64,000 nt of DNA from Candidatus Woesearchaeota archaeon (GTDB taxonomy: Archaea; Nanobdellota; Nanobdellia; Woesearchaeales; GW2011-AR9): NCBI GenBank assembly GCA_945861715.1, contig CAMAVK010000003.1:67344-131343 (forward strand), given 5' to 3'. The notes under the pieces were generated by a model, which was not told the origin of the DNA, searched no databases, and saw nothing but the letters and a program-made list of their open reading frames with translations. Each line of letters opens with the position of its first letter. The first letter of the stretch is position 1. Both the position numbers and the translations under genes were made by a program. This document shows positions 1 to 64,000 of this stretch, piece after piece.

Positions 1-1062
1 CGAAACGACACAGCAATCAAAGAAACAAATCTCGTAGAAGAAGTTCTAACCAAAAACGAGCTTTGTAAGCAAAATGTAGCCACTTTATTTCAACAGCGCA
101 ATCAAATCGCAGCAACCTGGGCTCTAGAATCTGTGATGGAAAATCCAACGAGTATCGCATCTTATCGTGCAGCACTCCACGCGCTTCCACTAAACGCAGC
201 TTCGAGAGAAACAATACTTAAGGAGGTACTTCAACAATACCTCATACCAAACAATAATTGTGTAAGCCCAGAGCATTTGCAAACGCTCACATCCATTTTA
301 AATGTATACGCGAGAGCCAAACGTACCTATGACAAAACAAAAGATTTTATTTTTGAATACAATCAGCGTCTCGTTATCTCAATAGCAAGAAAGTATCTTC
401 ATCGAGGTCTTGATTACCTCGATCTCATTCAAGAGGGTAATGACCGAATGTTGCATGCTATGGAAAAATATGACCTCAATCGAGGAAATAAATTTAGTAC
501 TTATGCTACTTGGTGGATTCGTCAAGGTATAACAAGAGCCATTGCAGACCAAGGAAGAACGATACGAATTCCAGTTCATCTCTGCTCAAAATATAATGCT
601 CTTAATCAATTTACTAAAAACTATCGCAATGAGCATGGTCACAACCCATCTCCTGAAGAGGTCATGGCTGCGTTACATCTAACAAAAATAGCGTATGCCG
701 GGTTAACCCAAAATAATCCCACCTCATTACAGACAAAAATAGGTGATGATGACGGAGCGGAGTTAGGAAATCTTCTAGATGGAACAAAACCAGAAATGGA
801 GGGATTTGGAAAAATTCGAAGACCTGATGAAGCAGATCCTGAAAATTCCGGTGGTTTCAACGAAGTGATGGACCGAGCAGATTTAGACCCTCGGCAAAGA
901 CGAGTTCTAAGTTTACGTTTTGGGTCAGAAGGTGTTGATCACACCCTCGATGAAATAGGCCAGCTATTCGATCTCACCCGTGAACGGGTCCGTCAAATCG
1001 AAAAAAAAGCACTCGAGAAATTACAAAGAGCCTACGCAAGAGAAAGTTCGAAATCAAAATAA
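1..1062 (+). CDS. Sigma-70 family RNA polymerase sigma factor, 5' partial
   Basis: Bacterial-type primary-like sigma factor, which would direct RNA polymerase to promoters. The frame is open to the left window edge, so the GTG/ATG near 133 is probably internal and the N-terminus is missing. Counting from the edge, region 2 shows the 2.2 motif LIQEGN and the 2.3-2.4 block STYATWWIRQ plus ADQGRTIRIPVH. Region 3 follows (NPSPEEVM), and region 4 has LDEIGQLFDLTRERVRQIEKK, the classical -35 recognition helix-turn-helix, of which only part is quoted here: DLTRERVRQIE. All three core domains look intact. Archaea normally use TBP/TFB, and this window is full of TATA promoters. Complete sigma factors have been reported in a few uncultivated archaea from single-cell genomes. 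Whether it binds the archaeal polymerase is unknown. Confidence 0.93.
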   Translation, partial: RNDTAIKETNLVEEVLTKNELCKQNVATLFQQRNQIAATWALESVMENPTSIASYRAALHALPLNAASRETILKEVLQQYLIPNNNCVSPEHLQTLTSILNVYARAKRTYDKTKDFIFEYNQRLVISIARKYLHRGLDYLDLIQEGNDRMLHAMEKYDLNRGNKFSTYATWWIRQGITRAIADQGRTIRIPVHLCSKYNALNQFTKNYRNEHGHNPSPEEVMAALHLTKIAYAGLTQNNPTSLQTKIGDDDGAELGNLLDGTKPEMEGFGKIRRPDEADPENSGGFNEVMDRADLDPRQRRVLSLRFGSEGVDHTLDEIGQLFDLTRERVRQIEKKALEKLQRAYARESSKSK

Positions 1063-1159
1063 CCAGAAATAATCCAATTCACTTTATATAGCGATTACTA
1101 AAAAATAATGGTACCAACTACCAAGTAAAAATTGCTTTAAAACGATAATCCAATAACAA

Positions 1160-3100
1160 ATGGCATCCAATCCCGTCCTTGAAGAGTTAATCCGTAGTAC
1201 ACGTTTCCTCGAAGTAGAAATGACTCGCAATATTACCTCATCATCAGCCAATATATACCACGGAATTATCCCAGTCCCTAGCATAGATGAAAATTCTGTC
1301 ATTCTGAAACTCTTTCCAATAGTGCTCACTATTGGTGAACCGCACCAAAGTGAACATACCGCAACACATACGGAAGCGTCGTATCAAATTCACCTCGCAC
1401 TCGACAATCCATTAATAATTGGCGATGGAACACTAGAAGGTCGCTTAAATCAAATAGTGGAAAATGACAATATTTCCATAGAAGTAGCACGCCTAAGCCT
1501 GCATCACCCAAGTATTGCAATTACAAGAATCACCTACGGCACCTATGAGGCAAGAAACACTGAACTCGATCATATTCAAAAATTACACGCAGATGCATTT
1601 AGTCTATCCGGCAAATCAAATAAAAAACCATTGTCCAAACAAAATGATCCTGAACACCTACAAGCAAAAATAAAACAATTAGAATCTACAATCAAAACAA
1701 TGAGTGATTCAGCTGCTGTAGCTGCTAAACAAAAAATTCCATCGATCCCAACAACTCCATCGATCCCTACTACTTCGCAATCTTCATCTCCAAGCAAAGC
1801 AGCAGAGTATCCCATCCTTAACGGGTTAGTCTCAGATCTAAGAAAGCAACTCGAAGCCCAGCAAAAAGAGTACGCAACTGCACTAGGACACCTACGTGAT
1901 GGTCAGAAAGCTAACAGCACTTTGCAGCAATCGTATCGTGTACTCCAAGGTCAGTATAGTGAGCTTGAAGTCAATCACCGCAAAGAACAGGGACTTCACA
2001 ACACCATTGAACGTGAGTATAACACTCTTCAAGAAAAATACAGCGCACTTCAAATCAAGCTTACCACACTTACAAAGACTCCGAGCATGTCTGGGACACA
2101 AGAGGTGGAACTTATCAAGAAAGTAACACGCCTAGAACAGGACCTCGCCAGCCTCAAGAGACAAAGAGAGGGGTTTATTACCTCAAATCGTGCTCTTGAA
2201 ACCGACAGAGACAAGTATCAAGCAAGATCAATTGCAAGAAAAAAGAAGATTACGGTCTTAGAAAATGCACTCGAAAGTACTATCACAAGTGAAACACAAG
2301 CAAGAGAAAATCAAACTCTTCGTCATGATGCTATTCTCGCTGTATCCGAACTATATTGTGCAACGTTACGGGCATCGCGCGCATCTATCAGGGTAATCAA
2401 TCAAATAAAACCAACACAAATTCAACCGGAATTAATATTACCAGTTCCCGATTCTCAATTAGAGCCGTGTGCTGTTCCGCGTTCTCCCATTACTTCAGCA
2501 AACATTGTCATTCAACAACCTGAAAAACCAATGCCATTAACACCTCTTGAGCCACTCATTACTCTTGCAAGAACATTTGCGAAAACAATTATTTCCTATA
2601 ACGCGTATGAGAATGATGATACTATCTTACTAGGTCCAATGGATTCAGATGAACAAGGAGTTTATCCGTGGTCAACCAGATTCAATCTTCGTAATATGAA
2701 TGGCGACATGCAATATCTGGCACTCACAAAAGGCAGCCTGGAGGGTCTTGCTCCAAGTACCATAATTCGAAGGCAATATCTAGACAAATTACCTGATTAT
2801 CACGCAATCGCTCCCGAATGTACCAGTGCGAACCTTGAATCATTGCCCGCAAGTGCGGTACTATTTTTTCAATTATTAGCCCTTGGTAAGGGGCCCTCTG
2901 CCTCAGGTAGCTCCATAAGTTCCGTTTTCGGTTGGACCGAACAAGATCTAAATCTCGCCCGTGAATACAATTTATTAGATGACAATCAAAGCAAAGGAGC
3001 GTTAAAAAAAAGTTTAGTTGGACTCGTCCAAAAAACATATGGATATTTCATGGAAAACAGAATTGCGTTGTATAAAGAATTTTCAAACGCACCAAAATAG
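1160..3100 (+). CDS. Large coiled-coil protein of unknown function
   Basis: 646 residues with no family that I recognise. Residues 1-150 look globular and beta-rich. A Ser/Pro/Thr-rich linker around 190-215 leads into a long heptad-like coiled coil (about 215-400, rich in Glu, Gln, Lys and Leu). The C-terminal 200 residues look globular again and include a Trp-containing segment (YPWSTRFNLRN). No signal peptide or membrane helix is visible, so it is probably cytoplasmic. It lies 97 bp after the sigma factor on the same strand with its own A/T-rich promoter-like element (TTTAAAAC about 24 bp before the ATG). A structural or scaffold role is possible but unproven. Confidence 0.75.
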   Translation: MASNPVLEELIRSTRFLEVEMTRNITSSSANIYHGIIPVPSIDENSVILKLFPIVLTIGEPHQSEHTATHTEASYQIHLALDNPLIIGDGTLEGRLNQIVENDNISIEVARLSLHHPSIAITRITYGTYEARNTELDHIQKLHADAFSLSGKSNKKPLSKQNDPEHLQAKIKQLESTIKTMSDSAAVAAKQKIPSIPTTPSIPTTSQSSSPSKAAEYPILNGLVSDLRKQLEAQQKEYATALGHLRDGQKANSTLQQSYRVLQGQYSELEVNHRKEQGLHNTIEREYNTLQEKYSALQIKLTTLTKTPSMSGTQEVELIKKVTRLEQDLASLKRQREGFITSNRALETDRDKYQARSIARKKKITVLENALESTITSETQARENQTLRHDAILAVSELYCATLRASRASIRVINQIKPTQIQPELILPVPDSQLEPCAVPRSPITSANIVIQQPEKPMPLTPLEPLITLARTFAKTIISYNAYENDDTILLGPMDSDEQGVYPWSTRFNLRNMNGDMQYLALTKGSLEGLAPSTIIRRQYLDKLPDYHAIAPECTSANLESLPASAVLFFQLLALGKGPSASGSSISSVFGWTEQDLNLAREYNLLDDNQSKGALKKSLVGLVQKTYGYFMENRIALYKEFSNAPK

Positions 3101-3126
3101 AAGAACCTGAACCAAAAAATAAGAGT

Positions 3127-3135
3127 AAAAAAAAA
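3127..3135 (-). terminator. Oligo-T terminator for the OB-fold lipoprotein gene
   Basis: Nine consecutive T on the minus strand just after the stop of the 3147-3443 gene. Archaeal RNA polymerase terminates at such T-runs without needing a hairpin. Confidence 0.5.
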
Positions 3136-3146
3136 TCAACGCCTTA

Positions 3147-3443
3147 TTATTCTTTTACTTTAATATAATACCCAAAGATGGTATCCTTTATTAACACACC
3201 AGATACTGTTATCTTATCCCCTTCTGCAGGCAATCGCGCAACACTAACACCGATATCCCCCGTTTCATCCGTCAATGTATACCCAGACAAATCCCCTATT
3301 TTAATCGTCTTTGACACAGTACCGGACACAGTAACATCAGACCCTACATGATCTGCATTCTTAATCTCTGAAATTTTCTGGACAGAGCAACCAGCAACCA
3401 ATAGCACCAAAAGTGCCATTGCAATAATGTAAATAGTTTTCAT
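3147..3443 (-). CDS. Small secreted lipoprotein with OB-fold-like domain
   Basis: About 98 residues. The start at 3443 (MKTIYIIAMALL) is preferred over a GTG seven codons upstream because a TATA-like TTTATATG lies about 25 bp before it. A hydrophobic N-terminal segment ends in a lipobox-like LLVAGC, so it is probably lipid-anchored outside the cell. The remaining 75 residues (VTVSGTVSKTIKIGD, YTLTDETGDIGV, ITVSGVLI) have the strand pattern of small OB-fold 'tRNA_anti-like' proteins. The ligand is unknown. Confidence 0.75.
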   Translation of the reverse strand: MKTIYIIAMALLVLLVAGCSVQKISEIKNADHVGSDVTVSGTVSKTIKIGDLSGYTLTDETGDIGVSVARLPAEGDKITVSGVLIKDTIFGYYIKVKE

Positions 3444-3537
3444 AACCATCTGATACCTATCCACACATATAAACCTTGACTAAATATATATAACACTTCT
3501 AACACATATAATACTCAATATCCACCAGAACATAAAC

Positions 3538-4083
3538 CTATACTCGTTTTTTCCCGCCCAATATTTTCCTCAATTCATCCCACTGATCTGCTGCAACAAT
3601 ATACCCCACACAATTAGCCTTCCCACACTTGCATGGATGCTCAGCATAATGTTCTAAATCATATCCATAATTATAACCTAGCTCTTCCCCAAGCGAAATA
3701 TTTCGTAGTGCAACAACCCAAATCTTTCCCTCTTGAACAGACGACTCACAATTTCCATCGCATGAATGATTAATCAATCGAGCAGGATTCCACTCCACAT
3801 TCCCATCAATATCCCATGTATCATCAAGTTCAAAAATATATACTGCACCTAGCGACGGGTCTTTTTTCGCCATAGAAATTGCGCGCAGTGCCCTGCGAGT
3901 AGACTCCTTTTTTCGGATTTTATCCCCCACATACTCAATAATCCGCTCACCCTTCTTAATCGCGCGTGATGCAAATACTCCAGAGCCATGAATAGAAGAC
4001 GAAGAAATAGAAATGGATGAGGTGTCAAGATTGCTTGATTCAATAATTTCGATAGTTCCCTCTCCTCTATTATTTTGTGTCAT
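3538..4083 (-). CDS. SET-domain protein (predicted protein-lysine methyltransferase)
   Basis: 181 residues, nearly all SET domain. Visible motifs are GSGVFASRAIKKGE (N-terminal SET strand), RLINHSCDGNCES (the NHS cofactor/knot motif), EELGYNYGYD (the ELxxDY-like motif, here with Asn before Tyr) and a post-SET zinc motif PCKCGKANCVGYI near the C-terminus. SET enzymes transfer methyl groups from S-adenosylmethionine to lysines. Targets in archaea can be chromatin proteins or many cytoplasmic proteins. A complete post-SET is more typical of eukaryotic-type enzymes. The first 30 residues are Ser-rich and look disordered. It is divergent from the next gene, with no partner nearby. Confidence 0.9.
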   Translation of the reverse strand: MTQNNRGEGTIEIIESSNLDTSSISISSSSIHGSGVFASRAIKKGERIIEYVGDKIRKKESTRRALRAISMAKKDPSLGAVYIFELDDTWDIDGNVEWNPARLINHSCDGNCESSVQEGKIWVVALRNISLGEELGYNYGYDLEHYAEHPCKCGKANCVGYIVAADQWDELRKILGGKKRV

Positions 4084-4138
4084 CTTTTTTCATGAATAAT
4101 CCAAAACCTACTTAAATCCTCTTTCATTATGATGAAAT

Positions 4139-4687
4139 ATGGGTATTATTGAGCGATCTCGTGTATATCGGACAATTAAACTAGAACGTATTGCCAAGAT
4201 GTTACTGAAGATAGGTCTGAGCGCAAATCAAATGACGGCTATTTCCCTTGCAACGGGAATCGCTGCCGTTTACATTTTATTTCAAAATCATGCCTTATTC
4301 ATTATTTTAGCAATCACCCATCTCGTAGCCGACGGACTCGATGGAGTTATCGCAAGGTATTCAACATCAACCCTATTCGGAAAATACTTCGATGCCATAA
4401 CAGACGCCTCAATAAACCTTCTTGCAATCCTCAAAATCGCCTACACCCTAAAAGACCCCTACTTCTATATTATCTGTGCATTATTCATCTTAGTCTACAC
4501 TCTCTATCTCCTAAGCAAAATGAATCTCCCAATTCTTCAAAGTAGAACCATCACTCTGCTCATCCTCACACTAGCCCCACTTCACTTTAGCATCCCCTAT
4601 ATTGCTATCTTCACAACAGGCTTTTGTGTATTTTTTTCCGCTGCTAAAATGATAGAAGTACAAGCACCAAGATGGTTTCAAAGATAA
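4139..4687 (+). CDS. CDP-alcohol phosphatidyltransferase family membrane protein
   Basis: 182-residue integral membrane enzyme. It carries the family signature D-x2-DG-x2-AR-x8-G-x3-D-x3-D (from DGLDGVIARY through FDAITD, residues about 64-90), which binds metal and the CDP-activated lipid. About five to six hydrophobic helices follow. In archaea such enzymes attach a polar head group (inositol phosphate, serine or glycerol phosphate) to CDP-archaeol, which would be supplied by the CarS homolog at 31304. The specific head group cannot be told from sequence. The ATG follows a TATA-like AAATCCTC region with a short leader. Confidence 0.88.
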   Translation: MGIIERSRVYRTIKLERIAKMLLKIGLSANQMTAISLATGIAAVYILFQNHALFIILAITHLVADGLDGVIARYSTSTLFGKYFDAITDASINLLAILKIAYTLKDPYFYIICALFILVYTLYLLSKMNLPILQSRTITLLILTLAPLHFSIPYIAIFTTGFCVFFSAAKMIEVQAPRWFQR

Positions 4688-4710
4688 GGAATTAAAAAAT
4701 TCCCACCAAA

Positions 4711-4722
4711 TATTTATATAAT
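4711..4722 (+). promoter_or_regulatory. TATA promoter of the thr leader / thrS transcript
   Basis: A/T-rich box TATTTATATAAT preceded by an A/C-rich BRE-like stretch. Its centre is about 26 bp upstream of the leader-peptide ATG at 4743, the spacing seen at many leaderless promoters in this window. Transcription should therefore begin at or next to 4743 and leave a leader of about 226 nt before thrS. Confidence 0.75.
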
Positions 4723-4742
4723 CCCTCCTACTCGCAACTAAA

Positions 4743-4799
4743 ATGTCTCAACTAAATCAGACAGTAACAATCAGTACTACTACTTCTACTACTCGTTAG
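4743..4799 (+). CDS. Threonine-rich leader peptide upstream of thrS
   Basis: An 18-codon ORF that begins at the predicted transcription start and ends in TAG. The peptide is MSQLNQTVTISTTTSTTR. Seven of its 18 residues are Thr (two ACA, five ACT), five of them clustered in the last seven codons (TTTSTT then Arg). Position, length, composition and the hairpin-forming sequence right after the stop match amino-acid attenuator leaders such as the Thr-rich peptide of the enteric thr operon. Here it precedes threonyl-tRNA synthetase. The likely role is to sense charged tRNA-Thr through ribosome stalling. The function is an inference. Confidence 0.72.
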   Translation: MSQLNQTVTISTTTSTTR

Positions 4800-4800
4800 A

Positions 4801-4843
4801 TTGGGCCCTTCATTTCGGTTCCGCCCACCAAAAGAGAACCCAA
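4801..4843 (+). promoter_or_regulatory. Mutually exclusive hairpins following the leader ORF (putative attenuator)
   Basis: Begins one base after the leader stop codon. TGGGC (4802-4806) can pair with GCCCA (4823-4827). GGTTC (4817-4821) can pair with GAACC (4836-4840). TTGGG (4801-4805) can also pair with CCCAA (4839-4843). The first two stems are interleaved and so exclude each other as simple hairpins. A ribosome at the leader stop would cover 4800-4812 and block the first stem, while one stalled on the Thr codons would not. No T-run follows before thrS, so simple intrinsic termination is unlikely. The remaining 125 nt to thrS are A/C-rich and look unstructured. Confidence 0.55.
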
Positions 4844-4968
4844 AATAATATGATTTGTCAGTAAAGACAACCAGTAAAAAGCAACATACATAAAAAGACA
4901 AAACTGTAACCCCCAAGAATAATCTAAATTAACACAAAAAAGAATACACAAACTAACAAGGTGAAATC

Positions 4969-7194
4969 ATGAAAATCTTAGCAGTTCACGCAGACTATAT
5001 TGAATATCAAGCAACAAAAAAAGCCCTCAAAAGCGCGGAAGCAAACATCAAAGAAGAAATGGAACGAGTCGAAGAATGCCTCGTCATCTTCACAAGCGTG
5101 GAAAAACGCGACGAAGGACATAGAGAAATCGTGCTTGAACAATATCAACAAGAAGTGGATAAAGTTGCAGATCAAGTCAAACCAAAAAACATCGTTGTCT
5201 ACCCCTACGCGCATCTCTCATCCAGCTTAGCAAGTCCGCAATACGCCGAGGAATTTTTGAAAGCCGCAGAAAAAAAACTCAGCGTTAAATACAACGTATA
5301 CCGCGCACCATTTGGCTGGTACAAAGCCTTCACCATCAAATCAAAAGGACACCCCCTCTCCGAACTCAGTAGAGAATTTGGCCAAGGAGAAAATATTCCA
5401 TCTGTAAACAAAGCATCACCTGCGGAAAATACACCAGCTTCAACAAACCTCAAACGAGAATCTAAGGATGAACTATTTGAAATCAACAATAAAGATCTGA
5501 GCGTTGAAGAAAAAATAAATCTAACCGCAGCCCTTCTCACCGGCGCAGCCATACAAGAACTCTTTGTAGAAGCAAAGATAGGTTCCATCGGATTCTACCA
5601 CAACCAAACATATGTAGATATCACTGGTGTAAAAATAAAATCAGATGACCTCGAGCGAATCCAAAAACACGCATTGAAGCTTGCACAAAAAGGCACATCC
5701 ATCGAAAAAGTAGTAGCACCAACACACGAATTACAAAAACAAATAGCGCAAGACCTCAAAAAAGATGCATACACCTATCAACTCAGCAAAGTAGAATGCG
5801 TCCCAACCTATGCCAACCCATTCATCGCAAACACCAAGGAAATTGGAGCGTTAAAACTCCTCTCCCTCTCCAGTGCCTATTGGAAAAACAATGCAAGCAA
5901 CCTTCAACTCATACGAATCAACCTCGTAGGCTTCAGAACCCAAGAAGAGTTAGAAAAATTCCAAAAAGAGAAAGAGGATCAAGAAAACAGATCCCACATC
6001 AAGATTGGAAAAGAACAAGGACTCTTCATCATTTCCGAGTTAGTAGGTCCCGGTCTACCTCTGATTGCACCAAAAGGAATGATCATCCGAAATGAAATAA
6101 CGAGCTACCTTTGGAGTCTCCATAAAGACAAAGGATACCAACAGGTGTGGACGCCACATATTGCAAAAACGGAACTCTACAAAACATCCGGCCACTGGGA
6201 TAAATTTGGTGACGAGCTATTCAAAGTCAAAGGAAAAACGGATGACTTTGTCATGAAACCTATGAACTGTCCGCATCACATGCAGATTTTTGACGCATTT
6301 AATCACAGTTATCGTGACATGCCAATACGTTTCTTCGAACCAGCAACCATCTATCGAGATGAAAAATCAGGACAGCTAACCGGCCTCTCACGAGTTAGAG
6401 CCATCACCCAAGACGACGGACACCTATTCTGTCGAACAAGTCAAATAAAACAAGAAGTAAAAACCATCGTAGGCATCATTCACGAATTCTATGCAACTCT
6501 TGGAATGGACAAAGATTATTGGGTATCCCTAAGTGTGAGGGGTGATGACAAATCGAAATACTTAGGCGAAGATGCAGCATGGAATCTCGCAGAAACGAGT
6601 TTGGAGGAAGCGGCAATTGAAAACAAATTACCCTATAAACGTATTCCTGGTGAAGCCGCGTTCTACGGACCAAAACTCGACTTCATGTTTAAAGACGCAC
6701 TCGGGCGTGAGTGGCAACTTGCAACCATTCAATGTGATTTTAATCTTCCAGAACGTTTCAACTTAAGTTACATGAACGAAGAGGGCAAAAAAGAACGGCC
6801 TGTCGTAATTCATCGAGCAATCTCAGGGTCACTCGAACGCTTCCTCTCTATCTTAATTGAACATCACGCAGGAAAATTCCCATTATGGCTAAGCCCAGTT
6901 CAAGTCAAAATCGTAACTGTAACCGATCGCAACGTACCATTTGCTCGTGATTTAAAAGATGCTCTCCAAAAGCACGGTATCCGTGTTGAAGTTAATGAAG
7001 ATCAAGAGACAATAGGGAAGAAAGTTCGCGACGCTCAAATGGAAAAAGTAAATTACATCGTAACCATTGGGGACAAAGAAATGGAAAAGAACTGTCTTGC
7101 CATAAGAACAAGAGCTGGCGATGTTAAATTCGAAGTAAACATAGCAGATTTCATCAAAGACCTCAGAACAGAAATCGACACCAAAAAGAATTAA
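4969..7194 (+). CDS. thrS: Threonyl-tRNA synthetase, archaeal/bacterial chimera
   Basis: 741 residues, about 100 more than usual. It charges tRNA-Thr. Residues 1-135 are the archaeal DTD-like editing domain (MKILAVHADYIEY, ending GHPLSELSRE), which removes mischarged Ser. A linker follows to about 184. Residues 185-340 align by eye with the bacterial N2 editing domain (AKIGSIGFYHN, SSAYWKNNASN), but its HxxxH motif reads LTAALLTGAA and its C-x-H region reads PTYANPFIAN, so the catalytic residues are gone. The catalytic core is bacterial in style (GKEQGLFIISE, PMNCPHH with the zinc Cys near 434, VIHRAISGSLERF). The anticodon-binding domain starts near 640. The start has the strong site AGGTGA, unlike the leaderless genes around it. 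Confidence 0.96.
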   Translation: MKILAVHADYIEYQATKKALKSAEANIKEEMERVEECLVIFTSVEKRDEGHREIVLEQYQQEVDKVADQVKPKNIVVYPYAHLSSSLASPQYAEEFLKAAEKKLSVKYNVYRAPFGWYKAFTIKSKGHPLSELSREFGQGENIPSVNKASPAENTPASTNLKRESKDELFEINNKDLSVEEKINLTAALLTGAAIQELFVEAKIGSIGFYHNQTYVDITGVKIKSDDLERIQKHALKLAQKGTSIEKVVAPTHELQKQIAQDLKKDAYTYQLSKVECVPTYANPFIANTKEIGALKLLSLSSAYWKNNASNLQLIRINLVGFRTQEELEKFQKEKEDQENRSHIKIGKEQGLFIISELVGPGLPLIAPKGMIIRNEITSYLWSLHKDKGYQQVWTPHIAKTELYKTSGHWDKFGDELFKVKGKTDDFVMKPMNCPHHMQIFDAFNHSYRDMPIRFFEPATIYRDEKSGQLTGLSRVRAITQDDGHLFCRTSQIKQEVKTIVGIIHEFYATLGMDKDYWVSLSVRGDDKSKYLGEDAAWNLAETSLEEAAIENKLPYKRIPGEAAFYGPKLDFMFKDALGREWQLATIQCDFNLPERFNLSYMNEEGKKERPVVIHRAISGSLERFLSILIEHHAGKFPLWLSPVQVKIVTVTDRNVPFARDLKDALQKHGIRVEVNEDQETIGKKVRDAQMEKVNYIVTIGDKEMEKNCLAIRTRAGDVKFEVNIADFIKDLRTEIDTKKN

Positions 7195-7206
7195 TCCATA
7201 CACAAA

Positions 7207-7227
7207 TTTTCTTTTTTTTCTTTTTTT
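7207..7227 (+). terminator. T-rich terminator after thrS
   Basis: Three T-runs of 4, 8 and 7 separated by single C residues start 12 bp after the thrS stop: a typical archaeal intrinsic terminator. Confidence 0.7.
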
Positions 7228-7304
7228 GATTCATAATACCTTTTATCATCTATCTCCTCCCACATCAAAATATTCTTAAATCCCACCAAACAAAAAACCA
7301 CCAC

Positions 7305-8045
7305 ATGACATATCTTCTAGGAGTTGCTGGCGGAACGGGAAGCGGAAAAGGAACTATCACCGAATTAATCACCGCACATCTCACACTCTGGGGACTTACA
7401 TCTCATACGGTCTCAACCGATAACTGTTATAGGGACTTCAGCTATCTCCCAGAATCTGATCGTGACGCCATGTGTTTCAATCCGGACCTCAATTTCGATC
7501 ATCCAAACAGTGTTGACTTTGGGCGCCTCTTCACCTACGCAAAAAACCTAAAGGAGGGAAGAGCGTTTGAATACACGCAATACGATTTCTCAATACATAC
7601 CTACGGCCAACATAAAATTACCGTTCCAGCAAACCTGGATGTTGGGATAATTGAAGGAATTTATGCGCTCTATCCTAACTCCGAACATACTGAAAACCTT
7701 CCTGCCTTATACGACCATCGGATTTTTGTTGCCACAACCCCTTCATTATCCATGGGTCGTCGTTTTCTGCGTGATACGCAAGAGAGAGGACGAACACTTG
7801 AGCATGCAGTTAAACAATATCAAACAACCGTTGCACCCATGCACGACCAATATGTGTATCCTACTCGACTGCGAGCTGATGACATAGTAGAATGGCGTGG
7901 AGACGCAAGAAATCATGAAGACATAACAAAAGCAAAACTCATGGAAATTGCAAGACAAAAAGCACTCTTAATTTACGAAGCAGTCAAAAGTCCACTATTG
8001 CCCACACTAAACCCATCAACAATCTCAATCTCTAATCTATCTTAA
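7305..8045 (+). CDS. udk: Uridine kinase-like P-loop kinase
   Basis: 246 residues of the phosphoribulokinase/uridine kinase fold. A P-loop GGTGSGKGT lies at residues 9-17. STDNCYRDF corresponds to the substrate-binding D-x-Y-Y-R segment, NFDHPNSVDF to the conserved F-D-H-P-x-A/S block, VGIIEGIYAL to Walker B, and RRFLRDTQERGRT to the lid with its R-D-x2-x-RG signature. It would phosphorylate uridine/cytidine in pyrimidine salvage. DNCYRD replaces the common DSFYRD, and the C-terminus has an extra tail of about 20 residues. It stands alone, with the next gene 92 bp downstream under a separate promoter. Confidence 0.85.
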   Translation: MTYLLGVAGGTGSGKGTITELITAHLTLWGLTSHTVSTDNCYRDFSYLPESDRDAMCFNPDLNFDHPNSVDFGRLFTYAKNLKEGRAFEYTQYDFSIHTYGQHKITVPANLDVGIIEGIYALYPNSEHTENLPALYDHRIFVATTPSLSMGRRFLRDTQERGRTLEHAVKQYQTTVAPMHDQYVYPTRLRADDIVEWRGDARNHEDITKAKLMEIARQKALLIYEAVKSPLLPTLNPSTISISNLS

Positions 8046-8137
8046 CTAAAAGTATTATGTTCCAATCACAAACAATAAGAGTAATATTTTTAAACCACCT
8101 CTTCTCAAAACAACAAAACCACAACAGGTGAAACCCT

Positions 8138-8986
8138 ATGTTCGAAAATATCAGCAGATCATTTACACTAATAAAACAAAGTTGGGAAATTCTTAAACAG
8201 GATAAAGAACTCCTCCTGTTCCCAATCCTATCAGGCGTCATAACTCTTATACTCTTTGCATCCCTCATCTTGCCTTTAGTATTTGCAGAACTATACGCAC
8301 AAGCAAATACAGCTCTCGGAACTCCACTTCTCTATTTCATGCTCTTTATTTTTTACATGGCAAGCAGTTTCATAGTAATCTATTTCAACGTTGCAGTAAT
8401 CGCATGCGCAAAAATTCGACTTGAAGGTGGCAATCCAACAATCAAAGATGGGTTTAAAGCATCCAACTCTCATCTTGGAAAAATTCTGGGTTGGTCCATT
8501 CTCAATGCAACCGTAGGCCTTATTATCAGAGCAATCGTAGATTCACTTGAAGACAAATCACCCTTCATTGCAAGTCTCGTCTCAGGAGTTCTTGGCGCAG
8601 CATGGGCAGTCTTAACCTTTTTTGTAATTCCGAAGATGATTTTTGAAAACAAAGCGGTATTTAGTGCAATTAAAGAGTCAGGTGCATTAATTAAACATAC
8701 TTGGGGAGAACAACTTGGAGCAGGTTTTACCATGGGCTTTGGTTTCATGTTGCTCTATATTATTGCAGCTATTCCACTTTTAATTGGGATTTTTCTTGTA
8801 GGAGGTGCAACCGCCATTCTTATTGGGGTAAGTATCTCCATCTTACTCTGGATTGTCATTGCAACTATCGCCTCAGCTCTTAACGGAATTTTCACCGCAG
8901 CCCTCTACAATTTTATTAAAACGGGAAAAGCACAAGGCTATAACCACGAAGAATTAGCCCACGCCTTCGTTCCAAAGAAGCAATAG
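8138..8986 (+). CDS. Multi-pass membrane protein, DUF6159-like
   Basis: 282 residues. The N-terminus MFENISRSFTLIKQSW, followed by six or so hydrophobic helices, including LILFASLILPLVFAEL and a second-half block with Gly/Ala-rich helices, resembles the DUF6159 group of small integral membrane proteins. It has no catalytic motif and its function is unknown. Translation starts at an ATG with a strong AGGTGAAACC site. A TATA-like TATTTTTAAACC lies about 45 bp upstream. A large fold-back DNA element starts two bases after its stop. Confidence 0.75.
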   Translation: MFENISRSFTLIKQSWEILKQDKELLLFPILSGVITLILFASLILPLVFAELYAQANTALGTPLLYFMLFIFYMASSFIVIYFNVAVIACAKIRLEGGNPTIKDGFKASNSHLGKILGWSILNATVGLIIRAIVDSLEDKSPFIASLVSGVLGAAWAVLTFFVIPKMIFENKAVFSAIKESGALIKHTWGEQLGAGFTMGFGFMLLYIIAAIPLLIGIFLVGGATAILIGVSISILLWIVIATIASALNGIFTAALYNFIKTGKAQGYNHEELAHAFVPKKQ

Positions 8987-8987
8987 G

Positions 8988-9113
8988 GAACTTTGCAAAG
9001 AGCAGTTTGTCACATTTTATTTGCACCACGAGGTGCAAAAATAAGCTTAAACTGCGCCGTTGCAAAGTGCTCTTTGATAACTTTGCCTAATTTTTATGAA
9101 TTATGCAAAGTTC
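8988..9113. repeat. Nested inverted-repeat (fold-back) element between convergent genes
   Basis: Three nested pairs of arms are visible: GAACTTTGC (8988-8996) with GCAAAGTTC (9105-9113), CAAAGAGCA (8996-9004) with TGCTCTTTG (9068-9076), and TTGCACC (9021-9027) with GGTGCAA (9032-9038) around the loop ACGA. The whole 126 bp could form a branched cruciform or RNA stem. It lies between two convergent genes, so it may be a two-way terminator/mRNA stabiliser or a MITE-like mobile element. Confidence 0.7.
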
Positions 9114-9149
9114 TCAATAAACTCTGATTTCTTTCTTTTTTACTTCTTT

Positions 9150-9890
9150 CTATCTTAACTTCTCAATAGATGAACTCGAACCAGACCCTACTCTTGCTTC
9201 TCGCAATTGTGGATGTCCTCGCAAATATAATTGCTTATTTTTTTCATAAGACAAATGCAATGCGGATAAAATCAATGCTTCTTCTGATGTTTTATTATTG
9301 GCAGTAGGCATTCCTGTTGTAGGTGATAACATTATTCTTTTGCTTGCAATTCTCTCTTGATACAACGCCCCTAAATCAACCAGTGCCCGTCTCTGTGTTT
9401 CTTGCTGATAACACATCGCTCCATAACCTGTCTTAACCCAGTTCTCACGTTGGTCAGCAAAATGGACTTTACTTGACGCAATTAAACAAAGTAGGTCCAA
9501 ATTAGTTTCCATTTTTGGCGGACGTTCCAATTGATTTGCTGCCACACGAAACAATCCTCGTAGCATAATATGAATTTCTTCTTTTTTCTCATCACATCCA
9601 TTTTTATCATCTCTTGGACTCTCAAATATTCTTGGAAATCCCGAGGTGAAATCAAAATGACCCTCCTCCAAATATTGGTAAAAACGTCTGCGAATTTCCA
9701 ACAAAGCAATTCTTTGTTCTCGAACTTCTGCATAAATTAATCCTACTCCCCTTATTTGTACCTCTAATTTTGGGTTATACACATGAGTGGCTGCTTGATC
9801 AATTAAAAAACTCAAACCCGCAATCTTGGCAGTAGCTACATCACGTAATAATCCAATCCCAAAACTAGTGGAACTCTCAGTAAATACCAT
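9150..9890 (-). CDS. Hypothetical protein, mostly helical
   Basis: 246 residues without a family that I recognise. It is predicted soluble and rich in helices with charged faces (AEVREQRIALLEIRR), with a Ser-rich end (GSGSSSSIEKLR). The start is supported by a promoter on the minus strand: GGTAACCTTTTTAA (complement of 9914-9927) lies 24 bp before the ATG, giving a leaderless mRNA. The same 14-bp element precedes the unrelated gene at 55698. It converges on the membrane-protein gene, with the fold-back repeat between them. Confidence 0.65.
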   Translation of the reverse strand: MVFTESSTSFGIGLLRDVATAKIAGLSFLIDQAATHVYNPKLEVQIRGVGLIYAEVREQRIALLEIRRRFYQYLEEGHFDFTSGFPRIFESPRDDKNGCDEKKEEIHIMLRGLFRVAANQLERPPKMETNLDLLCLIASSKVHFADQRENWVKTGYGAMCYQQETQRRALVDLGALYQERIASKRIMLSPTTGMPTANNKTSEEALILSALHLSYEKNKQLYLRGHPQLREARVGSGSSSSIEKLR

Positions 9891-10129
9891 TACTTTCTTA
9901 TTTCTAAGGAAGATTAAAAAGGTTACCCCTTAAAAGTAAAAAATGCATGTCCCTAACTAATACACTTTTTACAGCACCGTTCACCATACCCCATAACCAC
10001 AACCCATAATAACCACCTTCTTCACCAAAATCAAGAAGAACCGTACAACGTTCCATCGAGAAAAAAGAAGGTGAAAAAATTCAAGAGTACACAACCATTC
10101 TCCAAGCAATAAGCGATCTCCCATTTTCC

Positions 10130-12214
10130 ATGGGTATGGGTTCTGTTGCCAAATACTTGAAGGGTGAAATAACGGATACAATTGCAAAACACGACCTAGA
10201 CGAAAGTCCAAACTTTGCTGCACTCTCACATCTAGACGAATCCATTATTCGAGACCACCTAAAAACACTCGAAACCCACAGCTTTATCATAACAAAGCCA
10301 ATACTTCATTCACAAGCACGTGTCATCAGTCTAACCGGTCAAGGCCGTCTCGCATTAAAAACCGGAAAAATAGAAATCAAACCATCCAACTCTTCCCAAA
10401 AATCATCATCTACTCCTATAATCCCGCTTAAGGAATCCCCTGCAACAACCAAAGAACTTGACACTATAAATTCCTTACATTTTTTTCTAAGTCATCTCGA
10501 TAAAGAACAGGCCCACGCCACCATTTGTGACGCATCAAAAATTTTATGTGTTGCAGGCGCAGGTTCCGGAAAAACAACCGTCCTAACCAAACGAATCGAA
10601 TTCCTCACCACCTATCGCTCAATTCCCCCAGAAAAAATACTTGCCATCACATTTACTAAAAAAGCACGAGACGAAATGCGCCATCGACTCGATAAAATTC
10701 CTCAAACACAAGGCGTACACATTGAAACATTCAACTCCCTATGTGAACACCTCCTGCGAAGACTCGACCCAAAAAACGCAGAACGACCATTAATCGAATT
10801 CAAGGATAAATTTGATTTAGTGAGACTTGCAATTCAAATATCAATTAACTCAGAACAACGAGCTTTTGATGCGTATTTCACGCCACAGCAAATAAAAATA
10901 AAAGCAAAAGACGAACTCCTAGCTTCACTCGTCTTTGATATTTTCTCCCTCATAGAGCATTACAAAAATCAAGAACTACCTATTGACACATTCTATGACA
11001 AAATTACTGATTTAAAAGATAAATCTAGAGCAAAAATGCTTCATATGCTATGTCTCCTCGTCCAGTCTTTAACTGCGCAAAAAAATCTGCGAGACTACAT
11101 TGATCAAATCAGTGACACCATTAAACTCCTCACCAAGAATCCAGAAAAAATCCCCCAATTCACTCATATTCTAGTAGACGAATTCCAAGATACCAACGCC
11201 ATGCAAATAAAATTTGTAGACCTCTTGGCCCCACCAAATCTTTTTTGTGTGGGCGATCCTAGGCAATCAATTTACCAATGGCGAGGATCCAAACCAACCT
11301 ATCTCTATGAATTTCAGACCAAGCATGAAAATAGTAAAATAATCCACCTCACAAAAAATTATCGCTCAGATCAACACATAGTCGAACTCGCAAACAACAT
11401 CATAACCAGTATGTTACTTCCAAATCTCATCTCACATCATCCAAGCTGCGAAAAACCGCAACTAATCGAATGTCATTCCGAAGAATCAGAGTGGGATTTT
11501 GTCGTGCGAGACATAGAACAAACTATTCAACAAAACAACATCTCATTACACGAAATATTTATCCTTGCAAGAACGAACAAACAACTTTCAGCCATCTCTT
11601 TTTATCTCCAACTAAAAAAAATTCCACATCAACTTAAAACTGACGAAACACGCAACATCCATCTAAAAGAAAACCATATCACTCTTGCAACCATTCATGC
11701 AATTAAAGGCCTTGAAGCTGAGCGAGTCTACCTTATCGGTTGCACCGTACAATATTTTCCCTGCAAAGTGTCCGATCATCCCGTACTCGATCATCTTGCA
11801 TCCTATAACACCGAAGAAGAAGAACGACGACTATTTTACGTTGCAATCACCAGAGCAAAAAAACAACTCATCCTCTCACATGCATCCAAAACACCAACCT
11901 ACTTTCTACCAAAAGATTCTATTGCACTTTGTGCAACCTTACCGATGCCCCAAGCCATCCCCAGTATCCTGCGTTATCAAAACATAACCAAAACTCCTGC
12001 TCAAACACTTCATATATTACGTGACTGGCGAAACGCCAAAGCCGAAGAACACAAACTGGAGAAATACATGATTCTCCATGATCGCACATTGCAACAAATT
12101 GCAACTGACATGCCCCTGAACTCTGACGACCTCAAAAACATCACCGGCATGGGTCCAATAAAAATTCAAAAGTATGGTGAAGAATTATTATCGTTAATCA
12201 AGAATGTGAATTAA
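10130..12214 (+). CDS. UvrD/PcrA-like superfamily 1 DNA helicase with HRDC domain
   Basis: 694 residues. The N-terminal 90 residues look like a winged helix (RVISLTGQGRLALKTG). The helicase motifs follow: Walker A GAGSGKTT, motif Ia ITFTKKARDEM, motif II VDEFQDT, motif III GDPRQSIYQWRG, motif V TIHAIKGLEAERVYL and motif VI VAITRAKKQL. The last 75 residues resemble an HRDC domain (LHDRTLQQIATDMP, ITGMGPIKIQKYG), which binds DNA. Such enzymes unwind DNA 3'-5' in repair. The frame stays open for 39 codons before the first ATG, with protein-like sequence (IQEYTTILQAISDLPF) but no ATG, GTG or TTG, so the N-terminus may be longer and use a rare start, or a start may have been lost. Confidence 0.92.
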   Translation: MGMGSVAKYLKGEITDTIAKHDLDESPNFAALSHLDESIIRDHLKTLETHSFIITKPILHSQARVISLTGQGRLALKTGKIEIKPSNSSQKSSSTPIIPLKESPATTKELDTINSLHFFLSHLDKEQAHATICDASKILCVAGAGSGKTTVLTKRIEFLTTYRSIPPEKILAITFTKKARDEMRHRLDKIPQTQGVHIETFNSLCEHLLRRLDPKNAERPLIEFKDKFDLVRLAIQISINSEQRAFDAYFTPQQIKIKAKDELLASLVFDIFSLIEHYKNQELPIDTFYDKITDLKDKSRAKMLHMLCLLVQSLTAQKNLRDYIDQISDTIKLLTKNPEKIPQFTHILVDEFQDTNAMQIKFVDLLAPPNLFCVGDPRQSIYQWRGSKPTYLYEFQTKHENSKIIHLTKNYRSDQHIVELANNIITSMLLPNLISHHPSCEKPQLIECHSEESEWDFVVRDIEQTIQQNNISLHEIFILARTNKQLSAISFYLQLKKIPHQLKTDETRNIHLKENHITLATIHAIKGLEAERVYLIGCTVQYFPCKVSDHPVLDHLASYNTEEEERRLFYVAITRAKKQLILSHASKTPTYFLPKDSIALCATLPMPQAIPSILRYQNITKTPAQTLHILRDWRNAKAEEHKLEKYMILHDRTLQQIATDMPLNSDDLKNITGMGPIKIQKYGEELLSLIKNVN

Positions 12215-12248
12215 ACGATCCTTAATCGGCACTATGCTCTTAGGTAAA

Positions 12249-12458
12249 TTATATCAATCCTCTATTCCTCAAATACTTCCTCGCTTCCACCTCAAACACT
12301 TTTCCCTTGAATCTATTCGCAAACAATTCTCGACTCGATTTAATCTGGGAATCTATAAGCATTTTATGTTGGGTGAATAAAGAGCTATCTTCCCGCAATG
12401 CTTTCGCATATAAACCAACATAGTCCAAATCAGTTAAAATCTTTAATTCTTTTTTCAT
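12249..12458 (-). CDS. Small hypothetical protein
   Basis: 69 residues with a basic, helical composition (MKKELKILTDLDYVGLYAK, FEVEARKYLRNRGLI). An AAAGGAATT stretch just before the ATG may serve as ribosome-binding site. It resembles short helical proteins that often accompany toxin-antitoxin or nucleotidyltransferase genes, but no partner is adjacent. It sits between the helicase and the KilA-N gene at the left edge of the accessory island. Confidence 0.45.
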   Translation of the reverse strand: MKKELKILTDLDYVGLYAKALREDSSLFTQHKMLIDSQIKSSRELFANRFKGKVFEVEARKYLRNRGLI

Positions 12459-12505
12459 AATTCCTTTCGTATTACCTTCATATCCTTAAAAACAATTGCC
12501 TCTAT

Positions 12506-12531
12506 AGCCACTCCCGCACTGGACAAGTGCG
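12506..12531 (+). promoter_or_regulatory. Shared operator-like element upstream of the KilA-N gene
   Basis: The block begins AGCCACTCCCGCAC and continues with GGACAA after one variable base. A near-identical block lies before the BRO gene at 23498. In both cases its first base is exactly 63 bp from the start codon and it directly abuts the TATA region (here TTTTAAATA, 12539-12547). Internally CGCACT (12516-12521 region) and AGTGCG form an inverted repeat. It is probably a binding site for a common regulator of these two phage-like genes. Confidence 0.6.
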
Positions 12532-12568
12532 AGTAGCACTTTTAAATAAGGTTATGCTCTCAATATAA

Positions 12569-13390
12569 ATGGTGAAGATTAATGTTAATGGAACCGAGAT
12601 TAACGTTTTAAATATAGGAAATGACGATTACATTTCTCTAACAGATATGTTAAAAGCGAAAGATGGTGATTTTTTCATATCTGATTGGCTAAGAAATAGG
12701 AACACTGTTGAGTTTCTAGGAATTTGGGAAAAAGTATACAATCCAAAGTTTAATTATGGCGAATATGCCACAATTAGGAATAAAGCTGGTCTAAATAACT
12801 ACAAAATCAGTGTCAAGGAATGGGTGGAAAAAACCAACGCGATAGGATTGAAAGCTACTGCCGGTCGTTATGGTGGTACTTACGCTCACAAAGATCTTGC
12901 ATTCGAATTTGGAATGTGGATTAGTGCAGAGTTTAAAGTTTACCTGATCAGAGAGTTTCAACGTCTAAAAGAAGAGGAAAATAAACTCTTGGGATGGGAT
13001 ATAAGGAGGAATCTTTCCAAAATAAATTATCATCTTCAAACAGAGGCCATTCGAGAAAATTTAATTCCAAACATAATCACTGGGTACCAAAAAAATAACA
13101 TCTATGCTTCAGAAGCTGATCTTCTCAATGTTGCGTTATTCGGTCAAACGGCCAAAGAGTGGAAAGATACAAATCCTAATTTGAACGGTAACATTCGAGA
13201 TTATGCTAATGCCGCGCAATTAGTGTGTCTCTCCAATTTGGAGAGCCTAAACTCCGTATTTATTAATGATGGTATCGCACAAAATCAAAGGATAGAAAAA
13301 CTAAATCAAGTAGCAATTTACCAGATGGAATTACTCCTCTCTCATAAACAAGTTATCAAATGGAATAAATTAGAAAAACGGGGGGGTTAA
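12569..13390 (+). CDS. KilA-N domain protein (phage-type DNA-binding protein)
   Basis: 273 residues. The first 130 match the KilA-N domain: INVNGTEINVLNIG, YISLTDMLKAKDG, SDWLRNRNTVEFLG, TAGRYGGTYAHKDLAFEFG and WISAEFKVYLIREF. This DNA-binding domain is common in phages, viruses and mobile regions of bacteria. The C-terminal half is helical and contains SLSNLESLNSVF-type segments common in bacterial homologs. The gene is leaderless, its TATA box 22-30 bp upstream, and shares an operator-like block with the BRO gene. It is probably horizontally acquired. Confidence 0.88.
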   Translation: MVKINVNGTEINVLNIGNDDYISLTDMLKAKDGDFFISDWLRNRNTVEFLGIWEKVYNPKFNYGEYATIRNKAGLNNYKISVKEWVEKTNAIGLKATAGRYGGTYAHKDLAFEFGMWISAEFKVYLIREFQRLKEEENKLLGWDIRRNLSKINYHLQTEAIRENLIPNIITGYQKNNIYASEADLLNVALFGQTAKEWKDTNPNLNGNIRDYANAAQLVCLSNLESLNSVFINDGIAQNQRIEKLNQVAIYQMELLLSHKQVIKWNKLEKRGG

Positions 13391-13535
13391 ATGCACTCCC
13401 CCCAACCAACCCCACCTAACCCATCCCTTCAACCAAAATTCCTTATTTTCCAAAACCCCACAAAAATACCCTCACTTCTCCCCTTCAACCATCCAAAGCT
13501 TTATATACCAAAAACTCTAACCTCAAAACTGTAGT

Positions 13536-15950
13536 ATGTGTGAAAAAAAGAGGCGATGGAGTAGAGCTTTCTCCACAAAAGGACAAGTTACGGTGTTTAT
13601 CATAGTAGGTATCCTCATATTATTCTTATTTGCAGGCATTCTATACTTTACCAAAACCACAGTGACAGATAGCATCATCAGTGAATCCAAAAGTGCAACC
13701 GATACCGCACCACAAATATTCAAACCAGTTGCATCCTATACTGAAGACTGTCTCTACCAAACCACTAAGCGTGGTCTTATTCTTATTGGCGAACAGGGAG
13801 GATATCTATATCCTGATCTGGTTGGCACATTTTCTGCACGTGACCCAACTAACGCCGACGGAATCGACCTTGAACCACTCAAAGTTCCTTATTATTACTA
13901 TAACAAAAATCCAAACCAAGATCCAACTATTGCCATAGCATCAGCGCAACCAAAAGTTCACAAAAAAGAAGATGCAGAGTTAAGCATGGAAGCACAACTC
14001 GAACGCTACATATCTCAAAAAATTGATTCATGCCTCAATAATTACGCATCATTTGCTCCCCAAGGGTTCGACATCCAAAGCACAACAGACGCATCAACCA
14101 AAGCAGTAATCCGAGATGGCTCTATATATATAGAACTCACCCACCCGATAACCGCAACGCTTGGTGAAGATACCGAAGAATTTACAAAATTCACAACCGT
14201 CATCCCGCTTGAGCTCACCAAATACTACGAACTCGCAAGTGGCATAACCGAGTCCCAAAAAAATTATACCTTCTTAGAAAAACAAGCGCTCGACCTAATT
14301 CAAGTATTTAGCGCTGTCGACACCGCAAGACTTCCACCGACCACCGCAACAACATTTGATCTCGTCTCCACCATGGCCTGGCCAAAAGTGCAAGTCGAAC
14401 AAAACTTAAAACAAATGCTTACATCTTACGTACCAGACCTTCAACTCGTATCATCCGCTAACTTCTATCGCTATGAATATCCCGTTGAAGATCTCTCAGA
14501 CTTATATCAAAAAACGTATGACAATATGATCTTACCAATTCCAGGAGCAGAACAACTCGAAGTGCGCTTCAATTATTTTGACTTCCCTATGTACAGTAAA
14601 ATAAATGATGGCGCATCCACCATCGAACCAAATAGCCTGGCAGTTAATTATGGCATGCTTCACTTCGGAACCCAACAATTTAGCACCGTCTATGACCTCT
14701 CTTACCCGGTACTCGTTACCATTTACGACCCCGCAGCCTTTGATGGAGAAGGATATACCTATAATTTTGCCATGGAATCCAACGTGCGAGACAATGCACC
14801 GGCACAAGATAAGGACGCGCAACCAGAACCCATAGCTTCAAAAGCACAACGCTCCTTATTATGTAATGAAAATCAACGAACAACCGAACCGATTCGAACC
14901 CTTGTAGTAGATAGCTATACCAAAGAGCCAATCGAAGCAGTCCAACTCGGCTTCACTATCCCTGAACAAGACACCTGTGTTATGGGTTTAACTAATACTG
15001 AAGGAACACTTGATGAATCCTACCCTGCAGTATACGGTGGAACAATCAGTCTAATCAAACAAGATTATCTCACCGACTTCTATCCTATCGATACATACAA
15101 AAGAAAAGACAATCCATCCATTTTTGGGTACGCAACAGCAGGAACCGACGACCCAGTTCTTGAAATAAACAAAATCGTTGCTAAAAACATCTCAATCAAA
15201 AAGAAAATGATTGGTAAATGTATTGACTACGACCATGACTACCAGTTAAATACGGGTAAAGCAGTACTCGCAGCAGGCGCAGTGGGAAATGCTGGGGCAG
15301 CTTCCGCGGTCACAGCGAACGATGATGGATGTTATTTCTCCTCACTCTTCACCTCAGGAACTGACGAAGCAATTGATGATTACCGACCAAAACTAAATGA
15401 TGCAACACATTACTGGGTCTATACCGGCTCAAAACAAGATCTTGCACCAAACGAACGAGCAGTCATCACCTTAAAACGTGTCTCTGGATTCAACCCTAAA
15501 ACAACATCACAAGATTTCACCGCAGTAGCTACACTTGAATCAGGGCAACTTCAAACTCCAGTTGATATGGTACCAGGAGTATACGAAGTAACCGGATTTA
15601 TCATCTCATCCAACACACTCATCATACCAAAAGAAGAACGCTGCTCCGAAGGAGTTATGGAATCCATTTCATGTGGGGATAGCGACGGATGCTGTTTCAC
15701 CTTAGACGAACAAAAGTCAGAGCAAATGGTCATTGGCCAACTTGATTGGACAAAAGAGCCCGAGTACCTCACCATCACTCCTGAAAACTTGTACGGCTCA
15801 CAAGCAATTGAACTCTACATACCAACTCTTGACATCTATAGCGTACCCGAAAAGTCGCATTTGAGGGTAGTAGAAGATCTCGCTGCCATTGGCAGACTAA
15901 CTAACATGAGCAGAACTCTACGAGCACAATTAGAACCATCGTATAAATAG
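13536..15950 (+). CDS. Membrane-anchored surface protein with pilin-like N-terminus
   Basis: 804 residues. The N-terminus has basic residues, then KGQVTVFIIVGILILF, a hydrophobic helix preceded by a K-G-Q site that resembles an archaeal class III (prepilin-type) signal. The body is a long Thr/Asp/Glu-rich extracellular chain with scattered Cys, and a Cys cluster near the end (DGCCFTLDEQ). A TATA box TTTATATACC lies about 28 bp upstream. It is the first of three large exported proteins in a row (to 21703), probably one surface complex. A prepilin peptidase gene occurs at 52558. Proteins of this type are common and uncharacterised in small-genome archaea. Confidence 0.75.
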   Translation: MCEKKRRWSRAFSTKGQVTVFIIVGILILFLFAGILYFTKTTVTDSIISESKSATDTAPQIFKPVASYTEDCLYQTTKRGLILIGEQGGYLYPDLVGTFSARDPTNADGIDLEPLKVPYYYYNKNPNQDPTIAIASAQPKVHKKEDAELSMEAQLERYISQKIDSCLNNYASFAPQGFDIQSTTDASTKAVIRDGSIYIELTHPITATLGEDTEEFTKFTTVIPLELTKYYELASGITESQKNYTFLEKQALDLIQVFSAVDTARLPPTTATTFDLVSTMAWPKVQVEQNLKQMLTSYVPDLQLVSSANFYRYEYPVEDLSDLYQKTYDNMILPIPGAEQLEVRFNYFDFPMYSKINDGASTIEPNSLAVNYGMLHFGTQQFSTVYDLSYPVLVTIYDPAAFDGEGYTYNFAMESNVRDNAPAQDKDAQPEPIASKAQRSLLCNENQRTTEPIRTLVVDSYTKEPIEAVQLGFTIPEQDTCVMGLTNTEGTLDESYPAVYGGTISLIKQDYLTDFYPIDTYKRKDNPSIFGYATAGTDDPVLEINKIVAKNISIKKKMIGKCIDYDHDYQLNTGKAVLAAGAVGNAGAASAVTANDDGCYFSSLFTSGTDEAIDDYRPKLNDATHYWVYTGSKQDLAPNERAVITLKRVSGFNPKTTSQDFTAVATLESGQLQTPVDMVPGVYEVTGFIISSNTLIIPKEERCSEGVMESISCGDSDGCCFTLDEQKSEQMVIGQLDWTKEPEYLTITPENLYGSQAIELYIPTLDIYSVPEKSHLRVVEDLAAIGRLTNMSRTLRAQLEPSYK

Positions 15951-16036
15951 ACAATAACCACGCAAACAACCACCTAAAAACCCAAAAAAATCATAAATCA
16001 TTATACACAAAAAAAATCAACCACAAAATCATCACC

Positions 16037-19000
16037 ATGAAATCCAAAACCACGCAAAAAATGGCAATGTTCATCATCTTCTTAGTTCTCACCATGCCAT
16101 TTTATTCAGCATCCGCCATTGCTTCTGCACAAATTCAAATTACCAAAAACACTGGTTCTGCCGGAGTTGACGGATTTCTGGACGCCAATGGTGATACCTG
16201 GCAAGTAGTTGTTGATATCGCAGGAATTGAGACCGCTCCAACACCCGAACAACTCATTCTTAATGTAGGAACAAAATCTCAACGATTCGACGCATGTTCT
16301 GATAGTGCAGTAGGATTCACCTGTACCTATACAAGCCCACTCCCAATCACCTTAACTGAAAAATCATATACCTTCTCTGTAAAATATATGGGCACTCCAA
16401 CTGATGCTGCCCCTCCAACTGCTTCAAAACAAATCACTGCCGATGGTTCCGCTCCAACCGTCACCGGGCTCACCCTCAAGCAAGAAAAAAATGCAGATAG
16501 TGAAGGAACACATATATTAATGGATTTCACCGTCACCGAACAACCAAACTCGGGCGCAGGAATAAAAACCATCGAAGTACTCAACGCTGATACCAATCAA
16601 ATCCTCCAAACAATTGAACCACAAACACCGGCTCAAAAACAACTCTACAAATATCATGAAGACACCAATCATAACAGTCAACTCGAAGTCGAACTATCGG
16701 GCGAAGGTCAAAAACGAATCAAAGTCAGAGCAACCGACGCACTAGGTCATATCACATCCGTTCCTCCCATCGCATCATTTAAAACAGACTTCATCTCACC
16801 AGTAATAGACACAGCAACTGCAAGACTAGTAGATTCACAAAACTTCATCGGCCAAACAGAACGCTTCGGCACATTTGAAGTAAACGTAACTGATACCAAT
16901 CTTCTCTCAGACAAAGTCACCGCTTCAGCTGACGGAACAGACTTAGATAATAAAGAAGGCTCCTGTGTCAACACAGACAGCTCAACCTATACCTGTACTT
17001 GGCCAAACGTACGACTCACTCCGCAAGCATCCTACACCCTAGTCTTCCACGCACAAGACGAATTAGGTAACGTAGCATCGGCATCCGCAACCATTACCTT
17101 AGTGCAAGACACCACCGCACCTGAAATCATATTCTTTGGAACCAACCATGTATTTGAAGACCAAAGTTACGTCACGCGAAGTGACGCAAATGACAATCAA
17201 AAAGTAATCTTAATCGCGCAAGAACAAGGCTCCGGCATCACTCCCGAAACCGTAGCAGCAAATCTAGCACAGCTCCAAGGCGGCACTATGCAAAAGCCAG
17301 ACAAATGTTTTATTCCCGATGGTGAAGCCAATTATCGCTGCGAATGGGACATCAAAACCAACAGTTTACCAGATAAAAACGTCATAATTACATTACCAAA
17401 ATTCCAAGACGCCGTTGAAAACGTCGGCGCTTCCCGAGAAGCATCTATTCGAGTAGATACCGGCGGACCAGTAGTTGATAAGATATCATTCTTTGGCGTA
17501 TCAGATGCTGGAGAAAAAGATTACTTCCAATCCAACGACCGAATTAAAATCAAATTCAACGTCACGGAGCAATCAGGCCTTGACATGTATATAGACATGC
17601 ATGACCTCATTGGCTTCTCCGAAGCAGACCAACAATTCCTTCCAACTGCAAACACACCTGAAAATAAAACCGGATACATGCATTTTGATCAAACAAATTG
17701 TGAACGCAAAGTCGACCAAAATGCCAACGGCGAAGAAGTACCCACCTTTGTATGGGAATGTACCATTGAAACTGTTGGCCTAAAATCCGGCCCAGCTCAT
17801 CCTTCATTTGAGTTCATCTTGCGTGACACTGCAGGCAACGACGCACAGAAATGGAACTATGAAAGCGACAGCGACAAAATAAAAAACATGGAAGGCCGAG
17901 GCAATCGCTTCAACTTCGAATTATTAGGACTCGCTGCTGACGAAGAAAACCCAGACTTCTGGCAAGTGCAATCCGCAGCAGCTACCGGATTCATTGATCT
18001 AGAAACAACTAATCTCATCCCCGCAAGAATTCCAATTGATGTTACCTTATCATCTAAAACCGCACGAACCGAAGCAATTAATATTGAAGTACAAGGCTGC
18101 GCAATTGATACATCCGGTGAGGCGCCAACCACTGGCCCAAGCGTAGTAAATACCGCATCTCAAAAAGCTGCTGATGCCGAGGCAACTACTGAAGCAACCG
18201 CCGTAACTGAAGAAGCACCAGGCCCAGCAGCCAATTTACAAATCTCCCGAACAATATTATACGGCGGAAACACACCTGACATCCAAGAAGGCGAATCCAC
18301 TCCACATTACCTATTATTACTCGAATTCGCACCGTTTGACGGCAAAGAACAATTCGTTGAACAATTCAAAAACCAAGTAGAATCCGACAACACAATTGAC
18401 ATCCCAATCGTATGTAACGTCCAAATATTCAGCAAAGTCGGAAGCAACGCAATCCGAAATCCCGAAATGGAAGCAGTCAAATTCACCGTACCATTTTCAT
18501 TCTCTTCACTCGGAGCAATGGACGAGAATTTAAAGAACCGCATTGATGGAGCAAAAGATTGGATCTTTAAATTTGCAGATTGGGGCCCTATAACAACCAT
18601 TAATAAAATATTGGTCTGGGTAAATTATCTAACGATGATATTAAGAACGTTAAACAGCATTAATGCCATAATCTCTGCATTTAGTTCCGGAACTGATGTA
18701 CTAAGAGTTGTTCCTCCGGGTTATGCCGCAGCCATAGGCGTTTGTGAAGGCGCAACAACTACCCAAGGAGTATTATCTGTCATCATCGAACCAATTCAAT
18801 TTGTGACTGGCATCCTGAGCTGCTCTCCAAACGCACCACAGACAAGTTGGGTTTCTAACTGGCAACAAATGGTCTTAAAAGTCTATAACGGCGCCAGTGG
18901 AAGAGGTCAAATTGGAGCCGGTGCAACAGGTCTATCTGAAAACCTATATACTTCTATGATCGGTCTTTGTGTTCCAGGTATGCTCCAAAATCTTGAAAAA

Positions 19001-19381
19001 TACAGGCAAGTAAGATGTAGAGAAATAATGTGTTACAAAAATGAAGTCCCGCAAGGAGTAGCAACACTTGATTCGTGCAAAAAATTAGCAGATTATCTAG
19101 ATTGCCGTTTCTGGATGGGTCCCCTTTTTGACTTTACTCCATTAGCTGCTATTGATGCAGTTGGTCAGTGGATAGCAAGTATTATCAGAAATCCATGGGG
19201 TTTAGTCCGTCCAGCTTTATTAATTCCTTGCGCGATAAATTGTGCAAAATCAACGGCGCTAACAGAAAGTTGTAAATGGTCTGCTGTTTTCGTACATGGT
19301 CTGGATATTTGGGAAACGGTTGAAAATGCAATAAATAGTTGGCCTGGAACTGTAAGTGACCAGTATTGTAGCCAAATATAA
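16037..19381 (+). CDS. Large secreted surface protein with Ig-like repeats
   Basis: 1114 residues. The signal peptide has a hydrophobic core MFIIFLVLTMPFY followed by SASAIASA. Several bacterial Ig-like/cadherin-like modules follow; recurring starts are DGSAPTVTGL, DTTAPEIIFFG and DTGGPVVDKISFFG, each with paired Cys. Residues about 690-730 are Ala/Thr/Glu-rich linker. The C-terminal third differs: hydrophobic helices (INKILVWVNYLTMILRT) and many Cys, so it may be membrane-associated. The stop is six bases before the next gene's start, which implies one operon. The role is probably cell envelope or host/cell contact. Confidence 0.75.
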   Translation: MKSKTTQKMAMFIIFLVLTMPFYSASAIASAQIQITKNTGSAGVDGFLDANGDTWQVVVDIAGIETAPTPEQLILNVGTKSQRFDACSDSAVGFTCTYTSPLPITLTEKSYTFSVKYMGTPTDAAPPTASKQITADGSAPTVTGLTLKQEKNADSEGTHILMDFTVTEQPNSGAGIKTIEVLNADTNQILQTIEPQTPAQKQLYKYHEDTNHNSQLEVELSGEGQKRIKVRATDALGHITSVPPIASFKTDFISPVIDTATARLVDSQNFIGQTERFGTFEVNVTDTNLLSDKVTASADGTDLDNKEGSCVNTDSSTYTCTWPNVRLTPQASYTLVFHAQDELGNVASASATITLVQDTTAPEIIFFGTNHVFEDQSYVTRSDANDNQKVILIAQEQGSGITPETVAANLAQLQGGTMQKPDKCFIPDGEANYRCEWDIKTNSLPDKNVIITLPKFQDAVENVGASREASIRVDTGGPVVDKISFFGVSDAGEKDYFQSNDRIKIKFNVTEQSGLDMYIDMHDLIGFSEADQQFLPTANTPENKTGYMHFDQTNCERKVDQNANGEEVPTFVWECTIETVGLKSGPAHPSFEFILRDTAGNDAQKWNYESDSDKIKNMEGRGNRFNFELLGLAADEENPDFWQVQSAAATGFIDLETTNLIPARIPIDVTLSSKTARTEAINIEVQGCAIDTSGEAPTTGPSVVNTASQKAADAEATTEATAVTEEAPGPAANLQISRTILYGGNTPDIQEGESTPHYLLLLEFAPFDGKEQFVEQFKNQVESDNTIDIPIVCNVQIFSKVGSNAIRNPEMEAVKFTVPFSFSSLGAMDENLKNRIDGAKDWIFKFADWGPITTINKILVWVNYLTMILRTLNSINAIISAFSSGTDVLRVVPPGYAAAIGVCEGATTTQGVLSVIIEPIQFVTGILSCSPNAPQTSWVSNWQQMVLKVYNGASGRGQIGAGATGLSENLYTSMIGLCVPGMLQNLEKYRQVRCREIMCYKNEVPQGVATLDSCKKLADYLDCRFWMGPLFDFTPLAAIDAVGQWIASIIRNPWGLVRPALLIPCAINCAKSTALTESCKWSAVFVHGLDIWETVENAINSWPGTVSDQYCSQI

Positions 19382-19387
19382 TTTCAA

Positions 19388-21703
19388 ATGGAGAAAATTA
19401 TGATCAAAAAATTCATCACCCCTATAATATTTTGTGTGGTACTTGCAATCTCAGTTTTCGCGCTTCCAAATTTAACTCCGCCGCAACCCTCCCCAACTTC
19501 TACGGGTGCAAGTACCGGCGTAAGTACGCTTCCAACTCCCTCTGAATATCTTAAAATTAGCGATGGCCTTGCCATACCACCGAGTCAAATAAACTATCTA
19601 TTTAAAGGCGCATCAATAACCACCAGGTGTGGAACTGACGGTTGTTCTCAAGGGGAAATAGACTCTTTCACTTATACTGATTTGCTCATGGTGCCAGCAG
19701 GCGATGGTTCCACATGGCAAAAAGTTTCAGATGCTCCAGCTGGAACGCCTTCATCTATGAGGTTTATTGATGGGGGAAATGCAGTGCAATTTCCCGATAA
19801 GACTGTAGAAGTGTTTGGAATTAAAGGAGATCAAAATCATATTGATCTCGCAACTTATGAACGAAATAAAGCGAGCCTTGCAAGGGGTGCGCCTTCGAAT
19901 CCCAAGGAAGAGAAATATCATATCCCGCAGGCAGTCGCAACGAGTGCTAAGACTGTGCAGCAAGTTCATGAAGAAATGGTTAAAGATGTTGCGCAAAAAT
20001 TAGGTATTGATACTAGTTCAAAAAATACCCAAGAACTTCTAGTCGAAATTAGCAACAAGGCCAGGTATGCGGTAGGGGGAAATGCAGGTAATTTATACTT
20101 GAACGCAGGGAAAACTATAGATTACTCAGTCAGTACTCCTGCAAGCGCCCTTACATCTTTGACTACTATTGATGGAAAAGTAATAACCTCCAATCAGCTT
20201 CAGGGGGGAATAAGACAAATAAAAATTAATAATATTCAAGAAAGACTCATTCTTCCAGATGGGACTCCTCTTGATAAAGAATTTCAATTAACTACATGTG
20301 GGAGCGGTGAAAGCAATTGTATTGTTAGAAATGCTAAAACGGGTGAAGAATATAAAGTAACCTTCAATTCGGTTGAAGGCAACAAACAGTATATTATTGA
20401 CCATGGGACTGGTGATGAAAGGGAAATTAAAAAAATTACTGAGCGTCCCGATGGAAAAGTCACCGAGATTACAAAAGGCAATGATGACAATGAAATAGAA
20501 TCTATAACCGTTACCGATGAAGGAGGAAAAGTAATTGCCAAAAAAAACAATGACCTTCTAGATGGAGATAATAAATTCTCCTTTTATGAACTTCTTGATG
20601 AAAAAGGAAATGTTATTGGTATCTGCAAGGATAGCAGTAAATGTGATGGCTCCCCAAATAACAATGCAAACATCTATTCTTCATCTGACGGTTTAACTTG
20701 TACTGGTTCACATGATGTGTGTTACGTTGAAAAAAGGGACAAGGAGGGAAAACCGTTTATCGACCGAAGTGCTGCCTGGCAACCTTGTGAAGGAAAACCT
20801 AATTGCGCTGAGGCCGTGGATCGTGTGACACCTTTATTTGGATCTAACTTACAAAAAGGTGGGATTTTTGCAAAAGATTCTGTTTGGAGTACCTACATCT
20901 CTGATCCAGAATATGGAAAACGTATTGGTATGGTAATGAGTGTCCGTCCAGGCTATGAAGGTGTTTTAAGTAGATTATTTGGAAAAGATAACGTTCTATT
21001 TGAAGAACAAGCTAAGGATTTCTTAAATAATTGGCCAACAATCGACAAAGTTACTGCAAGGGCTTGCGACCTTGATAATAAAGTATCCAGTGATGGATCC
21101 GCTGCTATTATGATTGATGTTGGTGCAGGACAAGTACAATCTGTAGCTTCACTATTTGCTGAGAAATCACCCTCGTCAACTCCTGCACTCTGTGCCTCAG
21201 ACGTTCCATGTTCCAAAGGAGAATGTCATGATGATGGAATTTGTTATGATGAAAACGGAGTTGTGGAAGCAAACTTGTACAAGATAAATTGGATGGTGAA
21301 GGCACCTGCAGATGAAAAATCAACACCCAAAGTTGATGAAGACGGATACCCTATCAGTTATAATATACAAATTCGGGGTGGACCAGAGGGTCCGTTATAT
21401 CTTTATCCAGCCGATTCCTTTGGCAGTAAGTCTACATTACGTTTAAAAAATGGAGAAACCGACAAGGATTTGTATATTACCTATTCCCCTATTGATTACA
21501 CTGAAATCTGTTTGCTCTTCGAGAATGGCCCCTTAGATTTAAATACAGAAATACTTGATAATGATAGAGAAGAAATAACCGAAGTCTGCACTGATTTCGC
21601 AACCACCGCACCAGGTTCCAATCCCTTCGGTTCCGACATCAGCTCAGGATCATCTGGTCAACCATCCCAACGTGTAGCAGACGTCGGACGAAAGAATATC
21701 TAG
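19388..21703 (+). CDS. Secreted surface protein; its 3' end is repeated downstream
   Basis: 771 residues. The signal peptide is MIKKFITPIIFCVVLAISVF; an in-frame ATG at 19400 is an alternative start. Pro/Thr-rich linker follows. The middle holds short beta repeats of the YD type, such as KKITERPDGKVTEITKG and ITVTDEGGKVIAKKN. The later part is Cys-rich (CASDVPCSKGECHDDG). The C-terminus is SSGSSGQPSQRVADVGRKNI. This 20-residue tail and the following DNA recur at 22393 and 23218, with nearly all changes synonymous. The tail might be a sorting or assembly signal. The gene forms an operon with the two preceding surface genes. Confidence 0.75.
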   Translation: MEKIMIKKFITPIIFCVVLAISVFALPNLTPPQPSPTSTGASTGVSTLPTPSEYLKISDGLAIPPSQINYLFKGASITTRCGTDGCSQGEIDSFTYTDLLMVPAGDGSTWQKVSDAPAGTPSSMRFIDGGNAVQFPDKTVEVFGIKGDQNHIDLATYERNKASLARGAPSNPKEEKYHIPQAVATSAKTVQQVHEEMVKDVAQKLGIDTSSKNTQELLVEISNKARYAVGGNAGNLYLNAGKTIDYSVSTPASALTSLTTIDGKVITSNQLQGGIRQIKINNIQERLILPDGTPLDKEFQLTTCGSGESNCIVRNAKTGEEYKVTFNSVEGNKQYIIDHGTGDEREIKKITERPDGKVTEITKGNDDNEIESITVTDEGGKVIAKKNNDLLDGDNKFSFYELLDEKGNVIGICKDSSKCDGSPNNNANIYSSSDGLTCTGSHDVCYVEKRDKEGKPFIDRSAAWQPCEGKPNCAEAVDRVTPLFGSNLQKGGIFAKDSVWSTYISDPEYGKRIGMVMSVRPGYEGVLSRLFGKDNVLFEEQAKDFLNNWPTIDKVTARACDLDNKVSSDGSAAIMIDVGAGQVQSVASLFAEKSPSSTPALCASDVPCSKGECHDDGICYDENGVVEANLYKINWMVKAPADEKSTPKVDEDGYPISYNIQIRGGPEGPLYLYPADSFGSKSTLRLKNGETDKDLYITYSPIDYTEICLLFENGPLDLNTEILDNDREEITEVCTDFATTAPGSNPFGSDISSGSSGQPSQRVADVGRKNI

Positions 21704-21815
21704 TGCAAGGCACAACTTCCCACTGTTCAACCATAAGTGCACATCCTGCGCCACACAATAAGCCAAGATAAGAAGTCGAAGTAGCCCTTCGTGCAACATG
21801 ATAATGTGAAACCCT
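21635..21815 (+). repeat. Tail repeat, copy 1 (gene 3' end plus about 110 bp)
   Basis: Contains the last codons of the 19388-21703 gene, its TAG, then conserved non-coding DNA. Mini-hairpins GTGC-AAG-GCAC just after the stop and a GCAC/GTGC-type pair near the right end frame the segment. It ends in a GTGAAA ribosome-binding site directly before the ATG of the Fic/Doc gene. Confidence 0.8.
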
Positions 21816-22217
21816 ATGGCAAAAGAAATCTGGTACCCAACTGAAGAACGTATCATTGAGCTTAACGCGCTCATACTCACGGTAATTAGAGCTAAGAAAA
21901 AAGATCAAATCAAAGTTTTAAGCATGCCTAAACTGAGGGAAATTGTGGCCAAAGCTATCTCTTATGATGGGGATATCTATGACAAAGCTGCCATTTTGCT
22001 CACCGGAATTACTAGACAACATCCGTTTAGTAGTGGTAACCGCCGAACCGCATTCATAGCTGCAAAAGATTTTCTCACGCAAAACCATACTGTTTGTAAG
22101 ATCCCTGATAGTCCAGACTTATCAAGAGTTTTATTAGGAGTACGAGAAGGTTTTTATAAGATTGAAGAAATCAAAGAATGGATACAATATGGCAAAATTA
22201 GAGAATTTAAACGATAG
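21816..22217 (+). CDS. Fic/Doc family protein (toxin-like AMPylase/kinase)
   Basis: 133 residues, the length of Doc toxins. The core motif is HPFSSGNRRTAF (consensus HPFxxGNxR), at residues 68-79. Fic enzymes transfer AMP or phosphate to target proteins. Doc-type members inactivate EF-Tu and are held by a partner antitoxin. The usual acidic residue before GN is Ser here, as in some divergent members. The start codon lies directly at the right end of tail-repeat copy 1, whose GTGA serves as ribosome-binding site. A 40-residue ORF overlaps its 3' end and may be the antitoxin. Confidence 0.85.
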   Translation: MAKEIWYPTEERIIELNALILTVIRAKKKDQIKVLSMPKLREIVAKAISYDGDIYDKAAILLTGITRQHPFSSGNRRTAFIAAKDFLTQNHTVCKIPDSPDLSRVLLGVREGFYKIEEIKEWIQYGKIREFKR

Positions 22218-22311
22218 GGAAAAATCTAAACTTGTAACATCTGAGTTAGCATACTTTCGCGAATTAATTCGAGGTCATGAGAAATTATTACAAGCGATAG
22301 GAGAGTTGTAA
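22189..22311 (+). CDS. Micro-protein overlapping the Fic gene (candidate antitoxin)
   Basis: 40 residues, starting MAKLENLNDREKSK and ending GHEKLLQAIGEL. It overlaps the Fic reading frame by 29 bp in another frame, which suggests translational coupling. It is predicted as one or two amphipathic helices. Small helical partners of this kind commonly block Fic/Doc active sites. No homology is recognised, so the role is inferred from position only. Confidence 0.45.
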   Translation: MAKLENLNDREKSKLVTSELAYFRELIRGHEKLLQAIGEL

Positions 22312-22333
22312 AAGCTCCAATTCATTCGGCTCA

Positions 22334-22385
22334 AGTCATGAACGAGTTCACATTCATGACTGTGCTGAAAGAGAACACCTCTTTC
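22334..22385. repeat. Two perfect hairpins at the right end of cassette 1
   Basis: AGTCATGAA (22334-22342) pairs with TTCATGACT (22353-22361). GAAAGAG (22367-22373) pairs with CTCTTTC (22379-22385) around AACAC. They lie between the Fic cassette and tail-repeat copy 2, and may be terminators or recombination-site structures. Confidence 0.65.
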
Positions 22386-22392
22386 ATGCACC

Positions 22393-22576
22393 GACATATC
22401 ATCAGGTTCCGCTGGCCAACCATCTCAACGTGTGGCAGATGTAGGACGAAAGAATATCTAGTGCAAGGCACAACTTCCCACTGTCCAATCATAAGTACAG
22501 ATATCCTGCTTCCAATTTAATATCAAATCTCAACGGTCGATGTAGCACCCCGTGCAACTTGTAAATGTGAACCACC
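22393..22576 (+). repeat. Tail repeat, copy 2
   Basis: Encodes, without an upstream gene body, the same tail DISSGSAGQPSQRVADVGRKNI minus its context and the TAG. Of ten codon differences to copy 1, nine are synonymous. The 24 bp after the stop are identical to copy 1. The right end supplies GTGAACC just before the ATG of the RelE-like gene, matching copy 1's layout. Confidence 0.8.
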
Positions 22577-22837
22577 ATGTATCAGATAATAATCTCGAAG
22601 AAAGTAGAAAAATTTCTAGATCAGTTAAATAATGTAGAATACAAACGAATACTAAACCGAATTGAAAAATTGCAAGAAAATCCTATGCATTATCTAGAAC
22701 TTAAAGGTGACACCTGGGTTGAAAAAGCAGGACGATCAGGTTATCGAATCGCAGTAGAGATTAAAGAACAAGAAAAAATCGTTGAGATCATATTCATTCA
22801 AAAAAGATCAAAGTTTTACGAACAATTTAACGTTTAG
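22577..22837 (+). CDS. RelE/ParE superfamily toxin-like protein
   Basis: 86 residues with the RelE/ParE fold pattern: an N-terminal strand (YQIIISKKVEKFLDQL), two helices, then strands with LKGDTWVEKAGRSGYRIAVEI, where the basic G-x-x-R-I/L segment is typical, and a final IVEIIFIQKRSKFYE. RelE-type toxins cut ribosome-bound mRNA; ParE-type toxins block gyrase. The start codon sits at the end of tail-repeat copy 2. It converges with and overlaps by 11 bp a minus-strand gene with its own promoter, a likely antitoxin. Confidence 0.82.
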   Translation: MYQIIISKKVEKFLDQLNNVEYKRILNRIEKLQENPMHYLELKGDTWVEKAGRSGYRIAVEIKEQEKIVEIIFIQKRSKFYEQFNV

Positions 22838-23012
22838 CACGCTTGGCCTTATAGGAATCTAAAGAACAGGATTCTCCTAACATCAATTGTTTCCGACCTT
22901 CTTTTACTCCTTGTGAAAATTCAATTTCTTCAAGAAGCTTAGCACTAGCTTGCAAGTGAGAGCGCAAATCCTGCACATCCTTTTTCCTAACCAAAAGCAT
23001 ATCCGAATCCAT
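22827..23012 (-). CDS. Candidate antitoxin convergent with the RelE-like gene
   Basis: 61 residues (start MDSDMLLVRKKDVQDL, end LDSYKAKRAKR). It is helical, acidic in the middle and basic at the end, like small RelB-type antitoxins from archaea. TATATAAAG-type sequence (complement of about 23034-23043) sits about 25 bp before the ATG, so it is leaderless and probably expressed. The perfect 14-bp palindrome at 23055-23068 lies just upstream and could be an autoregulatory operator. Convergent toxin-antitoxin arrangement is unusual. The partner assignment is inferred from position. Confidence 0.55.
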   Translation of the reverse strand: MDSDMLLVRKKDVQDLRSHLQASAKLLEEIEFSQGVKEGRKQLMLGESCSLDSYKAKRAKR

Positions 23013-23054
23013 ATCTACTCAATATTCGCAAGCTATATAAAGATTACTTCCCAC

Positions 23055-23068
23055 ATTTTAATTAAAAT
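23055..23068 (-). promoter_or_regulatory. 14-bp perfect palindrome upstream of the antitoxin promoter
   Basis: ATTTTAATTAAAAT lies about 12 bp upstream of the TATA box of the 23012 gene. A palindrome at this place fits an operator for a dimeric antitoxin, although its A/T-only composition weakens the case. Confidence 0.4.
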
Positions 23069-23085
23069 AGAAGTTCGGATCAGAC

Positions 23086-23222
23086 ATATTCCGCGCAGTT
23101 TGTGGAATATATAACGGAGTATTTCCCATTATTATCTGAAAGGCGCAACAAATCAAATCATAATTTGCATCTTTCAGTACACAGACAAACGATGAGTTCA
23201 ATCGTTTGTATCGTGTCTCATC
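23086..23222. repeat. Inverted repeats at the right end of cassette 2
   Basis: ATATTCC (23086-23092) pairs with GGAATAT (23104-23110). GATGAG (23191-23196) pairs with CTCATC (23217-23222), the last overlapping the start of tail-repeat copy 3. No credible gene lies between 23013 and 23560. The region holds these structures, the tail repeat and the promoter of the BRO gene. Confidence 0.5.
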
Positions 23223-23422
23223 AGGTTCCGCAGGGCAACCATCCCAACGTGTCGCAGACGCTTGCCGTAAGGCAAGTGCGGAACGTAGTGACTGCATGGG
23301 ACGAAAAAATATTTAGTGCAAAGCACAAAGGGTGGAAGTGAGATCATAAGTGCAGATCCTGCATAGTACATACCAACAGAAGTGTAAACCCATCGAAGTA
23401 GCACTTCGTGCAACATGATAAT
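23218..23422 (+). repeat. Tail repeat, copy 3, with a 36-nt in-frame insertion
   Basis: Encodes SSGSAGQPSQRVAD, then 13 foreign codons (23260-23298, replacing one Val codon), then GRKNI and TAG. Apart from the insertion all codon differences to copy 2 are synonymous. The insertion carries the hairpin CTTGCC-GTAA-GGCAAG (23261-23276). The right end keeps GAAGTAGCACTTCGTGCAAC as in copy 1, but no start codon follows. Confidence 0.78.
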
Positions 23423-23497
23423 TGGTGCTAAGAGCGTCGATTATCATTAGAAAGACATAACAAATGTATAACTAAATTATGTCTTTCTTTATGTCAA

Positions 23498-23523
23498 AGC
23501 CACTCCCGCACAGGACAAACGCG
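23498..23523 (+). promoter_or_regulatory. Shared operator-like element upstream of the BRO gene
   Basis: The same AGCCACTCCCGCAC-N-GGACAA block as at 12506, again exactly 63 bp before the ATG, and followed by a TATTTAAA box at 23531-23538. The second half of the inverted repeat (ACGCG) is less perfect here than at the KilA-N gene. Confidence 0.6.
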
Positions 23524-23560
23524 GCAATAGTATTTAAACCTCTAACTATTCTTCATCTAT

Positions 23561-24106
23561 ATGGATTCCAAAAATGCACTCGTTGTATTTCAAGGGAAAG
23601 ATATTAGACGAACATGGTTTAATGATGAGTGGTGGTTTGTTGCGACTGATATTATTGCAGTATTAACAGATTCCAGGGATCCAACTGGATATCTTAAAGA
23701 TATGCGCAGACGCGATGAAGGATTTTCACAAGGGTGGGGGCAAATTGCCACCCCCCTTTTAATTTCCACAACTGGAGGTAATCAAAATCTTAATTGTGTC
23801 TCTACAAAAGGAGCCTTCCGTCTTATCCAATCCATCCCCTCTCCCAAAGCAGAACCATTTAAGCAATGGCTTGCACAAGTGGGATATGAACGAATCCAAG
23901 AAATAGAAAACCCTGAGCTTGCGCAAAAAAGAACAAGAGATCTCTACAAAGCTAAAGGGTACTCAGAGCAATGGATAGAAAAGAGAATAAGAGGAATCGC
24001 AATCCGCGACGAGTTAACGGAAGCAAGAAATACAGCAGCGACTGTATTTATGCACAGAAATGAGATATTTTTCTCATTTCTCGTGAATGAAAAAAGAGAG
24101 ATGTGA
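23561..24106 (+). CDS. BRO-N family protein, N-terminal part of a split gene
   Basis: 181 residues. The BRO-N domain is clear: ALVVFQGKDIRRTWFNDEWW, FVATDIIAVLTDS, then NCVSTKGAFRLIQSIPSPKAEPF. Family members (about 280 residues) continue from RGIAIRDELT into a C-terminal part that is found here in another frame at 24103. After DELT the sequence runs into unrelated residues (ARNTAATVFMHRN) from an insertion of about 65 bp containing a 10-bp perfect hairpin. BRO proteins are phage or virus-type DNA-binding regulators. The gene is probably inactivated, or works as two chains. Confidence 0.85.
   Translation: MDSKNALVVFQGKDIRRTWFNDEWWFVATDIIAVLTDSRDPTGYLKDMRRRDEGFSQGWGQIATPLLISTTGGNQNLNCVSTKGAFRLIQSIPSPKAEPFKQWLAQVGYERIQEIENPELAQKRTRDLYKAKGYSEQWIEKRIRGIAIRDELTEARNTAATVFMHRNEIFFSFLVNEKREM
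24056..24081. repeat. Perfect 10-bp hairpin inside the BRO gene insertion
   Basis: AGAAATGAGA (24056-24065) and TCTCATTTCT (24072-24081) with loop TATTTT. It lies in the stretch (about 24019-24085) that separates the two halves of the BRO family protein. Confidence 0.75.
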
Positions 24107-24456
24107 AAACCGACCGAGAGTTTGCCATACTCACTGCAGAAATTAGTAAAGCGACCTTCGGCATGACACCAAGTGAATACAAAGATTTCAAAGGGCTAAA
24201 AAAAGAAAATTTGAGGGACCATATGGGTGATTTGGAGCTGATCTTTAGCATGCTCGGAGAAGCATCTACTACCCAAATTGCTAGAGGTAAACATGCTCGA
24301 GGGTTTATAGAAAATCAAGAAGCAGCCCAAGAAGGTGGTACTGTCGCAGGAAAAGCAAGAGAAGACCTTGAGGCAAGAAGCGGTAAAAAAATCGTAACCC
24401 CTGAAAACTTTCTTCTACAACCAGAATCAAGAAAAAGGCTAGAAAAGAAGAAATAA
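24103..24456 (+). CDS. BRO family protein, C-terminal part of a split gene
   Basis: 117 residues from a GTG that overlaps the stop of the N-terminal part by four bases (ATGTGA), so translational coupling is possible. The sequence EFAILTAEISKATFGMTPSE, then YKDFKGLKKENLRDHM, DLELIFSMLGEASTT and a Gly/Ala-rich AQEGGTVAGKAREDLE is the standard second half of the BRO/antirepressor-like family. Just before the GTG, GAA-TGA-AAA-AAG reads as the expected E-W-K-K with Trp TGG changed to TGA. Confidence 0.8.
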   Translation: MKTDREFAILTAEISKATFGMTPSEYKDFKGLKKENLRDHMGDLELIFSMLGEASTTQIARGKHARGFIENQEAAQEGGTVAGKAREDLEARSGKKIVTPENFLLQPESRKRLEKKK

Positions 24457-24459
24457 CCC

Positions 24460-25023
24460 CTACTTCATATACCTATAAATCGGCTGTTGCTCCGTCACTG
24501 TTTCTTTATTTGCAAGCCGAGCAAGAACATATAACAAGTCCGATAGTCGGTTCAAATATTGCAACACACAAGGATCAAACGAATACACCGAACCGAGTCG
24601 AAGAACATCCCTCTCCGCCCGACGTGCAACCGTTCGCGCAAGATGCAGCGAACACGCAGTAGGAGTCCCATTAGGCAACAAAAAACTTTTCTGCTCAACT
24701 AAGCGAGATGAAACAGCATCAATTTTTCTCTCCAACTCCGCAACATGATCAAAGGTGATGTGTGGAGCTTTCACCCGCGACATATCCTTTAAACTCATCA
24801 GTGAAATATCCGCACCCAATGAAAACAATTCATGCTGAACCGAAGTCAACATTTCTACGATTTCACCACATTCAGACTGAGCATGACACATCGCAACACC
24901 AAGAAGTGAATTTAATTCATCAACAGTACCAACTGCTTCAATACGTTGATCTGTTTTAGGAACTCTCTCTCCCGAAAACGTAGACGTACACCCATCATCT
25001 CCCGTCTTCGTATAAATCTTCAT
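24460..25023 (-). CDS. Cob(I)alamin adenosyltransferase, PduO type
   Basis: 187 residues. It transfers adenosyl from ATP to cob(I)alamin to make adenosylcobalamin. N-terminal KIYTKTGDDGCTSTF and the ATP-binding VGTVDELNSLLG, plus C-terminal ARRAERDVLRL and LNRLSDLLYVLAR, match the PduO family. The start at 25023 is chosen because AGGTGA precedes it; a GTG nine bases upstream lies inside that site. It is 48 bp downstream of one B12-dependent ribonucleotide reductase and near a second, so it probably supplies their cofactor from salvaged cobalamin; no corrin biosynthesis gene is present in the window. Confidence 0.93.
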   Translation of the reverse strand: MKIYTKTGDDGCTSTFSGERVPKTDQRIEAVGTVDELNSLLGVAMCHAQSECGEIVEMLTSVQHELFSLGADISLMSLKDMSRVKAPHITFDHVAELERKIDAVSSRLVEQKSFLLPNGTPTACSLHLARTVARRAERDVLRLGSVYSFDPCVLQYLNRLSDLLYVLARLANKETVTEQQPIYRYMK

Positions 25024-25071
25024 ACATTTCACCTATTTTAAATTTCTACCTACACCGGTAATTCACCACAG

Positions 25072-27129
25072 TCAGCTCATCCCATCGCCAACCGTGATTA
25101 CCTGATCTTCATAACTCCCGTCGCGATAAATCGTAATTCCTTTACACTTCGACTTCCATGCCAGCATGTATGCCTCTTCCACATCCCGAATCGCAGCAGT
25201 GCGAGGGAAATTAATTGTTTTTGAAATGGAATTATCAACATACTTTTGCAAAGTAGCCTGCATTTTAATATGCCACACTGGTTCAATATCTTGAGCAGTA
25301 ACAAACACATCACGAACATCTTTTGGAATCTCTTTAATATATTTGAGAGTTCCAGCCTTACTTACTTTCCAAATTAACTCCGAAGAATAAAAACCTCGTT
25401 CCCGTGCCACCTTTTCAAAGTCAGTATTCAAATACACAATCTCATTGGTCCCAAGTACCGTTCGTTGATATGAAATAGCAAACAAAGGCTCACACCCAGC
25501 AGAACAACCAGCTAATATAGACCTCGTCCCAGTAGGCGAAAGAGCAAGACACGTTGCGTTACGCATTTTGCGCCCAGCAGTCTCATGATCCGACCCTTTA
25601 AATGCAGGAAATACCCCGCGCGAGGCAGCCAATTCCTGCGAAGCACCATACGCCTTTGCTTTAATAAATGACATCACCTTCTCAGCAAACGCCAGTCCCG
25701 CTTCAGAATCATACTTAATTCCTAAGCGAACAAACGCATCTGCAAAACCCATCAATCCTAACCCAACCTTTCGTGTTCGCAAACAAGCATCTCGAATCGA
25801 ATCAATTGGATACTGTGTCATATCAAGCGCGTTATCTAAAAAATGAATTGCGGTAGCCACAGCTTGGCCAAGCGCCGAGTAATTAATATCAACGGCAGCC
25901 AAGTCAACAAACTTTGACAAATCAATAGAACCAAACATGCATCCTTCATAAGGAAGCAGAGGTGCTTCAGCACATTGATTGGTCGTCTCAATTTCACCCA
26001 AATGTTTACATGGATGTCGCTTATTAATCTCATCAATAAAAACTAATCCAGGGTCTCCCGTCTTCCATGCATTTTGTGTAATGACAGAAAAAATATCCCG
26101 AGCACGCAATTTCCCCACGTACTTTTCTGTACGTGGATTAAAAATAACATAATCACGGTCGTCTTCAACCGCTTTCATAAAACGATCCGTCACACCAACT
26201 GAAATATTAAAATTTTTCAGTGACCTCTTATCATGCTTAGCCTCAATAAAACGTAAAATATCAGGATGATCAACACGCAACACCGCCATATTAGCCCCTG
26301 GTCGAATTCCTCCTTGCTTCACAATTTCAAGCGCCGCATCATACACTCTAAGAAACGCTACTGGACCACCAGCTACGCCTGAGTGATGTTTCACTGGATC
26401 ATGCTTTGGTCGCAATCGTGAAAAAGAAAATCCTGTTCCTGCTCCACGTTGATGTAAAATTGCCGCCGTTTGAAGTGTCCCAAAAATAGATTCCATCGTA
26501 TCATCAATGGGCAATACAAATGAAGCAGGAAGCAATTGATTTTTTGTACCCGCATTCATCAATGTTGGGGTATTCGGTAAAAATATTAGTGATGCAAGTA
26601 AATAATAAAATCGATCCCGTGTTTGCGCAATAGCAGCCGCATCTGCACCATATTTAGCATCAGCTGACGCGATATTTGCAGCAATCCGGTCAAGCATATC
26701 CTTAGGCGTCTCCCGTAGAGTACCCGCCGCATCCTTACCTAAATACCGCCTCTCCAAAATAGTAAGTGCTTCACTCGAAAAATGTAAATTGTCATCAGGA
26801 TGCTCATCTCCCAATATCAGTGCTCTTTTCTCACGTTCCTGCGCCTTCTTATATCGAAACAAAATATACGCTTTCGCCGTTCGAGCATGTCCCTTTTCAA
26901 TCAGAATTTTTTCAACTAAATCTTGAACATCTTCAACACTAAACGATCGAGTCGCAAATTTCTTCTCCAGCTCAATTACCAAATCTTGAGTTAGTTTTTC
27001 CGAAAGAGTCCTATCTTTTCCACCAACAGATTCTGCTGCTTTAAAAATTGCATCCGTAATCTTGCTCACACTAAACGGAACTCTGCGACCATCTCGCTTC
27101 ACAATCGTTTGAATAGTAATTTCAGGCAT
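25072..27129 (-). CDS. Adenosylcobalamin-dependent ribonucleotide reductase-like protein, Cys-to-Ser variant
   Basis: 685 residues of class II ribonucleotide reductase. An ATP-cone is at residues 5-95 (IVKRDGRRVPFSVSKI). Catalytic-barrel motifs are QRGAGTGFSFSRLRP, GGIRPGANMAVLRVDHPDI, NFNISVGVTDRFM, ETTNQCAEAPLLPYEGC (thiyl-radical Cys and one redox Cys) and LSPTGTRSILAGCSAG. At the first redox-Cys position, usually SACFVLP, this protein has ASFVLP, Ser codon 26521-26523. The active-site dithiol pair therefore appears incomplete, so the activity or reductant may differ. It is likely in one unit with the adenosyltransferase gene. Confidence 0.92.
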   Translation of the reverse strand: MPEITIQTIVKRDGRRVPFSVSKITDAIFKAAESVGGKDRTLSEKLTQDLVIELEKKFATRSFSVEDVQDLVEKILIEKGHARTAKAYILFRYKKAQEREKRALILGDEHPDDNLHFSSEALTILERRYLGKDAAGTLRETPKDMLDRIAANIASADAKYGADAAAIAQTRDRFYYLLASLIFLPNTPTLMNAGTKNQLLPASFVLPIDDTMESIFGTLQTAAILHQRGAGTGFSFSRLRPKHDPVKHHSGVAGGPVAFLRVYDAALEIVKQGGIRPGANMAVLRVDHPDILRFIEAKHDKRSLKNFNISVGVTDRFMKAVEDDRDYVIFNPRTEKYVGKLRARDIFSVITQNAWKTGDPGLVFIDEINKRHPCKHLGEIETTNQCAEAPLLPYEGCMFGSIDLSKFVDLAAVDINYSALGQAVATAIHFLDNALDMTQYPIDSIRDACLRTRKVGLGLMGFADAFVRLGIKYDSEAGLAFAEKVMSFIKAKAYGASQELAASRGVFPAFKGSDHETAGRKMRNATCLALSPTGTRSILAGCSAGCEPLFAISYQRTVLGTNEIVYLNTDFEKVARERGFYSSELIWKVSKAGTLKYIKEIPKDVRDVFVTAQDIEPVWHIKMQATLQKYVDNSISKTINFPRTAAIRDVEEAYMLAWKSKCKGITIYRDGSYEDQVITVGDGMS

Positions 27130-27280
27130 GAAACATAAATACCTCCCTTACTATAAAAACCTTCTTTCCTATTAATTCGCCACCCATTTGGGACATAATC
27201 TATCTAAAATAAATTAATTTGACTACTGACAAGTAAAAACAATCAAAACCTTCATAAATAACATAACCTAAAAAACAAAT

Positions 27281-27619
27281 ATGGCAAGAATAACTCTTCA
27301 AAAAAATGAACAAATAATCACCAGTCTAGATGCAGAAACACCTGACATCAAAGTCAGTTATACCGAGACAGAAAGTGGTCTATGGGTTCAAAAATATCAT
27401 GCGACTCTATCATATGCATCAACCCATCCAAACTGGGGTCCAACCATTCAAGATCAGTGGAACATAACTGACCTCATTGAACAACCACGAGTAGGATATG
27501 AATGGGAAAGAGTTATACCAAAATTTATCTCTCTCACAAGAACGGCGTATGAAAATTTGGATATGCGCTGTCCTGAACTCGAACAAAAAACAAAATATGA
27601 AAAAAATAAGAAAAAATAA
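27281..27619 (+). CDS. Hypothetical protein
   Basis: 112 residues, no family recognised. The central part has Trp/Tyr-rich strands (SGLWVQKYHATLSYA, HPNWGPTIQDQWN). The C-terminus is Lys-rich (KTKYEKNKKK). No signal peptide. It is the only plus-strand gene between the two reductase genes and has TATA-like AAATAACATAA sequence upstream. Low conservation evidence. Confidence 0.5.
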   Translation: MARITLQKNEQIITSLDAETPDIKVSYTETESGLWVQKYHATLSYASTHPNWGPTIQDQWNITDLIEQPRVGYEWERVIPKFISLTRTAYENLDMRCPELEQKTKYEKNKKK

Positions 27620-27633
27620 AAATATCAATCTAT

Positions 27634-30600
27634 CTAACTGCATCCACTCGTCTCGCCACACACTTCGCAAAGCATACACGTACCATTGCGTCGCATTTGT
27701 GCAGCCCCACATCCACTGCATTTCTGTTTTCCTTCTGATACCGCATTCGGCATAAACACGGTCGTTGATGAAACAACCTTCGCAGGCACGTTTAACTTCA
27801 CAGGTGCAGATACACTCGCATTCAAATGAACCGCAGCAGATTCAAAGTCCTCCAAGAACAATGACAACTCTTCAATGATTGGATGTCCTTCAACCTTAAT
27901 GGATGCTGCAATCGCTCGTGGGGCCAAACCAGACTTCAAACCAAAGTTCACACTATTAACCAGAGCCTGAAGCATTGACTGCTGAACCGGAGTCAACACA
28001 TCCATAGTAAGCGCAACAGATAACAAAAGCTCTCCTTCAACGCGACCTTTAATCATCACCGATTGCCGACCCACTTTAACTTTATGACGAACCTCAGCAA
28101 CCACATTTTCCTTCTCCGAAGTTGCCTCCGCAAGCAATTCTTTCAACTCAGGAAATTCTTCAAGTGTGGTATTAAGCGGTTGCGAAAGCTTAGATCCATC
28201 TCGATACAATGCCGTTGCTTTAATCATCATCGTCCATGCATCATAGTATGCTTGTTTAATTTGCGCAACTGTCCAGTCTCGAGGCATGTTAATTGTTTTA
28301 CTAATCGCCCCGGAAATAAATGGCTGAACTGCAGCAAGCATATGAAGATGTCCATAGGGATGAATGTAGCGTGTACCCTTCTTACCACATTTATTTGCAC
28401 AATCAAAAATCGGGTAATGCTCCTCAAGTAAATGTGGGGCCCCCTCAAGAGTTTGCGAACCACAAATAAAATCATTTGCTTCATCAATTTGCGCATCCGT
28501 AAACCCAAGCGCAGACAATACGTCCATCTTTTGCTTCCCATTCATAATTGAATTATATGTCTGCTCACCTAAATTCCCTACATGAAACGTAAAGCGAATA
28601 TCCATTGCATTCCGTAAATCCTTCTCAGCAACAAGAATTTGCGAATCAGATAACCCACGAGATCGTAGACTAGCCCGATTAACATGCGGTGCTCCTTCAA
28701 ATGTAGCATGACCTAAACAGTGTCCAATGATATCGCTAATTTGCGACGCACTATATCCTTGGCGCGTAAGAGCCATGGGTACCGATTGATTTACAATTTT
28801 AAAGTATCCACCACCTGCAAGTTTTTTGAATTTGACAAGACTGTAATCAGGTTCAACTCCTGTAGTATCACAGTCCATAACCAAACCAATTGTACCAGTT
28901 GGAGCAATAACTGTTGTTTGTGCATTGCGATATCCATACTTCTCACCAAGGGCAAGCGCACGATCCCACGAATCATGTGTCGCAGTAAGCAATGGCTCGG
29001 GACATAAAGTCTGATTGAGCGCTCGTGGACGAATAGATAATTCTTCATAATCTTCCGATCCAAACGCGGCTCTGCGATGATTTCGAATAACCCGCAACAT
29101 ACTCTCGCGATTCGTCTCAAATCTCTCAAACGGCCCAAGTGTGCATGCCATCTCAGCGGACGTTGCATACGAATCCCCAGTCATAATTCCAGCAAGTGCA
29201 CCAGCCATAGAACGACCTAAATCAGAATCATATGGAACCCCTTGTAACATCAAAAGCGTCCCCATATTTGCATATCCAAGCCCCAGAGTCCGATACTCAA
29301 ACGATTTCTGCGCAATAGTTTCGGATGGGAAATGCGCCATCAAAACCGAAATTTCAAGTGCAATAGTCCACATACGAATCGCATGACGATATCCGACTAT
29401 ATCAAATCCTCGCGCCTCATCATAAAATCGTGCAAGATTTATGGATGCTAAATTACACGCAGTATCATCTAAAAACATATACTCACTGCATGGGTTTGAG
29501 CCGTTGATACGCCCATCAGTCGGACAAGTATGCCATTCATTAATGGTTGTATCATATTGAACCCCAGGGTCAGCCGACGCCCACGCGCAATATCCAATAT
29601 CATCCCATAATTTTTGCGCAGATATAGACCTAATTGTTTCTCCATTTGTTCGACCTTTCAAATCCCACATCGCATTACTATGCAATGCCTCATAGAATGC
29701 ATTTGGAATTCGAATAGAGTTATTACTATTTTGTCCCGACACCGTCAAATACGCTTCAGATTCATAATGCGTATCAAACTTTTGCAATGGCAACGTATAT
29801 CCTTGTCGTGCTAAATCTAATGCACGCACTAGATAATTAATTGGAATATGTTCACGAGCAGCCTTTTTCAACAGCACCCTAACCTCGGGATCTGCAAGCG
29901 GATTTTCCTTTCCTTTTGCTTTTTCAATAACAGCTCCTAGATGTTGCGATAAAATTTGAGAGCCAGATACTAAATCTGCAACTTTTTCTTCTTCCCGAAC
30001 TTTCCACCAAATAAATTGTTCAATCTCTGGATGATCCATATCAAGTGATACCATCTTTGCTGCTCGCCTTGTAGTTCCACCCGATTTTATCGAACCCGCT
30101 GCCGTATCAAATATCTTTAAAAAACTCATGAGCCCTGATGACGTTCCACCACCTGTAAGACGTTCCCCTTTTCCTCTAACCCGTGAGAAATTAGACCCTG
30201 TCCCTGAGCCATATTTAAACACTCGTGCTTCCCGTGTAAGTAACGAAAAAATTCCCCCATCCCGCACTAAATCATCATTGACATATTGAATAAAACATGC
30301 GTGTGGTTGTGATCGTGTATATGCATCCTTAGAGAACTCTAACTTTTTAGTCTGGGGATCAACAAAACTGTGTCCCTGAGCAGGTCCCTTAAGACCGTAG
30401 GCAAAATTAAGACCCGTTGTGAACCATTGAGGTGAATTAGGTGCAGCATATTGACCTATAATCATAAATACCATCTCATCATAAAATATTTGAGCATCCT
30501 GCACACTACTAAAATAATTATATTTTTCTCCCCACAATCTCCAGCAACCGGCAATGCGGTGCGCAACTTGTTTAATAGAAGTTTCAGATCCAGTAATCAC

Positions 30601-30879
30601 CTTACCATTTTCATCAAGAAGTAAATCTCCGCGTTCATTTCGAAGTGGGACACCTGCCTTTCGAAAATACTTCTGGGCAAGAATATCGGTTGCTACCTGG
30701 CTCCAAAAGTGTGGTACTTCCACATCATCCATCTGAAAAACCGTTGATCCATCCGGATTTCGAATCATGGACGTTCGTCGGTCATATGTATACATATCAA
30801 ACGGATGTACCCCATCCTTCGTAAAATATCGAGGGATCTGTAGCCCAGCTTTATCAACAGAAGTAATTTTAGTTTTCAT
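27634..30879 (-). CDS. nrdJ: Adenosylcobalamin-dependent ribonucleotide reductase (class II)
   Basis: About 1081 residues. It reduces ribonucleotides to deoxyribonucleotides with a B12-derived radical. No ATP-cone at the N-terminus. Motifs: QPHACFIQYVNDD (first redox Cys present), GSGTGSNFSRVRGKGE, GGTTRRAAKMVSLDMDHPEI, GSNPCSEYMFLDDTACNLASI (radical Cys and partner Cys), VIAPTGTIGLVMDCDTTGVE, and a C-terminal Cys motif NGTCMLCEVCGETSGCS that shuttles electrons. The start is the third of GTG-ATG-ATG codons after a strong GAGGTG. With all key Cys intact, this is probably the working enzyme, while the 685-residue paralog is degenerate or specialised. Confidence 0.95.
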   Translation of the reverse strand: MKTKITSVDKAGLQIPRYFTKDGVHPFDMYTYDRRTSMIRNPDGSTVFQMDDVEVPHFWSQVATDILAQKYFRKAGVPLRNERGDLLLDENGKVITGSETSIKQVAHRIAGCWRLWGEKYNYFSSVQDAQIFYDEMVFMIIGQYAAPNSPQWFTTGLNFAYGLKGPAQGHSFVDPQTKKLEFSKDAYTRSQPHACFIQYVNDDLVRDGGIFSLLTREARVFKYGSGTGSNFSRVRGKGERLTGGGTSSGLMSFLKIFDTAAGSIKSGGTTRRAAKMVSLDMDHPEIEQFIWWKVREEEKVADLVSGSQILSQHLGAVIEKAKGKENPLADPEVRVLLKKAAREHIPINYLVRALDLARQGYTLPLQKFDTHYESEAYLTVSGQNSNNSIRIPNAFYEALHSNAMWDLKGRTNGETIRSISAQKLWDDIGYCAWASADPGVQYDTTINEWHTCPTDGRINGSNPCSEYMFLDDTACNLASINLARFYDEARGFDIVGYRHAIRMWTIALEISVLMAHFPSETIAQKSFEYRTLGLGYANMGTLLMLQGVPYDSDLGRSMAGALAGIMTGDSYATSAEMACTLGPFERFETNRESMLRVIRNHRRAAFGSEDYEELSIRPRALNQTLCPEPLLTATHDSWDRALALGEKYGYRNAQTTVIAPTGTIGLVMDCDTTGVEPDYSLVKFKKLAGGGYFKIVNQSVPMALTRQGYSASQISDIIGHCLGHATFEGAPHVNRASLRSRGLSDSQILVAEKDLRNAMDIRFTFHVGNLGEQTYNSIMNGKQKMDVLSALGFTDAQIDEANDFICGSQTLEGAPHLLEEHYPIFDCANKCGKKGTRYIHPYGHLHMLAAVQPFISGAISKTINMPRDWTVAQIKQAYYDAWTMMIKATALYRDGSKLSQPLNTTLEEFPELKELLAEATSEKENVVAEVRHKVKVGRQSVMIKGRVEGELLLSVALTMDVLTPVQQSMLQALVNSVNFGLKSGLAPRAIAASIKVEGHPIIEELSLFLEDFESAAVHLNASVSAPVKLNVPAKVVSSTTVFMPNAVSEGKQKCSGCGAAQMRRNGTCMLCEVCGETSGCS

Positions 30880-30885
30880 CATCAC

Positions 30886-31303
30886 ACCTCTTTTTTCGAA
30901 TCAACATCAAGACAACACAGTGCCTACATTATACTATTTCTACTACGCCTCTCCTACTACATCATTATCATGAAATACAATAAATCCAACAATTCTAATT
31001 TATTAAAGATTGCATTATGTAATCTATACAATGATAACCCTCAATTCGTATAACTATATCACATAGCAAAAGCTAATATCATCTACACCATGTATTAAAT
31101 TCAAGAAGGCTCACTAATATCACACACTCTATCTCCCCTTCACATTCTCTCCTTCTTCCCCTGCTAAGTCGGATTAAACAATAATATGTCATCACACCAC
31201 TATAAAAACCTTTGAGAACTATAAACTATATTTTGCAGAATATACTCGCCCTCAGTTCAAAAACAAAAATACATATAAACACAAAACCCCCCATTTCATC
31301 AGA
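30886..31303. other. Intergenic region between divergent nrdJ and CarS genes
   Basis: 418 bp, A/T-rich, no credible ORF. The right end carries ACATATAAAC (about 31271-31280), a TATA box for the leaderless CarS gene. The left end carries the GAGGTG site of nrdJ. I see no riboswitch-like conserved sequence or clear hairpin. Confidence 0.5.
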
Positions 31304-31831
31304 ATGGCAATAAATCCGATAATACTTATCCTCTCATCTATTTACTTTTTCCTTCCAGCTTATATTGCCAACATGGCACCCATCTTTGTAAAGAAATGGA
31401 ATTTTCTCTCATCACCAATCTCAGAAAAAGTCTTTGGTAGCCACAAAACTTGGCGTGGCATTATTATAGCTACATTTGCAGGTGCAATCACCTTCTTAGT
31501 TCAACAATCACTATACCAAGCAGGGTTTATTCAACTCTCAATCATTGACTATTCCGATTTTCCTTTCTACTTTGGAGCTCTCCTTGGTTTTGGCGCAATA
31601 ATAGGGGATCTCGTAAAAAGCTACTACAAAAGAAAAGAAGGAATTCCCGCGGGAAAAAAATGGATGCCCTACGACCAAATCGATTTCGCAATTGGAGGTA
31701 TAATCGCATCCTGCATATACTATGTACCCTCAGCAGGTGTTGTCCTCATAATCTTGATATCTAGTCCATTACTTCATATCGCCTCCAGCATGATAGGCTA
31801 CAAACTCAAATTACGTAACGAGAAATGGTAA
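31304..31831 (+). CDS. carS: CDP-archaeol synthase
   Basis: 175-residue integral membrane enzyme that activates digeranylgeranylglyceryl phosphate with CTP to CDP-archaeol, the precursor of archaeal polar lipids. Family blocks: KVFGSHKTWRGIIIATF, GAIIGDLVKSYYKRKEGIPAG and KWMPYDQIDFAIGG, with five hydrophobic helices. This is a good marker of archaeal ancestry. It feeds CDP-alcohol phosphatidyltransferases such as that at 4139. The promoter TATA box lies about 27 bp before the ATG. Confidence 0.95.
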   Translation: MAINPIILILSSIYFFLPAYIANMAPIFVKKWNFLSSPISEKVFGSHKTWRGIIIATFAGAITFLVQQSLYQAGFIQLSIIDYSDFPFYFGALLGFGAIIGDLVKSYYKRKEGIPAGKKWMPYDQIDFAIGGIIASCIYYVPSAGVVLIILISSPLLHIASSMIGYKLKLRNEKW

Positions 31832-31871
31832 ATTAAAAATAACATAATCAAAAGAATTATATAATGCTTTT

Positions 31872-32561
31872 TCAGATCTTCACATCAATTACCAGTAGCT
31901 CACAACCCTGTGTATCAACCAGAACCCCCTCATTCAACTCAACAGCATCCCCCGCTCCCAATCTCAAATCACCTATCAGCAGCGACCCAGAAATCACATG
32001 CACATATTTCCCTCGCCCAACCGCAACATCAATGAATATTACTTCTAAATCAAAGCGACCAAACATAACACATGCATCCTGATGAATAGCAAGACCACTC
32101 TTACCCCCAGCCAACTCAACAAACTTTCCTTCTTCTAAATCGAGTTCAGTCATATCAAATTTCTTCTGCCGATACGATGGTTTAATACCGGATGTTGCTG
32201 GCATAATCCAAATCTGAAATAAATGCACTTCGTCATCCCCTGCATTCATCTCACTATGTCGTACTCCCGTTCCCGCACTCATTGCTTGCACTTCTCCAAA
32301 CTTAACCTCACCTTTTCCCCCTGTTGAATCTGTATGTGATAATGCTCCTGAAAGCACTACAGTCACAATTTCCATATCCGCGTGGCCATGCATCCCAAAT
32401 CCTTTATGCGCAGCTACAAAATCCTCATTCAAAACGACCAGCGACCCAAACCCGTCACGTCGAGGAGAATAATAATTATTAAAGTTAAAACTATGAAACG
32501 ATTTTAACCAATCAGTTTGCGTAACTCCTCGACTCGAAGATAAAATAACATTCAATTTCAT
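31872..32561 (-). CDS. Pirin family protein
   Basis: About 229 residues, bicupin fold. The metal site is visible as GFGMHGHADMEIVTVVLSG (H-x-H then E) and GTGVRHSEMN, and the family block IWIMPATSGIKPSYRQ. Some homologs, such as YhaK/YhhW, show quercetin dioxygenase activity; others are redox-sensitive regulators. The start MKLNV at 32561 is chosen because a TATA box CTTTATAATG lies about 26 bp upstream; an upstream TTG would add eight residues. It is downstream of the 32618 gene on the same strand but has its own promoter. Confidence 0.92.
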   Translation of the reverse strand: MKLNVILSSSRGVTQTDWLKSFHSFNFNNYYSPRRDGFGSLVVLNEDFVAAHKGFGMHGHADMEIVTVVLSGALSHTDSTGGKGEVKFGEVQAMSAGTGVRHSEMNAGDDEVHLFQIWIMPATSGIKPSYRQKKFDMTELDLEEGKFVELAGGKSGLAIHQDACVMFGRFDLEVIFIDVAVGRGKYVHVISGSLLIGDLRLGAGDAVELNEGVLVDTQGCELLVIDVKI

Positions 32562-32617
32562 ATATATCCCCATAAATTCAATCATTATAAAGAATTCCTA
32601 TATCACCCTAGATAAAT

Positions 32618-33361
32618 TCAATCACTTCTCATCTGCTCAGGTATCACTTGGTATGTTGCAGGTTTCCAAAACCGAGGAAACAGTGGGCTAATATAACTTC
32701 TATCAAAATAAGGAAGTACATCAACAAACATCCCTTTTCTTTTGAGTGGTCCATCAACCAACCATTCTCGCTTACCCTTCTCTTGCATGGTTCGAACCGT
32801 CTCAAGAGCGCGCGAATCAAAATACAACGGACTATCATACCCTTCACGTGCTCCTCGCTCAAGAGCTACCTCAAATAATTCCATCTTTTTCGCAACCTTC
32901 AAACTTGGTATCACATCACCCAAATAGACCTTATTACATTCTGGATGTGCTCTAAACGCATCAACGATATCTCCACATTCAAGTAGAACGCTGGTATCCC
33001 AATCCATCCCAGCAAACGCATTTTGTCTTTCCATAAAATAGAGATTTCGAACTTTAGGATTAATCTCCCGCTCATATTTTTCCTCATAATAATCTGTTCC
33101 TTGCCACGCGAAATCATCTAACTTTGGATTTATAAATGAAGTAAAATCACCATGCCTTAAAGAGTCAAGACGCATATCAACATAACGAAGTTGTTCTACA
33201 TTAGTATCTACCGCAATAACTCGCGCACCTTCCAGTGCAAGTGCAACAGCTTGATCCCCGCTCGCACATAAAGCCAAAATACAATCCTCGCTTTGGGGTT
33301 TTAATCCACGAACAATAGTAAGAAGATCTTCGCTTGTTGCTGTATAAATTTCAATTACCAT
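32618..33361 (-). CDS. DUF3419/BtaA-like SAM-dependent transferase
   Basis: About 247 residues. A Rossmann SAM site is visible as ILALCASGDQAVALALEGARVIAVDTN (motif I and post I; first 14: ILALCASGDQAVAL). The Asp of AVDTNVEQLRYVDMRL is typical of DUF3419/BtaA enzymes, which move the 3-amino-3-carboxypropyl group of SAM to diacylglycerol. The substrate here is not known. The start at 33361 is inferred: it overlaps the stop of the upstream transglutaminase-like gene by 11 bp, so the two are probably translated together. Confidence 0.75.
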   Translation of the reverse strand: MVIEIYTATSEDLLTIVRGLKPQSEDCILALCASGDQAVALALEGARVIAVDTNVEQLRYVDMRLDSLRHGDFTSFINPKLDDFAWQGTDYYEEKYEREINPKVRNLYFMERQNAFAGMDWDTSVLLECGDIVDAFRAHPECNKVYLGDVIPSLKVAKKMELFEVALERGAREGYDSPLYFDSRALETVRTMQEKGKREWLVDGPLKRKGMFVDVLPYFDRSYISPLFPRFWKPATYQVIPEQMRSD

Positions 33362-34397
33362 AATCGCTCCTATTATAATTACATAAAACCTCTCTATTGG
33401 AGAGGATCTGGTACGATCGTGGATTGAAATCAAACATCATATTTGTCGGATCGGAAAAGAGTATTTTCCCTGTATCCAGCACAGTTGCCACAAACGCATG
33501 TGCCTTTTTCACACGAATATTATATTCCGATACAGGCTCCCTTTGTATAGATGGGTGTTCACCTAAATTAGACTCGAGATACTCATCAAACCCGCAAACA
33601 GCAAGAAATGAATCATTTCCAACCAGGCGTTCCATGGTAACTTGAAGCATTGCCATACCCAAACAAACCGCTCTGCGATCTCGAAATGTTTCAAGAGATC
33701 CTCTTGGAAATAAGTCAGTCTTTGAACGTTCTTCTTTTGCTTCTATAAAATCGTAGGTGATATTTTCACGTACCCACATAGAAACTTTTTGTGATCGTTC
33801 ATAAATAGAATCACTACCATTGACTGTAGCCCTCGCAATGCCATGCATTTCTTCATCATACGTAAATCCAAACGTGCTATTAGCTTTAGTCGTTCGCATT
33901 ACCAGTTTTCCATCATCACGAGCAGGATCGGCAAAAGTATGATTGTGATAAAAACAATCAATATATTCCAATGCACCGTTGGCACATTTTTCTATTTCTT
34001 TTTCTATCTCTTGTTGACTCAACCCTCCTATAACGGTTTCCAACAGACTTAATGGTATCCTCACATTTGCAAATGCTCTTTCTTGCATCAATAATGGTTT
34101 TGAATCAGCGTGTACTAAAGATAGGTAACCATTCATAAACTCCCGTGACAGCATTGGTGCATCTGCAATGAGAGCTATAAATTCATCATGCTCTAAATTA
34201 TTCTCTACTAAATCACATGTTCCACCTTTTCTAATTTCAACCCCTTTCTCATGTAGATAGCGCTCCAAATCTACTTCTTCTGGATATTCAATAGCGCCAA
34301 AATCAGATTGGGTAATCATCACCGGTTGAAATCCCATACTTCGCCCCTGATCGACACGTTCTCCAATGGACTCTAATGGCAGTGAGGATAAACTCAA
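33351..34397 (-). CDS. Transglutaminase-like (papain-fold) protein
   Basis: 348 residues from a TTG. The second half carries a transglutaminase-like triad: Cys in RRAVCLGMAM, His in KKAHAFVATVLD and Asp in ILFSDPTNMMF, each at the right spacing. SQKVSMWVRENITYDF is the usual helix before them. The first half is unassigned. The frame continues upstream for over 30 coding-like codons (for example NNKLPVFSAQRKTDRVEISL) before a stop, without ATG, GTG or TTG, so the real start is uncertain or has been lost. It overlaps and likely works with the SAM-dependent transferase gene downstream. Confidence 0.75.
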   Translation of the reverse strand: MSLSSLPLESIGERVDQGRSMGFQPVMITQSDFGAIEYPEEVDLERYLHEKGVEIRKGGTCDLVENNLEHDEFIALIADAPMLSREFMNGYLSLVHADSKPLLMQERAFANVRIPLSLLETVIGGLSQQEIEKEIEKCANGALEYIDCFYHNHTFADPARDDGKLVMRTTKANSTFGFTYDEEMHGIARATVNGSDSIYERSQKVSMWVRENITYDFIEAKEERSKTDLFPRGSLETFRDRRAVCLGMAMLQVTMERLVGNDSFLAVCGFDEYLESNLGEHPSIQREPVSEYNIRVKKAHAFVATVLDTGKILFSDPTNMMFDFNPRSYQILSNREVLCNYNRSDYGN

Positions 34398-34642
34398 TCG
34401 GTCATATAGACCTAGACTAATTTCTACCCGATCGGTTTTACGTTGAGCAGAAAAAACAGGTAACTTATTGTTGGTAAATATAAGATGGACATGAGATTTT
34501 CAAGAATCAATTTCAATGAGGCGGGAGTAGTACATAACATGGCTAATTTTGCCTAATTTAAAAAGGTATCTGACTATAACTCCTATCCAGGAGTACCTAA
34601 CGAATAACTATTATCTCTAACATGTATGCCTATGAGCAAGAA

Positions 34643-35383
34643 TCACATTCGCTCCATATAAAAAACATGAAAAACAAGTCCTCGCGTTCCTTCAGCACCT
34701 GATTCCTCATAATGCAAAACACGAAACGACTTCCCAAACACATCTTCAACTTCAGCTCGAGTAAAAAAATGACTATAATGTCCATTACGTAAAGTCCAAT
34801 TTCTCTCAGAATACTTCTGCACTTCATTCATTGCCCCAGGAAAATACCGTGACTGTGTACTAAACACCATCAAAAAGAATACGGATCCCACATGAGTACG
34901 AGATAGCAACGCCGACACATACAACTCCCACTCTGATTTTCTCAAATGATGAAAACATCCAGAATCAAACACAATATCAAAGACCCCAACATCAACATCG
35001 CTCGCAAGAAAATCCCCACTACCAAAATCCATTATAACAGAATGACGTGCTGCGTTCGTCTTAGCAATGGCAATTGCTTCAGGCGCAATATCTACACCCA
35101 TGCATGAATAACCCTTCTTAGCAAATGCAATACCGTTACGTCCGTTACCACATCCAACATCTAAAAATCGAACAGAACCGACCTCGCATGCACCAAAATG
35201 TGTAGCGCAAAACGCAGCAAATGCAAGGGATGTAGGCGTTGCAACATCATTAGTGTAATGACCTAGATTCGCAGTAAACAACCCCTTACAACTTTTCCAC
35301 AGACTTCGATAGTTTTCCGTTTCTTTTGCCAAATATCGAACATGCTTTTGTTCACTACTTTTAGCAAGAATTCGTTTGATCAT
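34643..35383 (-). CDS. Class I SAM-dependent methyltransferase
   Basis: 246 residues. Motif I VRFLDVGCGNGRNG and the acidic end of strand 2 in GVDIAPEAIAIAK define a SAM-binding Rossmann fold. GSGDFLASDV is motif II and FDIVFDSGCFHHL is motif III; the latter resembles TehB/thiopurine-type enzymes. The first 60 residues form an extra cap. The substrate is unknown. It is leaderless, with a TATA-like TTTATATTTT about 25 bp before the ATG on the minus strand. Confidence 0.88.
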   Translation of the reverse strand: MIKRILAKSSEQKHVRYLAKETENYRSLWKSCKGLFTANLGHYTNDVATPTSLAFAAFCATHFGACEVGSVRFLDVGCGNGRNGIAFAKKGYSCMGVDIAPEAIAIAKTNAARHSVIMDFGSGDFLASDVDVGVFDIVFDSGCFHHLRKSEWELYVSALLSRTHVGSVFFLMVFSTQSRYFPGAMNEVQKYSERNWTLRNGHYSHFFTRAEVEDVFGKSFRVLHYEESGAEGTRGLVFHVFYMERM

Positions 35384-35513
35384 TTTCTTTTAAAGCATCC
35401 CCCAAAATATAAACCTACCTTTAATCAAATTCAATATTTCGAATTGAAGAAACCTTTAATAATACCACAGCCCACCTCAACCACAGAAAATAAACGTTTG
35501 GAAGGTGAAAATT

Positions 35514-35690
35514 ATGTTTGGCCCAATATGGTGGATTCTTGGAATCGCAGGATTCTTGTATGTATTAATTGATATCCTAACAAATCAAAAAAAGATGGAA
35601 ACATCAACAAAAGTAATCTGGATAGTTTGTGCTGTTTTATTTAGTATCATCACCGCAATCGTCTATTATTTCGTTGTGAAAAGAAAGTAA
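35514..35690 (+). CDS. Small two-helix membrane protein (PLDc_N-like)
   Basis: 58 residues with two hydrophobic helices (WWILGIAGFLYVLIDIL and VIWIVCAVLFSIITAIVYYF) and a basic end VKRK. The layout resembles the PLDc_N small membrane domain. AGGTGA precedes the ATG; a GTG nine bases earlier lies in the binding site and is not used. T8 follows the stop as terminator. Confidence 0.6.
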   Translation: MFGPIWWILGIAGFLYVLIDILTNQKKMETSTKVIWIVCAVLFSIITAIVYYFVVKRK

Positions 35691-35698
35691 TTTTTTTT
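35691..35698 (+). terminator. Oligo-T terminator
   Basis: Eight T directly after the stop of the small membrane protein gene. Confidence 0.6.
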
Positions 35699-35764
35699 CT
35701 TATTTTTAAATCCTAATTTTATGGGTCAAACTATCCATTCAATTAACACAAGAGGAATATCTAT

Positions 35765-35989
35765 ATGAAATTAATGCAGGAATTCAAAGAATTTTTAACC
35801 AAATACAAAGTAGTTGGACTTGCTGTCGCATTTATCATTGGTGCAGCCGCAACATCACTAATAAAGTCAATTGTTGACAATCTCATCATGCCAATTATTA
35901 CTCCGTTTGTACCTAATAAAACTTGGCAAACTCTGAAGCATTTTTTGCTAATGTTGATGAACATATGTGCCTTTCTCCAGAAAAATTAG
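35765..35989 (+). pseudogene. MscL-like mechanosensitive channel, truncated
   Basis: 74 residues. The first 53 match the start of MscL: a basic N-terminus EFKEFLTKYKVVGLAVAF, then IIGAAATSLIKSIVDNLIMPII, the pore-lining first helix. The second membrane helix and cytoplasmic end are absent. After PNKTW the frame runs into unrelated residues (QTLKHFLLMLMNICAF). A protein-like sequence continues in another frame at 35923, so a deletion or frameshift seems to have joined two genes. An AGAGGA site precedes the ATG. Confidence 0.65.
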
Positions 35990-36117
35990 TACAAACAATT
36001 GCCGATCGTAAAAAAATAATGGGAGCAAAACTCGACTTAAATCCCGAAGGTTTACACTTTGGGAACTCCTGCACTTTTAATTTTGGACCAGGAGATACAG
36101 TTCAACTGCGACGTTAA
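35923..36117 (+). pseudogene. Orphan gene remnant fused behind the MscL fragment
   Basis: A 64-codon frame beginning at TTG inside the MscL fragment. The product is protein-like: ANSEAFFANVDEHMCLSPEK, IADRKKIMGAKLDLNPEG, and TFNFGPGDTVQLRR. No family is recognised and it has no own promoter or ribosome-binding site. It is probably the tail of a gene whose front was deleted. T7 follows at 36135-36141. Confidence 0.45.
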
Positions 36118-36386
36118 GCAAATCAAAAAACACCTTTTTTTATTTATTATTTATTGTCTCTCTCCTTCTCTTTATTAATCTCTTTTGTCTCTCTCTCTCT
36201 CTTTGATCATCCTTATTTTCAATAAAAATCCTTAAAATTCTAATTAATAGAGTAAAAGTCAATCCATCTCAAAATTGAGCTTAAGCCAAACCGTCACCAT
36301 CCAAAAGTAAATGAAACATATGCGAATCACTACTAAGTGGCAAATACTACAAAAGCTTTATAAACAACTCACGTTCTTTCAATTAT
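36118..36386. other. Non-coding region with simple CT repeat and promoter
   Basis: Holds a T7 terminator (36135-36141), a CT-rich microsatellite-like tract (about 36157-36205) and, at about 36356-36364, a GCTTTATAAAC TATA box 25 bp before the next ATG. No gene visible. Confidence 0.5.
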
Positions 36387-37370
36387 ATGCAGGATTTAGA
36401 GAGAACAGTAGCTGAATTTGTACAAAAAATAGCCCAAAATCGTTTTTCTAATTATATGACCTTTCTGGATACCTGTCATCTCGACGATCCCCAGTCCCAA
36501 ATCATCACTAATGCTAATAGTAAAGTCCGGTGTGAGCCATTAGCCATGCTTCAACATGACATCGATGCTAAATTACGAAATATTAATGGATATGCTGCAT
36601 TCTTAGAAGAGGATTTTCCTGATTTATCAGTTAACCAAATCGTATCCAATGTAGGCAAAGCAGCTCTAGAAATAGGCACACTGCTCCAAATAGCAATTGA
36701 AAATCCACAAGGCCTTCTATCCCAAAATCAAGATAATACCTCCTTATTCAAGTCGCACTATGATGCATTATTAACTGAGATACCCAGGCCTAATCTCGAT
36801 AGTTTTTCAAGCAGAGATGCAGGGGAAATAAATCAGTTCCTTATATGTATTGAAAATTCACAAAGACATATTCAACAGCTCATCGCGTCCCATCTTAATT
36901 ATGGTCATAGAGTAGGTCATTTTGATCTACTGGCTTATGTACGAGGTTATGAAGGACAAATTGGCGCTGTAGTTCATACCTCAGACTCCATTTATCTTCC
37001 CACAAAATTAGCTCCCGCAGTCGATACCCTTCTCCAAAATATCCCGAAGGCAGATGGAAATGTGGTAACAGTAACTCATGGGCCATCCAGTTGTGGGGAA
37101 TTTGTCCACGTTGATTTTACTGATAATGGCAGAGGAATTCACCCCGAAATCCTTCCTCAAATTTTCTTAAGTGGATACTCCGGGTTTGCTCAAAGTGGAA
37201 TAACTCCCACGCACGGAAAAAATTCAGGACTAGGACTTGGTTACTCAAGACAATTAGCAAATACACTTGGCGGAGATTTGGATGTTCACCAAACCGAAGA
37301 AGGTGTTGGTACAACATTTCGTCTCTCTGTACCTCTTAAGCACGTAAAATACAATCACTCTAGTGCGTAA
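36387..37370 (+). CDS. Soluble histidine kinase-like protein
   Basis: 327 residues without membrane helix or signal. HisKA-like helix with possible phospho-acceptor His: MLQHDIDAKLRNINGYAAF. The ATPase domain shows the N-box LLQNIPKA, G1 box DFTDNGRGIHPEI and G2 box GKNSGLGLGYSRQLANTLGG, then GVGTTFRLSVPL. It would autophosphorylate and pass phosphate to a response regulator, but none lies in the window. The first 55 residues may be a sensing part. Two-component proteins in archaea are mostly of bacterial origin. Leaderless, TATA box about 25 bp upstream. Confidence 0.85.
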   Translation: MQDLERTVAEFVQKIAQNRFSNYMTFLDTCHLDDPQSQIITNANSKVRCEPLAMLQHDIDAKLRNINGYAAFLEEDFPDLSVNQIVSNVGKAALEIGTLLQIAIENPQGLLSQNQDNTSLFKSHYDALLTEIPRPNLDSFSSRDAGEINQFLICIENSQRHIQQLIASHLNYGHRVGHFDLLAYVRGYEGQIGAVVHTSDSIYLPTKLAPAVDTLLQNIPKADGNVVTVTHGPSSCGEFVHVDFTDNGRGIHPEILPQIFLSGYSGFAQSGITPTHGKNSGLGLGYSRQLANTLGGDLDVHQTEEGVGTTFRLSVPLKHVKYNHSSA

Positions 37371-37451
37371 GATAAACTTCACTAATCAGAAACCAAAAAG
37401 GTATTCTCTATCTTTTTATAAAGTACCCCTACAAAAGAAAAAAATACCCAC

Positions 37452-38258
37452 TTGGCAGAAGTAACAAAAGGAACCTTTTTAACCATTGAACTATTTCAAC
37501 TTAAAATGGATCAAAAAAGCAGAATCTTACACATGCTAGTTGAACTTTCAAGGCCAGGTGCCAAAGAAGAAATTGCAACACAAACCGCGCATGCGATCTT
37601 TGATGGAACAAGGCCATTCAAGGACCGACCTGCACTTGAAAAAATATCGCTGCGAGCGCTCGTTGATATCCCGCAACAGAACCCTCAAGACTCCGAACTG
37701 ATAGGAATGACCGCCGCGTATATGGCTCTTTGTGGTGAGTATCAGACTGCATCCAGTATGGTATCCATGCAACATCCAACAACGGCTCAAATCGCCCAAA
37801 CACAAATTCATCTTCACTATCTCCTGGGAAAGTACGATACTGCTTTGTTATATGCCAAAGAGTTAGGAAATTATGTTACAATTGTACCACAAAAAGTAAC
37901 AAGTCTCATTGTTGCATCTGCCATGTCACAATCAACCTCGCACCTCTATCCACCAGAAGCAATAAAAGAAGTTCTAAAAAACCAACCTGAAACAGGTCAA
38001 ACCAAGTCTGAACGATTATACAGAACAAATCCCATCGCTGCTTTAACATTAGGCCTTTCTTTTGTAAACGCAAATCAGAAGGAATTAGGACTCATTTACA
38101 TCCGTCACGCAGTAGCCCTAGCAGGTCACCATGATGAATATATTCGATATCAGCAACGTTCAGAAATGAGTGACGCACAAACCATAATTAGACCTCCTAA
38201 AATTGACACTGCTGAATCTATATGTAAAATAATTCGTACTATCTATCAAGTTGAATAG
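37452..38258 (+). CDS. Helical-repeat (TPR-like) hypothetical protein
   Basis: 268 residues from TTG; an ATG at 37507 is the alternative. Repeating helix pairs with small residues at TPR-like positions (AYMALCGEYQTASSMV, LHYLLGKYDTALLYAKELGN, ALTLGLSFVNANQKELGLIYIRHA) suggest a protein-binding solenoid. No catalytic motif. TTTTTATAAAG at 37413-37423 is the probable promoter. It follows the kinase gene by 81 bp and could be a partner, though it has its own promoter. Confidence 0.65.
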   Translation: MAEVTKGTFLTIELFQLKMDQKSRILHMLVELSRPGAKEEIATQTAHAIFDGTRPFKDRPALEKISLRALVDIPQQNPQDSELIGMTAAYMALCGEYQTASSMVSMQHPTTAQIAQTQIHLHYLLGKYDTALLYAKELGNYVTIVPQKVTSLIVASAMSQSTSHLYPPEAIKEVLKNQPETGQTKSERLYRTNPIAALTLGLSFVNANQKELGLIYIRHAVALAGHHDEYIRYQQRSEMSDAQTIIRPPKIDTAESICKIIRTIYQVE

Positions 38259-38363
38259 AAAAATGACTATCACCAACAGCCTTTAAAAAATACACTTGCC
38301 CTCCAAGAACCGGCTCTAGAACTTCTTGCCTAAAAGGTAACAGATCAAATTTTTCTTATAACT

Positions 38364-39608
38364 TCATTTAGATAACACCGAGTCAATCAATTCCTGCGCA
38401 CTCAACCCTTTCCGAACAAATTCCACAAACGTCACACCGTCAGTCGAATCAATCACCACTTCCGTTGGCATCGCACGCAAGTTATACACTCCGCCCATCG
38501 CAAACCCATACGCGCCCGCCGTATGGATACAAAGTATATCACCCTCAGAAATAGTAGAAATCATGCGATCCTTGGCAAACCGATCTCCTGTCTCACAAAT
38601 ATTCCCAACGACATCATACCTCTCAACTTCCACATCACTGCGAATCAATGCACTCACATTTGTAATATGATGATACGCACCATAAAACATCGGACGAATC
38701 AACTGTGGAAACCCAGAATCAACACCCACAATCCTCCTATCGCCATTATACTTTAACGTATTCACTGTAACGAGCAAATATCCCGCTTCTGCGACGAGAA
38801 ACCGGCCAGGTTCAAATCGCATCTCCAATTCTCGACCAAAAGAGGAACAAAAAGAAGAAAACATAGCACTAACCGACGCACCAAATGTAAAATAATCAAC
38901 AACCTTTTCTCCTGGTTTATATAAAACTTTAAACCCGCCACCAAAATCAACAAACTCCAAATCAGGAAATCGAGACAAAGTAACCAGTCGTAAAATAGCA
39001 CTCATCCCTGCTTCCATATCCACTGTCTCGGGAATTCCGGAGCCTGCATGTTCATGTACGCCAACAACCCGCAACCCATACTGAGAGCAAATTGCAAGAG
39101 CTGAATCAATATTCCTTAAGTTAATGCCAAACTTTGTCTCATCACCACCCGTCTTGACATTATCATGATGGCCTGTGACAACTTCTGGATTAAAACGTAA
39201 ACACACCCGAGACCCAGGAAATGCGCAACCAAACTTTTCAAGTCGAGAAAGCGAGTCAATATTAAACAACACTCCAAGCGCCGCAACCGCTTGCATTTCC
39301 GTATCACTAATCATATTTGAAGTATACATGATATCAGAAGAACGAAACCCAACCTGTAGCGCAAGTAAAACTTCCGCATGACTTACTGCATCAATGTTAC
39401 ATCCTTCCTCACAAAGAATGCGAAGCAAAGTCGGATTATAATTTGCCTTCATCGCATAATGCACCCCAACGTGAGGAAAAGAAAAAAACGAACGAAACAA
39501 CTTATACTGCTCTCGGACACGAGCCCCATCATAATAATACAACGGCGTCCCATGTCGCACAGCTAAATCCAGCAACTGTTCCTTATTTTTCAATGCAAAA
39601 TGATCCAT
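38364..39608 (-). CDS. lysA: Diaminopimelate decarboxylase
   Basis: 414 residues. PLP enzyme that converts meso-diaminopimelate to lysine, the last step of the DAP pathway. PLP Lys in GVHYAMKANYNP; CLRFNPEVVTGHHDN and KTGGDETKFGINL bind phosphate and substrate; VDFGGGFKVLYKPG is the Gly-rich loop; NICETGDRF carries the active-site Cys of the dimer partner. It is 44 bp after dapA, same strand, so the two form an operon. No other DAP genes are nearby, so lysine synthesis here may depend on genes elsewhere or be partial. Confidence 0.95.
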   Translation of the reverse strand: MDHFALKNKEQLLDLAVRHGTPLYYYDGARVREQYKLFRSFFSFPHVGVHYAMKANYNPTLLRILCEEGCNIDAVSHAEVLLALQVGFRSSDIMYTSNMISDTEMQAVAALGVLFNIDSLSRLEKFGCAFPGSRVCLRFNPEVVTGHHDNVKTGGDETKFGINLRNIDSALAICSQYGLRVVGVHEHAGSGIPETVDMEAGMSAILRLVTLSRFPDLEFVDFGGGFKVLYKPGEKVVDYFTFGASVSAMFSSFCSSFGRELEMRFEPGRFLVAEAGYLLVTVNTLKYNGDRRIVGVDSGFPQLIRPMFYGAYHHITNVSALIRSDVEVERYDVVGNICETGDRFAKDRMISTISEGDILCIHTAGAYGFAMGGVYNLRAMPTEVVIDSTDGVTFVEFVRKGLSAQELIDSVLSK

Positions 39609-39652
39609 ATATCACTACATTTTACCATTTCAATAAAAACATAACTATTTAG

Positions 39653-40570
39653 TTACTGAATCAACCCATATCCTCGCAACACATCATCAATTTTCTGCTG
39701 GTTTGCAGAACCTGGCGTCACAAGTGGCAACCGCATAGGACCGCAATCAAACCCAAGGCGATTCACAATATACTTCACTGATGACGGATTACCTTCCACA
39801 AAACATGCTGAAATAAGTGGTTCCAATTTTAGAGTAACTTCATGGAACTCATCTACCTCGCATCCGTACGTCCTATGTTGCAACGCCACATCTTCTGGTA
39901 CCACATTACTCACAACTGACACAACTCCATTTCCCCCATTATTCAGAACAAATGGTGTCATTGCATCATCACCACTAAATACTCCAAAGTCCTCGCGCTC
40001 ACGTCTAGAATATTCAATCACATCACGAATATGTGCCTCATTTCCGGACGCTTCTTTAATCGCGTAAATACTTGGACAATCCTTAACTAATCGAATCAAC
40101 GTCTCTGTCTCCAAGTTAACACCTGTACGTCCAGGAATATTATACAACATAATAGGCATCAGCCCACGTTGCGCTACATGAGAAAAATGTTGATACAATC
40201 CTTCTTGCGATGGCTTATTATAGTACGGATTAACAAGTAAAACTCCATCTGCTCCCATTTGCATAGCCGAGTGTGAATAATGAAACGTCTTATGAGTTGA
40301 ATTTGTACCACACCCTGCAATAATATTTAAATCAAGCCCCTGCTCTTTCTTCACTCGCACCGCGCATCGAATAATATTATCCCTCTCCCAATCCAGTACC
40401 GTCGGACTCTCGCCCGTTGTCCCAAGAACAACAACGCCTTGTACTCCTGCTTCTGCTTGTCGAACAATTAACCTTTCAAGAATTTTCAAATTAACATGAT
40501 CCCCATTAGCAGTAAACGGAGTAACAAGAGCAGTATACACACCAGACACAAACGGATTTTCCATCTTCAT
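39653..40570 (-). CDS. dapA: 4-hydroxy-tetrahydrodipicolinate synthase
   Basis: 305 residues, TIM-barrel aldolase that condenses pyruvate with aspartate semialdehyde. GTTGESPTVLDWERD holds the pyruvate-binding TTGE; NPYYNKPSQEG and YNIPGRTGVNLE hold the catalytic Tyr; YAIKEASGNEAHI holds the Schiff-base Lys. It heads a dapA-lysA operon, with GAGGTG 7 bp before the ATG. It is divergent from lysyl-tRNA synthetase, so lysine synthesis and use are adjacent. Confidence 0.95.
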   Translation of the reverse strand: MKMENPFVSGVYTALVTPFTANGDHVNLKILERLIVRQAEAGVQGVVVLGTTGESPTVLDWERDNIIRCAVRVKKEQGLDLNIIAGCGTNSTHKTFHYSHSAMQMGADGVLLVNPYYNKPSQEGLYQHFSHVAQRGLMPIMLYNIPGRTGVNLETETLIRLVKDCPSIYAIKEASGNEAHIRDVIEYSRREREDFGVFSGDDAMTPFVLNNGGNGVVSVVSNVVPEDVALQHRTYGCEVDEFHEVTLKLEPLISACFVEGNPSSVKYIVNRLGFDCGPMRLPLVTPGSANQQKIDDVLRGYGLIQ

Positions 40571-40702
40571 ACATCAACACCTCAAAAACATAGTAATAGG
40601 CAAAATCCCACCCACACTTAATTATAAGTATTTGTATTTCTGCCTGTTCTTAATTCAAATTAAACTCCCATACACCCCTTCTCTCACCCCAATCCACCAA
40701 GA

Positions 40703-40713
40703 AATATTTATAA
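40703..40713 (+). promoter_or_regulatory. TATA promoter of lysS
   Basis: AATATTTATAA ends about 24 bp before the ATG at 40737, a standard leaderless arrangement. It supports 40737 as the start instead of a longer upstream frame. Confidence 0.7.
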
Positions 40714-40736
40714 AAGCCCCCGCCCCAAGACCCAAA

Positions 40737-42275
40737 ATGGCCAAGCGACTCCTTTTAGACGAAAGCAAACTCAAAAAACTTCACGAAATTCAAAATAAAG
40801 GAATCAATCCATACCCATATACCTATAACCAAACGCATCACGCTTCTCAAATTCAAATCCATTACCACCAATTAGCCCCCGAAGCCAGCACCACCGATAA
40901 AGTGAGCGTCGCTGGTCGAATTATGTTAAAGCGAGTTATGGGCAAAGCCAGCTTCTTTCAAATTCAAGACGAATCAGGGAAAATTCAACTACATCTAAGT
41001 CAAGATCATCTTGGTGAAGAATCCTACGAACTCATCACCAAAAAAACTGACATTGGTGATATCATTGGCGTGCAAGGCACCATCTTCCGAACCAAAATGG
41101 GAGAAATAACTATCAAGACGGAAAAAGCAGAAATGCTCTGTAAATCCCTTCTACCATTACCAGAAAAGTTTCACGGTCTAAAAGATATCGAACTCAAGTA
41201 TCGACAACGCTACCTTGATTTAATCATGAATCCCGATGTCAAAACAACATTTGTCAAGCGTTCACAAATGATCAAAGTAATTCGAGATTATTTTGCGCAA
41301 AAAGGATTTATGGAAGTCGAAACTCCCGTACTTCAAACAATATATGGCGGAGCAAATGCAAAACCATTCGTAACGCACATCAACGCATGGAACATGAAAA
41401 TGTATCTCTCCATTTCACCAGAACTTCATCTTAAACGACTCCTTGTAGGAGGATTCGAAAAAGTGTATACTATTTGTAAAAATTTCCGAAACGAAGACGT
41501 TGATACAACCCATAACCCAGAGTTCACCATGCTTGAAATCTACCAAGCATACGTCGACTATACAAAAATGATGGAGTATCTCGAAGAGGTATACGAACGT
41601 GCCTGCACTCAAATGCATGGTTCAACTAAAGTAAAACATAACTACAAGGGAGAAGAAGTAATCATTGATTTCAAAGCGCCATGGAAACGCATGACCATGC
41701 TTGAATCAATCAAACACTACGCCAACATCGATGCGCAAAAGATGACCATCGAACACCTACTTCCCATCCTCAAGCAACACAAAATTGAACATAGTAATGA
41801 CGTCACATGGGGCGAAGCCGTCTCCCTCTTATTTGAAGAATTAGTAGAACACCACCTAATCCAACCAGTTCACATAACCGATCACCCTGTTGAAACAACG
41901 CCATTATGTAAAACGCATAAAACCGACAAACGTCTCATCGAACGTTTCGAATCTTTCTGCATGGGCATGGAAATATCTAATGCCTACAGCGAATTAAACG
42001 ACCCAGTTATTCAACGAGCTCTTCTTGAAGAGCAGGCAGAAAAACTGAGAGCCGGAGGAGATGAAAACCATCCCATGGATGAAGATTTCGTCAACGCAAT
42101 TGAGTACGGCATGCCTCCAGCAGGGGGATTAGGATTTGGAATTGATCGTATGGCAATCATCCTTACCGCAGTTGAATCTATTCGTGATGTAATTTTGTTT
42201 CCTACCATGAAACCATTCGTCGAAGAACAAGCAGAAGCAGCAAATGAAAAGAACAAAGAGACTAAGAAAAAGTAA
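40737..42275 (+). CDS. lysS: Lysyl-tRNA synthetase, class II
   Basis: 512 residues. Charges tRNA-Lys. N-terminal OB anticodon domain (VAGRIMLKRVMGKASFFQIQ). Class II motifs: motif 1 around GFMEVETPVLQTIYGGANAKPF, of which MEVETPVLQ is key; motif 2 YTICKNFRNEDVDTTHNPEF; motif 3 PPAGGLGFGIDRMAI. Many archaea use an unrelated class I enzyme; this is the bacterial/eukaryotic type. The frame is open 105 bp further upstream, but the promoter places the start at 40737 (MAKRLLLDESK). T8 after the stop acts as terminator. Divergent from dapA-lysA. Confidence 0.97.
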   Translation: MAKRLLLDESKLKKLHEIQNKGINPYPYTYNQTHHASQIQIHYHQLAPEASTTDKVSVAGRIMLKRVMGKASFFQIQDESGKIQLHLSQDHLGEESYELITKKTDIGDIIGVQGTIFRTKMGEITIKTEKAEMLCKSLLPLPEKFHGLKDIELKYRQRYLDLIMNPDVKTTFVKRSQMIKVIRDYFAQKGFMEVETPVLQTIYGGANAKPFVTHINAWNMKMYLSISPELHLKRLLVGGFEKVYTICKNFRNEDVDTTHNPEFTMLEIYQAYVDYTKMMEYLEEVYERACTQMHGSTKVKHNYKGEEVIIDFKAPWKRMTMLESIKHYANIDAQKMTIEHLLPILKQHKIEHSNDVTWGEAVSLLFEELVEHHLIQPVHITDHPVETTPLCKTHKTDKRLIERFESFCMGMEISNAYSELNDPVIQRALLEEQAEKLRAGGDENHPMDEDFVNAIEYGMPPAGGLGFGIDRMAIILTAVESIRDVILFPTMKPFVEEQAEAANEKNKETKKK

Positions 42276-42277
42276 TA

Positions 42278-42285
42278 TTTTTTTT
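42278..42285 (+). terminator. Oligo-T terminator after lysS
   Basis: Eight T starting three bases after the lysS stop codon. Confidence 0.6.
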
Positions 42286-42305
42286 AATTAAATATGATCT
42301 TTAGT

Positions 42306-42575
42306 TCAAATCAACTTCTTCCCAGTCTCAACTTCAAAGATATGAATCACATTCACCGGACATACCTGAGCAGACTCTAACATCACAGAAAGCTCATTCT
42401 CCTCAATTTCTAAAATCCATTGCTCATTTGGATTCATGAGTTTAGTACCACCAATCAAATCAGCTAAATCATCTTTCTTGTTCATAACCCAACGGTCAGG
42501 AAAAATTGCTGCACACGCCCCCGCCCCAATACAATCAGGTCGGTCATAGACTATTTTATATTTTTTAATTGTCAT
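42306..42575 (-). CDS. Small single-cluster ferredoxin
   Basis: 89 residues. Cluster ligands are CIGAGACAAIFPD and, near the C-terminus, VCPVNVIHI. The second Cys of the usual CxxCxxC is Ala, leaving C-x5-C plus one distal Cys, as in [3Fe-4S] or interconvertible ferredoxins. It is an electron carrier in the cytoplasm. The acidic insert between the two halves contains MNKKDDLADLIGG. It converges on lysS; no redox partner is adjacent. Confidence 0.87.
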   Translation of the reverse strand: MTIKKYKIVYDRPDCIGAGACAAIFPDRWVMNKKDDLADLIGGTKLMNPNEQWILEIEENELSVMLESAQVCPVNVIHIFEVETGKKLI

Positions 42576-42743
42576 TTAAACAAACAACAGGCATCTCATT
42601 AAAAACATTTCGAATATCTCAGCCCATAGACAAGAAAAAATAACTACTCCTTATAGTAAATCTCAAAAATGATGGAACATTATGCTATGCCATTTACTAT
42701 TCTAGGAGAGCTCACAAATGTTCCATGATTAATGAGCCTACTG

Positions 42744-42998
42744 TTAGAATGTTCCTCCTTGATATCTTTTCAACTCTTCCGCAATCAGTTTATGAGGGTT
42801 CCCGGTTGTCCTCTCCTGACGTACCCTATAAGTGGGAGGGAATAGTTCTTCAGCTGATGAAAGCTGATCCCGCGCATATTCTAAAATGGAGGGGTGCAAC
42901 CTCGTAAAAATACCTTCCGTTTGAGGACGCAATTGATTATGATAATCAGACCCTACACAGCTACAAATTTCTTTGCTAATTCCGTACCCGCATCGCAT
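42744..42998 (-). CDS. Short ORF, possible remnant
   Basis: 84 codons. The C-terminal 50 residues look protein-like (LHPSILEYARDQLSSAEELF, HKLIAEELKRYQGG), but the beginning overlaps the preceding gene by 46 bp in another frame and there is no ribosome-binding site. It could be the tail of a frameshifted gene. A plus-strand ORF (42725-42907) competes for the same DNA. Confidence 0.35.
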   Translation of the reverse strand: MRCGYGISKEICSCVGSDYHNQLRPQTEGIFTRLHPSILEYARDQLSSAEELFPPTYRVRQERTTGNPHKLIAEELKRYQGGTF

Positions 42999-43639
42999 GC
43001 AGCCATGCGAATATGAGGCATACCCGCAATTAACTCTGTCCAGAGAACATCATCTCGAGGCAAGATTATGGGCGCTCCCATGTTTTTCTCTTGCTGAAGC
43101 GTCTCCTTTCTTTCATCCAATAAAACATACATCGCATAAACTGCAAAACCAAGCATCAAGTTATGCTTTGAAAACACTTTCACTCTCTCGAACGCATTTA
43201 ATTTTGGTGAAGTTCTGGCTATCTCTTCTAATTTTTGAGAAGAACCAAATAAGTCAATTTCAACAAGTAACTGGCCTGTATACAAATCCATCATCTGCCC
43301 CCAGTTATCACACGCATACTTTAATGCTTCAGGAGTATATAAGATTCCATTAAAATGTTGTGTGGCTCCCTCATACGAAATCTTGACGCCTGCTGGATTT
43401 TCTTCTGAGATTGGATACGCTCCCGCTCGAATATAATGAACCACCCCACTATCATACAATGGCGGTAGTGCCACAAGTCGTTCAGAAGAATGATTCTCCA
43501 ACTTCTGTACATCAAACAAATCCGCAACCGAAGTCATACCCAAATAGGGAAAAAGATCTCGCACATCAGAAAATGCAAAAGGAACATTTCCTATTTTATC
43601 CATAAGCTCAAGCTTTTCCTTATACAGTTGTCTATCCAT
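42953..43639 (-). CDS. Hypothetical protein
   Basis: 228 residues, unassigned. Mostly helical with alternating hydrophobic positions; segments include YKEKLELMDKIGNVPFAF, ILYTPEALKYACDNWGQMM and FSKHNLMLGFAVYAMYVLLD. No signal peptide, no zinc motif. It may be followed by a frameshifted tail at 42744-42998. No neighbour suggests a function. Confidence 0.6.
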   Translation of the reverse strand: MDRQLYKEKLELMDKIGNVPFAFSDVRDLFPYLGMTSVADLFDVQKLENHSSERLVALPPLYDSGVVHYIRAGAYPISEENPAGVKISYEGATQHFNGILYTPEALKYACDNWGQMMDLYTGQLLVEIDLFGSSQKLEEIARTSPKLNAFERVKVFSKHNLMLGFAVYAMYVLLDERKETLQQEKNMGAPIILPRDDVLWTELIAGMPHIRMAACDAGTELAKKFVAV

Positions 43640-43692
43640 CCAAAATAGAACGATTCAAAACTATAAAAGAAATTCCTCTATATTCAAAATAT

Positions 43693-44109
43693 CTATATAT
43701 AACGCAGAACGTAATGCAAACCACCCCCACCAGTTACTGCATAATCTACCCCACGGTATCTTCTCAACTGGTCAAAAGCATTATCACCATATCGCTCTAT
43801 ACCTTCTTTAATCACTTTCTGAGAATAGTTTAGTTGGTTAGGGTAGATATAGATGCATTTGATATTATTATTCTCATATACTCGCATTTTATGGCCATAA
43901 CGTTTGTCACCATTCTTTTTATTTTTGTAGTATTCTCCTAAATATTCAATATAAATATCATAATCTGGAAGATAGAAATCTGCTTCTCGATATGCTTTGG
44001 TATCGCCACGCAATCCAAATATTTTATGCTCTTGTATATATCTGATACCAAGATGTTCCAATTCAGCTTTAACAGCACGTTCACCAGGTGATTCTGGATG
44101 ATTATTCAT
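43693..44109 (-). CDS. PD-(D/E)XK nuclease-like protein (DUF559/Vsr-like)
   Basis: 138 residues. An N-terminal SPGERAVKAELEHLGIRY helix with the conserved Glu, then READFYLPDYDIYIEYLGEYY: Asp and Glu-x-Tyr positions match the D...(D/E)-x-K/Y core of small Vsr/MTES_1575-type nucleases found with mobile DNA and restriction systems. The final third is Gly-rich (TGGGGLHYV). It is leaderless (TTTATATAAACC about 25 bp upstream on the minus strand). A second predicted nuclease is next to it at 44339. Confidence 0.7.
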   Translation of the reverse strand: MNNHPESPGERAVKAELEHLGIRYIQEHKIFGLRGDTKAYREADFYLPDYDIYIEYLGEYYKNKKNGDKRYGHKMRVYENNNIKCIYIYPNQLNYSQKVIKEGIERYGDNAFDQLRRYRGVDYAVTGGGGLHYVLRYI

Positions 44110-44162
44110 AACCTTGACAACGTTAATTGGTTTATATAAATTCCTGGTGGATCTTACCTATG

Positions 44163-44254
44163 AAAATTATTCTTCACTTTTTGGTGATTTGCTTCTCTTT
44201 GGTATCGGGTTCCTTCTCCACTTTTTGGATAATTGAGCTCATTTTTTCAAAAAA
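44163..44254 (+). repeat. Direct repeat, left copy, flanking the zinc-ribbon nuclease gene
   Basis: Aligns over about 92 bp with 45587-45680. Shared blocks are AAAATTATTCTTCAC, then TTTTTG, GTATC, CCACTTT and GCTCATTTTT in the same order and spacing. By eye identity is roughly 70 percent. The two copies are about 1.42 kb apart and bracket a single gene. Confidence 0.6.
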
Positions 44255-44338
44255 TGACCGTAATTCAACTGGGAAACTAGTTAAGGAGTACAATTAAAAT
44301 AAACAACATTATTAAGATGTAATAATTACTAAATTTTT

Positions 44339-45535
44339 ATGAGGAAAACCAGTTTCGATGAAGTTCAAAAGGTAGCTCAATCATTTGGTTTTAGGTGTTT
44401 GTCCGATCATATCAACTCTGTAGATGAGTCTTTAAAATGGGAGTGCAAACAAGGACATAGATGGACAACAAAATTTTATCATATTAAAACTAGTCATGGC
44501 TGTCCTGAATGCTCTAAAGGTATTAGTGAAAGAATATGTCGTGCATATTTTGAGAATTATTTTAATGAAAAATTCCCATCAACAAAGAGGTTACAATGGC
44601 TGAAAAACTCAAAAGGCAATTTTATGGAACTGGATGGTTATTGTGATTTGCTTAAGTTAGCATTTGAATATCATGGACACCAACATTTCAATTTTGTGGA
44701 TGTATTTCACAAAGATCGAGCAAGTCTTGAAAAGAGAAAGAAAGATGATGCCGTCAAAAGAAAACTATGTCAAGAAAACAGTGTTAGACTTATAGAGATT
44801 CCATATAGTGTCCAACATAAAGATATAGGGCAATATATCCTTGAAAAATGTGATGAAGTGGGAATAGAAGTACCATTCAGAAACAAAGAGTTAGATTACT
44901 TAACATTTGAGATTTACTCTCCAGATAAACTTAAATTTTACCATACATTTGCCGAGAAAAAAAATGCAATGTGTTTATCCAAAGTTTATGTTAATAATGT
45001 TACTCCCTTAATGATGAAATGTAGCATCTGTGATACTATTTGGAAAATTAGACCTGCAAATATTAAATCGGGGAAGTGGTGCCCGATATGTGCTAGAAGT
45101 AAAGTAAATGGTCTAATGGAAGAAAAATATGAGCTTAAACGAAGGACTGCTTTTGAGAAAGTTAAAGAGATAGTAAAATCCAAGAATGCAATCCTGGTTT
45201 CGAATAAAATAGATCGCAAAGATACTAAACTCAAAGTTATTTGTAATAGCAGTCATCATTTTTTAATAAGATATGACCATTTATTGAATGGACATTTTTG
45301 TAAGAAATGTGCTGATATTTTTAACTCGGATAAGCAAAGGAGTAATCTTGAAGAGATGCAGAAAATTGCACAATTAAGAAAAGGTAAATGCTTATCAAAA
45401 GATTATATTAACTCTCATGCAAACTTATGGTGGAGTTGTGATCAAGGGCATCTTTGGAAAGCAACTCCTATAAACGTTAAACGAGGTACTTGGTGTCAAA
45501 ATTGTTATCGGGAAGGTAGAAAGAAAAAACTCTAA
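44339..45535 (+). CDS. Zinc-ribbon-repeat protein with endonuclease-like domain
   Basis: 398 residues. Four Cys-rich units with the pattern W-x-C-x2-GH-x-W ... C-x2-C: WECKQGHRW/HGCPEC, MKCSICDTIW/KWCPIC, VICNSSHHF/HFCKKC and WSCDQGHLW/TWCQNC. Between units one and two lies a nuclease-like segment: SERICRAYFENYF, FMELDGYCDLLKLAFEYHGHQHF (Asp, Glu and Q-H positions as in Vsr-like folds; key part FEYHGHQHF) and SVRLIEIPYS. Similar proteins occur in phages, giant viruses and mobile DNA of archaea. It is bracketed by direct repeats and lies beside an intron-containing tRNA gene, so it may be a self-moving homing-type element. Confidence 0.78.
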   Translation: MRKTSFDEVQKVAQSFGFRCLSDHINSVDESLKWECKQGHRWTTKFYHIKTSHGCPECSKGISERICRAYFENYFNEKFPSTKRLQWLKNSKGNFMELDGYCDLLKLAFEYHGHQHFNFVDVFHKDRASLEKRKKDDAVKRKLCQENSVRLIEIPYSVQHKDIGQYILEKCDEVGIEVPFRNKELDYLTFEIYSPDKLKFYHTFAEKKNAMCLSKVYVNNVTPLMMKCSICDTIWKIRPANIKSGKWCPICARSKVNGLMEEKYELKRRTAFEKVKEIVKSKNAILVSNKIDRKDTKLKVICNSSHHFLIRYDHLLNGHFCKKCADIFNSDKQRSNLEEMQKIAQLRKGKCLSKDYINSHANLWWSCDQGHLWKATPINVKRGTWCQNCYREGRKKKL

Positions 45536-45586
45536 GTGCATCTCCAGCCATAATCCCCGATTGATTCTACAAATAATATCTCCAAT

Positions 45587-45680
45587 AAAATTATTCTTCA
45601 CCTTTTTGCAATATAATTCACCGGAGTATCAATTTACTTCACCACTTTCTAGAAAAATAGGCTCATTTTTGCAAATGGTG
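45587..45680 (+). repeat. Direct repeat, right copy, with internal inverted repeat
   Basis: Partner of 44163-44254. In addition, CTTCACCTTTTTGCA near its left end and TGCAAATGGTGAAG near its right end form a long inverted repeat, so the copy can fold on itself. It ends about 80 bp from the 3' end of the tRNA-Gln gene. Confidence 0.6.
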
Positions 45681-45760
45681 AAGCAAATGAACCAAATGAA
45701 GCAGATTTGGAGAGAGAACAGTATTTTCTGAAAGTCCTCCATAATATACTAAAAGTAAGC

Positions 45761-45872
45761 TAGCCCCGCTCGGACATTCGCACATGCAAAAACAGTGTAG
45801 CTCTCACATCAATTTCGAACCGAGGTCAAGGGGTCCAGAACCCCCTATGATAGTCCACTACACCACGGGGCT
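45761..45872 (-). tRNA. tRNA-Gln (CUG) with an intron in the T-loop
   Basis: Read on the minus strand: acceptor AGCCCCG pairs with CGGGGCT; D-arm GTGTAGTGGACTATCAT; anticodon arm GGGGG-TTCTGGA-CCCCT with anticodon CTG, reading CAG codons (Gln); T-stem CTCGG/CCGAG. The T-loop TTCGAAT is split by 39 nt after position 59. Without the insert the tRNA is a normal 73 nt. Discriminator is A. CCA is not encoded, as is usual in archaea. The gene lies between the repeat-flanked nuclease gene and the C45 hydrolase gene. Confidence 0.9.
45775..45813 (-). other. 39-nt tRNA intron at position 59/60 with bulge-helix-bulge
   Basis: Splice sites fit the archaeal endonuclease signal. Outer helix: T-stem CTCGG/CCGAG. 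Central 4-bp helix: TTCG (exon, 54-57) with CGAA (intron 3' part). Both bulges have three nucleotides with the cut after the second: AA|A at the 5' site and TG|T at the 3' site. The inner intron helix is weak, so it is a relaxed form. T-loop introns are rare outside Thermoproteales. Confidence 0.8.
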
Positions 45873-45923
45873 AATATAAGAAGATATTAGCCCCCTCTTT
45901 TTTAAGTTTGTGGCTATTTCAAC

Positions 45924-46895
45924 TCACTTGATTTTCAAAACCAAAGCCATTTTAGAAAGCCGGTTCTCATAAATTTCAACCTTACCCTGCAAGGGCAAAA
46001 ACCGAACTGTTGCAAGAGTCCGACTTACATCACCCTTCTGTGCATACAATGGCTTTGGTCGATTAGTAGTATCAAACAAAATCTTCAAACCAGAGTTTGA
46101 ACCAAGCAATTCCGAAGCACGCGTATACCTCTCCAGTGTACTCCCATATATTTCACTCCGAACCTTACCCCGAAGCAAATGATTGGTATGAACCATTCGA
46201 CTAGAAACTTTCACAGGAGATACCCCATCGTAACAATGTTCAAACGATGTAACACCGGAACTATCACCCACAAAATAATGAAACGCCGAATCACAATGTA
46301 CTTTCTCTAACTCTTTTTTAACACCGCGAATCGAGGAACATTCAAGGAGTGAACGAGAAACAAAATACCTGGGTACCTGTCGAGACAGTGGCCGAACTTG
46401 AATATAATTCACCGTAAAAAATAACCCTTTAGCATTCCAACTAAACGAATTTCCAGGAAGTTCTCCTAAATACGTAAATGCGGTAAATGAGCCAGATGGC
46501 AAATGATATGTCACTAATGCGCATGCAGATTTTTTCTCATCCGCGTCCCCATCTTCATTATGCACTAACTCCATTTTCTTCTTCAAACCAATGCCAGAAA
46601 CAGTCGCAATCGAGCTACAGCCATGATGATATTGACTAAGCTCCGCAAAATTGAGAAAATAAATCAAATTAATATCAATCCCAGAACCTACAGAAAGACC
46701 AAAAATTTCCTCGCAATACGCCGGATACAAATCAAACACTTTTTTCTTCATCAACTCAAACGCTTTGGCATGTTTCAAAATTGCAGCAGAATCAATCCCA
46801 TGATGCAAAAGTCTCCACTGTATTTCTTTCCTAAATTGTCGACCGACTTGTACCCCGCACTCAAAATATGTACCTGTAACAGTAACGTGTTTCAT
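45924..46895 (-). CDS. C45-family autoproteolytic acyltransferase/amidase-like protein
   Basis: 323 residues of the Ntn-hydrolase family that includes acyl-CoA:6-aminopenicillanate acyltransferase and N-acylethanolamine amidases. The predicted self-cleavage site is HHGCSSIATVSG, where Cys becomes the N-terminal nucleophile, near residue 93. It is followed by VHNEDGDADEKK and later GLFFTVNYIQVRP and SSRMVHTNHLL, conserved substrate-side blocks. It would hydrolyse or transfer acyl groups from amides. Biological substrate unknown. Divergent from kae1. Confidence 0.87.
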   Translation of the reverse strand: MKHVTVTGTYFECGVQVGRQFRKEIQWRLLHHGIDSAAILKHAKAFELMKKKVFDLYPAYCEEIFGLSVGSGIDINLIYFLNFAELSQYHHGCSSIATVSGIGLKKKMELVHNEDGDADEKKSACALVTYHLPSGSFTAFTYLGELPGNSFSWNAKGLFFTVNYIQVRPLSRQVPRYFVSRSLLECSSIRGVKKELEKVHCDSAFHYFVGDSSGVTSFEHCYDGVSPVKVSSRMVHTNHLLRGKVRSEIYGSTLERYTRASELLGSNSGLKILFDTTNRPKPLYAQKGDVSRTLATVRFLPLQGKVEIYENRLSKMALVLKIK

Positions 46896-46992
46896 ACAAA
46901 AAAAGCAGCAATAAGGCTATTTAAAGCAACCGGATTGACATCTAAACAAGTGGGCACAAACATTTTTAATCCCTCCCTTCTAATAAAACGAA

Positions 46993-47970
46993 ATGTACAT
47001 CCTCGGCGTAGAATCAACAGCACACACGTTTGGTGTAGGTATAGTAACAGACAAAGGAAAAGTTCTAGCCAACGCAAAAGACAGTTTTAAAACCGAAACT
47101 GGCGGCATGATCCCTGATCAAGTTGCAGCACATCATAAAGAAGTAGCACCTATTATTCTAGAACAAGCATTCAAACAAGCTAAGCTGACTTGGAAAGATA
47201 TCAAATTCATTGCGTACTCAGCAGGTCCTGGACTCGACCCCGCACTCTGGACTGGCTATCACATCGTAAAAGAGTGGGCAAAAGAGCACAACAAAGAAAT
47301 CGTCGGAGTTAACCATTGCTGTGCACACCTAAGCATCGGCAAAATAGTAAACAAAGCAAAAGATCCAATCTATCTCTATGTCTCTGGAGTCAACACACAA
47401 GTCATCGTCCAAGAAAATGGCACCTACTATGTTTTAGGCGAAACACTTGATATAGGTCTTGGTAATATGTTTGACAAATTAGGAAGAGTAATGGGGCTTG
47501 GTTTTCCTGCTGGACCAGTTATGGATAAAATCGCAGCAGAAAAAAAAGGAAAGTACATCGAACTACCCTACATCGTAAAAGGCATGGACGTCTCATTCTC
47601 CGGGCTCCTTACCAAAGCAGAACAACTCTATAAACAAAAAAAAGCCACTGTCGAAGACCTCTGCTATTCAATTCAAGAAACATCGTACGCTATGTGTATT
47701 GAAGTAGTGGAACGTGGCATAGCAAACACGGGGAAAAAAGAGCTCATCCTTGTAGGTGGAGTTGGCGCAAGCAAACGATTTTGTGAAATGCTCCAAATCA
47801 TGTGCAATGAACGAAAAGCGATTTTCTACAACGTCCCAATGGATCTAGCAGGCGATCAAGGTGCTATGATTGCATGGGAAGGATTCCTTAGATCAAAATA
47901 CAGCAAAGAAAAAGTTAAAAAATATGGGGACGCTAGCGTGCAGCCTCATTGGCGTGCCGACGAAGTGTAA
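46993..47970 (+). CDS. kae1: tRNA t6A synthesis protein Kae1 (KEOPS)
   Basis: 325 residues. Catalytic subunit that transfers threonylcarbamoyl to A37 of ANN-reading tRNAs. ASKHA-fold motifs: GVESTAHTFGVGIV, metal-binding H-x3-H in VNHCCAHLSIG, YVSGVNTQVIV, DIGLGNMFDKLGR and LVGGVGASKRF. Length is right for an archaeal Kae1 without fused Bud32 kinase. Leaderless: TTTTTAATCC lies about 26 bp before the ATG. Confidence 0.96.
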   Translation: MYILGVESTAHTFGVGIVTDKGKVLANAKDSFKTETGGMIPDQVAAHHKEVAPIILEQAFKQAKLTWKDIKFIAYSAGPGLDPALWTGYHIVKEWAKEHNKEIVGVNHCCAHLSIGKIVNKAKDPIYLYVSGVNTQVIVQENGTYYVLGETLDIGLGNMFDKLGRVMGLGFPAGPVMDKIAAEKKGKYIELPYIVKGMDVSFSGLLTKAEQLYKQKKATVEDLCYSIQETSYAMCIEVVERGIANTGKKELILVGGVGASKRFCEMLQIMCNERKAIFYNVPMDLAGDQGAMIAWEGFLRSKYSKEKVKKYGDASVQPHWRADEV

Positions 47971-47979
47971 AAATAAGTT

Positions 47980-48495
47980 CTAAACCCTAAACTTTATTCT
48001 TCTCTCCTCTGAAGTTGGTTGATACAACACGCTCTTAATCGCGGATGTAACAATGGTCAACGCTGGAGTAATGCCTCGAAGATCATAATTATCACCCAAA
48101 TACTGTTTTGAAAAAACAATCCAATTAGGTCCAATTGACGCAATGTTTGCAGGACTACATGCAAGACCAATTGCATGAAAACCTGGCTCAAATGTATGGG
48201 TGAAACCTTCTTTATTAACGTTAAATATGTAATGCAATTGCTCAGTTGGCACATCAACTCTGCCATCCTCGCGAGAAGTAGATGGTCGAATACCTGGAAC
48301 TTGTGAAACCTGCTCCTCCAATAATCCTAAACTTTTGTTATAGAGCTCTTTAGGTATACTACCAAGCAAAACATATTTTTCCAGTTGATCTCCTCGTTGA
48401 AATCGACCCGTATCAAGGTCTAAGAAGTATTGTGTATCACTCTTGGTCACAAAAATAGGCCGAACAACCATCATATCATCTGAAATTCTTCCCAT
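47980..48495 (-). CDS. Hypothetical protein
   Basis: About 172 residues. The start MGRISDDMMVVRP at 48495 is chosen because GGAGGG lies just upstream; the longer frame to 48546 would overlap the preceding gene. Beta-rich, no signal, no known family; segments include PIFVTKSDTQYFLDLDTGRF, EQLHYIFNVNKEGFTHTF and FHAIGLACSPANIASIGPN. It forms a two-gene unit with the 48528 gene. Confidence 0.6.
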   Translation of the reverse strand: MGRISDDMMVVRPIFVTKSDTQYFLDLDTGRFQRGDQLEKYVLLGSIPKELYNKSLGLLEEQVSQVPGIRPSTSREDGRVDVPTEQLHYIFNVNKEGFTHTFEPGFHAIGLACSPANIASIGPNWIVFSKQYLGDNYDLRGITPALTIVTSAIKSVLYQPTSEERRIKFRV

Positions 48496-48527
48496 ATGTA
48501 TCCCTCCAACTGCAATCAAATTATGTC

Positions 48528-51049
<2,522 letters not shown>

Positions 51050-51061
51050 TCCCCAACCAAA

Positions 51062-51658
51062 ATGTCAAGCACAGCACAAGAACCAAATCCCATTGCTCCA
51101 CCTCTCTCTCTACTTCTTCCATTTTTATCTAATTATCACGCAACTATCTCAGAACAAGATCTCAATTTGCAAAATCATTCTTCCACAACCACATCAAGCA
51201 AATTTAAAGAAAGCATCACTCACCTCGCAAATAAAAAAATAATTGAAGCACAAGCCAGCGGGTATCGTCTCACTCCAACAAAAATGAAGCGACCATTAAT
51301 TAATACACTTGAAACAATCAACGAGTATGAATTCTACATCTCACACCCAAAATTCGCGGAGCCAGCATGGCACCTCACCATATATTTTCCGGTTATCATC
51401 ACAAGAAAAGGTGACATCATCAAATTCATCATTATCGGAAAAGAACTGTATCAAACGGAGCGTATCATCAAAAAGTATCATCTTCCCAAACCTACCTACA
51501 TCACTCTTGAGAAATTCCAAAAATTAAGTCAACAAAAACATGAAATGTTTGAAGATATTGCAAATTTCCACATTCTCTGCGGCGATAAAGATAAAATAAT
51601 CAATATCTTGATGGAGTATTTCTCATCACCGCAAAACCCCCATTCTTCGCAAACGTAA
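51062..51658 (+). CDS. Hypothetical protein downstream of gyrB
   Basis: 198 residues, 12 bp after gyrB and probably cotranscribed. The N-terminal 80 residues may form a winged helix (DLNLQNHSSTTTSSKFKESI, HLANKKIIEAQASGYRLTP). The later part is a mixed alpha/beta domain (WHLTIYFPVIITRKGDIIKF). No family recognised. The position suggests, but does not prove, a link to DNA topology. Confidence 0.6.
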   Translation: MSSTAQEPNPIAPPLSLLLPFLSNYHATISEQDLNLQNHSSTTTSSKFKESITHLANKKIIEAQASGYRLTPTKMKRPLINTLETINEYEFYISHPKFAEPAWHLTIYFPVIITRKGDIIKFIIIGKELYQTERIIKKYHLPKPTYITLEKFQKLSQQKHEMFEDIANFHILCGDKDKIINILMEYFSSPQNPHSSQT

Positions 51659-51758
51659 ATTTGGTGTTTTTGTAGCAAACCGCAACCTTTTTGAATGCAA
51701 AATATATCCTTTATCCTTGATGTTGGACACAATTTATCTAAACTCAAAAAGAGGTTCC

Positions 51759-52484
51759 ATGGATATTTCAAATAAAACAATAACTGCTTTGGTAGCAATC
51801 GCACTTATAATCACTATTTTAGGAACAGTAACGAGCATAACCAGAATCGATGCCATGGGATACCTATCTGGCGGTGTTACTGGAGCAGTAACTGAAGGAA
51901 CTGGAACAGCATCTATCTCCGTTTCCGGAACAACAGCGCTCGTTGTCAACGCATCTCAAATAACGATTTATAGTGGTTACTATCCCATTCTGTGCATAAG
52001 TGGTTTTTCTCGAATTGATACTGATGCTAAAGAAGATGACAACCCAAAAGCAACCAGTTGTTGGGTAAATCAATCCGGAGTTGACAACCAATCACGCAAT
52101 AAAGGCGCACATCGAATCGCAAATAATGGAACAACTGTAATTCAAGTCAAGGCAGCAATCACGTCCTCCTCCACAAGTGGTGTAACAACCCTAAACGCAA
52201 CATCAATTCTATGCGGCCCTGCAAACTGTCCGCACAGGGGTGACAATGCAAAAATAAGAATAAAAGCTATCAACGACGAGTCAAGCAGCTGTACACAAGC
52301 ACTCCAAAATACATATACTGATCTTGCTGACCCCAGTTCAACGACGAACGTAACGCTTTGTAATCGTTTGGAATATGATGACGCAAACGACGAGTTAAAC
52401 ACAACATTCATCATGCATGTACCAAAAGATGCTGACCAAGGAAATAAAGGATTTACCGTAACATATTACGCAACCGCACAGTAA
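51759..52484 (+). CDS. Secreted or pilin-like surface protein
   Basis: About 241 residues. Start at 51759 after a GAGGTT site; a frame extends upstream to 51717. The N-terminus MDISNKTITALVAIALIITI is short and polar, then one hydrophobic helix, similar to archaeal prepilin-like or signal-anchor sequences. The remainder is Thr/Ser/Asn-rich with several N-glycosylation sequons (NGTT, NATS, NVTL) and paired Cys. A prepilin peptidase gene follows on the opposite strand. Confidence 0.68.
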   Translation: MDISNKTITALVAIALIITILGTVTSITRIDAMGYLSGGVTGAVTEGTGTASISVSGTTALVVNASQITIYSGYYPILCISGFSRIDTDAKEDDNPKATSCWVNQSGVDNQSRNKGAHRIANNGTTVIQVKAAITSSSTSGVTTLNATSILCGPANCPHRGDNAKIRIKAINDESSSCTQALQNTYTDLADPSSTTNVTLCNRLEYDDANDELNTTFIMHVPKDADQGNKGFTVTYYATAQ

Positions 52485-52557
52485 TTTATATCCATTTTAA
52501 TTTTCTTATTTATCATTTGTAGAAAGAAGCATAGCTTTAATACATATAAACATAAAA

Positions 52558-53394
52558 TCAGTGATATTTCAACCAAAGTACAACCCCATATGCTATCACA
52601 AACGCCGGAGCAAACGGAACGCCATACTTCACTTTCACTTTTGTTACTTTTCCTTCGCGATACAACTTTCGAATCGTCTCCAAATCATCAAGAGACAACG
52701 TACGAGAGTCAACTACAACTGAACCAATACGAATTGGCTCACATAACCAATCTCCTTCCGTTACATCTTTAACTGGTATCTCCCGAATAAAACATTCTGT
52801 CTCCACCGTTTTCACAAAAAAGAACAACAACATCATCAGCGGAACAAAAATCACAAACGGCAGCAAATAATACCATCCAAGCAATCCAAACAATATCATC
52901 CCCACCAAAGAAATCCCCATAATCAACAACACAATTCGTCGAAACTCAAATACCCTATTCACAAAGGCTCGTCTAAACCCTCGATGAACACTTGCTTCAT
53001 ACCCCATCCACACAAGTCCCCATATCGCGCCACCAATAAACAGGGCAAAGACAAAGAGTAAAATAAGTATGCTCGCAAGCGAGAAGGGATATGATACCCC
53101 AACAACGATTCCAAATCCAAAGAGTAACTTAGCGTCCCCCCCTCCCCATTGATGAGTATAATACATAAGTAATCCAAGGAGGCCCATTGCAAAAAAACCA
53201 AGTACTCCTTCTAACAACACATCCCACCCAACAAAGAACGACGCAATAAAACGAATACCAAGAGCACCAACAACAAGACCCCATGACGCCCAATCAGGAA
53301 TTTCCCGAGTACGTACATCCGTATAACATGAAATGCCAAGAACAATCAAACTAAGAATCAAAAGAAACCATTCATACATAAATAAATCAAACAT
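52558..53394 (-). CDS. A24-family prepilin/preflagellin peptidase
   Basis: About 278 residues, multi-pass membrane aspartic protease that cleaves class III signal peptides. First catalytic Asp in GISCYTDVRTREIPDW, second in QWGGGDAKLLFGFG. Six or more helices. The C-terminal 70 residues are soluble (IPVKDVTEGDWLCEPI, then TLSLDDLETIRKLYREGK), as in archaeal enzymes of the TadV/EppA-like type. The start MFDLFMYEW at 53394 has CGGTGATA before it; the frame extends further but without support. Likely substrates are the pilin-like N-termini at 13536 and 51759. Confidence 0.9.
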   Translation of the reverse strand: MFDLFMYEWFLLILSLIVLGISCYTDVRTREIPDWASWGLVVGALGIRFIASFFVGWDVLLEGVLGFFAMGLLGLLMYYTHQWGGGDAKLLFGFGIVVGVSYPFSLASILILLFVFALFIGGAIWGLVWMGYEASVHRGFRRAFVNRVFEFRRIVLLIMGISLVGMILFGLLGWYYLLPFVIFVPLMMLLFFFVKTVETECFIREIPVKDVTEGDWLCEPIRIGSVVVDSRTLSLDDLETIRKLYREGKVTKVKVKYGVPFAPAFVIAYGVVLWLKYH

Positions 53395-53509
53395 ATTATC
53401 ACCGATATAATTAAGACAAAAATAAAATATCAACGAAGTATAAATAGATATCTCTCCATTAACCATTATCAGAAAGGGAGATAAAAAAAGTAAAAACAAT
53501 CCTAATAAT

Positions 53510-54289
53510 CTAAAACTCCCCACTTCCACCGACATACACTGTAGCGTCAAGTGCGCCCGTTTCAAAATCTCTCTTAATCAAACTCCATTGACCAAGTGGC
53601 GTACCCGGTATCAGCATCGCTTCTTCTAATGTCAATGCAGCTGTATTAATTCCGTCAATGCGAGAATGGGCATACTCAACTCCAACCCCTACCAAATGAT
53701 TTTGTTCAAAATTTTTGTAGATTGTCCCAGCCGTATTTATCGATACAGGTGTAACTCCATAAGCTCCCACAAATCCTAAATCTAATGTTGAGTCACCATC
53801 AAGCGGTGCCCATCCATCCAATACTCGTGCATGCATCGTATTTGAACGTATCCGATCTCGAGCTCTCCCATTACCTGTTTTGTATGAGAACGCATTACCC
53901 ACAAATATTTTACCTCTTACAGTATCATCCTTTGGAACCACTGAAGCCAAATGCAAAAATCCAACTCCGTCTGTATTCAACCATCCTTGCGATGACGTCA
54001 CAACATGACCCATACTATTTCCCCCAACACTCAGATACAGATGATCTCCAATCAGACCACCAACAGATCCATTCCCCTCGATGTTAGATCCGGAAGATAG
54101 TCCATCTACATCACAAAAGAAATGATTTCCATCATAACGAAGCCCAACAAGTCCCATCGTATCCAATGGCATATCCTGTACTGCCCCTGCTCGCAGTGCG
54201 AAGTCTCCTAACTTCACTTCACCAAGCCCAGTCCAAGCAACCGTATCAACTTTCGCGTCAATAAAGGGGACATCCATAGCACCAATCAA
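53510..54289 (-). CDS. Secreted beta-rich surface protein, frameshifted at its signal peptide
   Basis: 259 residues from TTG. Alternating polar/hydrophobic strands with Gly turns (YDGNHFFCDVDGLSSGSNIE, GLIGDHLYLSVGGNSMGHVV, LVGVGVEYAHSRIDG) suggest a beta-sandwich or barrel surface protein. No signal peptide in this frame. A normal one (MKKIFSVMLLLLV), with a GAGGTGAAATT site, lies just upstream in another frame and ends at a TGA that overlaps this ORF. A one-base shift near 54295 would join them, so this is a recent frameshift, phase variation, or a sequence error. Confidence 0.6.
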   Translation of the reverse strand: MIGAMDVPFIDAKVDTVAWTGLGEVKLGDFALRAGAVQDMPLDTMGLVGLRYDGNHFFCDVDGLSSGSNIEGNGSVGGLIGDHLYLSVGGNSMGHVVTSSQGWLNTDGVGFLHLASVVPKDDTVRGKIFVGNAFSYKTGNGRARDRIRSNTMHARVLDGWAPLDGDSTLDLGFVGAYGVTPVSINTAGTIYKNFEQNHLVGVGVEYAHSRIDGINTAALTLEEAMLIPGTPLGQWSLIKRDFETGALDATVYVGGSGEF

Positions 54290-54336
54290 ACGAACCGGAC
54301 CAACAAAAGTAGCATAACAGAAAATATTTTCTTCAT
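54286..54336 (-). pseudogene. Detached signal-peptide ORF of the 53510 gene
   Basis: 17 codons: a start with strong GAGGTGAAATT, then MKKIFSVMLLLLV and four more residues before TGA. A TATA-like AATATTTATATTC precedes it. It is the expected N-terminus of the downstream beta-rich protein. Confidence 0.55.
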
Positions 54337-54421
54337 AATTTCACCTCGGAATCTAGAACCAAAACAGTCTCATCAGAATATAAATATTCCTATACTTCAA
54401 TCCTAAAAATGAGAACATTAT

Positions 54422-55036
54422 CTACTCAATCAATCTCATATTCGGTCCCTGCCCCGGAGCAGGAACCATCGCCGGTTGCGGTTTCGCCGATTCATAAAAT
54501 CCCACCACCTTCTCCAACGCATTCTTCCACATTGGCTTCTTATCCAGAACCTTCGGGTCAGAATTCTTCAAATAAACTGAAGATGCCTGACATAACCACG
54601 CAAATCCAATTCCGACATTTCGTAACCATTCATGGTTATCAGAATTTTGAGAGGAAACATATGAATCAACCAATTGGTATGTCCCAAAAGCAGTTAATGC
54701 AGCACCAGTGAGAAAAACAGGTAATCTCAACGCATTTGTAATTCGACTATTCCCATTAGAAAGTCTTGCTACCGAAGGCCCGTCACTCACTTTGTCCTCC
54801 TTTTTGTACAGACCTTCTAAATTTACGACGATATCTAAACCTGCATAAGCTCCTTCAAACATTCTCAGTGAAAAATTTTCACTTAGTGGTGGGGTTGCAA
54901 GAAAAATAAAATTCAATGGCAAAGCAATATAACAAACATTAATGTTTTTCTCATCCAAATATCCTCTTACTTTTGCATATTGTCTTTCCACAATTTCATC
55001 TATTGCTTTAACCGGCGCAAGTATTTCTTCTAGCAT
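54422..55036 (-). CDS. Membrane protein, paralog A of a tandem pair
   Basis: 204 residues. Starts MLEEILAPVKAIDEIVERQY and ends with DPKVLDKKPMWKNALEKVVG, then a Pro-rich tail (KPQPAMVPAPGQG). Two or three hydrophobic segments lie between (NVCYIALPLNFIFLATPPL, LPVFLTGAALTAFGTYQLV). The neighbour at 55030 shares both ends closely but a different middle. The ATG overlaps the stop of that gene by 7 bp, so both are cotranslated. Function unknown. Confidence 0.68.
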   Translation of the reverse strand: MLEEILAPVKAIDEIVERQYAKVRGYLDEKNINVCYIALPLNFIFLATPPLSENFSLRMFEGAYAGLDIVVNLEGLYKKEDKVSDGPSVARLSNGNSRITNALRLPVFLTGAALTAFGTYQLVDSYVSSQNSDNHEWLRNVGIGFAWLCQASSVYLKNSDPKVLDKKPMWKNALEKVVGFYESAKPQPAMVPAPGQGPNMRLIE

Positions 55037-55698
55037 TCGCTATCCCTCTTATGAACTGGAATAGGTACCATTACCGGTTGCGGCTTCACTGATTCATAAA
55101 ATCCAACAACCTTCTCCCATGCCGACTTCCACATTGGTTTTTTATCAAGCACTTTCTGGTCAGAATCTTTGATGTACATCGAACTTGCGGTAAGTGAAAA
55201 TAGTCCCCCAAGCCACAAAAAATCGATAGAATCCCACACGGATTTATAGGTTGGATCAAACGCATTGTGAATCCCTTTGAGGGTAGCATAAACACCACAT
55301 CCTAACACTCCTAAACGTGTAGACCGAAAAACATGTTGTACTCCTGATTCGATTAAATCAATTGCAACAGCACCCGATGTGCCATCTTCAGATATTGTCC
55401 TCTTTTTATAGTAAGTATGTACAATATCAATTAAAGCAAGTCCCACATAACCCTTCATAACAAAAGGTACAGCCGAACCAAACAAATCTTGAAATTGGTG
55501 TGTAGAAGCAGGACGATAAGGAAATATGCTTGTTGCCGCCAGATATCCAATATCACTCATAAACAATGAGGCATTAGCCATCATTGCAAGAGTATATTTC
55601 GATCCACCATTTGCTTCATACGCAACAACAGGTTTAGCATACGCGCGGTGTACAATTTCATCAACCGCTTTAACCGGTGCAAGTATTTCTTCTAACAT
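55030..55698 (-). CDS. Membrane protein, paralog B of a tandem pair
   Basis: 222 residues. Starts MLEEILAPVKAVDEIVHRAY, ends DQKVLDKKPMWKSAWEKVVG plus KPQPVMVPIP: clear duplication with the 54422 gene. Hydrophobic segments in the middle (FVMKGYVGLALIDIVHTY, FLWLGGLFSLTASSMYI). Leaderless promoter GGTAACCTTTTTAA (complement of 55723-55736) 25 bp upstream, the same 14-bp element as before the 9890 gene. Confidence 0.68.
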   Translation of the reverse strand: MLEEILAPVKAVDEIVHRAYAKPVVAYEANGGSKYTLAMMANASLFMSDIGYLAATSIFPYRPASTHQFQDLFGSAVPFVMKGYVGLALIDIVHTYYKKRTISEDGTSGAVAIDLIESGVQHVFRSTRLGVLGCGVYATLKGIHNAFDPTYKSVWDSIDFLWLGGLFSLTASSMYIKDSDQKVLDKKPMWKSAWEKVVGFYESVKPQPVMVPIPVHKRDSEC

Positions 55699-55781
55699 AT
55701 ACTAATCAGAAATAACTCTATTTTAAAAAGGTTACCACTAAAAAGAAACAAAAAAGAAATAATATTTACTCCCTAAAGTAT

Positions 55782-56498
55782 CTACGCTTTAAACGGAATT
55801 TTTGTTGACTTAACTTCTTTCCCATCAACAACGATAGTTCGGGTAATAATTCCTTGGCGAGTTGCTTTCTTTCGAGCCATTGCCGGATCCTTAGCAAGCA
55901 ACTTATCATCAACATCAATTTTCTCAATAAAATAATGATGATTAATAATTAACTCCTTAAACACTGCTGGGCAATCAAATAAATATTCCTCACTAAACGC
56001 CTTCGATAAAGACATTGGAAGCTTAATCGTAACAAACTTATCCGTTCGAGAACCTAATTTAGGAGTACTCTTACCCTTCACTTTCATAAGACCGCCTTCA
56101 AAGGCAACCCCAAAAAGCAAATACTCGGAAGCCAGAGCAGTAACTAGTTTCTTATATGACGCAGCAGGAATAGTCTCTGATATAGCATACTTTTCCCCTG
56201 GTTTACCAAATCGTTTATCAGACGAAAATCCGATTTGTAATGAGTCCAATACCTCGGAAATATTGCGAACAGTTTCAATAACACCTTCAACCTTTACCGT
56301 CCCGCTCAGATGTTCAGCAAGAAACATATGAATAAAATTAAGATGCTCAAAGCCAGTTTCCACTTTCCAATCAAGCTTTTGTACTTTCACAACAAATGGT
56401 TCCTTATTAAATTCACCCACACTATAACGTGAAAACGAATGATGAACATCATCTGTTATCTTCTTATCCACTATTTTTTTAAGAAAATTGATTCCCAT
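55782..56498 (-). CDS. Hypothetical protein
   Basis: About 238 residues from MGINFLKKIVDKK, with GGGGA before the ATG (a second ATG lies two codons earlier). Compact alpha/beta composition without signal or membrane helix. Stretches such as LASEYLLFGVAFEGGLMKVKG and DKLLAKDPAMARKKATRQGI stand out. No family recognised. It lies at the head of a minus-strand group of unknown genes. Confidence 0.62.
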   Translation of the reverse strand: MGINFLKKIVDKKITDDVHHSFSRYSVGEFNKEPFVVKVQKLDWKVETGFEHLNFIHMFLAEHLSGTVKVEGVIETVRNISEVLDSLQIGFSSDKRFGKPGEKYAISETIPAASYKKLVTALASEYLLFGVAFEGGLMKVKGKSTPKLGSRTDKFVTIKLPMSLSKAFSEEYLFDCPAVFKELIINHHYFIEKIDVDDKLLAKDPAMARKKATRQGIITRTIVVDGKEVKSTKIPFKA

Positions 56499-56732
56499 AA
56501 GCATTCCCCTTTGTAATAATCACATCTTCAAATATATCAATCTAAATTTATACATCCTAAGACAATATAAGGACATTCAGTATTCTATTTAAACCTTACC
56601 GTTAAGTAACATCATCAAAAAAAGCCACATAATATCTTTAAAAAGCTTAAAAAACCACAAAAATCCCTTTGCTGGGTAGTTTCTATCTTCCTCTCATAAC
56701 TTTTATAAACCCCCTCGCCCTACACACCAAAG

Positions 56733-57182
56733 ATGAAGAGAAAGACCTCTACAAGACTGCACACTCCATTAAAAAAAGCTGAGAAAATGCTTCCCACAAT
56801 AGAGGTATCCGTATTAAAACTTCAAATTTGGCAACAAGCCTTAGAAATCCTCGACGAAACCGAAATTGAAATAGAAGAAGAATCTCTTGACGCTATTCGT
56901 GCAGTCACAAAGTTCAATAAAGATTATCATCACATGTGTTACATTTTCTACAAAACACTTGACGAATTAGAACAGATGGGCTGTATCATTCGCGATCTCG
57001 ATGAAGGTTTAGTAGACATTCGAACAACCATCGCCAAAAAAGAAATACACCTCTCCTGGAAAGTAGGCGAAAAACATATTGAATATTGGCACGACCCTAT
57101 TGGAAATCCTGACGTGCGAAACAAAATCATCACCCTTCCAGATATAGATTCCAAACTAAATCTCAAAATAAAGAAAAAGTAA
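56733..57182 (+). CDS. DUF2203 family protein
   Basis: 149 residues. The second half matches DUF2203: QMGCIIRDLDEGLVDIRTTI, then HLSWKVGEKHIEYWHDPIG, the conserved W-x-x-GE-x-x-I-x-x-WH block. The N-terminal half is helical and basic. DUF2203 proteins are small, cytoplasmic and uncharacterised. Leaderless: CTTTTATAAACC lies about 27 bp before the ATG. Confidence 0.78.
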   Translation: MKRKTSTRLHTPLKKAEKMLPTIEVSVLKLQIWQQALEILDETEIEIEEESLDAIRAVTKFNKDYHHMCYIFYKTLDELEQMGCIIRDLDEGLVDIRTTIAKKEIHLSWKVGEKHIEYWHDPIGNPDVRNKIITLPDIDSKLNLKIKKK

Positions 57183-57322
57183 AAGCATTTATCCAGCCCT
57201 TCTAAGAGTTTTCTTTCACTTTCCATCACATCCTTTCACTTCTAATTATATCACCACAACTTCCAAAATCCATTGAGAATTACAATAAACGACTATTACC
57301 TTCTACACTCATTCAATATAAC

Positions 57323-57673
57323 TCACGCAAGTCCCAAAAACAATAACAGCAACCCAAAAAACACTATTGTATTCACCCGAAGCTGCAAAATTTTGTGCGA
57401 AATCTCCAAATCATCAGCATATGGATTCCAAAACAGCAACATCAAGTTATCAAATTCAAAATAGAGCCACGTATTTTTATTTGTATTAATCACATTTCTT
57501 ATATTCATCGACAAGGCGCCACCAATCCAGAATGAGATAAACATTAATAAGAAAATGACTGAGCGCACAAACGAAACATAATGAACTCCAATAAATAAAA
57601 TGAGAACAGATATAAAAAGCGCCAAACTAATGAGCAATCCATAGATAACGATTTGTTGAAGCGTTTTATTCAT
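57323..57673 (-). CDS. Small four-helix membrane protein
   Basis: About 116 residues from MNKTLQQIVIYGLLISLALF, with GGAGGT before the ATG; the frame extends upstream without support. Hydrophobic helices: ISLALFISVLILFIGVHYV, SVIFLLMFISFWIGGAL and IVFFGLLLLFLGLA. No motif. Function unknown. Confidence 0.62.
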   Translation of the reverse strand: MNKTLQQIVIYGLLISLALFISVLILFIGVHYVSFVRSVIFLLMFISFWIGGALSMNIRNVINTNKNTWLYFEFDNLMLLFWNPYADDLEISHKILQLRVNTIVFFGLLLLFLGLA

Positions 57674-57790
57674 AATACCTCCAAAACAACCCATATTTAA
57701 AAAATTAAACCTCCTCTTTTGAAATATCAACCAAATCCCCCACCCCATCCCCACAACACTTAAATATCGCTCCTCACTCCAAACAATAAC

Positions 57791-59068
57791 ATGACTTCGG
57801 TGATAATACTATCCTTTGGACAGGAATTGTACACCAGTGATGTCGAACAAATGCGCGGCGTCTTAATAACCGCGAAGTTTGAAATTGCTCAAACAATAGA
57901 ATCAGCTGACCTCATTATTCTTCACGCAAACGGAAAAGGAGATTTGCACGACTTCTGGGCAACCTTAACAGATTTAGAAAAGAATCATCCCAATAAATCA
58001 AAAATCATCTCCGGCTGCATCCCAAAAGGCGACTCAGATCGCATCAACAAATACACCCTTGTCACAACCAGACAAATTCATAAAATCGCAGAAGCAGTCG
58101 AAGAGACATTAGTTGACAACGTGATCCAACTTCTAAACACCAAAGAACTCCCCCCAATTAACCTTCCCCGTGTTCGTACCGTAGCATACACACAAACAAT
58201 CCCCATCGCACGAGCCTGTCAAGGAACATGCGGTTACTGCAAATCAAAACGAAAAGGCTCCCCTTACACCTCATACCCAATAGCAGATATAAAAAATGAG
58301 GTAGAAAAAGCCATCATGCTTGGAGCAAAGGAAATAATTCTCGCAACTTCAGACGGCGGTGCCTATGGACTTGACATCAAAACAAATCTACCAACACTGC
58401 TACGCGAGCTCATCAAAATCGAAGGAGACTATATCATCCACCTCCCAAAAATATGTCCGACTACCATACTCAAATGCAAAGATGATCTCACTTCAGTTTT
58501 AAAAAGTGACAAATTAAGAAAGTTCCTAGAGTTTCCCATGTATAGTATAAGTCAAAGTGTGCTCGAAGACATGGGAAAAACGTACAACACCGAAGACTTT
58601 GTCAATTGGGTAACCACATTAAAAGAACGCTTCCCCACAATAAACATAATTCTAGATATCCTCGTTGGTCACCCACTCGAGTCCGACCAAGACTTTTGGC
58701 AACTCCAAACGACACTTCGAAAAATGAGTCCTGACATTATCCACACCATGCAATACAACCCCAAGTTGCGCGTACAAAAAGACGCAAAAGAAATTCTCCC
58801 GCTCAGCGACGAAGAACTTGGTAGGCGAATGGTCGTCCTCATTGACCTTAACAACAACATCTCAAAACTTCAAAATGAACGCTGGAGGGATTGGGTAGGA
58901 TCAGTCATCATTGAAAAAGAAGTGCGTGAAGGCGTCATGCAAGGTCGAAACTTCACATATAAACCAGTTCACATAAACACCACCACAGCAAAGCGTGGAG
59001 ACATTCTCAACGTCAAAGTCACAAGAACAACGGGAACAGAATTATTAGCGGAAGTCGTAGGAAATTAG
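57791..59068 (+). CDS. Methylthiotransferase-like radical SAM protein lacking auxiliary-cluster cysteines
   Basis: 425 residues. Domain order is that of MiaB/tRNA methylthiotransferases: N-terminal UPF0004, radical SAM, C-terminal TRAM (GRNFTYKPVHINTT). The radical SAM triad is intact: ACQGTCGYCKSKRKG. In UPF0004 the usual three Cys bind a second cluster. Here the first position reads LSFGQELYTSDVE (Gln for Cys), the second IILHANGKGD (no Cys) and only the third, IISGCIPKGD, remains. Methylthio transfer needs that cluster, so this is either a changed activity or a partner of another copy. Leaderless. Confidence 0.9.
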   Translation: MTSVIILSFGQELYTSDVEQMRGVLITAKFEIAQTIESADLIILHANGKGDLHDFWATLTDLEKNHPNKSKIISGCIPKGDSDRINKYTLVTTRQIHKIAEAVEETLVDNVIQLLNTKELPPINLPRVRTVAYTQTIPIARACQGTCGYCKSKRKGSPYTSYPIADIKNEVEKAIMLGAKEIILATSDGGAYGLDIKTNLPTLLRELIKIEGDYIIHLPKICPTTILKCKDDLTSVLKSDKLRKFLEFPMYSISQSVLEDMGKTYNTEDFVNWVTTLKERFPTINIILDILVGHPLESDQDFWQLQTTLRKMSPDIIHTMQYNPKLRVQKDAKEILPLSDEELGRRMVVLIDLNNNISKLQNERWRDWVGSVIIEKEVREGVMQGRNFTYKPVHINTTTAKRGDILNVKVTRTTGTELLAEVVGN

Positions 59069-59187
59069 GATTTTAATTCACTCGATATATCTTCTTCATT
59101 AAATTAAAATAGTATTACGCCCTCAAAATTCTAAAATAAAGTAATCCAAGAATAAATCAAACCCAGAATAAAATTTATAATTTTAAT

Positions 59188-60690
59188 TCAACGTCGTGCA
59201 GGTTTAAACCCACCCGGTCGAGGCCCTCGAGATGGTCCACTTGGTCGTGAACCACTCCCTGCCGGACGTGACCCACTTGAAGGTCCATCACGTTGAAATC
59301 CACCACGAGCACCGCCTTCACTTCTCTCACCACGAGATGAATCAGCTCCAGGTCCTCTGCCACCAAATCCACCAGATGATGTACGTGGTCTGCGAGGTCC
59401 GCCTCGAGATGCACCCCCACCAAATCCACCTGAAGACCCACCTCGACTAGATCCCCCACGCGAACCACCGCGAGATCCACCTCGAGAACCACCTCGACCA
59501 GCTCCTCCACGAGGAAGTGGGCGAGCATCAGCACCACGAGCTTTCATTGCATGTTCGCTGTGATGCGCATGGTCAGTAATAACAGGAATATCCTTTCGAA
59601 TTAACCTCTCAATAGAACTCAAATACGTCCTCTCAGACGCACTACAAAATGAAATCGCATGACCTTCAGTACCAGCACGTGCCGTTCGACCAATACGATG
59701 CACATAGGTTTCAGGGTCAAGAGGAAGTTCATAGTTGATAACATGTGTAATACCTTCAACATCAATTCCACGTGCAGCAATATCAGTAGCAACCAGAACA
59801 CGAACTTTTCCTCGTTTAAACATCTCAAGAGCAGCAACTCGAGCTTGCTGACTTTTATTTCCATGAATAGCTTCGGAACGAATACCTGCATGATTTAAAC
59901 CCATACACACTTTATTTGCAACATGTTTCATCTGCGTAAAAATAATTACTCTCTTCATCAATGGATTACCAAGTAATTCAACGAGCAATTGATCTTTTCG
60001 TTCTCGATCAACAAAATATGCATGTTGCTCAATTTTATCTACTGTTGGTGTTTCCGGATTAATGGTCACATGCACTGGATCGCGAACCAGCGTCTTAGCT
60101 AATTCCACAACCTTTGGTTCAAGCGTAGCTGAAAAGAACAACGACTGTCGTTTAGACGGTAGCTTTGAAATAATTTTTCGAATATCATTAATAAAACCCA
60201 TATCAAGCATACGATCTGCTTCATCAAGAACGAAGACTTCAACACCACTCAACTTCAAATGACCCTGATTCATTAAATCAAGCAAACGTCCAGGCGTTGC
60301 AACAACAATATCCGCCCCTCGACGTAAAGCCGACACTTGCGGCATCTGACCAACGCCACCAAAAATAACAGTTGAAGTAACATGAATATGAGCTCCATAT
60401 ACTCTGATGCTATCTCCTATTTGTGCAGCAAGCTCTCGTGTAGGAGCTAGAATGAGAACCCGCGGGTCTCGGCTTGGAACCGGCTTTCGTGTAAGCCATA
60501 ACTTTTGTAAAATAGGCAAAGTAAATGCTGCTGTTTTACCAGTTCCAGTTTGGGCACACCCAAGTAAATCTCGACCTTCAAGAAGTGCTGGAATACTTTG
60601 TGCTTGAATTGGAGTTGGTGAAGTATAACCCTTCTCTTTAAGGGCTTTTTGAATAGGTTCTATAAGGGGTAGTTCTGTAAAAGATTTCAT
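59188..60690 (-). CDS. DEAD-box RNA helicase with Arg/Gly-rich tail
   Basis: 500 residues. ATP-dependent RNA unwinding. Q-motif region [19 protein letters not shown] and [12 protein letters not shown]; motif [12 protein letters not shown]; Ia [19 protein letters not shown]; motif [34 protein letters not shown]. The last 110 residues are low-complexity RGG/SGG/PRP repeats that bind RNA and may drive condensates. The start MKSFTELPL at 60690 is set by a TATA box about 25 bp upstream on the minus strand; the frame is open much further. Confidence 0.95.
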
Positions 60691-60795
60691 ATCAATAAAA
60701 TATAGAGGTCCTAATATAAAGCTTTGTCTAAATAGTGCCTCGAGAAATAAAATCAAACCAATACTTTTAAATACTCCCTGTAAGTAGTGATAATA

Positions 60796-61086
60796 ATGGC
60801 TCACCAAAACCATTACGGAATTGACATGTTCGTTGGAATAGTTATACACGAAGATGACACGCCAGGACAGCACGCTCTGTTCATTGTAGACCATCGAGTT
60901 GGTGGCTGTCAAGATTTCAAAAGTATACAAGCGATGGCAAAATATGTTGGACGTGAATTCGGCCCAATATATAAACAACATATCACCTATGAACCCCCAA
61001 TAACACCTTACGCGAAATTCACAACTGATCAAATAGAATTTTTCGAAAATGAAGTATTAAGAAACCTGCCTGCAAAACAAATTTAA
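60796..61086 (+). CDS. Small hypothetical protein
   Basis: 96 residues from [20 protein letters not shown]. Compact, His-rich, with [20 protein letters not shown] in the middle and a Pro/Tyr stretch ([12 protein letters not shown]). No signal. Leaderless with TTTTAAATAC about 24 bp before the ATG. In many archaea a small ribosomal protein (L18a/LX) sits near prefoldin alpha and ftsY, but this sequence does not look like it. Confidence 0.6.
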
Positions 61087-61137
61087 GAAAAAATAAAGTA
61101 TTTCATCTAATGGGTTACAGCAAAAAATTCTATCCAA

Positions 61138-62739
61138 TTACAACCCCAAATGTTTCAATATCTTCTCGCGATCAAACGGCTCAAAATCATCATATGTCTG
61201 ACCAACACCTAAGAACAAAATTGGCTTCTTAATCACATACGCAATAGAAATCGGAGCACCACCCTTCTCATCAACATCGGCTTTTGTAAGAATCGCACCA
61301 TCCATTTGAACTAAATTATTAAATTGCATCGCTTGCTCAATACAATCGTTTCCTGTTATTGATTCACCAACAAAAATTTTTAAATTTGGTTTAGTAATAC
61401 GAATAATCTTTTCCAATTCAGACATCAAATTGGTGTTTGAATGTAACCGACCAGCAGTATCAATTAATACTACATCAACTCCATTCTTCTCTGCATACTT
61501 AATCGCATCAAACGCAACAGCAGCCGCATCCGACCCATAATCCTGTTTGATAATTTTACAATTCAACTTCACAGCATGCTCTTCAAGTTGCTGAATTGCA
61601 GCTGCGCGAAATGTATCGCACGCAGCAAGGACAACTGTTCTTCCGTTTTTTTGTAAATAATGAGCAAGCTTCGCAACGCTCGTTGTTTTACCCGCTCCGT
61701 TAATTCCAAAAAATGCGATAACATATGGCTTACCTGTTTTTTCAGCAGCATGCGCTCGAACTCGCTCAAGCAATGGAATAGAATCCATCGTCAAAATAGA
61801 AGAAAGTGTACCCTTTAGGGTCTCCATTATCTTACCTTCAACATCACGTGGCAGCGGTTTATCAACCAACTCAGAGACCAAATCCACTTTTATTTTCTCA
61901 ATCACTTCAACTGAAACATTATTCTCAAGCAATGCCAATTCTAAGTCCCAAAATAAATCCAAAAATTTCTCTTCTGAAATCGTCTTAGTGGTAATTGCCT
62001 GCTTCAACTTCGAAAAGAATCCTTTCGGTTCAACAACCTCATCAGGTACTTTTTTAGGTGATGGAACTACAACATCTTCCTTTTTCACTACCTTCACTTC
62101 AGGTACAATTTCAACTTTCTTTTGAATTGTTTCAACTTTCTTTTGAACAACATCCGCTTTCTTGTGAACAACATCAACGTTTGACGCAACAACATTCTGT
62201 TTCACCACCTGTGGTCTTACTTGCTCAACAGGAGGTTTAATTTCAACAGAAGCATCCTTAACCGAGTCGACTCTTCTTTCTTCAACAACCCCTTCCTTCT
62301 GCTCAACAGTCCTTTGCTTCTGCTCAACCGCATCTTTATTCACTTCCAAAGAATTTTTTTTATCCTCAACAATCACTTCAGCTTGCGTTGCATCATCATC
62401 ATTTTTTTGCTCAACAACCATTTGTTCAGCAGGTTTCGATCCAAATATTTTAGAAAAAAATCCCTTCTTCGCAGATTCAACAGAGACCTTCACATAATCC
62501 TTAACAACAATCTCATCTATAACTGGTTTCGTTTCCAGAGTCTTATCATGAATTATGATCTCTTCCTGAATAGTATCCACCAACGATTCAGTTTCAATAT
62601 TTTCAGTAGCAACAGACGAAGCAACCACATTTTCAGAATTAACCTCTACCTCAACTTGCTTTACTTCAGCTTCTTCTTCCGTCTTCTTAGAAAAAACAGT
62701 AAGCGCGTCCTTTAATTTTTCTCGAAGTTTTCCAAACAT
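61138..62739 (-). CDS. ftsY: Signal recognition particle receptor FtsY
   Basis: 533 residues. GTPase that docks ribosome-SRP complexes at the membrane. The N-terminal 220 residues are an acidic Glu/Val/Lys-rich region with imprecise repeats (VVQKKVETIQKKVEIV), longer than in most archaea. The NG domain follows: N-bundle (LFWDLELALLENNVSVEV), G1 GINGAGKTTSVAKLA, DTFRAAAIQQLEEHA, G3 LIDTAGRLHS, G4 LTKADVDEKGG. GGAGAA precedes the ATG at 62739. Right after prefoldin alpha, a gene order known from many archaea. Confidence 0.96.
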   Translation of the reverse strand: MFGKLREKLKDALTVFSKKTEEEAEVKQVEVEVNSENVVASSVATENIETESLVDTIQEEIIIHDKTLETKPVIDEIVVKDYVKVSVESAKKGFFSKIFGSKPAEQMVVEQKNDDDATQAEVIVEDKKNSLEVNKDAVEQKQRTVEQKEGVVEERRVDSVKDASVEIKPPVEQVRPQVVKQNVVASNVDVVHKKADVVQKKVETIQKKVEIVPEVKVVKKEDVVVPSPKKVPDEVVEPKGFFSKLKQAITTKTISEEKFLDLFWDLELALLENNVSVEVIEKIKVDLVSELVDKPLPRDVEGKIMETLKGTLSSILTMDSIPLLERVRAHAAEKTGKPYVIAFFGINGAGKTTSVAKLAHYLQKNGRTVVLAACDTFRAAAIQQLEEHAVKLNCKIIKQDYGSDAAAVAFDAIKYAEKNGVDVVLIDTAGRLHSNTNLMSELEKIIRITKPNLKIFVGESITGNDCIEQAMQFNNLVQMDGAILTKADVDEKGGAPISIAYVIKKPILFLGVGQTYDDFEPFDREKILKHLGL

Positions 62740-62788
62740 AATATTCTCCAACGAATTAATTTTAATCAAAAACAACATTCACAATAAT

Positions 62789-63193
62789 CTACTCACTCTG
62801 GCTCTCTACCTCACGATAAATCTGCATAGCTTGACCTTCAAACTGTTCAAGCAACCTACGTGCTTCCCCAATATTAAGTGTAATTTTATTTCGTTGTTCA
62901 TCCAGCATCAAAATAACCTGATCACAGGAACGAGGAACAACAGCTCCCGCTCCAACATTAACAAGCAATTCTGGATTACCTGCAAACTTTGCCTTCAAAA
63001 AAATACCATCTGCAAGAGGAACAAGCATTTCTTGCCCAGGCAGAACCGAAGAAAATGCATGCAATGCATCTTTTGTATCATCAATAAGAACCAATTGGCG
63101 CTCAAGCATATCGGTATGTTCATTAAGTTTTTCCATATGTTCTTGGAGCACCTTAAATTCCTGATACTGCTCTTTAATGTGATCTGTAGCAAC
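62789..63193 (-). CDS. pfdA: Prefoldin alpha subunit
   Basis: 134 residues. Forms the alpha2-beta4 jellyfish-shaped chaperone that hands unfolded proteins to the thermosome. Two long coiled-coil helices (KEQYQEFKVLQEHMEKLNEH and KITLNIGEARRLLEQFEGQA) flank the beta-hairpin MLVPLADGIFLKAKF plus LLVNVGAGAVVPRS, the alpha-type double hairpin. The start MVATDHIKEQY at 63193 has TTTTTAAAAG about 27 bp upstream, so it is leaderless. Head gene of a pfdA-ftsY pair. Confidence 0.92.
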   Translation of the reverse strand, partial: VATDHIKEQYQEFKVLQEHMEKLNEHTDMLERQLVLIDDTKDALHAFSSVLPGQEMLVPLADGIFLKAKFAGNPELLVNVGAGAVVPRSCDQVILMLDEQRNKITLNIGEARRLLEQFEGQAMQIYREVESQSE

Positions 63194-63286
63194 CATAAAC
63201 AAACAGAGCCTTCCTCTTTTAAAAAGCTTTGCACCTAATACCCACCTCAAATCTAAAGAGAATATATATCACAAAACGCCACCTAA

Positions 63287-63571
63287 TCACTCCCTAGATT
63301 CTACTTTAACATACGGAAAATGAATTGTGTGACTATCCCCCACAATTTGACCAACAACTAAACTCCCCGTGTTCTGTGACTCAAGAGAGCGATACAGTAA
63401 AAATCTACGTAACCGAGTTTCCTTATCTAATCCTTTTACCCAAGAATAGCTCTTGCCTAACTCTTCAATAACACATGCAATCTCATCATACGACGCATAC
63501 GAAAAACTATCCATCTTATCCCGAGTAATAAAAGGATGGAATCGATCACCTGACGCAATGCGACGCATCAA
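63287..63571 (-). CDS. Hypothetical protein, downstream part of an interrupted frame
   Basis: 94 residues from MMRRIASGDRFHPF. It lies in the same frame as the 63620 ORF, separated by one TAA and 15 coding-like codons (GSFYNQLFVHFTRRGKL) without a start. This suggests one gene with an in-frame stop, though a separate start at the ATG is possible. No family recognised (SYDEIACVIEELGKSYSW, TGSLVVGQIVGDSHTIHF). Confidence 0.5.
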   Translation of the reverse strand: MMRRIASGDRFHPFITRDKMDSFSYASYDEIACVIEELGKSYSWVKGLDKETRLRRFLLYRSLESQNTGSLVVGQIVGDSHTIHFPYVKVESRE

Positions 63572-63619
63572 TTTCCCACGGCGTGTAAAGTGAACAAAAA
63601 GTTGATTATAAAATGACCC

Positions 63620-64000
63620 TTACTCCCATCCCACAAAACCAATGCTACGACCTATGTGTTTGAACAAGTTTGGAATAGAGTCTGGAACAAATGTAAACCC
63701 ATCCGGATAAGACCCCTCATTCTTAAACTTAAATGGCATCTCCATCAATTCTCTATCTCGAATATACTTGCTATGCCCTTGAACATTTGACCTAATCATA
63801 ACTTGTTTTGGGTCAAATGATTTTCCGCTTTGAACAATTTCAAACTCTGCGCGCACAACATTATAACGCGCCTCTATCAGTTTCCCTTGATCATACATCA
63901 ATAACCTAGATAACTCATCACTTTTCATCCCTGTATTCTGAAAACTACTATTTTGTGAGGCGACCAGTGTTGGGGTATACACATTCCCAGATGAACCAAC
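63620..64000 (-). CDS. Hypothetical protein, 5' partial at the window edge
   Basis: At least 126 codons; the frame is open to the right edge of the window, so the GTG near 63982 need not be the start. Contains KLIEARYNVVRAEFEIVQSG, KSFDPKQVMIRSNVQGHSKY and PDGFTFVPDSIPNLFKHIGR. Ends GFVGWE-TAA, after which the same frame continues as protein-like sequence into the 63571 ORF. Function unknown. Confidence 0.5.
   Translation of the reverse strand, partial: VGSSGNVYTPTLVASQNSSFQNTGMKSDELSRLLMYDQGKLIEARYNVVRAEFEIVQSGKSFDPKQVMIRSNVQGHSKYIRDRELMEMPFKFKNEGSYPDGFTFVPDSIPNLFKHIGRSIGFVGWE

What the first reader, a model, noticed from the sequence alone, without database searches (positions are those of the whole stretch)
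4711..4969. Thr-rich leader peptide and switchable hairpins upstream of thrS: a likely attenuator in an archaeon
Seen: a TATA box places transcription start at the ATG of an 18-codon ORF whose peptide (MSQLNQTVTISTTTSTTR) has seven Thr; one base after its stop begins a set of mutually exclusive stems; thrS follows 170 nt later with its own strong ribosome-binding site, although most neighbours are leaderless. Known: bacterial thr and other operons use such leaders to couple ribosome stalling at scarce-aminoacyl-tRNA codons to downstream expression. Inference: Thr-tRNA shortage controls thrS by leader translation. No T-run follows, so the output may be factor-dependent termination (aCPSF1/FttA type), RNA stability or thrS translation. 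I know of no established leader-peptide attenuation in archaea.
Basis: partly seen in the sequence, partly recalled or inferred. Interest (0 to 1): 0.93.

Follow-up and report, generated by a model that had tools for sequence, protein, structure and literature searches.

The report
Amino-acid-sensing leader peptides in archaea
Upstream of the threonyl-tRNA synthetase gene of this archaeon lies a tiny threonine-rich gene; relatives carry the same kind of tiny gene, spelled in threonine, valine or leucine, in front of the matching gene, so it is probably an amino-acid sensor of a kind so far known only from bacteria.

Summary
The leader ORF is real (4743-4799, MSQLNQTVTISTTTSTTR, seven Thr), with a TATA box 30 nt upstream and thrS 169 nt downstream with its own Shine-Dalgarno sequence. 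It is the most Thr-enriched of 2,081 short ORFs in 956 upstream regions of the genome. Relatives are decisive. I found Thr-rich leaders before thrS in eight families of the order (36 loci), before thrA (three; two mix Thr with Met codons) and before a threonine-synthase gene (one). The same genomes carry Val-rich leaders before valS (four) and Leu-rich leaders before leuS (three), but none before other tRNA-synthetase genes examined. Of 38 Thr leaders, 37 have a TATA box about 30 nt before the ATG. CATTG follows the stop codon in 30 of 47, and U4 tracts follow in 34 of 38. A hairpin with the stop codon in its loop shows compensatory changes. The window's own copy lacks that hairpin and the U-tract, and its drawn stems are no better than shuffled sequence. 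Best reading: ribosome stalling at scarce codons controls the gene, probably by preventing premature termination. A 2021 paper states that no transcription attenuation was known in archaea (PMC8448881). Nothing has been tested experimentally.

The parts
4713..4721 (+). TATA box of the leader promoter (TTTATATAA), 30 nt before the leader ATG, placing the transcription start near the ATG
   Evidence: sequence; the same spacing (28-33 nt in nearly all, up to 38-40 in two) in 37 of 38 Thr leaders
4743..4799 (+). leader ORF MSQLNQTVTISTTTSTTR*, 18 codons, probably leaderless
   Evidence: equivalents in relatives
4776..4793 (+). Thr codon cluster ACT ACT ACT TCT ACT ACT, the presumed stall site; the TTSTT core recurs in other families
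4809..4815 (+). TTCATTT, 9 nt after the leader stop, resembling the conserved post-stop motif YTCATTG of relatives
   Evidence: CATTG in 30 of 47 leaders, shuffled mean 1.0, maximum 5; the window copy is an imperfect match
4801..4843 (+). alternative short stems (4802-4806/4823-4827; 4817-4821/4836-4840; 4801-4805/4839-4843); not supported beyond chance
   Evidence: no conserved counterpart (G000 p = 0.21)
4959..4964 (+). Shine-Dalgarno sequence AGGTGA of thrS
4969..7194 (+). thrS: threonyl-tRNA synthetase, archaeal editing domain plus a core also close to bacterial (Patescibacteria) enzymes

Best explanation
The element is a leader-peptide regulator of thrS. Transcription starts at or next to the leader ATG (inferred from the TATA spacing), ribosomes translate the short ORF as a leaderless message, and the run of Thr codons measures charged tRNA-Thr. 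With enough Thr the ribosome reaches the stop and leaves; in most relatives the last codons then pair with the sequence just after the stop to form a hairpin with the stop codon in its loop, followed by CATTG and U-tracts where transcription ends, intrinsically or through aCPSF1/FttA. When charged tRNA-Thr is short the ribosome stays on the Thr codons, covers the 5' arm, and the polymerase reads through into the gene, which is translated from its own ribosome-binding site or, in family f10, may also have its own promoter. Shown by comparison: the ORF, its promoter position, the residue-gene match, the hairpin with covariation in relatives, the motif and U-tracts in relatives. Inferred: translation, stalling, termination and the direction of the response. 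In the window's own copy hairpin and U-tract are missing, so its output step is open.
For: Conservation at the cognate gene: 36 thrS leaders in eight families, 3 of 3 f34 genomes with this thrA and one at a shikimate-kinase/threonine-synthase fusion. Residue matches the downstream enzyme: Val before valS (4), Leu before leuS (3), named by NCBIfam for six of the seven; two thrA leaders mix Thr and Met, both made from homoserine. Negative controls: no leader at ileS, metS, serS, proS, hisS, trpS or pheS/T of the same genomes, nor at other aspartokinases. Thr is spelled with four synonymous codons (ACT 101, ACA 92, ACC 24, ACG 3) and 220 of 304 codons at positions -2 to -9 are Thr. TATA about 30 nt before the ATG in 37 of 38. 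Stop-codon hairpin in 16 of 18 leaders not used to propose it (sum 231 against shuffled 91.8, sd 11.1), with both-side changes in 4 of 6 pairs. CATTG in 30 of 47; at least one U4 tract within 60 nt in 34 of 38. The window copy, f34, valS and leuS genes behind leaders mostly use Shine-Dalgarno sequences, as expected of a message with a 5' leader.
Against: The window copy has neither the stop-codon hairpin (p = 0.21) nor any U4 tract, and its fold is not special. Most thrS genes of the same family have no leader. No expression, ribosome-profiling or 3'-end data were available. The U4 excess over shuffles is modest (1.55 against 0.97 per locus), because these regions are AT-rich. The function of CATTG is unexplained.
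Confidence: 0.78

Rival explanations
1. Translational control: leader ribosomes change access to the thrS ribosome-binding site, or couple translation, and transcription is not terminated.
For: The window copy has no U-tract or stop-codon hairpin, a 169-nt spacer and a clear Shine-Dalgarno sequence; f34, valS and leuS genes behind leaders also have one.
Against: No pairing of the leader with the thrS start appears in the window's minimum-energy fold. In most f10 loci the gene has its own TATA box and no Shine-Dalgarno, so there is no ribosome-binding site to mask. U4 tracts follow 34 of 38 leaders.
Confidence: 0.25
2. An RNA operator bound by the synthetase itself (tRNA mimicry, as in E. coli thrS); the ORF is incidental.
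For: A hairpin follows or overlaps the ORF end in most relatives.
Against: ORF frame, promoter spacing and residue identity are conserved while codons vary; thrA and threonine synthase, which are not tRNA-binding enzymes, have the same leaders; the hairpin loop is the stop codon, not an anticodon-like loop.
Confidence: 0.04
3. Chance: a low-complexity ACT repeat that happens to lie before thrS.
For: Single short ORF; other Thr-rich short ORFs exist in the genome, one of them before an orphan gene.
Against: Top of 2,081 upstream ORFs for Thr; 17 sense against 1 antisense hits at thrS; repeated at cognate genes in many genomes, with Val and Leu versions.
Confidence: 0.02

Closest known systems
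Ribosome-mediated attenuators of bacterial amino-acid operons (E. coli thr operon leader, Rfam Thr_leader; leu and ilv leaders)
   Same: Short ORF rich in codons of the regulated amino acid, placed before the cognate biosynthetic gene; here too thrA, with a second related amino acid in the codon mix.
   Different: Archaeal TATA promoter and leaderless ORF; one hairpin holding the stop codon instead of a demonstrated terminator/antiterminator pair; U-tract termination of archaeal type; no Rfam match. Main targets are synthetase genes.
pheST leader (pheM) of E. coli
   Same: Leader-peptide control of an aminoacyl-tRNA synthetase gene (from general knowledge).
   Different: Bacterial, Phe, classical terminator; no Phe leader was found in these archaea.
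pyrBI-type attenuation of E. coli
   Same: A ribosome close behind the polymerase simply keeps a terminator hairpin from forming (from general knowledge); the stop-codon hairpin suggests the same logic.
   Different: The signal there is UTP and polymerase pausing; here presumably tRNA charging.
T-box riboswitches
   Same: Control of synthetase genes by tRNA charging.
   Different: T-boxes bind tRNA directly and have no ORF; no T-box match.
aCPSF1/FttA-dependent termination at U-tracts in archaea (PMC8716108, PMC11616081)
   Same: Candidate output: aCPSF1 binds RNAs with two U4 tracts (PMC8716108); 20 of 38 leaders have at least two.
   Different: Known as a general 3'-end machinery, not as a regulated, translation-sensing switch.

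Membership tests
Ribosome-mediated leader-peptide attenuator | short ORF enriched in codons of the amino acid made or used by the downstream gene | tested here: met
Ribosome-mediated leader-peptide attenuator | leader translated; ribosome stalls when the amino acid is scarce | not testable with these tools
   frame conservation and promoter position are consistent; needs ribosome profiling
Ribosome-mediated leader-peptide attenuator | RNA hairpin whose formation depends on ribosome position | tested here: inconclusive
   stop-codon hairpin with covariation in most relatives, absent in the window copy
Ribosome-mediated leader-peptide attenuator | competing antiterminator and terminator structures | tested here: inconclusive
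   stems can be drawn in the window but are not better than shuffles; relatives show one conserved hairpin, no demonstrated competitor
Ribosome-mediated leader-peptide attenuator | termination signal between leader and gene | tested here: inconclusive
   U4 tracts in 34 of 38 Thr leaders, none in the window copy
Rfam Thr_leader and other described RNA families | covariance-model match | tested here: not met
   no match to a leader or riboswitch family in the window leader region (E up to 5) and none at gathering threshold in ten relative loci
T-box riboswitch | specifier loop and T-box sequence | tested here: not met
   no T-box match
E. coli thrS-type translational operator | tRNA-like stem-loops bound by ThrRS near the ribosome-binding site | not tested
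   no binding data; hairpin loop is a stop codon and targets include non-synthetases

The most novel reading that the evidence does not exclude
Members of an archaeal order regulate a set of genes (thrS, valS, leuS, thrA, threonine synthase) by translation-coupled transcription attenuation: leaderless leader peptides rich in Thr, Val or Leu, a hairpin carrying the leader stop codon in its loop, a conserved post-stop CATTG motif and U-tract termination. This would be the first attenuation regulon known in archaea.
Probability: 0.6. Interest if true: 0.95.

Novelty: new variant of a known kind. Interest (0 to 1): 0.92.

Why it matters
[quoted passage not shown] A family of leader peptides whose repeated residue matches the downstream enzyme makes the question directly testable: it would show functional coupling of ribosome and RNA polymerase used for regulation in archaea, and supply natural reporters for it. 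It also points to amino-acid sensing in small, probably host-dependent archaea.

Tried and rejected
RNA-family search of the window leader and ten relative loci: nothing relevant. Consensus folding of a MAFFT alignment gave no pairs, because loop lengths differ; stop-anchored and equal-length comparisons were used instead. Pairing between the post-stop motif and the gene's start codon was considered by eye and dropped: no consistent pattern and no statistical test. An outer helix between Thr codons and CATTG looks plausible in families f10 and f34 only and was not tested. Val or Leu leaders in the window's own genome: none. Thr leaders outside the order: none in 14 usable thrS loci of other orders in the class. 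Most threonine-synthase genes have no leader (1 of about 26). Weak profile hits with E above about 1e-3 were mostly coding or low-complexity sequence.

Full report
Where it is. The window lies in a 1.30 Mb genome of eight contigs (G000). Its thrS relatives are Woesearchaeota and other DPANN-type archaea, with a core domain also close to Patescibacteria. The family labels f1, f10 and so on are those of the genome search tool.

The observation. The 18-codon ORF at 4743-4799, the TATA box at 4713-4721, the Shine-Dalgarno sequence at 4959-4964 and thrS at 4969-7194 are as described. I joined the genome from stretches, predicted 1,310 genes and listed 2,081 short ORFs in 956 upstream regions; the thrS leader is the most Thr-enriched. 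The stems are not special: z = +0.39 for the whole leader and -1.18 for the post-stop segment.

Relatives at thrS. Most orthologs in the same family have no leader, and many have a TATA box close to the thrS start. Several have an unmistakable equivalent: G042 MSARSKFNKLFISFILAIIITTTSNATTTTS, G015 MVLMRSFFSTITTTITTA, G018 MALTKQSVGTTTTTTVTTA, G003 MLSQLILISTFLTTISTTTTTLTSS, G008 (...YLVATTTTTA). Other families follow the same pattern, for example f10 G168 MANIVLLLLDIIFNTTSTTSTTTTTA and f34 G159 MISDFFENIVDFVILLTTVTTTTTTS. The distribution is close to two-state: among 110 thrS loci not already counted, a relaxed search gave only one further plausible case, G028. A Thr-tail criterion gives 17 sense and 1 antisense hits in 125 windows. 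A sequence-only profile built from nine leaders found 18 further thrS leaders, most in f10 and f34 but also in f32 and f58. That search is biased towards sequences like its training set. In G018, G008 and G174 another short gene lies between leader and thrS.

Other threonine genes. The same profile hit upstream of an aspartokinase/homoserine dehydrogenase gene in G159 and of a shikimate-kinase/threonine-synthase fusion in G164. The three f34 genomes found with this thrA all have a leader: MHSVEALKTGISLTTSTTTTTTTC, MKTIEVKNISILMTTSMTMATTC and MNIIEVQNYNISLAFSTMMTTMTTTC; the last two mix Thr with Met. The other 27 aspartokinase loci have none. Other threonine-synthase genes have none.

Other amino acids. 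I examined 84 synthetase loci of leader-bearing genomes for leaderless ORFs with a residue bias or the post-stop motif. Val-rich leaders precede valS: G159 MYLVSGIFSVVVA, G155 MYSLYQTLIVIVVS, G158 MYQLFKTVSVVVV, G077 MISQQQTKSTAVVVVV. Leu-rich leaders precede leuS: G159 MNLQPNLLLILLI, G155 MIKYKILVLLL, G158 MNLKFLLILLN. NCBIfam names the genes valine- and leucine-tRNA ligase for six of the seven; the G155 valS gene was assigned by its PF00133 match and its start only. With the motif criterion, 11 of 13 hits lie before the cognate gene; the two exceptions are L459 (not a residue-biased ORF) and L470 (before a GAPDH-like ORF). With bias alone, some Leu-rich ORFs at other loci look like background. 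IleRS, MetRS, SerRS, ProRS, HisRS, TrpRS and PheRS genes have none. The window's own genome has only the Thr leader at the synthetase genes examined.

Anatomy. In 37 of 38 Thr leaders a TATA box lies about 30 nt before the ATG, so the leader message probably starts at its ATG. Of the eight codons before the final one, 72% are Thr, using four synonymous codons; stop codons vary (TAA 26, TGA 7, TAG 5). A hairpin pairs the last codons with the sequence right after the stop, leaving the stop codon in the loop. I noticed it in the first 17 leaders and tested it on the next 18: 16 have p below 0.05 and the summed score is 231 against 91.8 (sd 11.1) for shuffles. On six gap-free sequences, 97% of cells pair, four of six pairs change on both sides, and sliding the partner destroys it. 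A second set with four-base loops also shows compensatory changes. These sequences were chosen because they fit the hairpin and are related to each other, so the numbers are not formal probabilities. CATTG lies within 23 nt of the stop in 30 of 47 leaders (shuffled mean 1.0, maximum 5). U4 tracts follow in 34 of 38, two or more in 20. The window copy lacks hairpin and U-tract; G015, G018 and G003 also lack the U-tract. Downstream genes come mainly in two forms: Shine-Dalgarno without TATA (much of f1 and f34, thrA, valS, leuS) or TATA without Shine-Dalgarno (most of f10).

Mechanism. The codon-gene matching is hard to explain without amino-acid sensing by translating ribosomes. The hairpin, U-tracts and published properties of archaeal termination (aCPSF1 binds two U4 tracts, PMC8716108; coupling may exclude aCPSF1, PMC8116511) favour control of premature termination: a ribosome held on the codons covers the 5' arm of the hairpin. 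Translational control is the main rival, and for the window copy it is as plausible.

Comparison and novelty. It works like bacterial leader-peptide attenuation, but membership in a described family is not shown: no Rfam match, no demonstrated terminator/antiterminator pair, no expression data. PMC8448881 states that no attenuation or antitermination mechanism was known in archaea in 2021; my searches of the held literature found no later report, but that library lacks most subscription journals and preprints.

Noticed in passing
window 133-1062 (+): A 309-aa sigma-70 protein (Pfam regions 2, 3 and 4) in an archaeal genome. Sigma-70 genes are reported as prevalent in Woesearchaeota (PMC8204110).
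   Followed up: partly
G000 C3:11042-11107 (L190, outside the window): A second Thr-rich, probably leaderless ORF (MKQNVVAIRYFSSTTTTTTSY) before an orphan 219-aa protein without Pfam match. G015 has the same arrangement (MRQNVVESLNNFLTTTTTTSC; downstream protein 77% identical), and the spacer between looks conserved.
   Followed up: partly
L084 (Gracilibacteria, JAMOOA010000164.1), about 520-580 nt before the match: A bacterial thrS with leader MLAQLVTTTTTTSLTRGIC followed by a hairpin and T-run, looking like a classical attenuator.
   Followed up: no
window 4969-7194: Hybrid ThrRS: archaeal editing domain joined to a core also close to Patescibacteria enzymes, suggesting gene transfer.
   Followed up: no
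thrS loci of family f10 (e.g. L241, L243, L016): A second TATA box 29-32 nt before the thrS ATG without a Shine-Dalgarno sequence, as if thrS also had its own leaderless promoter behind the leader.
   Followed up: partly
47 leaders, up to 23 nt after the stop: The CATTG motif after the leader stop is shared by Thr, Val and Leu leaders; its role is unexplained.
   Followed up: partly
L470 (G231): Leaderless ORF MITDLHNKFDFTSYFYM followed by TCTCATTG, before a GAPDH-like ORF that precedes a TyrRS-like gene; possibly a Tyr leader.
   Followed up: no
window 3538-4083 (-): SET-domain protein in an archaeon.
   Followed up: no

Follow-up and report, generated by a model that had tools for sequence, protein, structure and literature searches.

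Background

Sequential displacement has been proposed for the Vibrio T6SS immunity-gene arrays and for orphan Rhs/CDI 3′ modules (Kirchberger et al. 2017, PMC5361080), with homologous and homology-facilitated illegitimate recombination as the suggested processes; by analogy, the same may hold for the locus described here, which lies in a 64-kb stretch of DNA from a Candidatus Woesearchaeota archaeon (the window, meaning the whole stretch analysed). In those arrays, and on the reading favoured below also in the window, modules are added 3′ of a gene and older ones are pushed downstream, the resulting arrays are heterogeneous and no integrase is involved, and 3′ relics of the host gene lie between heterogeneous modules, as was also found here. 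The window differs in that its host is an archaeal surface gene with a constant end, the relic being the host gene’s own end and not an effector, and in that its modules are of intracellular toxin-antitoxin types placed after the stop codon, not effector-immunity pairs that are fused to the host gene or exported along with it.

Integrons and CALINs, which have been described in Archaea (Ghaly et al. 2022, PMC9668308), are likewise arrays of small genes, often toxin-antitoxin genes, each with a repeated element and without a local integrase. Exchangeable arrays of this kind were observed here as well (arrays in the window and in G167; differing content in G020/G070 and in G033/G035). Unlike in integrons and CALINs, the repeat is a genus-specific coding gene end, the spacer folds no better than shuffles and no IntI was found in the genome.

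Core-gene defence hotspots, such as the defence islands of E. coli and Pseudomonas, share with this locus conserved flanks and a variable defence or toxin-antitoxin content; gene-end relics between modules may set the Woesearchaeota locus apart. Integrative elements recreate the 3′ end of their target gene, as archaeal elements do in tRNA or protein genes, and the host gene studied here is similarly kept intact by a duplicated end; unlike such elements, the modules carry no integrase gene, are accompanied by tails of variable length and number only one to three, of few genes each. Small DPANN genomes commonly carry toxin-antitoxin modules, whose route of entry is poorly known.

Results

Three copies of a surface-gene end in the window

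The features of the locus are as follows.

19388..21703, + strand: surface gene, secreted, Cys-rich, 771 aa, host of the tail; its conserved C-terminal domain is the family marker
21633..21815, + strand: tail copy 1 (c1), the intact gene’s final ~23 codons and ~110 nt up to the Doc start codon
21816..22217, + strand: module 1, Doc/Fic-family toxin gene, 133 aa, containing HPFSSGNRR (PF02661, E 3e-9; TIGR01550 DOC_P1, 41.8 against a cut-off of 38.65)
22189..22311, + strand: possible antitoxin, a 40-aa ORF that overlaps the end of the Doc gene; an overlapping partner is also present in G024 (54% identity over 37 aa)
22335..22390, + strand: two stem-loops directly 5′ of tail copy 2, fold z −4.0
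22391..22576, + strand: tail copy 2 (c2), a putatively displaced or imported gene end with spacer, without attached gene
22577..22837, + strand: module 2, ParE/RelE-like toxin, 86 aa (PF05016, 22.4 bits, just below the cut-off of 23; E 2e-4)
22827..23012, − strand: 61-aa ORF convergent with module 2 and, by position and size, a candidate for its antitoxin; no family match
23184..23210, + strand: strong stem-loop directly 5′ of tail copy 3, fold z −4.4 to −4.9
23216..23422, + strand: tail copy 3 (c3), with a 36-nt in-frame insert at 23260-23295
23561..24456, + strand: module 3, BRO-family gene in two overlapping ORFs, 23561-24106 and 24103-24456 (PF02498, Bro-N, 54 bits, above cut-off)

The three direct copies of the surface-gene 3′ end reported in a first-pass annotation of the window are real. 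They are spaced 758 and 819–856 nt apart, and each comprises the last ~21–23 codons of the surface gene, the stop codon and ~105–110 nt beyond it. The coding part reads SSGSSGQPSQRVADVGRKNI and stop in c1, SSGSAGQPSQRVADVGRKNI and stop in c2, and SSGSAGQPSQRVADA, 12 further codons, MGRKNI and stop in c3. The ~105 nt after the stop codon show pairwise identities of 75, 75 and 67% among the three copies, with scores matched by none of 500 shuffles. Copies 1 and 2 continue into the start codons of the Doc/Fic gene (21816) and of the ParE/RelE-like gene (22577), and the BRO gene lies downstream of c3. The same annotation had placed a ribosome-binding site directly before these two start codons; the copies do run into them, but the only candidate site is a GTGA ~10 nt upstream and a Shine-Dalgarno match at the gene/module junction is absent from all but a few of the related loci, which leaves this detail weak.

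Hairpins before c2 and c3 had also been noticed and were recovered by folding (z −4.0 and −4.4). Since comparably strong hairpins precede tail copies only in the window locus and in G013, they are not a general feature. The tail regions and spacers themselves fold no better than shuffles.

Of the module identities first suggested, Doc/Fic scores above both the Pfam and the NCBIfam cut-offs, and the ParE/RelE-like assignment falls marginally short of the Pfam one. The in-frame insert in c3 and the BRO module after it were absent from the first-pass annotation. A Doc gene (57% identical) with a small partner directly follows the orthologous surface gene in G024. The relatives of the BRO gene are single ORFs of ~285–310 aa, and the BRO gene of the window is split in two. 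The antitoxins of the window modules are candidates proposed from their position. As judged by family match and an adjacent antitoxin, the modules of the window and of related loci would fit the type II toxin-antitoxin class, the basis across loci being Doc, HepT/nucleotidyltransferase pairs, AbiEi/AbiEii and ParE pairs.

The tail DNA is unique to this locus within the 1.3-Mb genome of the window (G000), where it occurs in the three local copies only. Searches of 60 relatives returned nothing beyond a 25-nt match in G037, and viral contigs held neither tail DNA nor an encoded relative of the surface domain. The view that the tail is a repeat of dispersed or viral type was therefore rejected, and no donor bearing the tail sequence of the window was found among these relatives and viral contigs.

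Modules recur at the surface-gene end in relatives

The surface protein had no Pfam or NCBIfam family match, and a single-protein scan of genome contigs with it gave no match. Homologues are present in 30 of 60 relatives and, with profile A2, in most family genomes; the relatives found by profile are Woesearchaeota/Nanoarchaeota MAGs. The comparison rests on MAGs throughout; since the copies diverge from one another, simple assembly duplicates are not the explanation.

A total of 47 loci were compared, namely the window and 46 regions downstream of the orthologous surface gene, using tables based on simple ORF calls in which several loci are cut by contig ends. The next gene, encoding a ~270-aa membrane protein, starts within ~100 nt of the surface-gene stop in 23 loci (22 called by profile match and one by position); other genes precede it in 14, and it was not found in the remaining 10. 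Recognisable toxin-antitoxin or defence-type genes were present in 19 of the 24 filled or rearranged loci, including HEPN/nucleotidyltransferase, Fic, BRO, ParE/YoeB-like, AbiE, PIN, AAA/DUF4143, DUF1016 and DUF4258 types (a few of these matches being below Pfam cut-offs).

A downstream copy of the gene’s own end was detected for 6 of 45 surface genes and for 1 of 424 other ORFs (Fisher P 3.7e-6), the single control case being a low-complexity match; the controls were chosen after the pattern had been seen, and the ORF control was run for both the nucleotide and the peptide tests. None of the 23 abutting loci contained a tail copy, and most filled loci were also without one. The gene’s own end reappears beyond an AAA/DUF4143 module in G011, AbiE in G013, BRO in G020 and a HEPN pair in G006, where the apparent last codons of a Doc gene could be made out by eye just 5′ of the displaced tail. 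G167, a member of another family, carries two extra tails with HEPN/nucleotidyltransferase and Doc genes, giving a three-tail array. When the test was repeated at the peptide level, five control matches were obtained, four weak or of low complexity and one real: G002 has a second copy of the end of its next operon gene, at 44% amino acid identity, beyond a HEPN-like pair.

The surface-gene end is thus a recurrent landing site for toxin-antitoxin modules in Woesearchaeota. Two claims of the first-pass annotation are borne out by these comparisons: that modules accumulate at the gene tail, a pattern repeated with other modules in further genera and in one additional family, and that the far side of a module bears a tail copy, as seen in the window, in other genera and in G167. 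It had also been reasoned that a repeat occurring only here would speak against such an array; the DNA repeat is indeed local, but the phenomenon is not, because every lineage has a gene end of its own in this role.

Copies diverged as coding sequence

Copies 2 and 3, both without an attached gene, differ at seven positions, all of them third-position and synonymous (P 5e-4). Pooled over six loci, gene ends and their displaced copies showed 10, 12 and 32 differences at codon positions 1, 2 and 3, respectively (P 8e-5, an approximate value, since selection still acts on one member of most pairs, a weakness from which the c2/c3 test is free). Clear indels keep the frame (36 nt in the window; 3 and 9 nt in G167). 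Differences mostly at third codon positions and indels in multiples of three indicate that the tail copies formerly terminated working genes; neither recent duplication nor a non-coding attachment site would show such codon-biased, in-frame divergence. Together with the 44% amino acid identity of the G002 relic, this pattern points to an origin of the relics from divergent alleles rather than from recent duplication.

At the peptide level, tail length was 20–25 codons in six of eight copies, and the overall range extended from ~7 codons (G020) through 57 (G011) to the whole gene (G033, G035). All short copies start within the last 178 nt of the gene, and no decayed gene body was detectable 5′ of them by tblastn. 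No sequence or motif common to the gene ends of different genera was obvious by inspection.

Module content differs between close relatives

Gain or loss of whole cassettes, which the first-pass annotation advised looking for between strains, was seen between congeners. Within one genus, G070 has the order gene-RelBE and G020 the order gene-BRO-tail-RelBE, representing empty and filled congeners: G020 positions +761..962, from the displaced tail through RelBE, align at 92% to G070 positions −20..+180. This arrangement fits insertion of the new module nearest the host gene, although excision in G070 would be equally possible; the letters of the second G020 tail are closer to its own first tail than to that of G070. 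A swap was seen between G033 and G035, which belong to related genera and share flanks at 81–86% nucleotide identity: each has a second complete surface gene, and the HEPN/nucleotidyltransferase pairs between the two surface genes differ in sequence and orientation.

Discussion

Proposed displacement at a gene end

The reading we favour, with some reserve, is that the 3′ end of the surface gene is a lineage-wide acquisition site, at which an incoming module and a donor gene end displace older ends downstream. A module would arrive from a related archaeon along with the donor’s own end of the surface gene, homologous recombination within the gene end would join it to the resident gene, and its other side would be joined by illegitimate recombination or by Campbell-type insertion of a circle. 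This would leave the surface gene intact and the older end and its module downstream, and repeated rounds would produce the order gene-(module)-tail-(module)-tail-(module). What we infer in this account is how recombination proceeds, in which direction displacement runs and which donors contribute. The copies beside modules look like a fossil record of repeated acquisition without a dedicated integrase, which displacement does not require and which was not seen among tyrosine recombinases. Displacement gives the best account of the intact host genes, the coding-like tails, their variable length and the lack of a common site, and also of the restriction to the surface gene and its operon neighbour and of exchange among close relatives. 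The divergent relic in G002 is expected if the end of an old allele was displaced.

If acquisition leaves gene ends behind, its order, donor distance and turnover become readable from sequence. The displacement logic of bacterial effector arrays would thereby be carried into uncultured archaea, module gain would be tied to a conserved surface-protein operon, and the question of why modules sit at given sites would become testable by strain comparison.

The length of 20–25 codons is more regular than expected from random illegitimate breakpoints and is unexplained by the displacement model, so that a site-specific mechanism still has to be considered. In that case a trans-acting enzyme, XerA-like or other, would insert module circles at an attachment site within the gene end, which the element recreates, in agreement with the restoration of that end each time, with copies ending at the stop codon, with hairpins 5′ of some copies (c2 and c3 of the window; G013) and with modules that, like integron cassettes, lack an integrase of their own. 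We nevertheless hold this to be unlikely, given gene ends that share no sequence between genera, copies ranging from a few codons to a whole gene, tail regions that fold like shuffles and a single tyrosine recombinase found in the genome, which is XerA-like (best match XerA_Arch, 211 bits against a cut-off of 220) and scores 175 against the cut-off of 265 for an integron integrase. The search for a recombinase acting in trans, advised in the first-pass annotation, yielded this XerA-like enzyme, and the integron-like mechanism proposed there is not supported, the missing shared motif and the variable tail length both arguing against it. An archaeal form of cassette capture, with the last 20–25 codons as an attachment site whose position or structure, and not a sequence common to the genera, is recognised and toxin-antitoxin cassettes moved by a XerA-type or other trans recombinase, appears more doubtful still.

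Another possibility is that the entire surface gene was duplicated in tandem, with modules between the copies, and that the additional gene bodies were later lost. This would accommodate the paired complete genes of G033 and G035 and the codon-constrained divergence of the tails, which suits former full genes. It strikes us as rather improbable: the short copies all lie within the last 178 nt with no decayed body upstream, an outcome that has a probability of ~1e-9 if a 2.3-kb gene is truncated uniformly, and the G020/G070 pair needs a single insertion or excision. Retention of tail and spacer as a regulatory or structured RNA for the module genes, serving as leader or ribosome-binding context, could explain why the spacer is conserved across the three copies and why c1 and c2 end at start codons; with no match in Rfam (a tRNA scan was likewise empty), shuffle-level folding of the spacer and a junction Shine-Dalgarno match in few relatives, it is very improbable, and conservation of that match as the reason for keeping the tail was unsupported. 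A near-copy of a 3′ end sitting downstream of its gene also recalls the template repeat of a diversity-generating retroelement. That reading was rejected and seems scarcely credible, as the substitutions are third-position changes without concentration at template adenines, and no reverse transcriptase was noticed near the locus.

Source of the modules

The 4-kb regions 3′ of 41 family surface genes contained five HepT-like genes against 0.22 expected, four BRO against 0.32 and two Fic against 0.31, with expectations derived from gene numbers in 49 family genomes; Poisson probabilities for these excesses are indicative only, because such module genes cluster. A search with the BRO C-terminal region gave no support for a locus-specific BRO lineage, copies elsewhere scoring equally high, which suggests recruitment of BRO from a genome-wide pool. 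The modules are probably maintained in a transcribed operon, as addiction or defence genes of the ordinary kind; the first-pass annotation suggested that they may also stabilise the surface-protein locus. As a separate observation, an AbrB/PIN pair in G016 is flanked by a 160-nt repeat of post-stop DNA.

The third copy of the surface-gene 3′ end in the window (tail copy 3, 23216–23422, + strand) is interrupted at 23260–23295 by an in-frame insertion of 36 nt that includes a hairpin (CTTGCCGTAAGGCAAG). This insert may represent a small mobile repeat, since a 25-nt portion of it finds a 96% match in a genome of another family (G037). Across the loci compared, the tail copies reach back to between codons −20 and −25 of the surface gene in 6 of 8 cases, from four genera (the window locus, L042, L054 and L136).

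The complete surface gene occurs twice in tandem in G035 (L043) and G033 (L046), the two loci differing in the HEPN/nucleotidyltransferase genes lying between the copies but otherwise having similar flanks. An AbrB-like/PIN pair in G016 (L056) is flanked by a 160-nt direct repeat of post-stop DNA (+6 to +164 and +835 to +994), and in G002 (L055) the gene that follows in the operon, encoding a membrane protein, likewise has its end repeated past a HEPN-like pair, ~1.15 kb after that gene (44% amino acid identity).

Downstream of tail copy 3, the BRO gene (23561–24456) consists of two overlapping ORFs; it is a single ORF in most relatives and likewise split at the same locus in G020, which may reflect either frameshift decay or a programmed shift. 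Further on (24460–30885), two different B12-dependent ribonucleotide reductase genes adjoin a cobalamin adenosyltransferase gene, a doubling that is unusual given the small genome.
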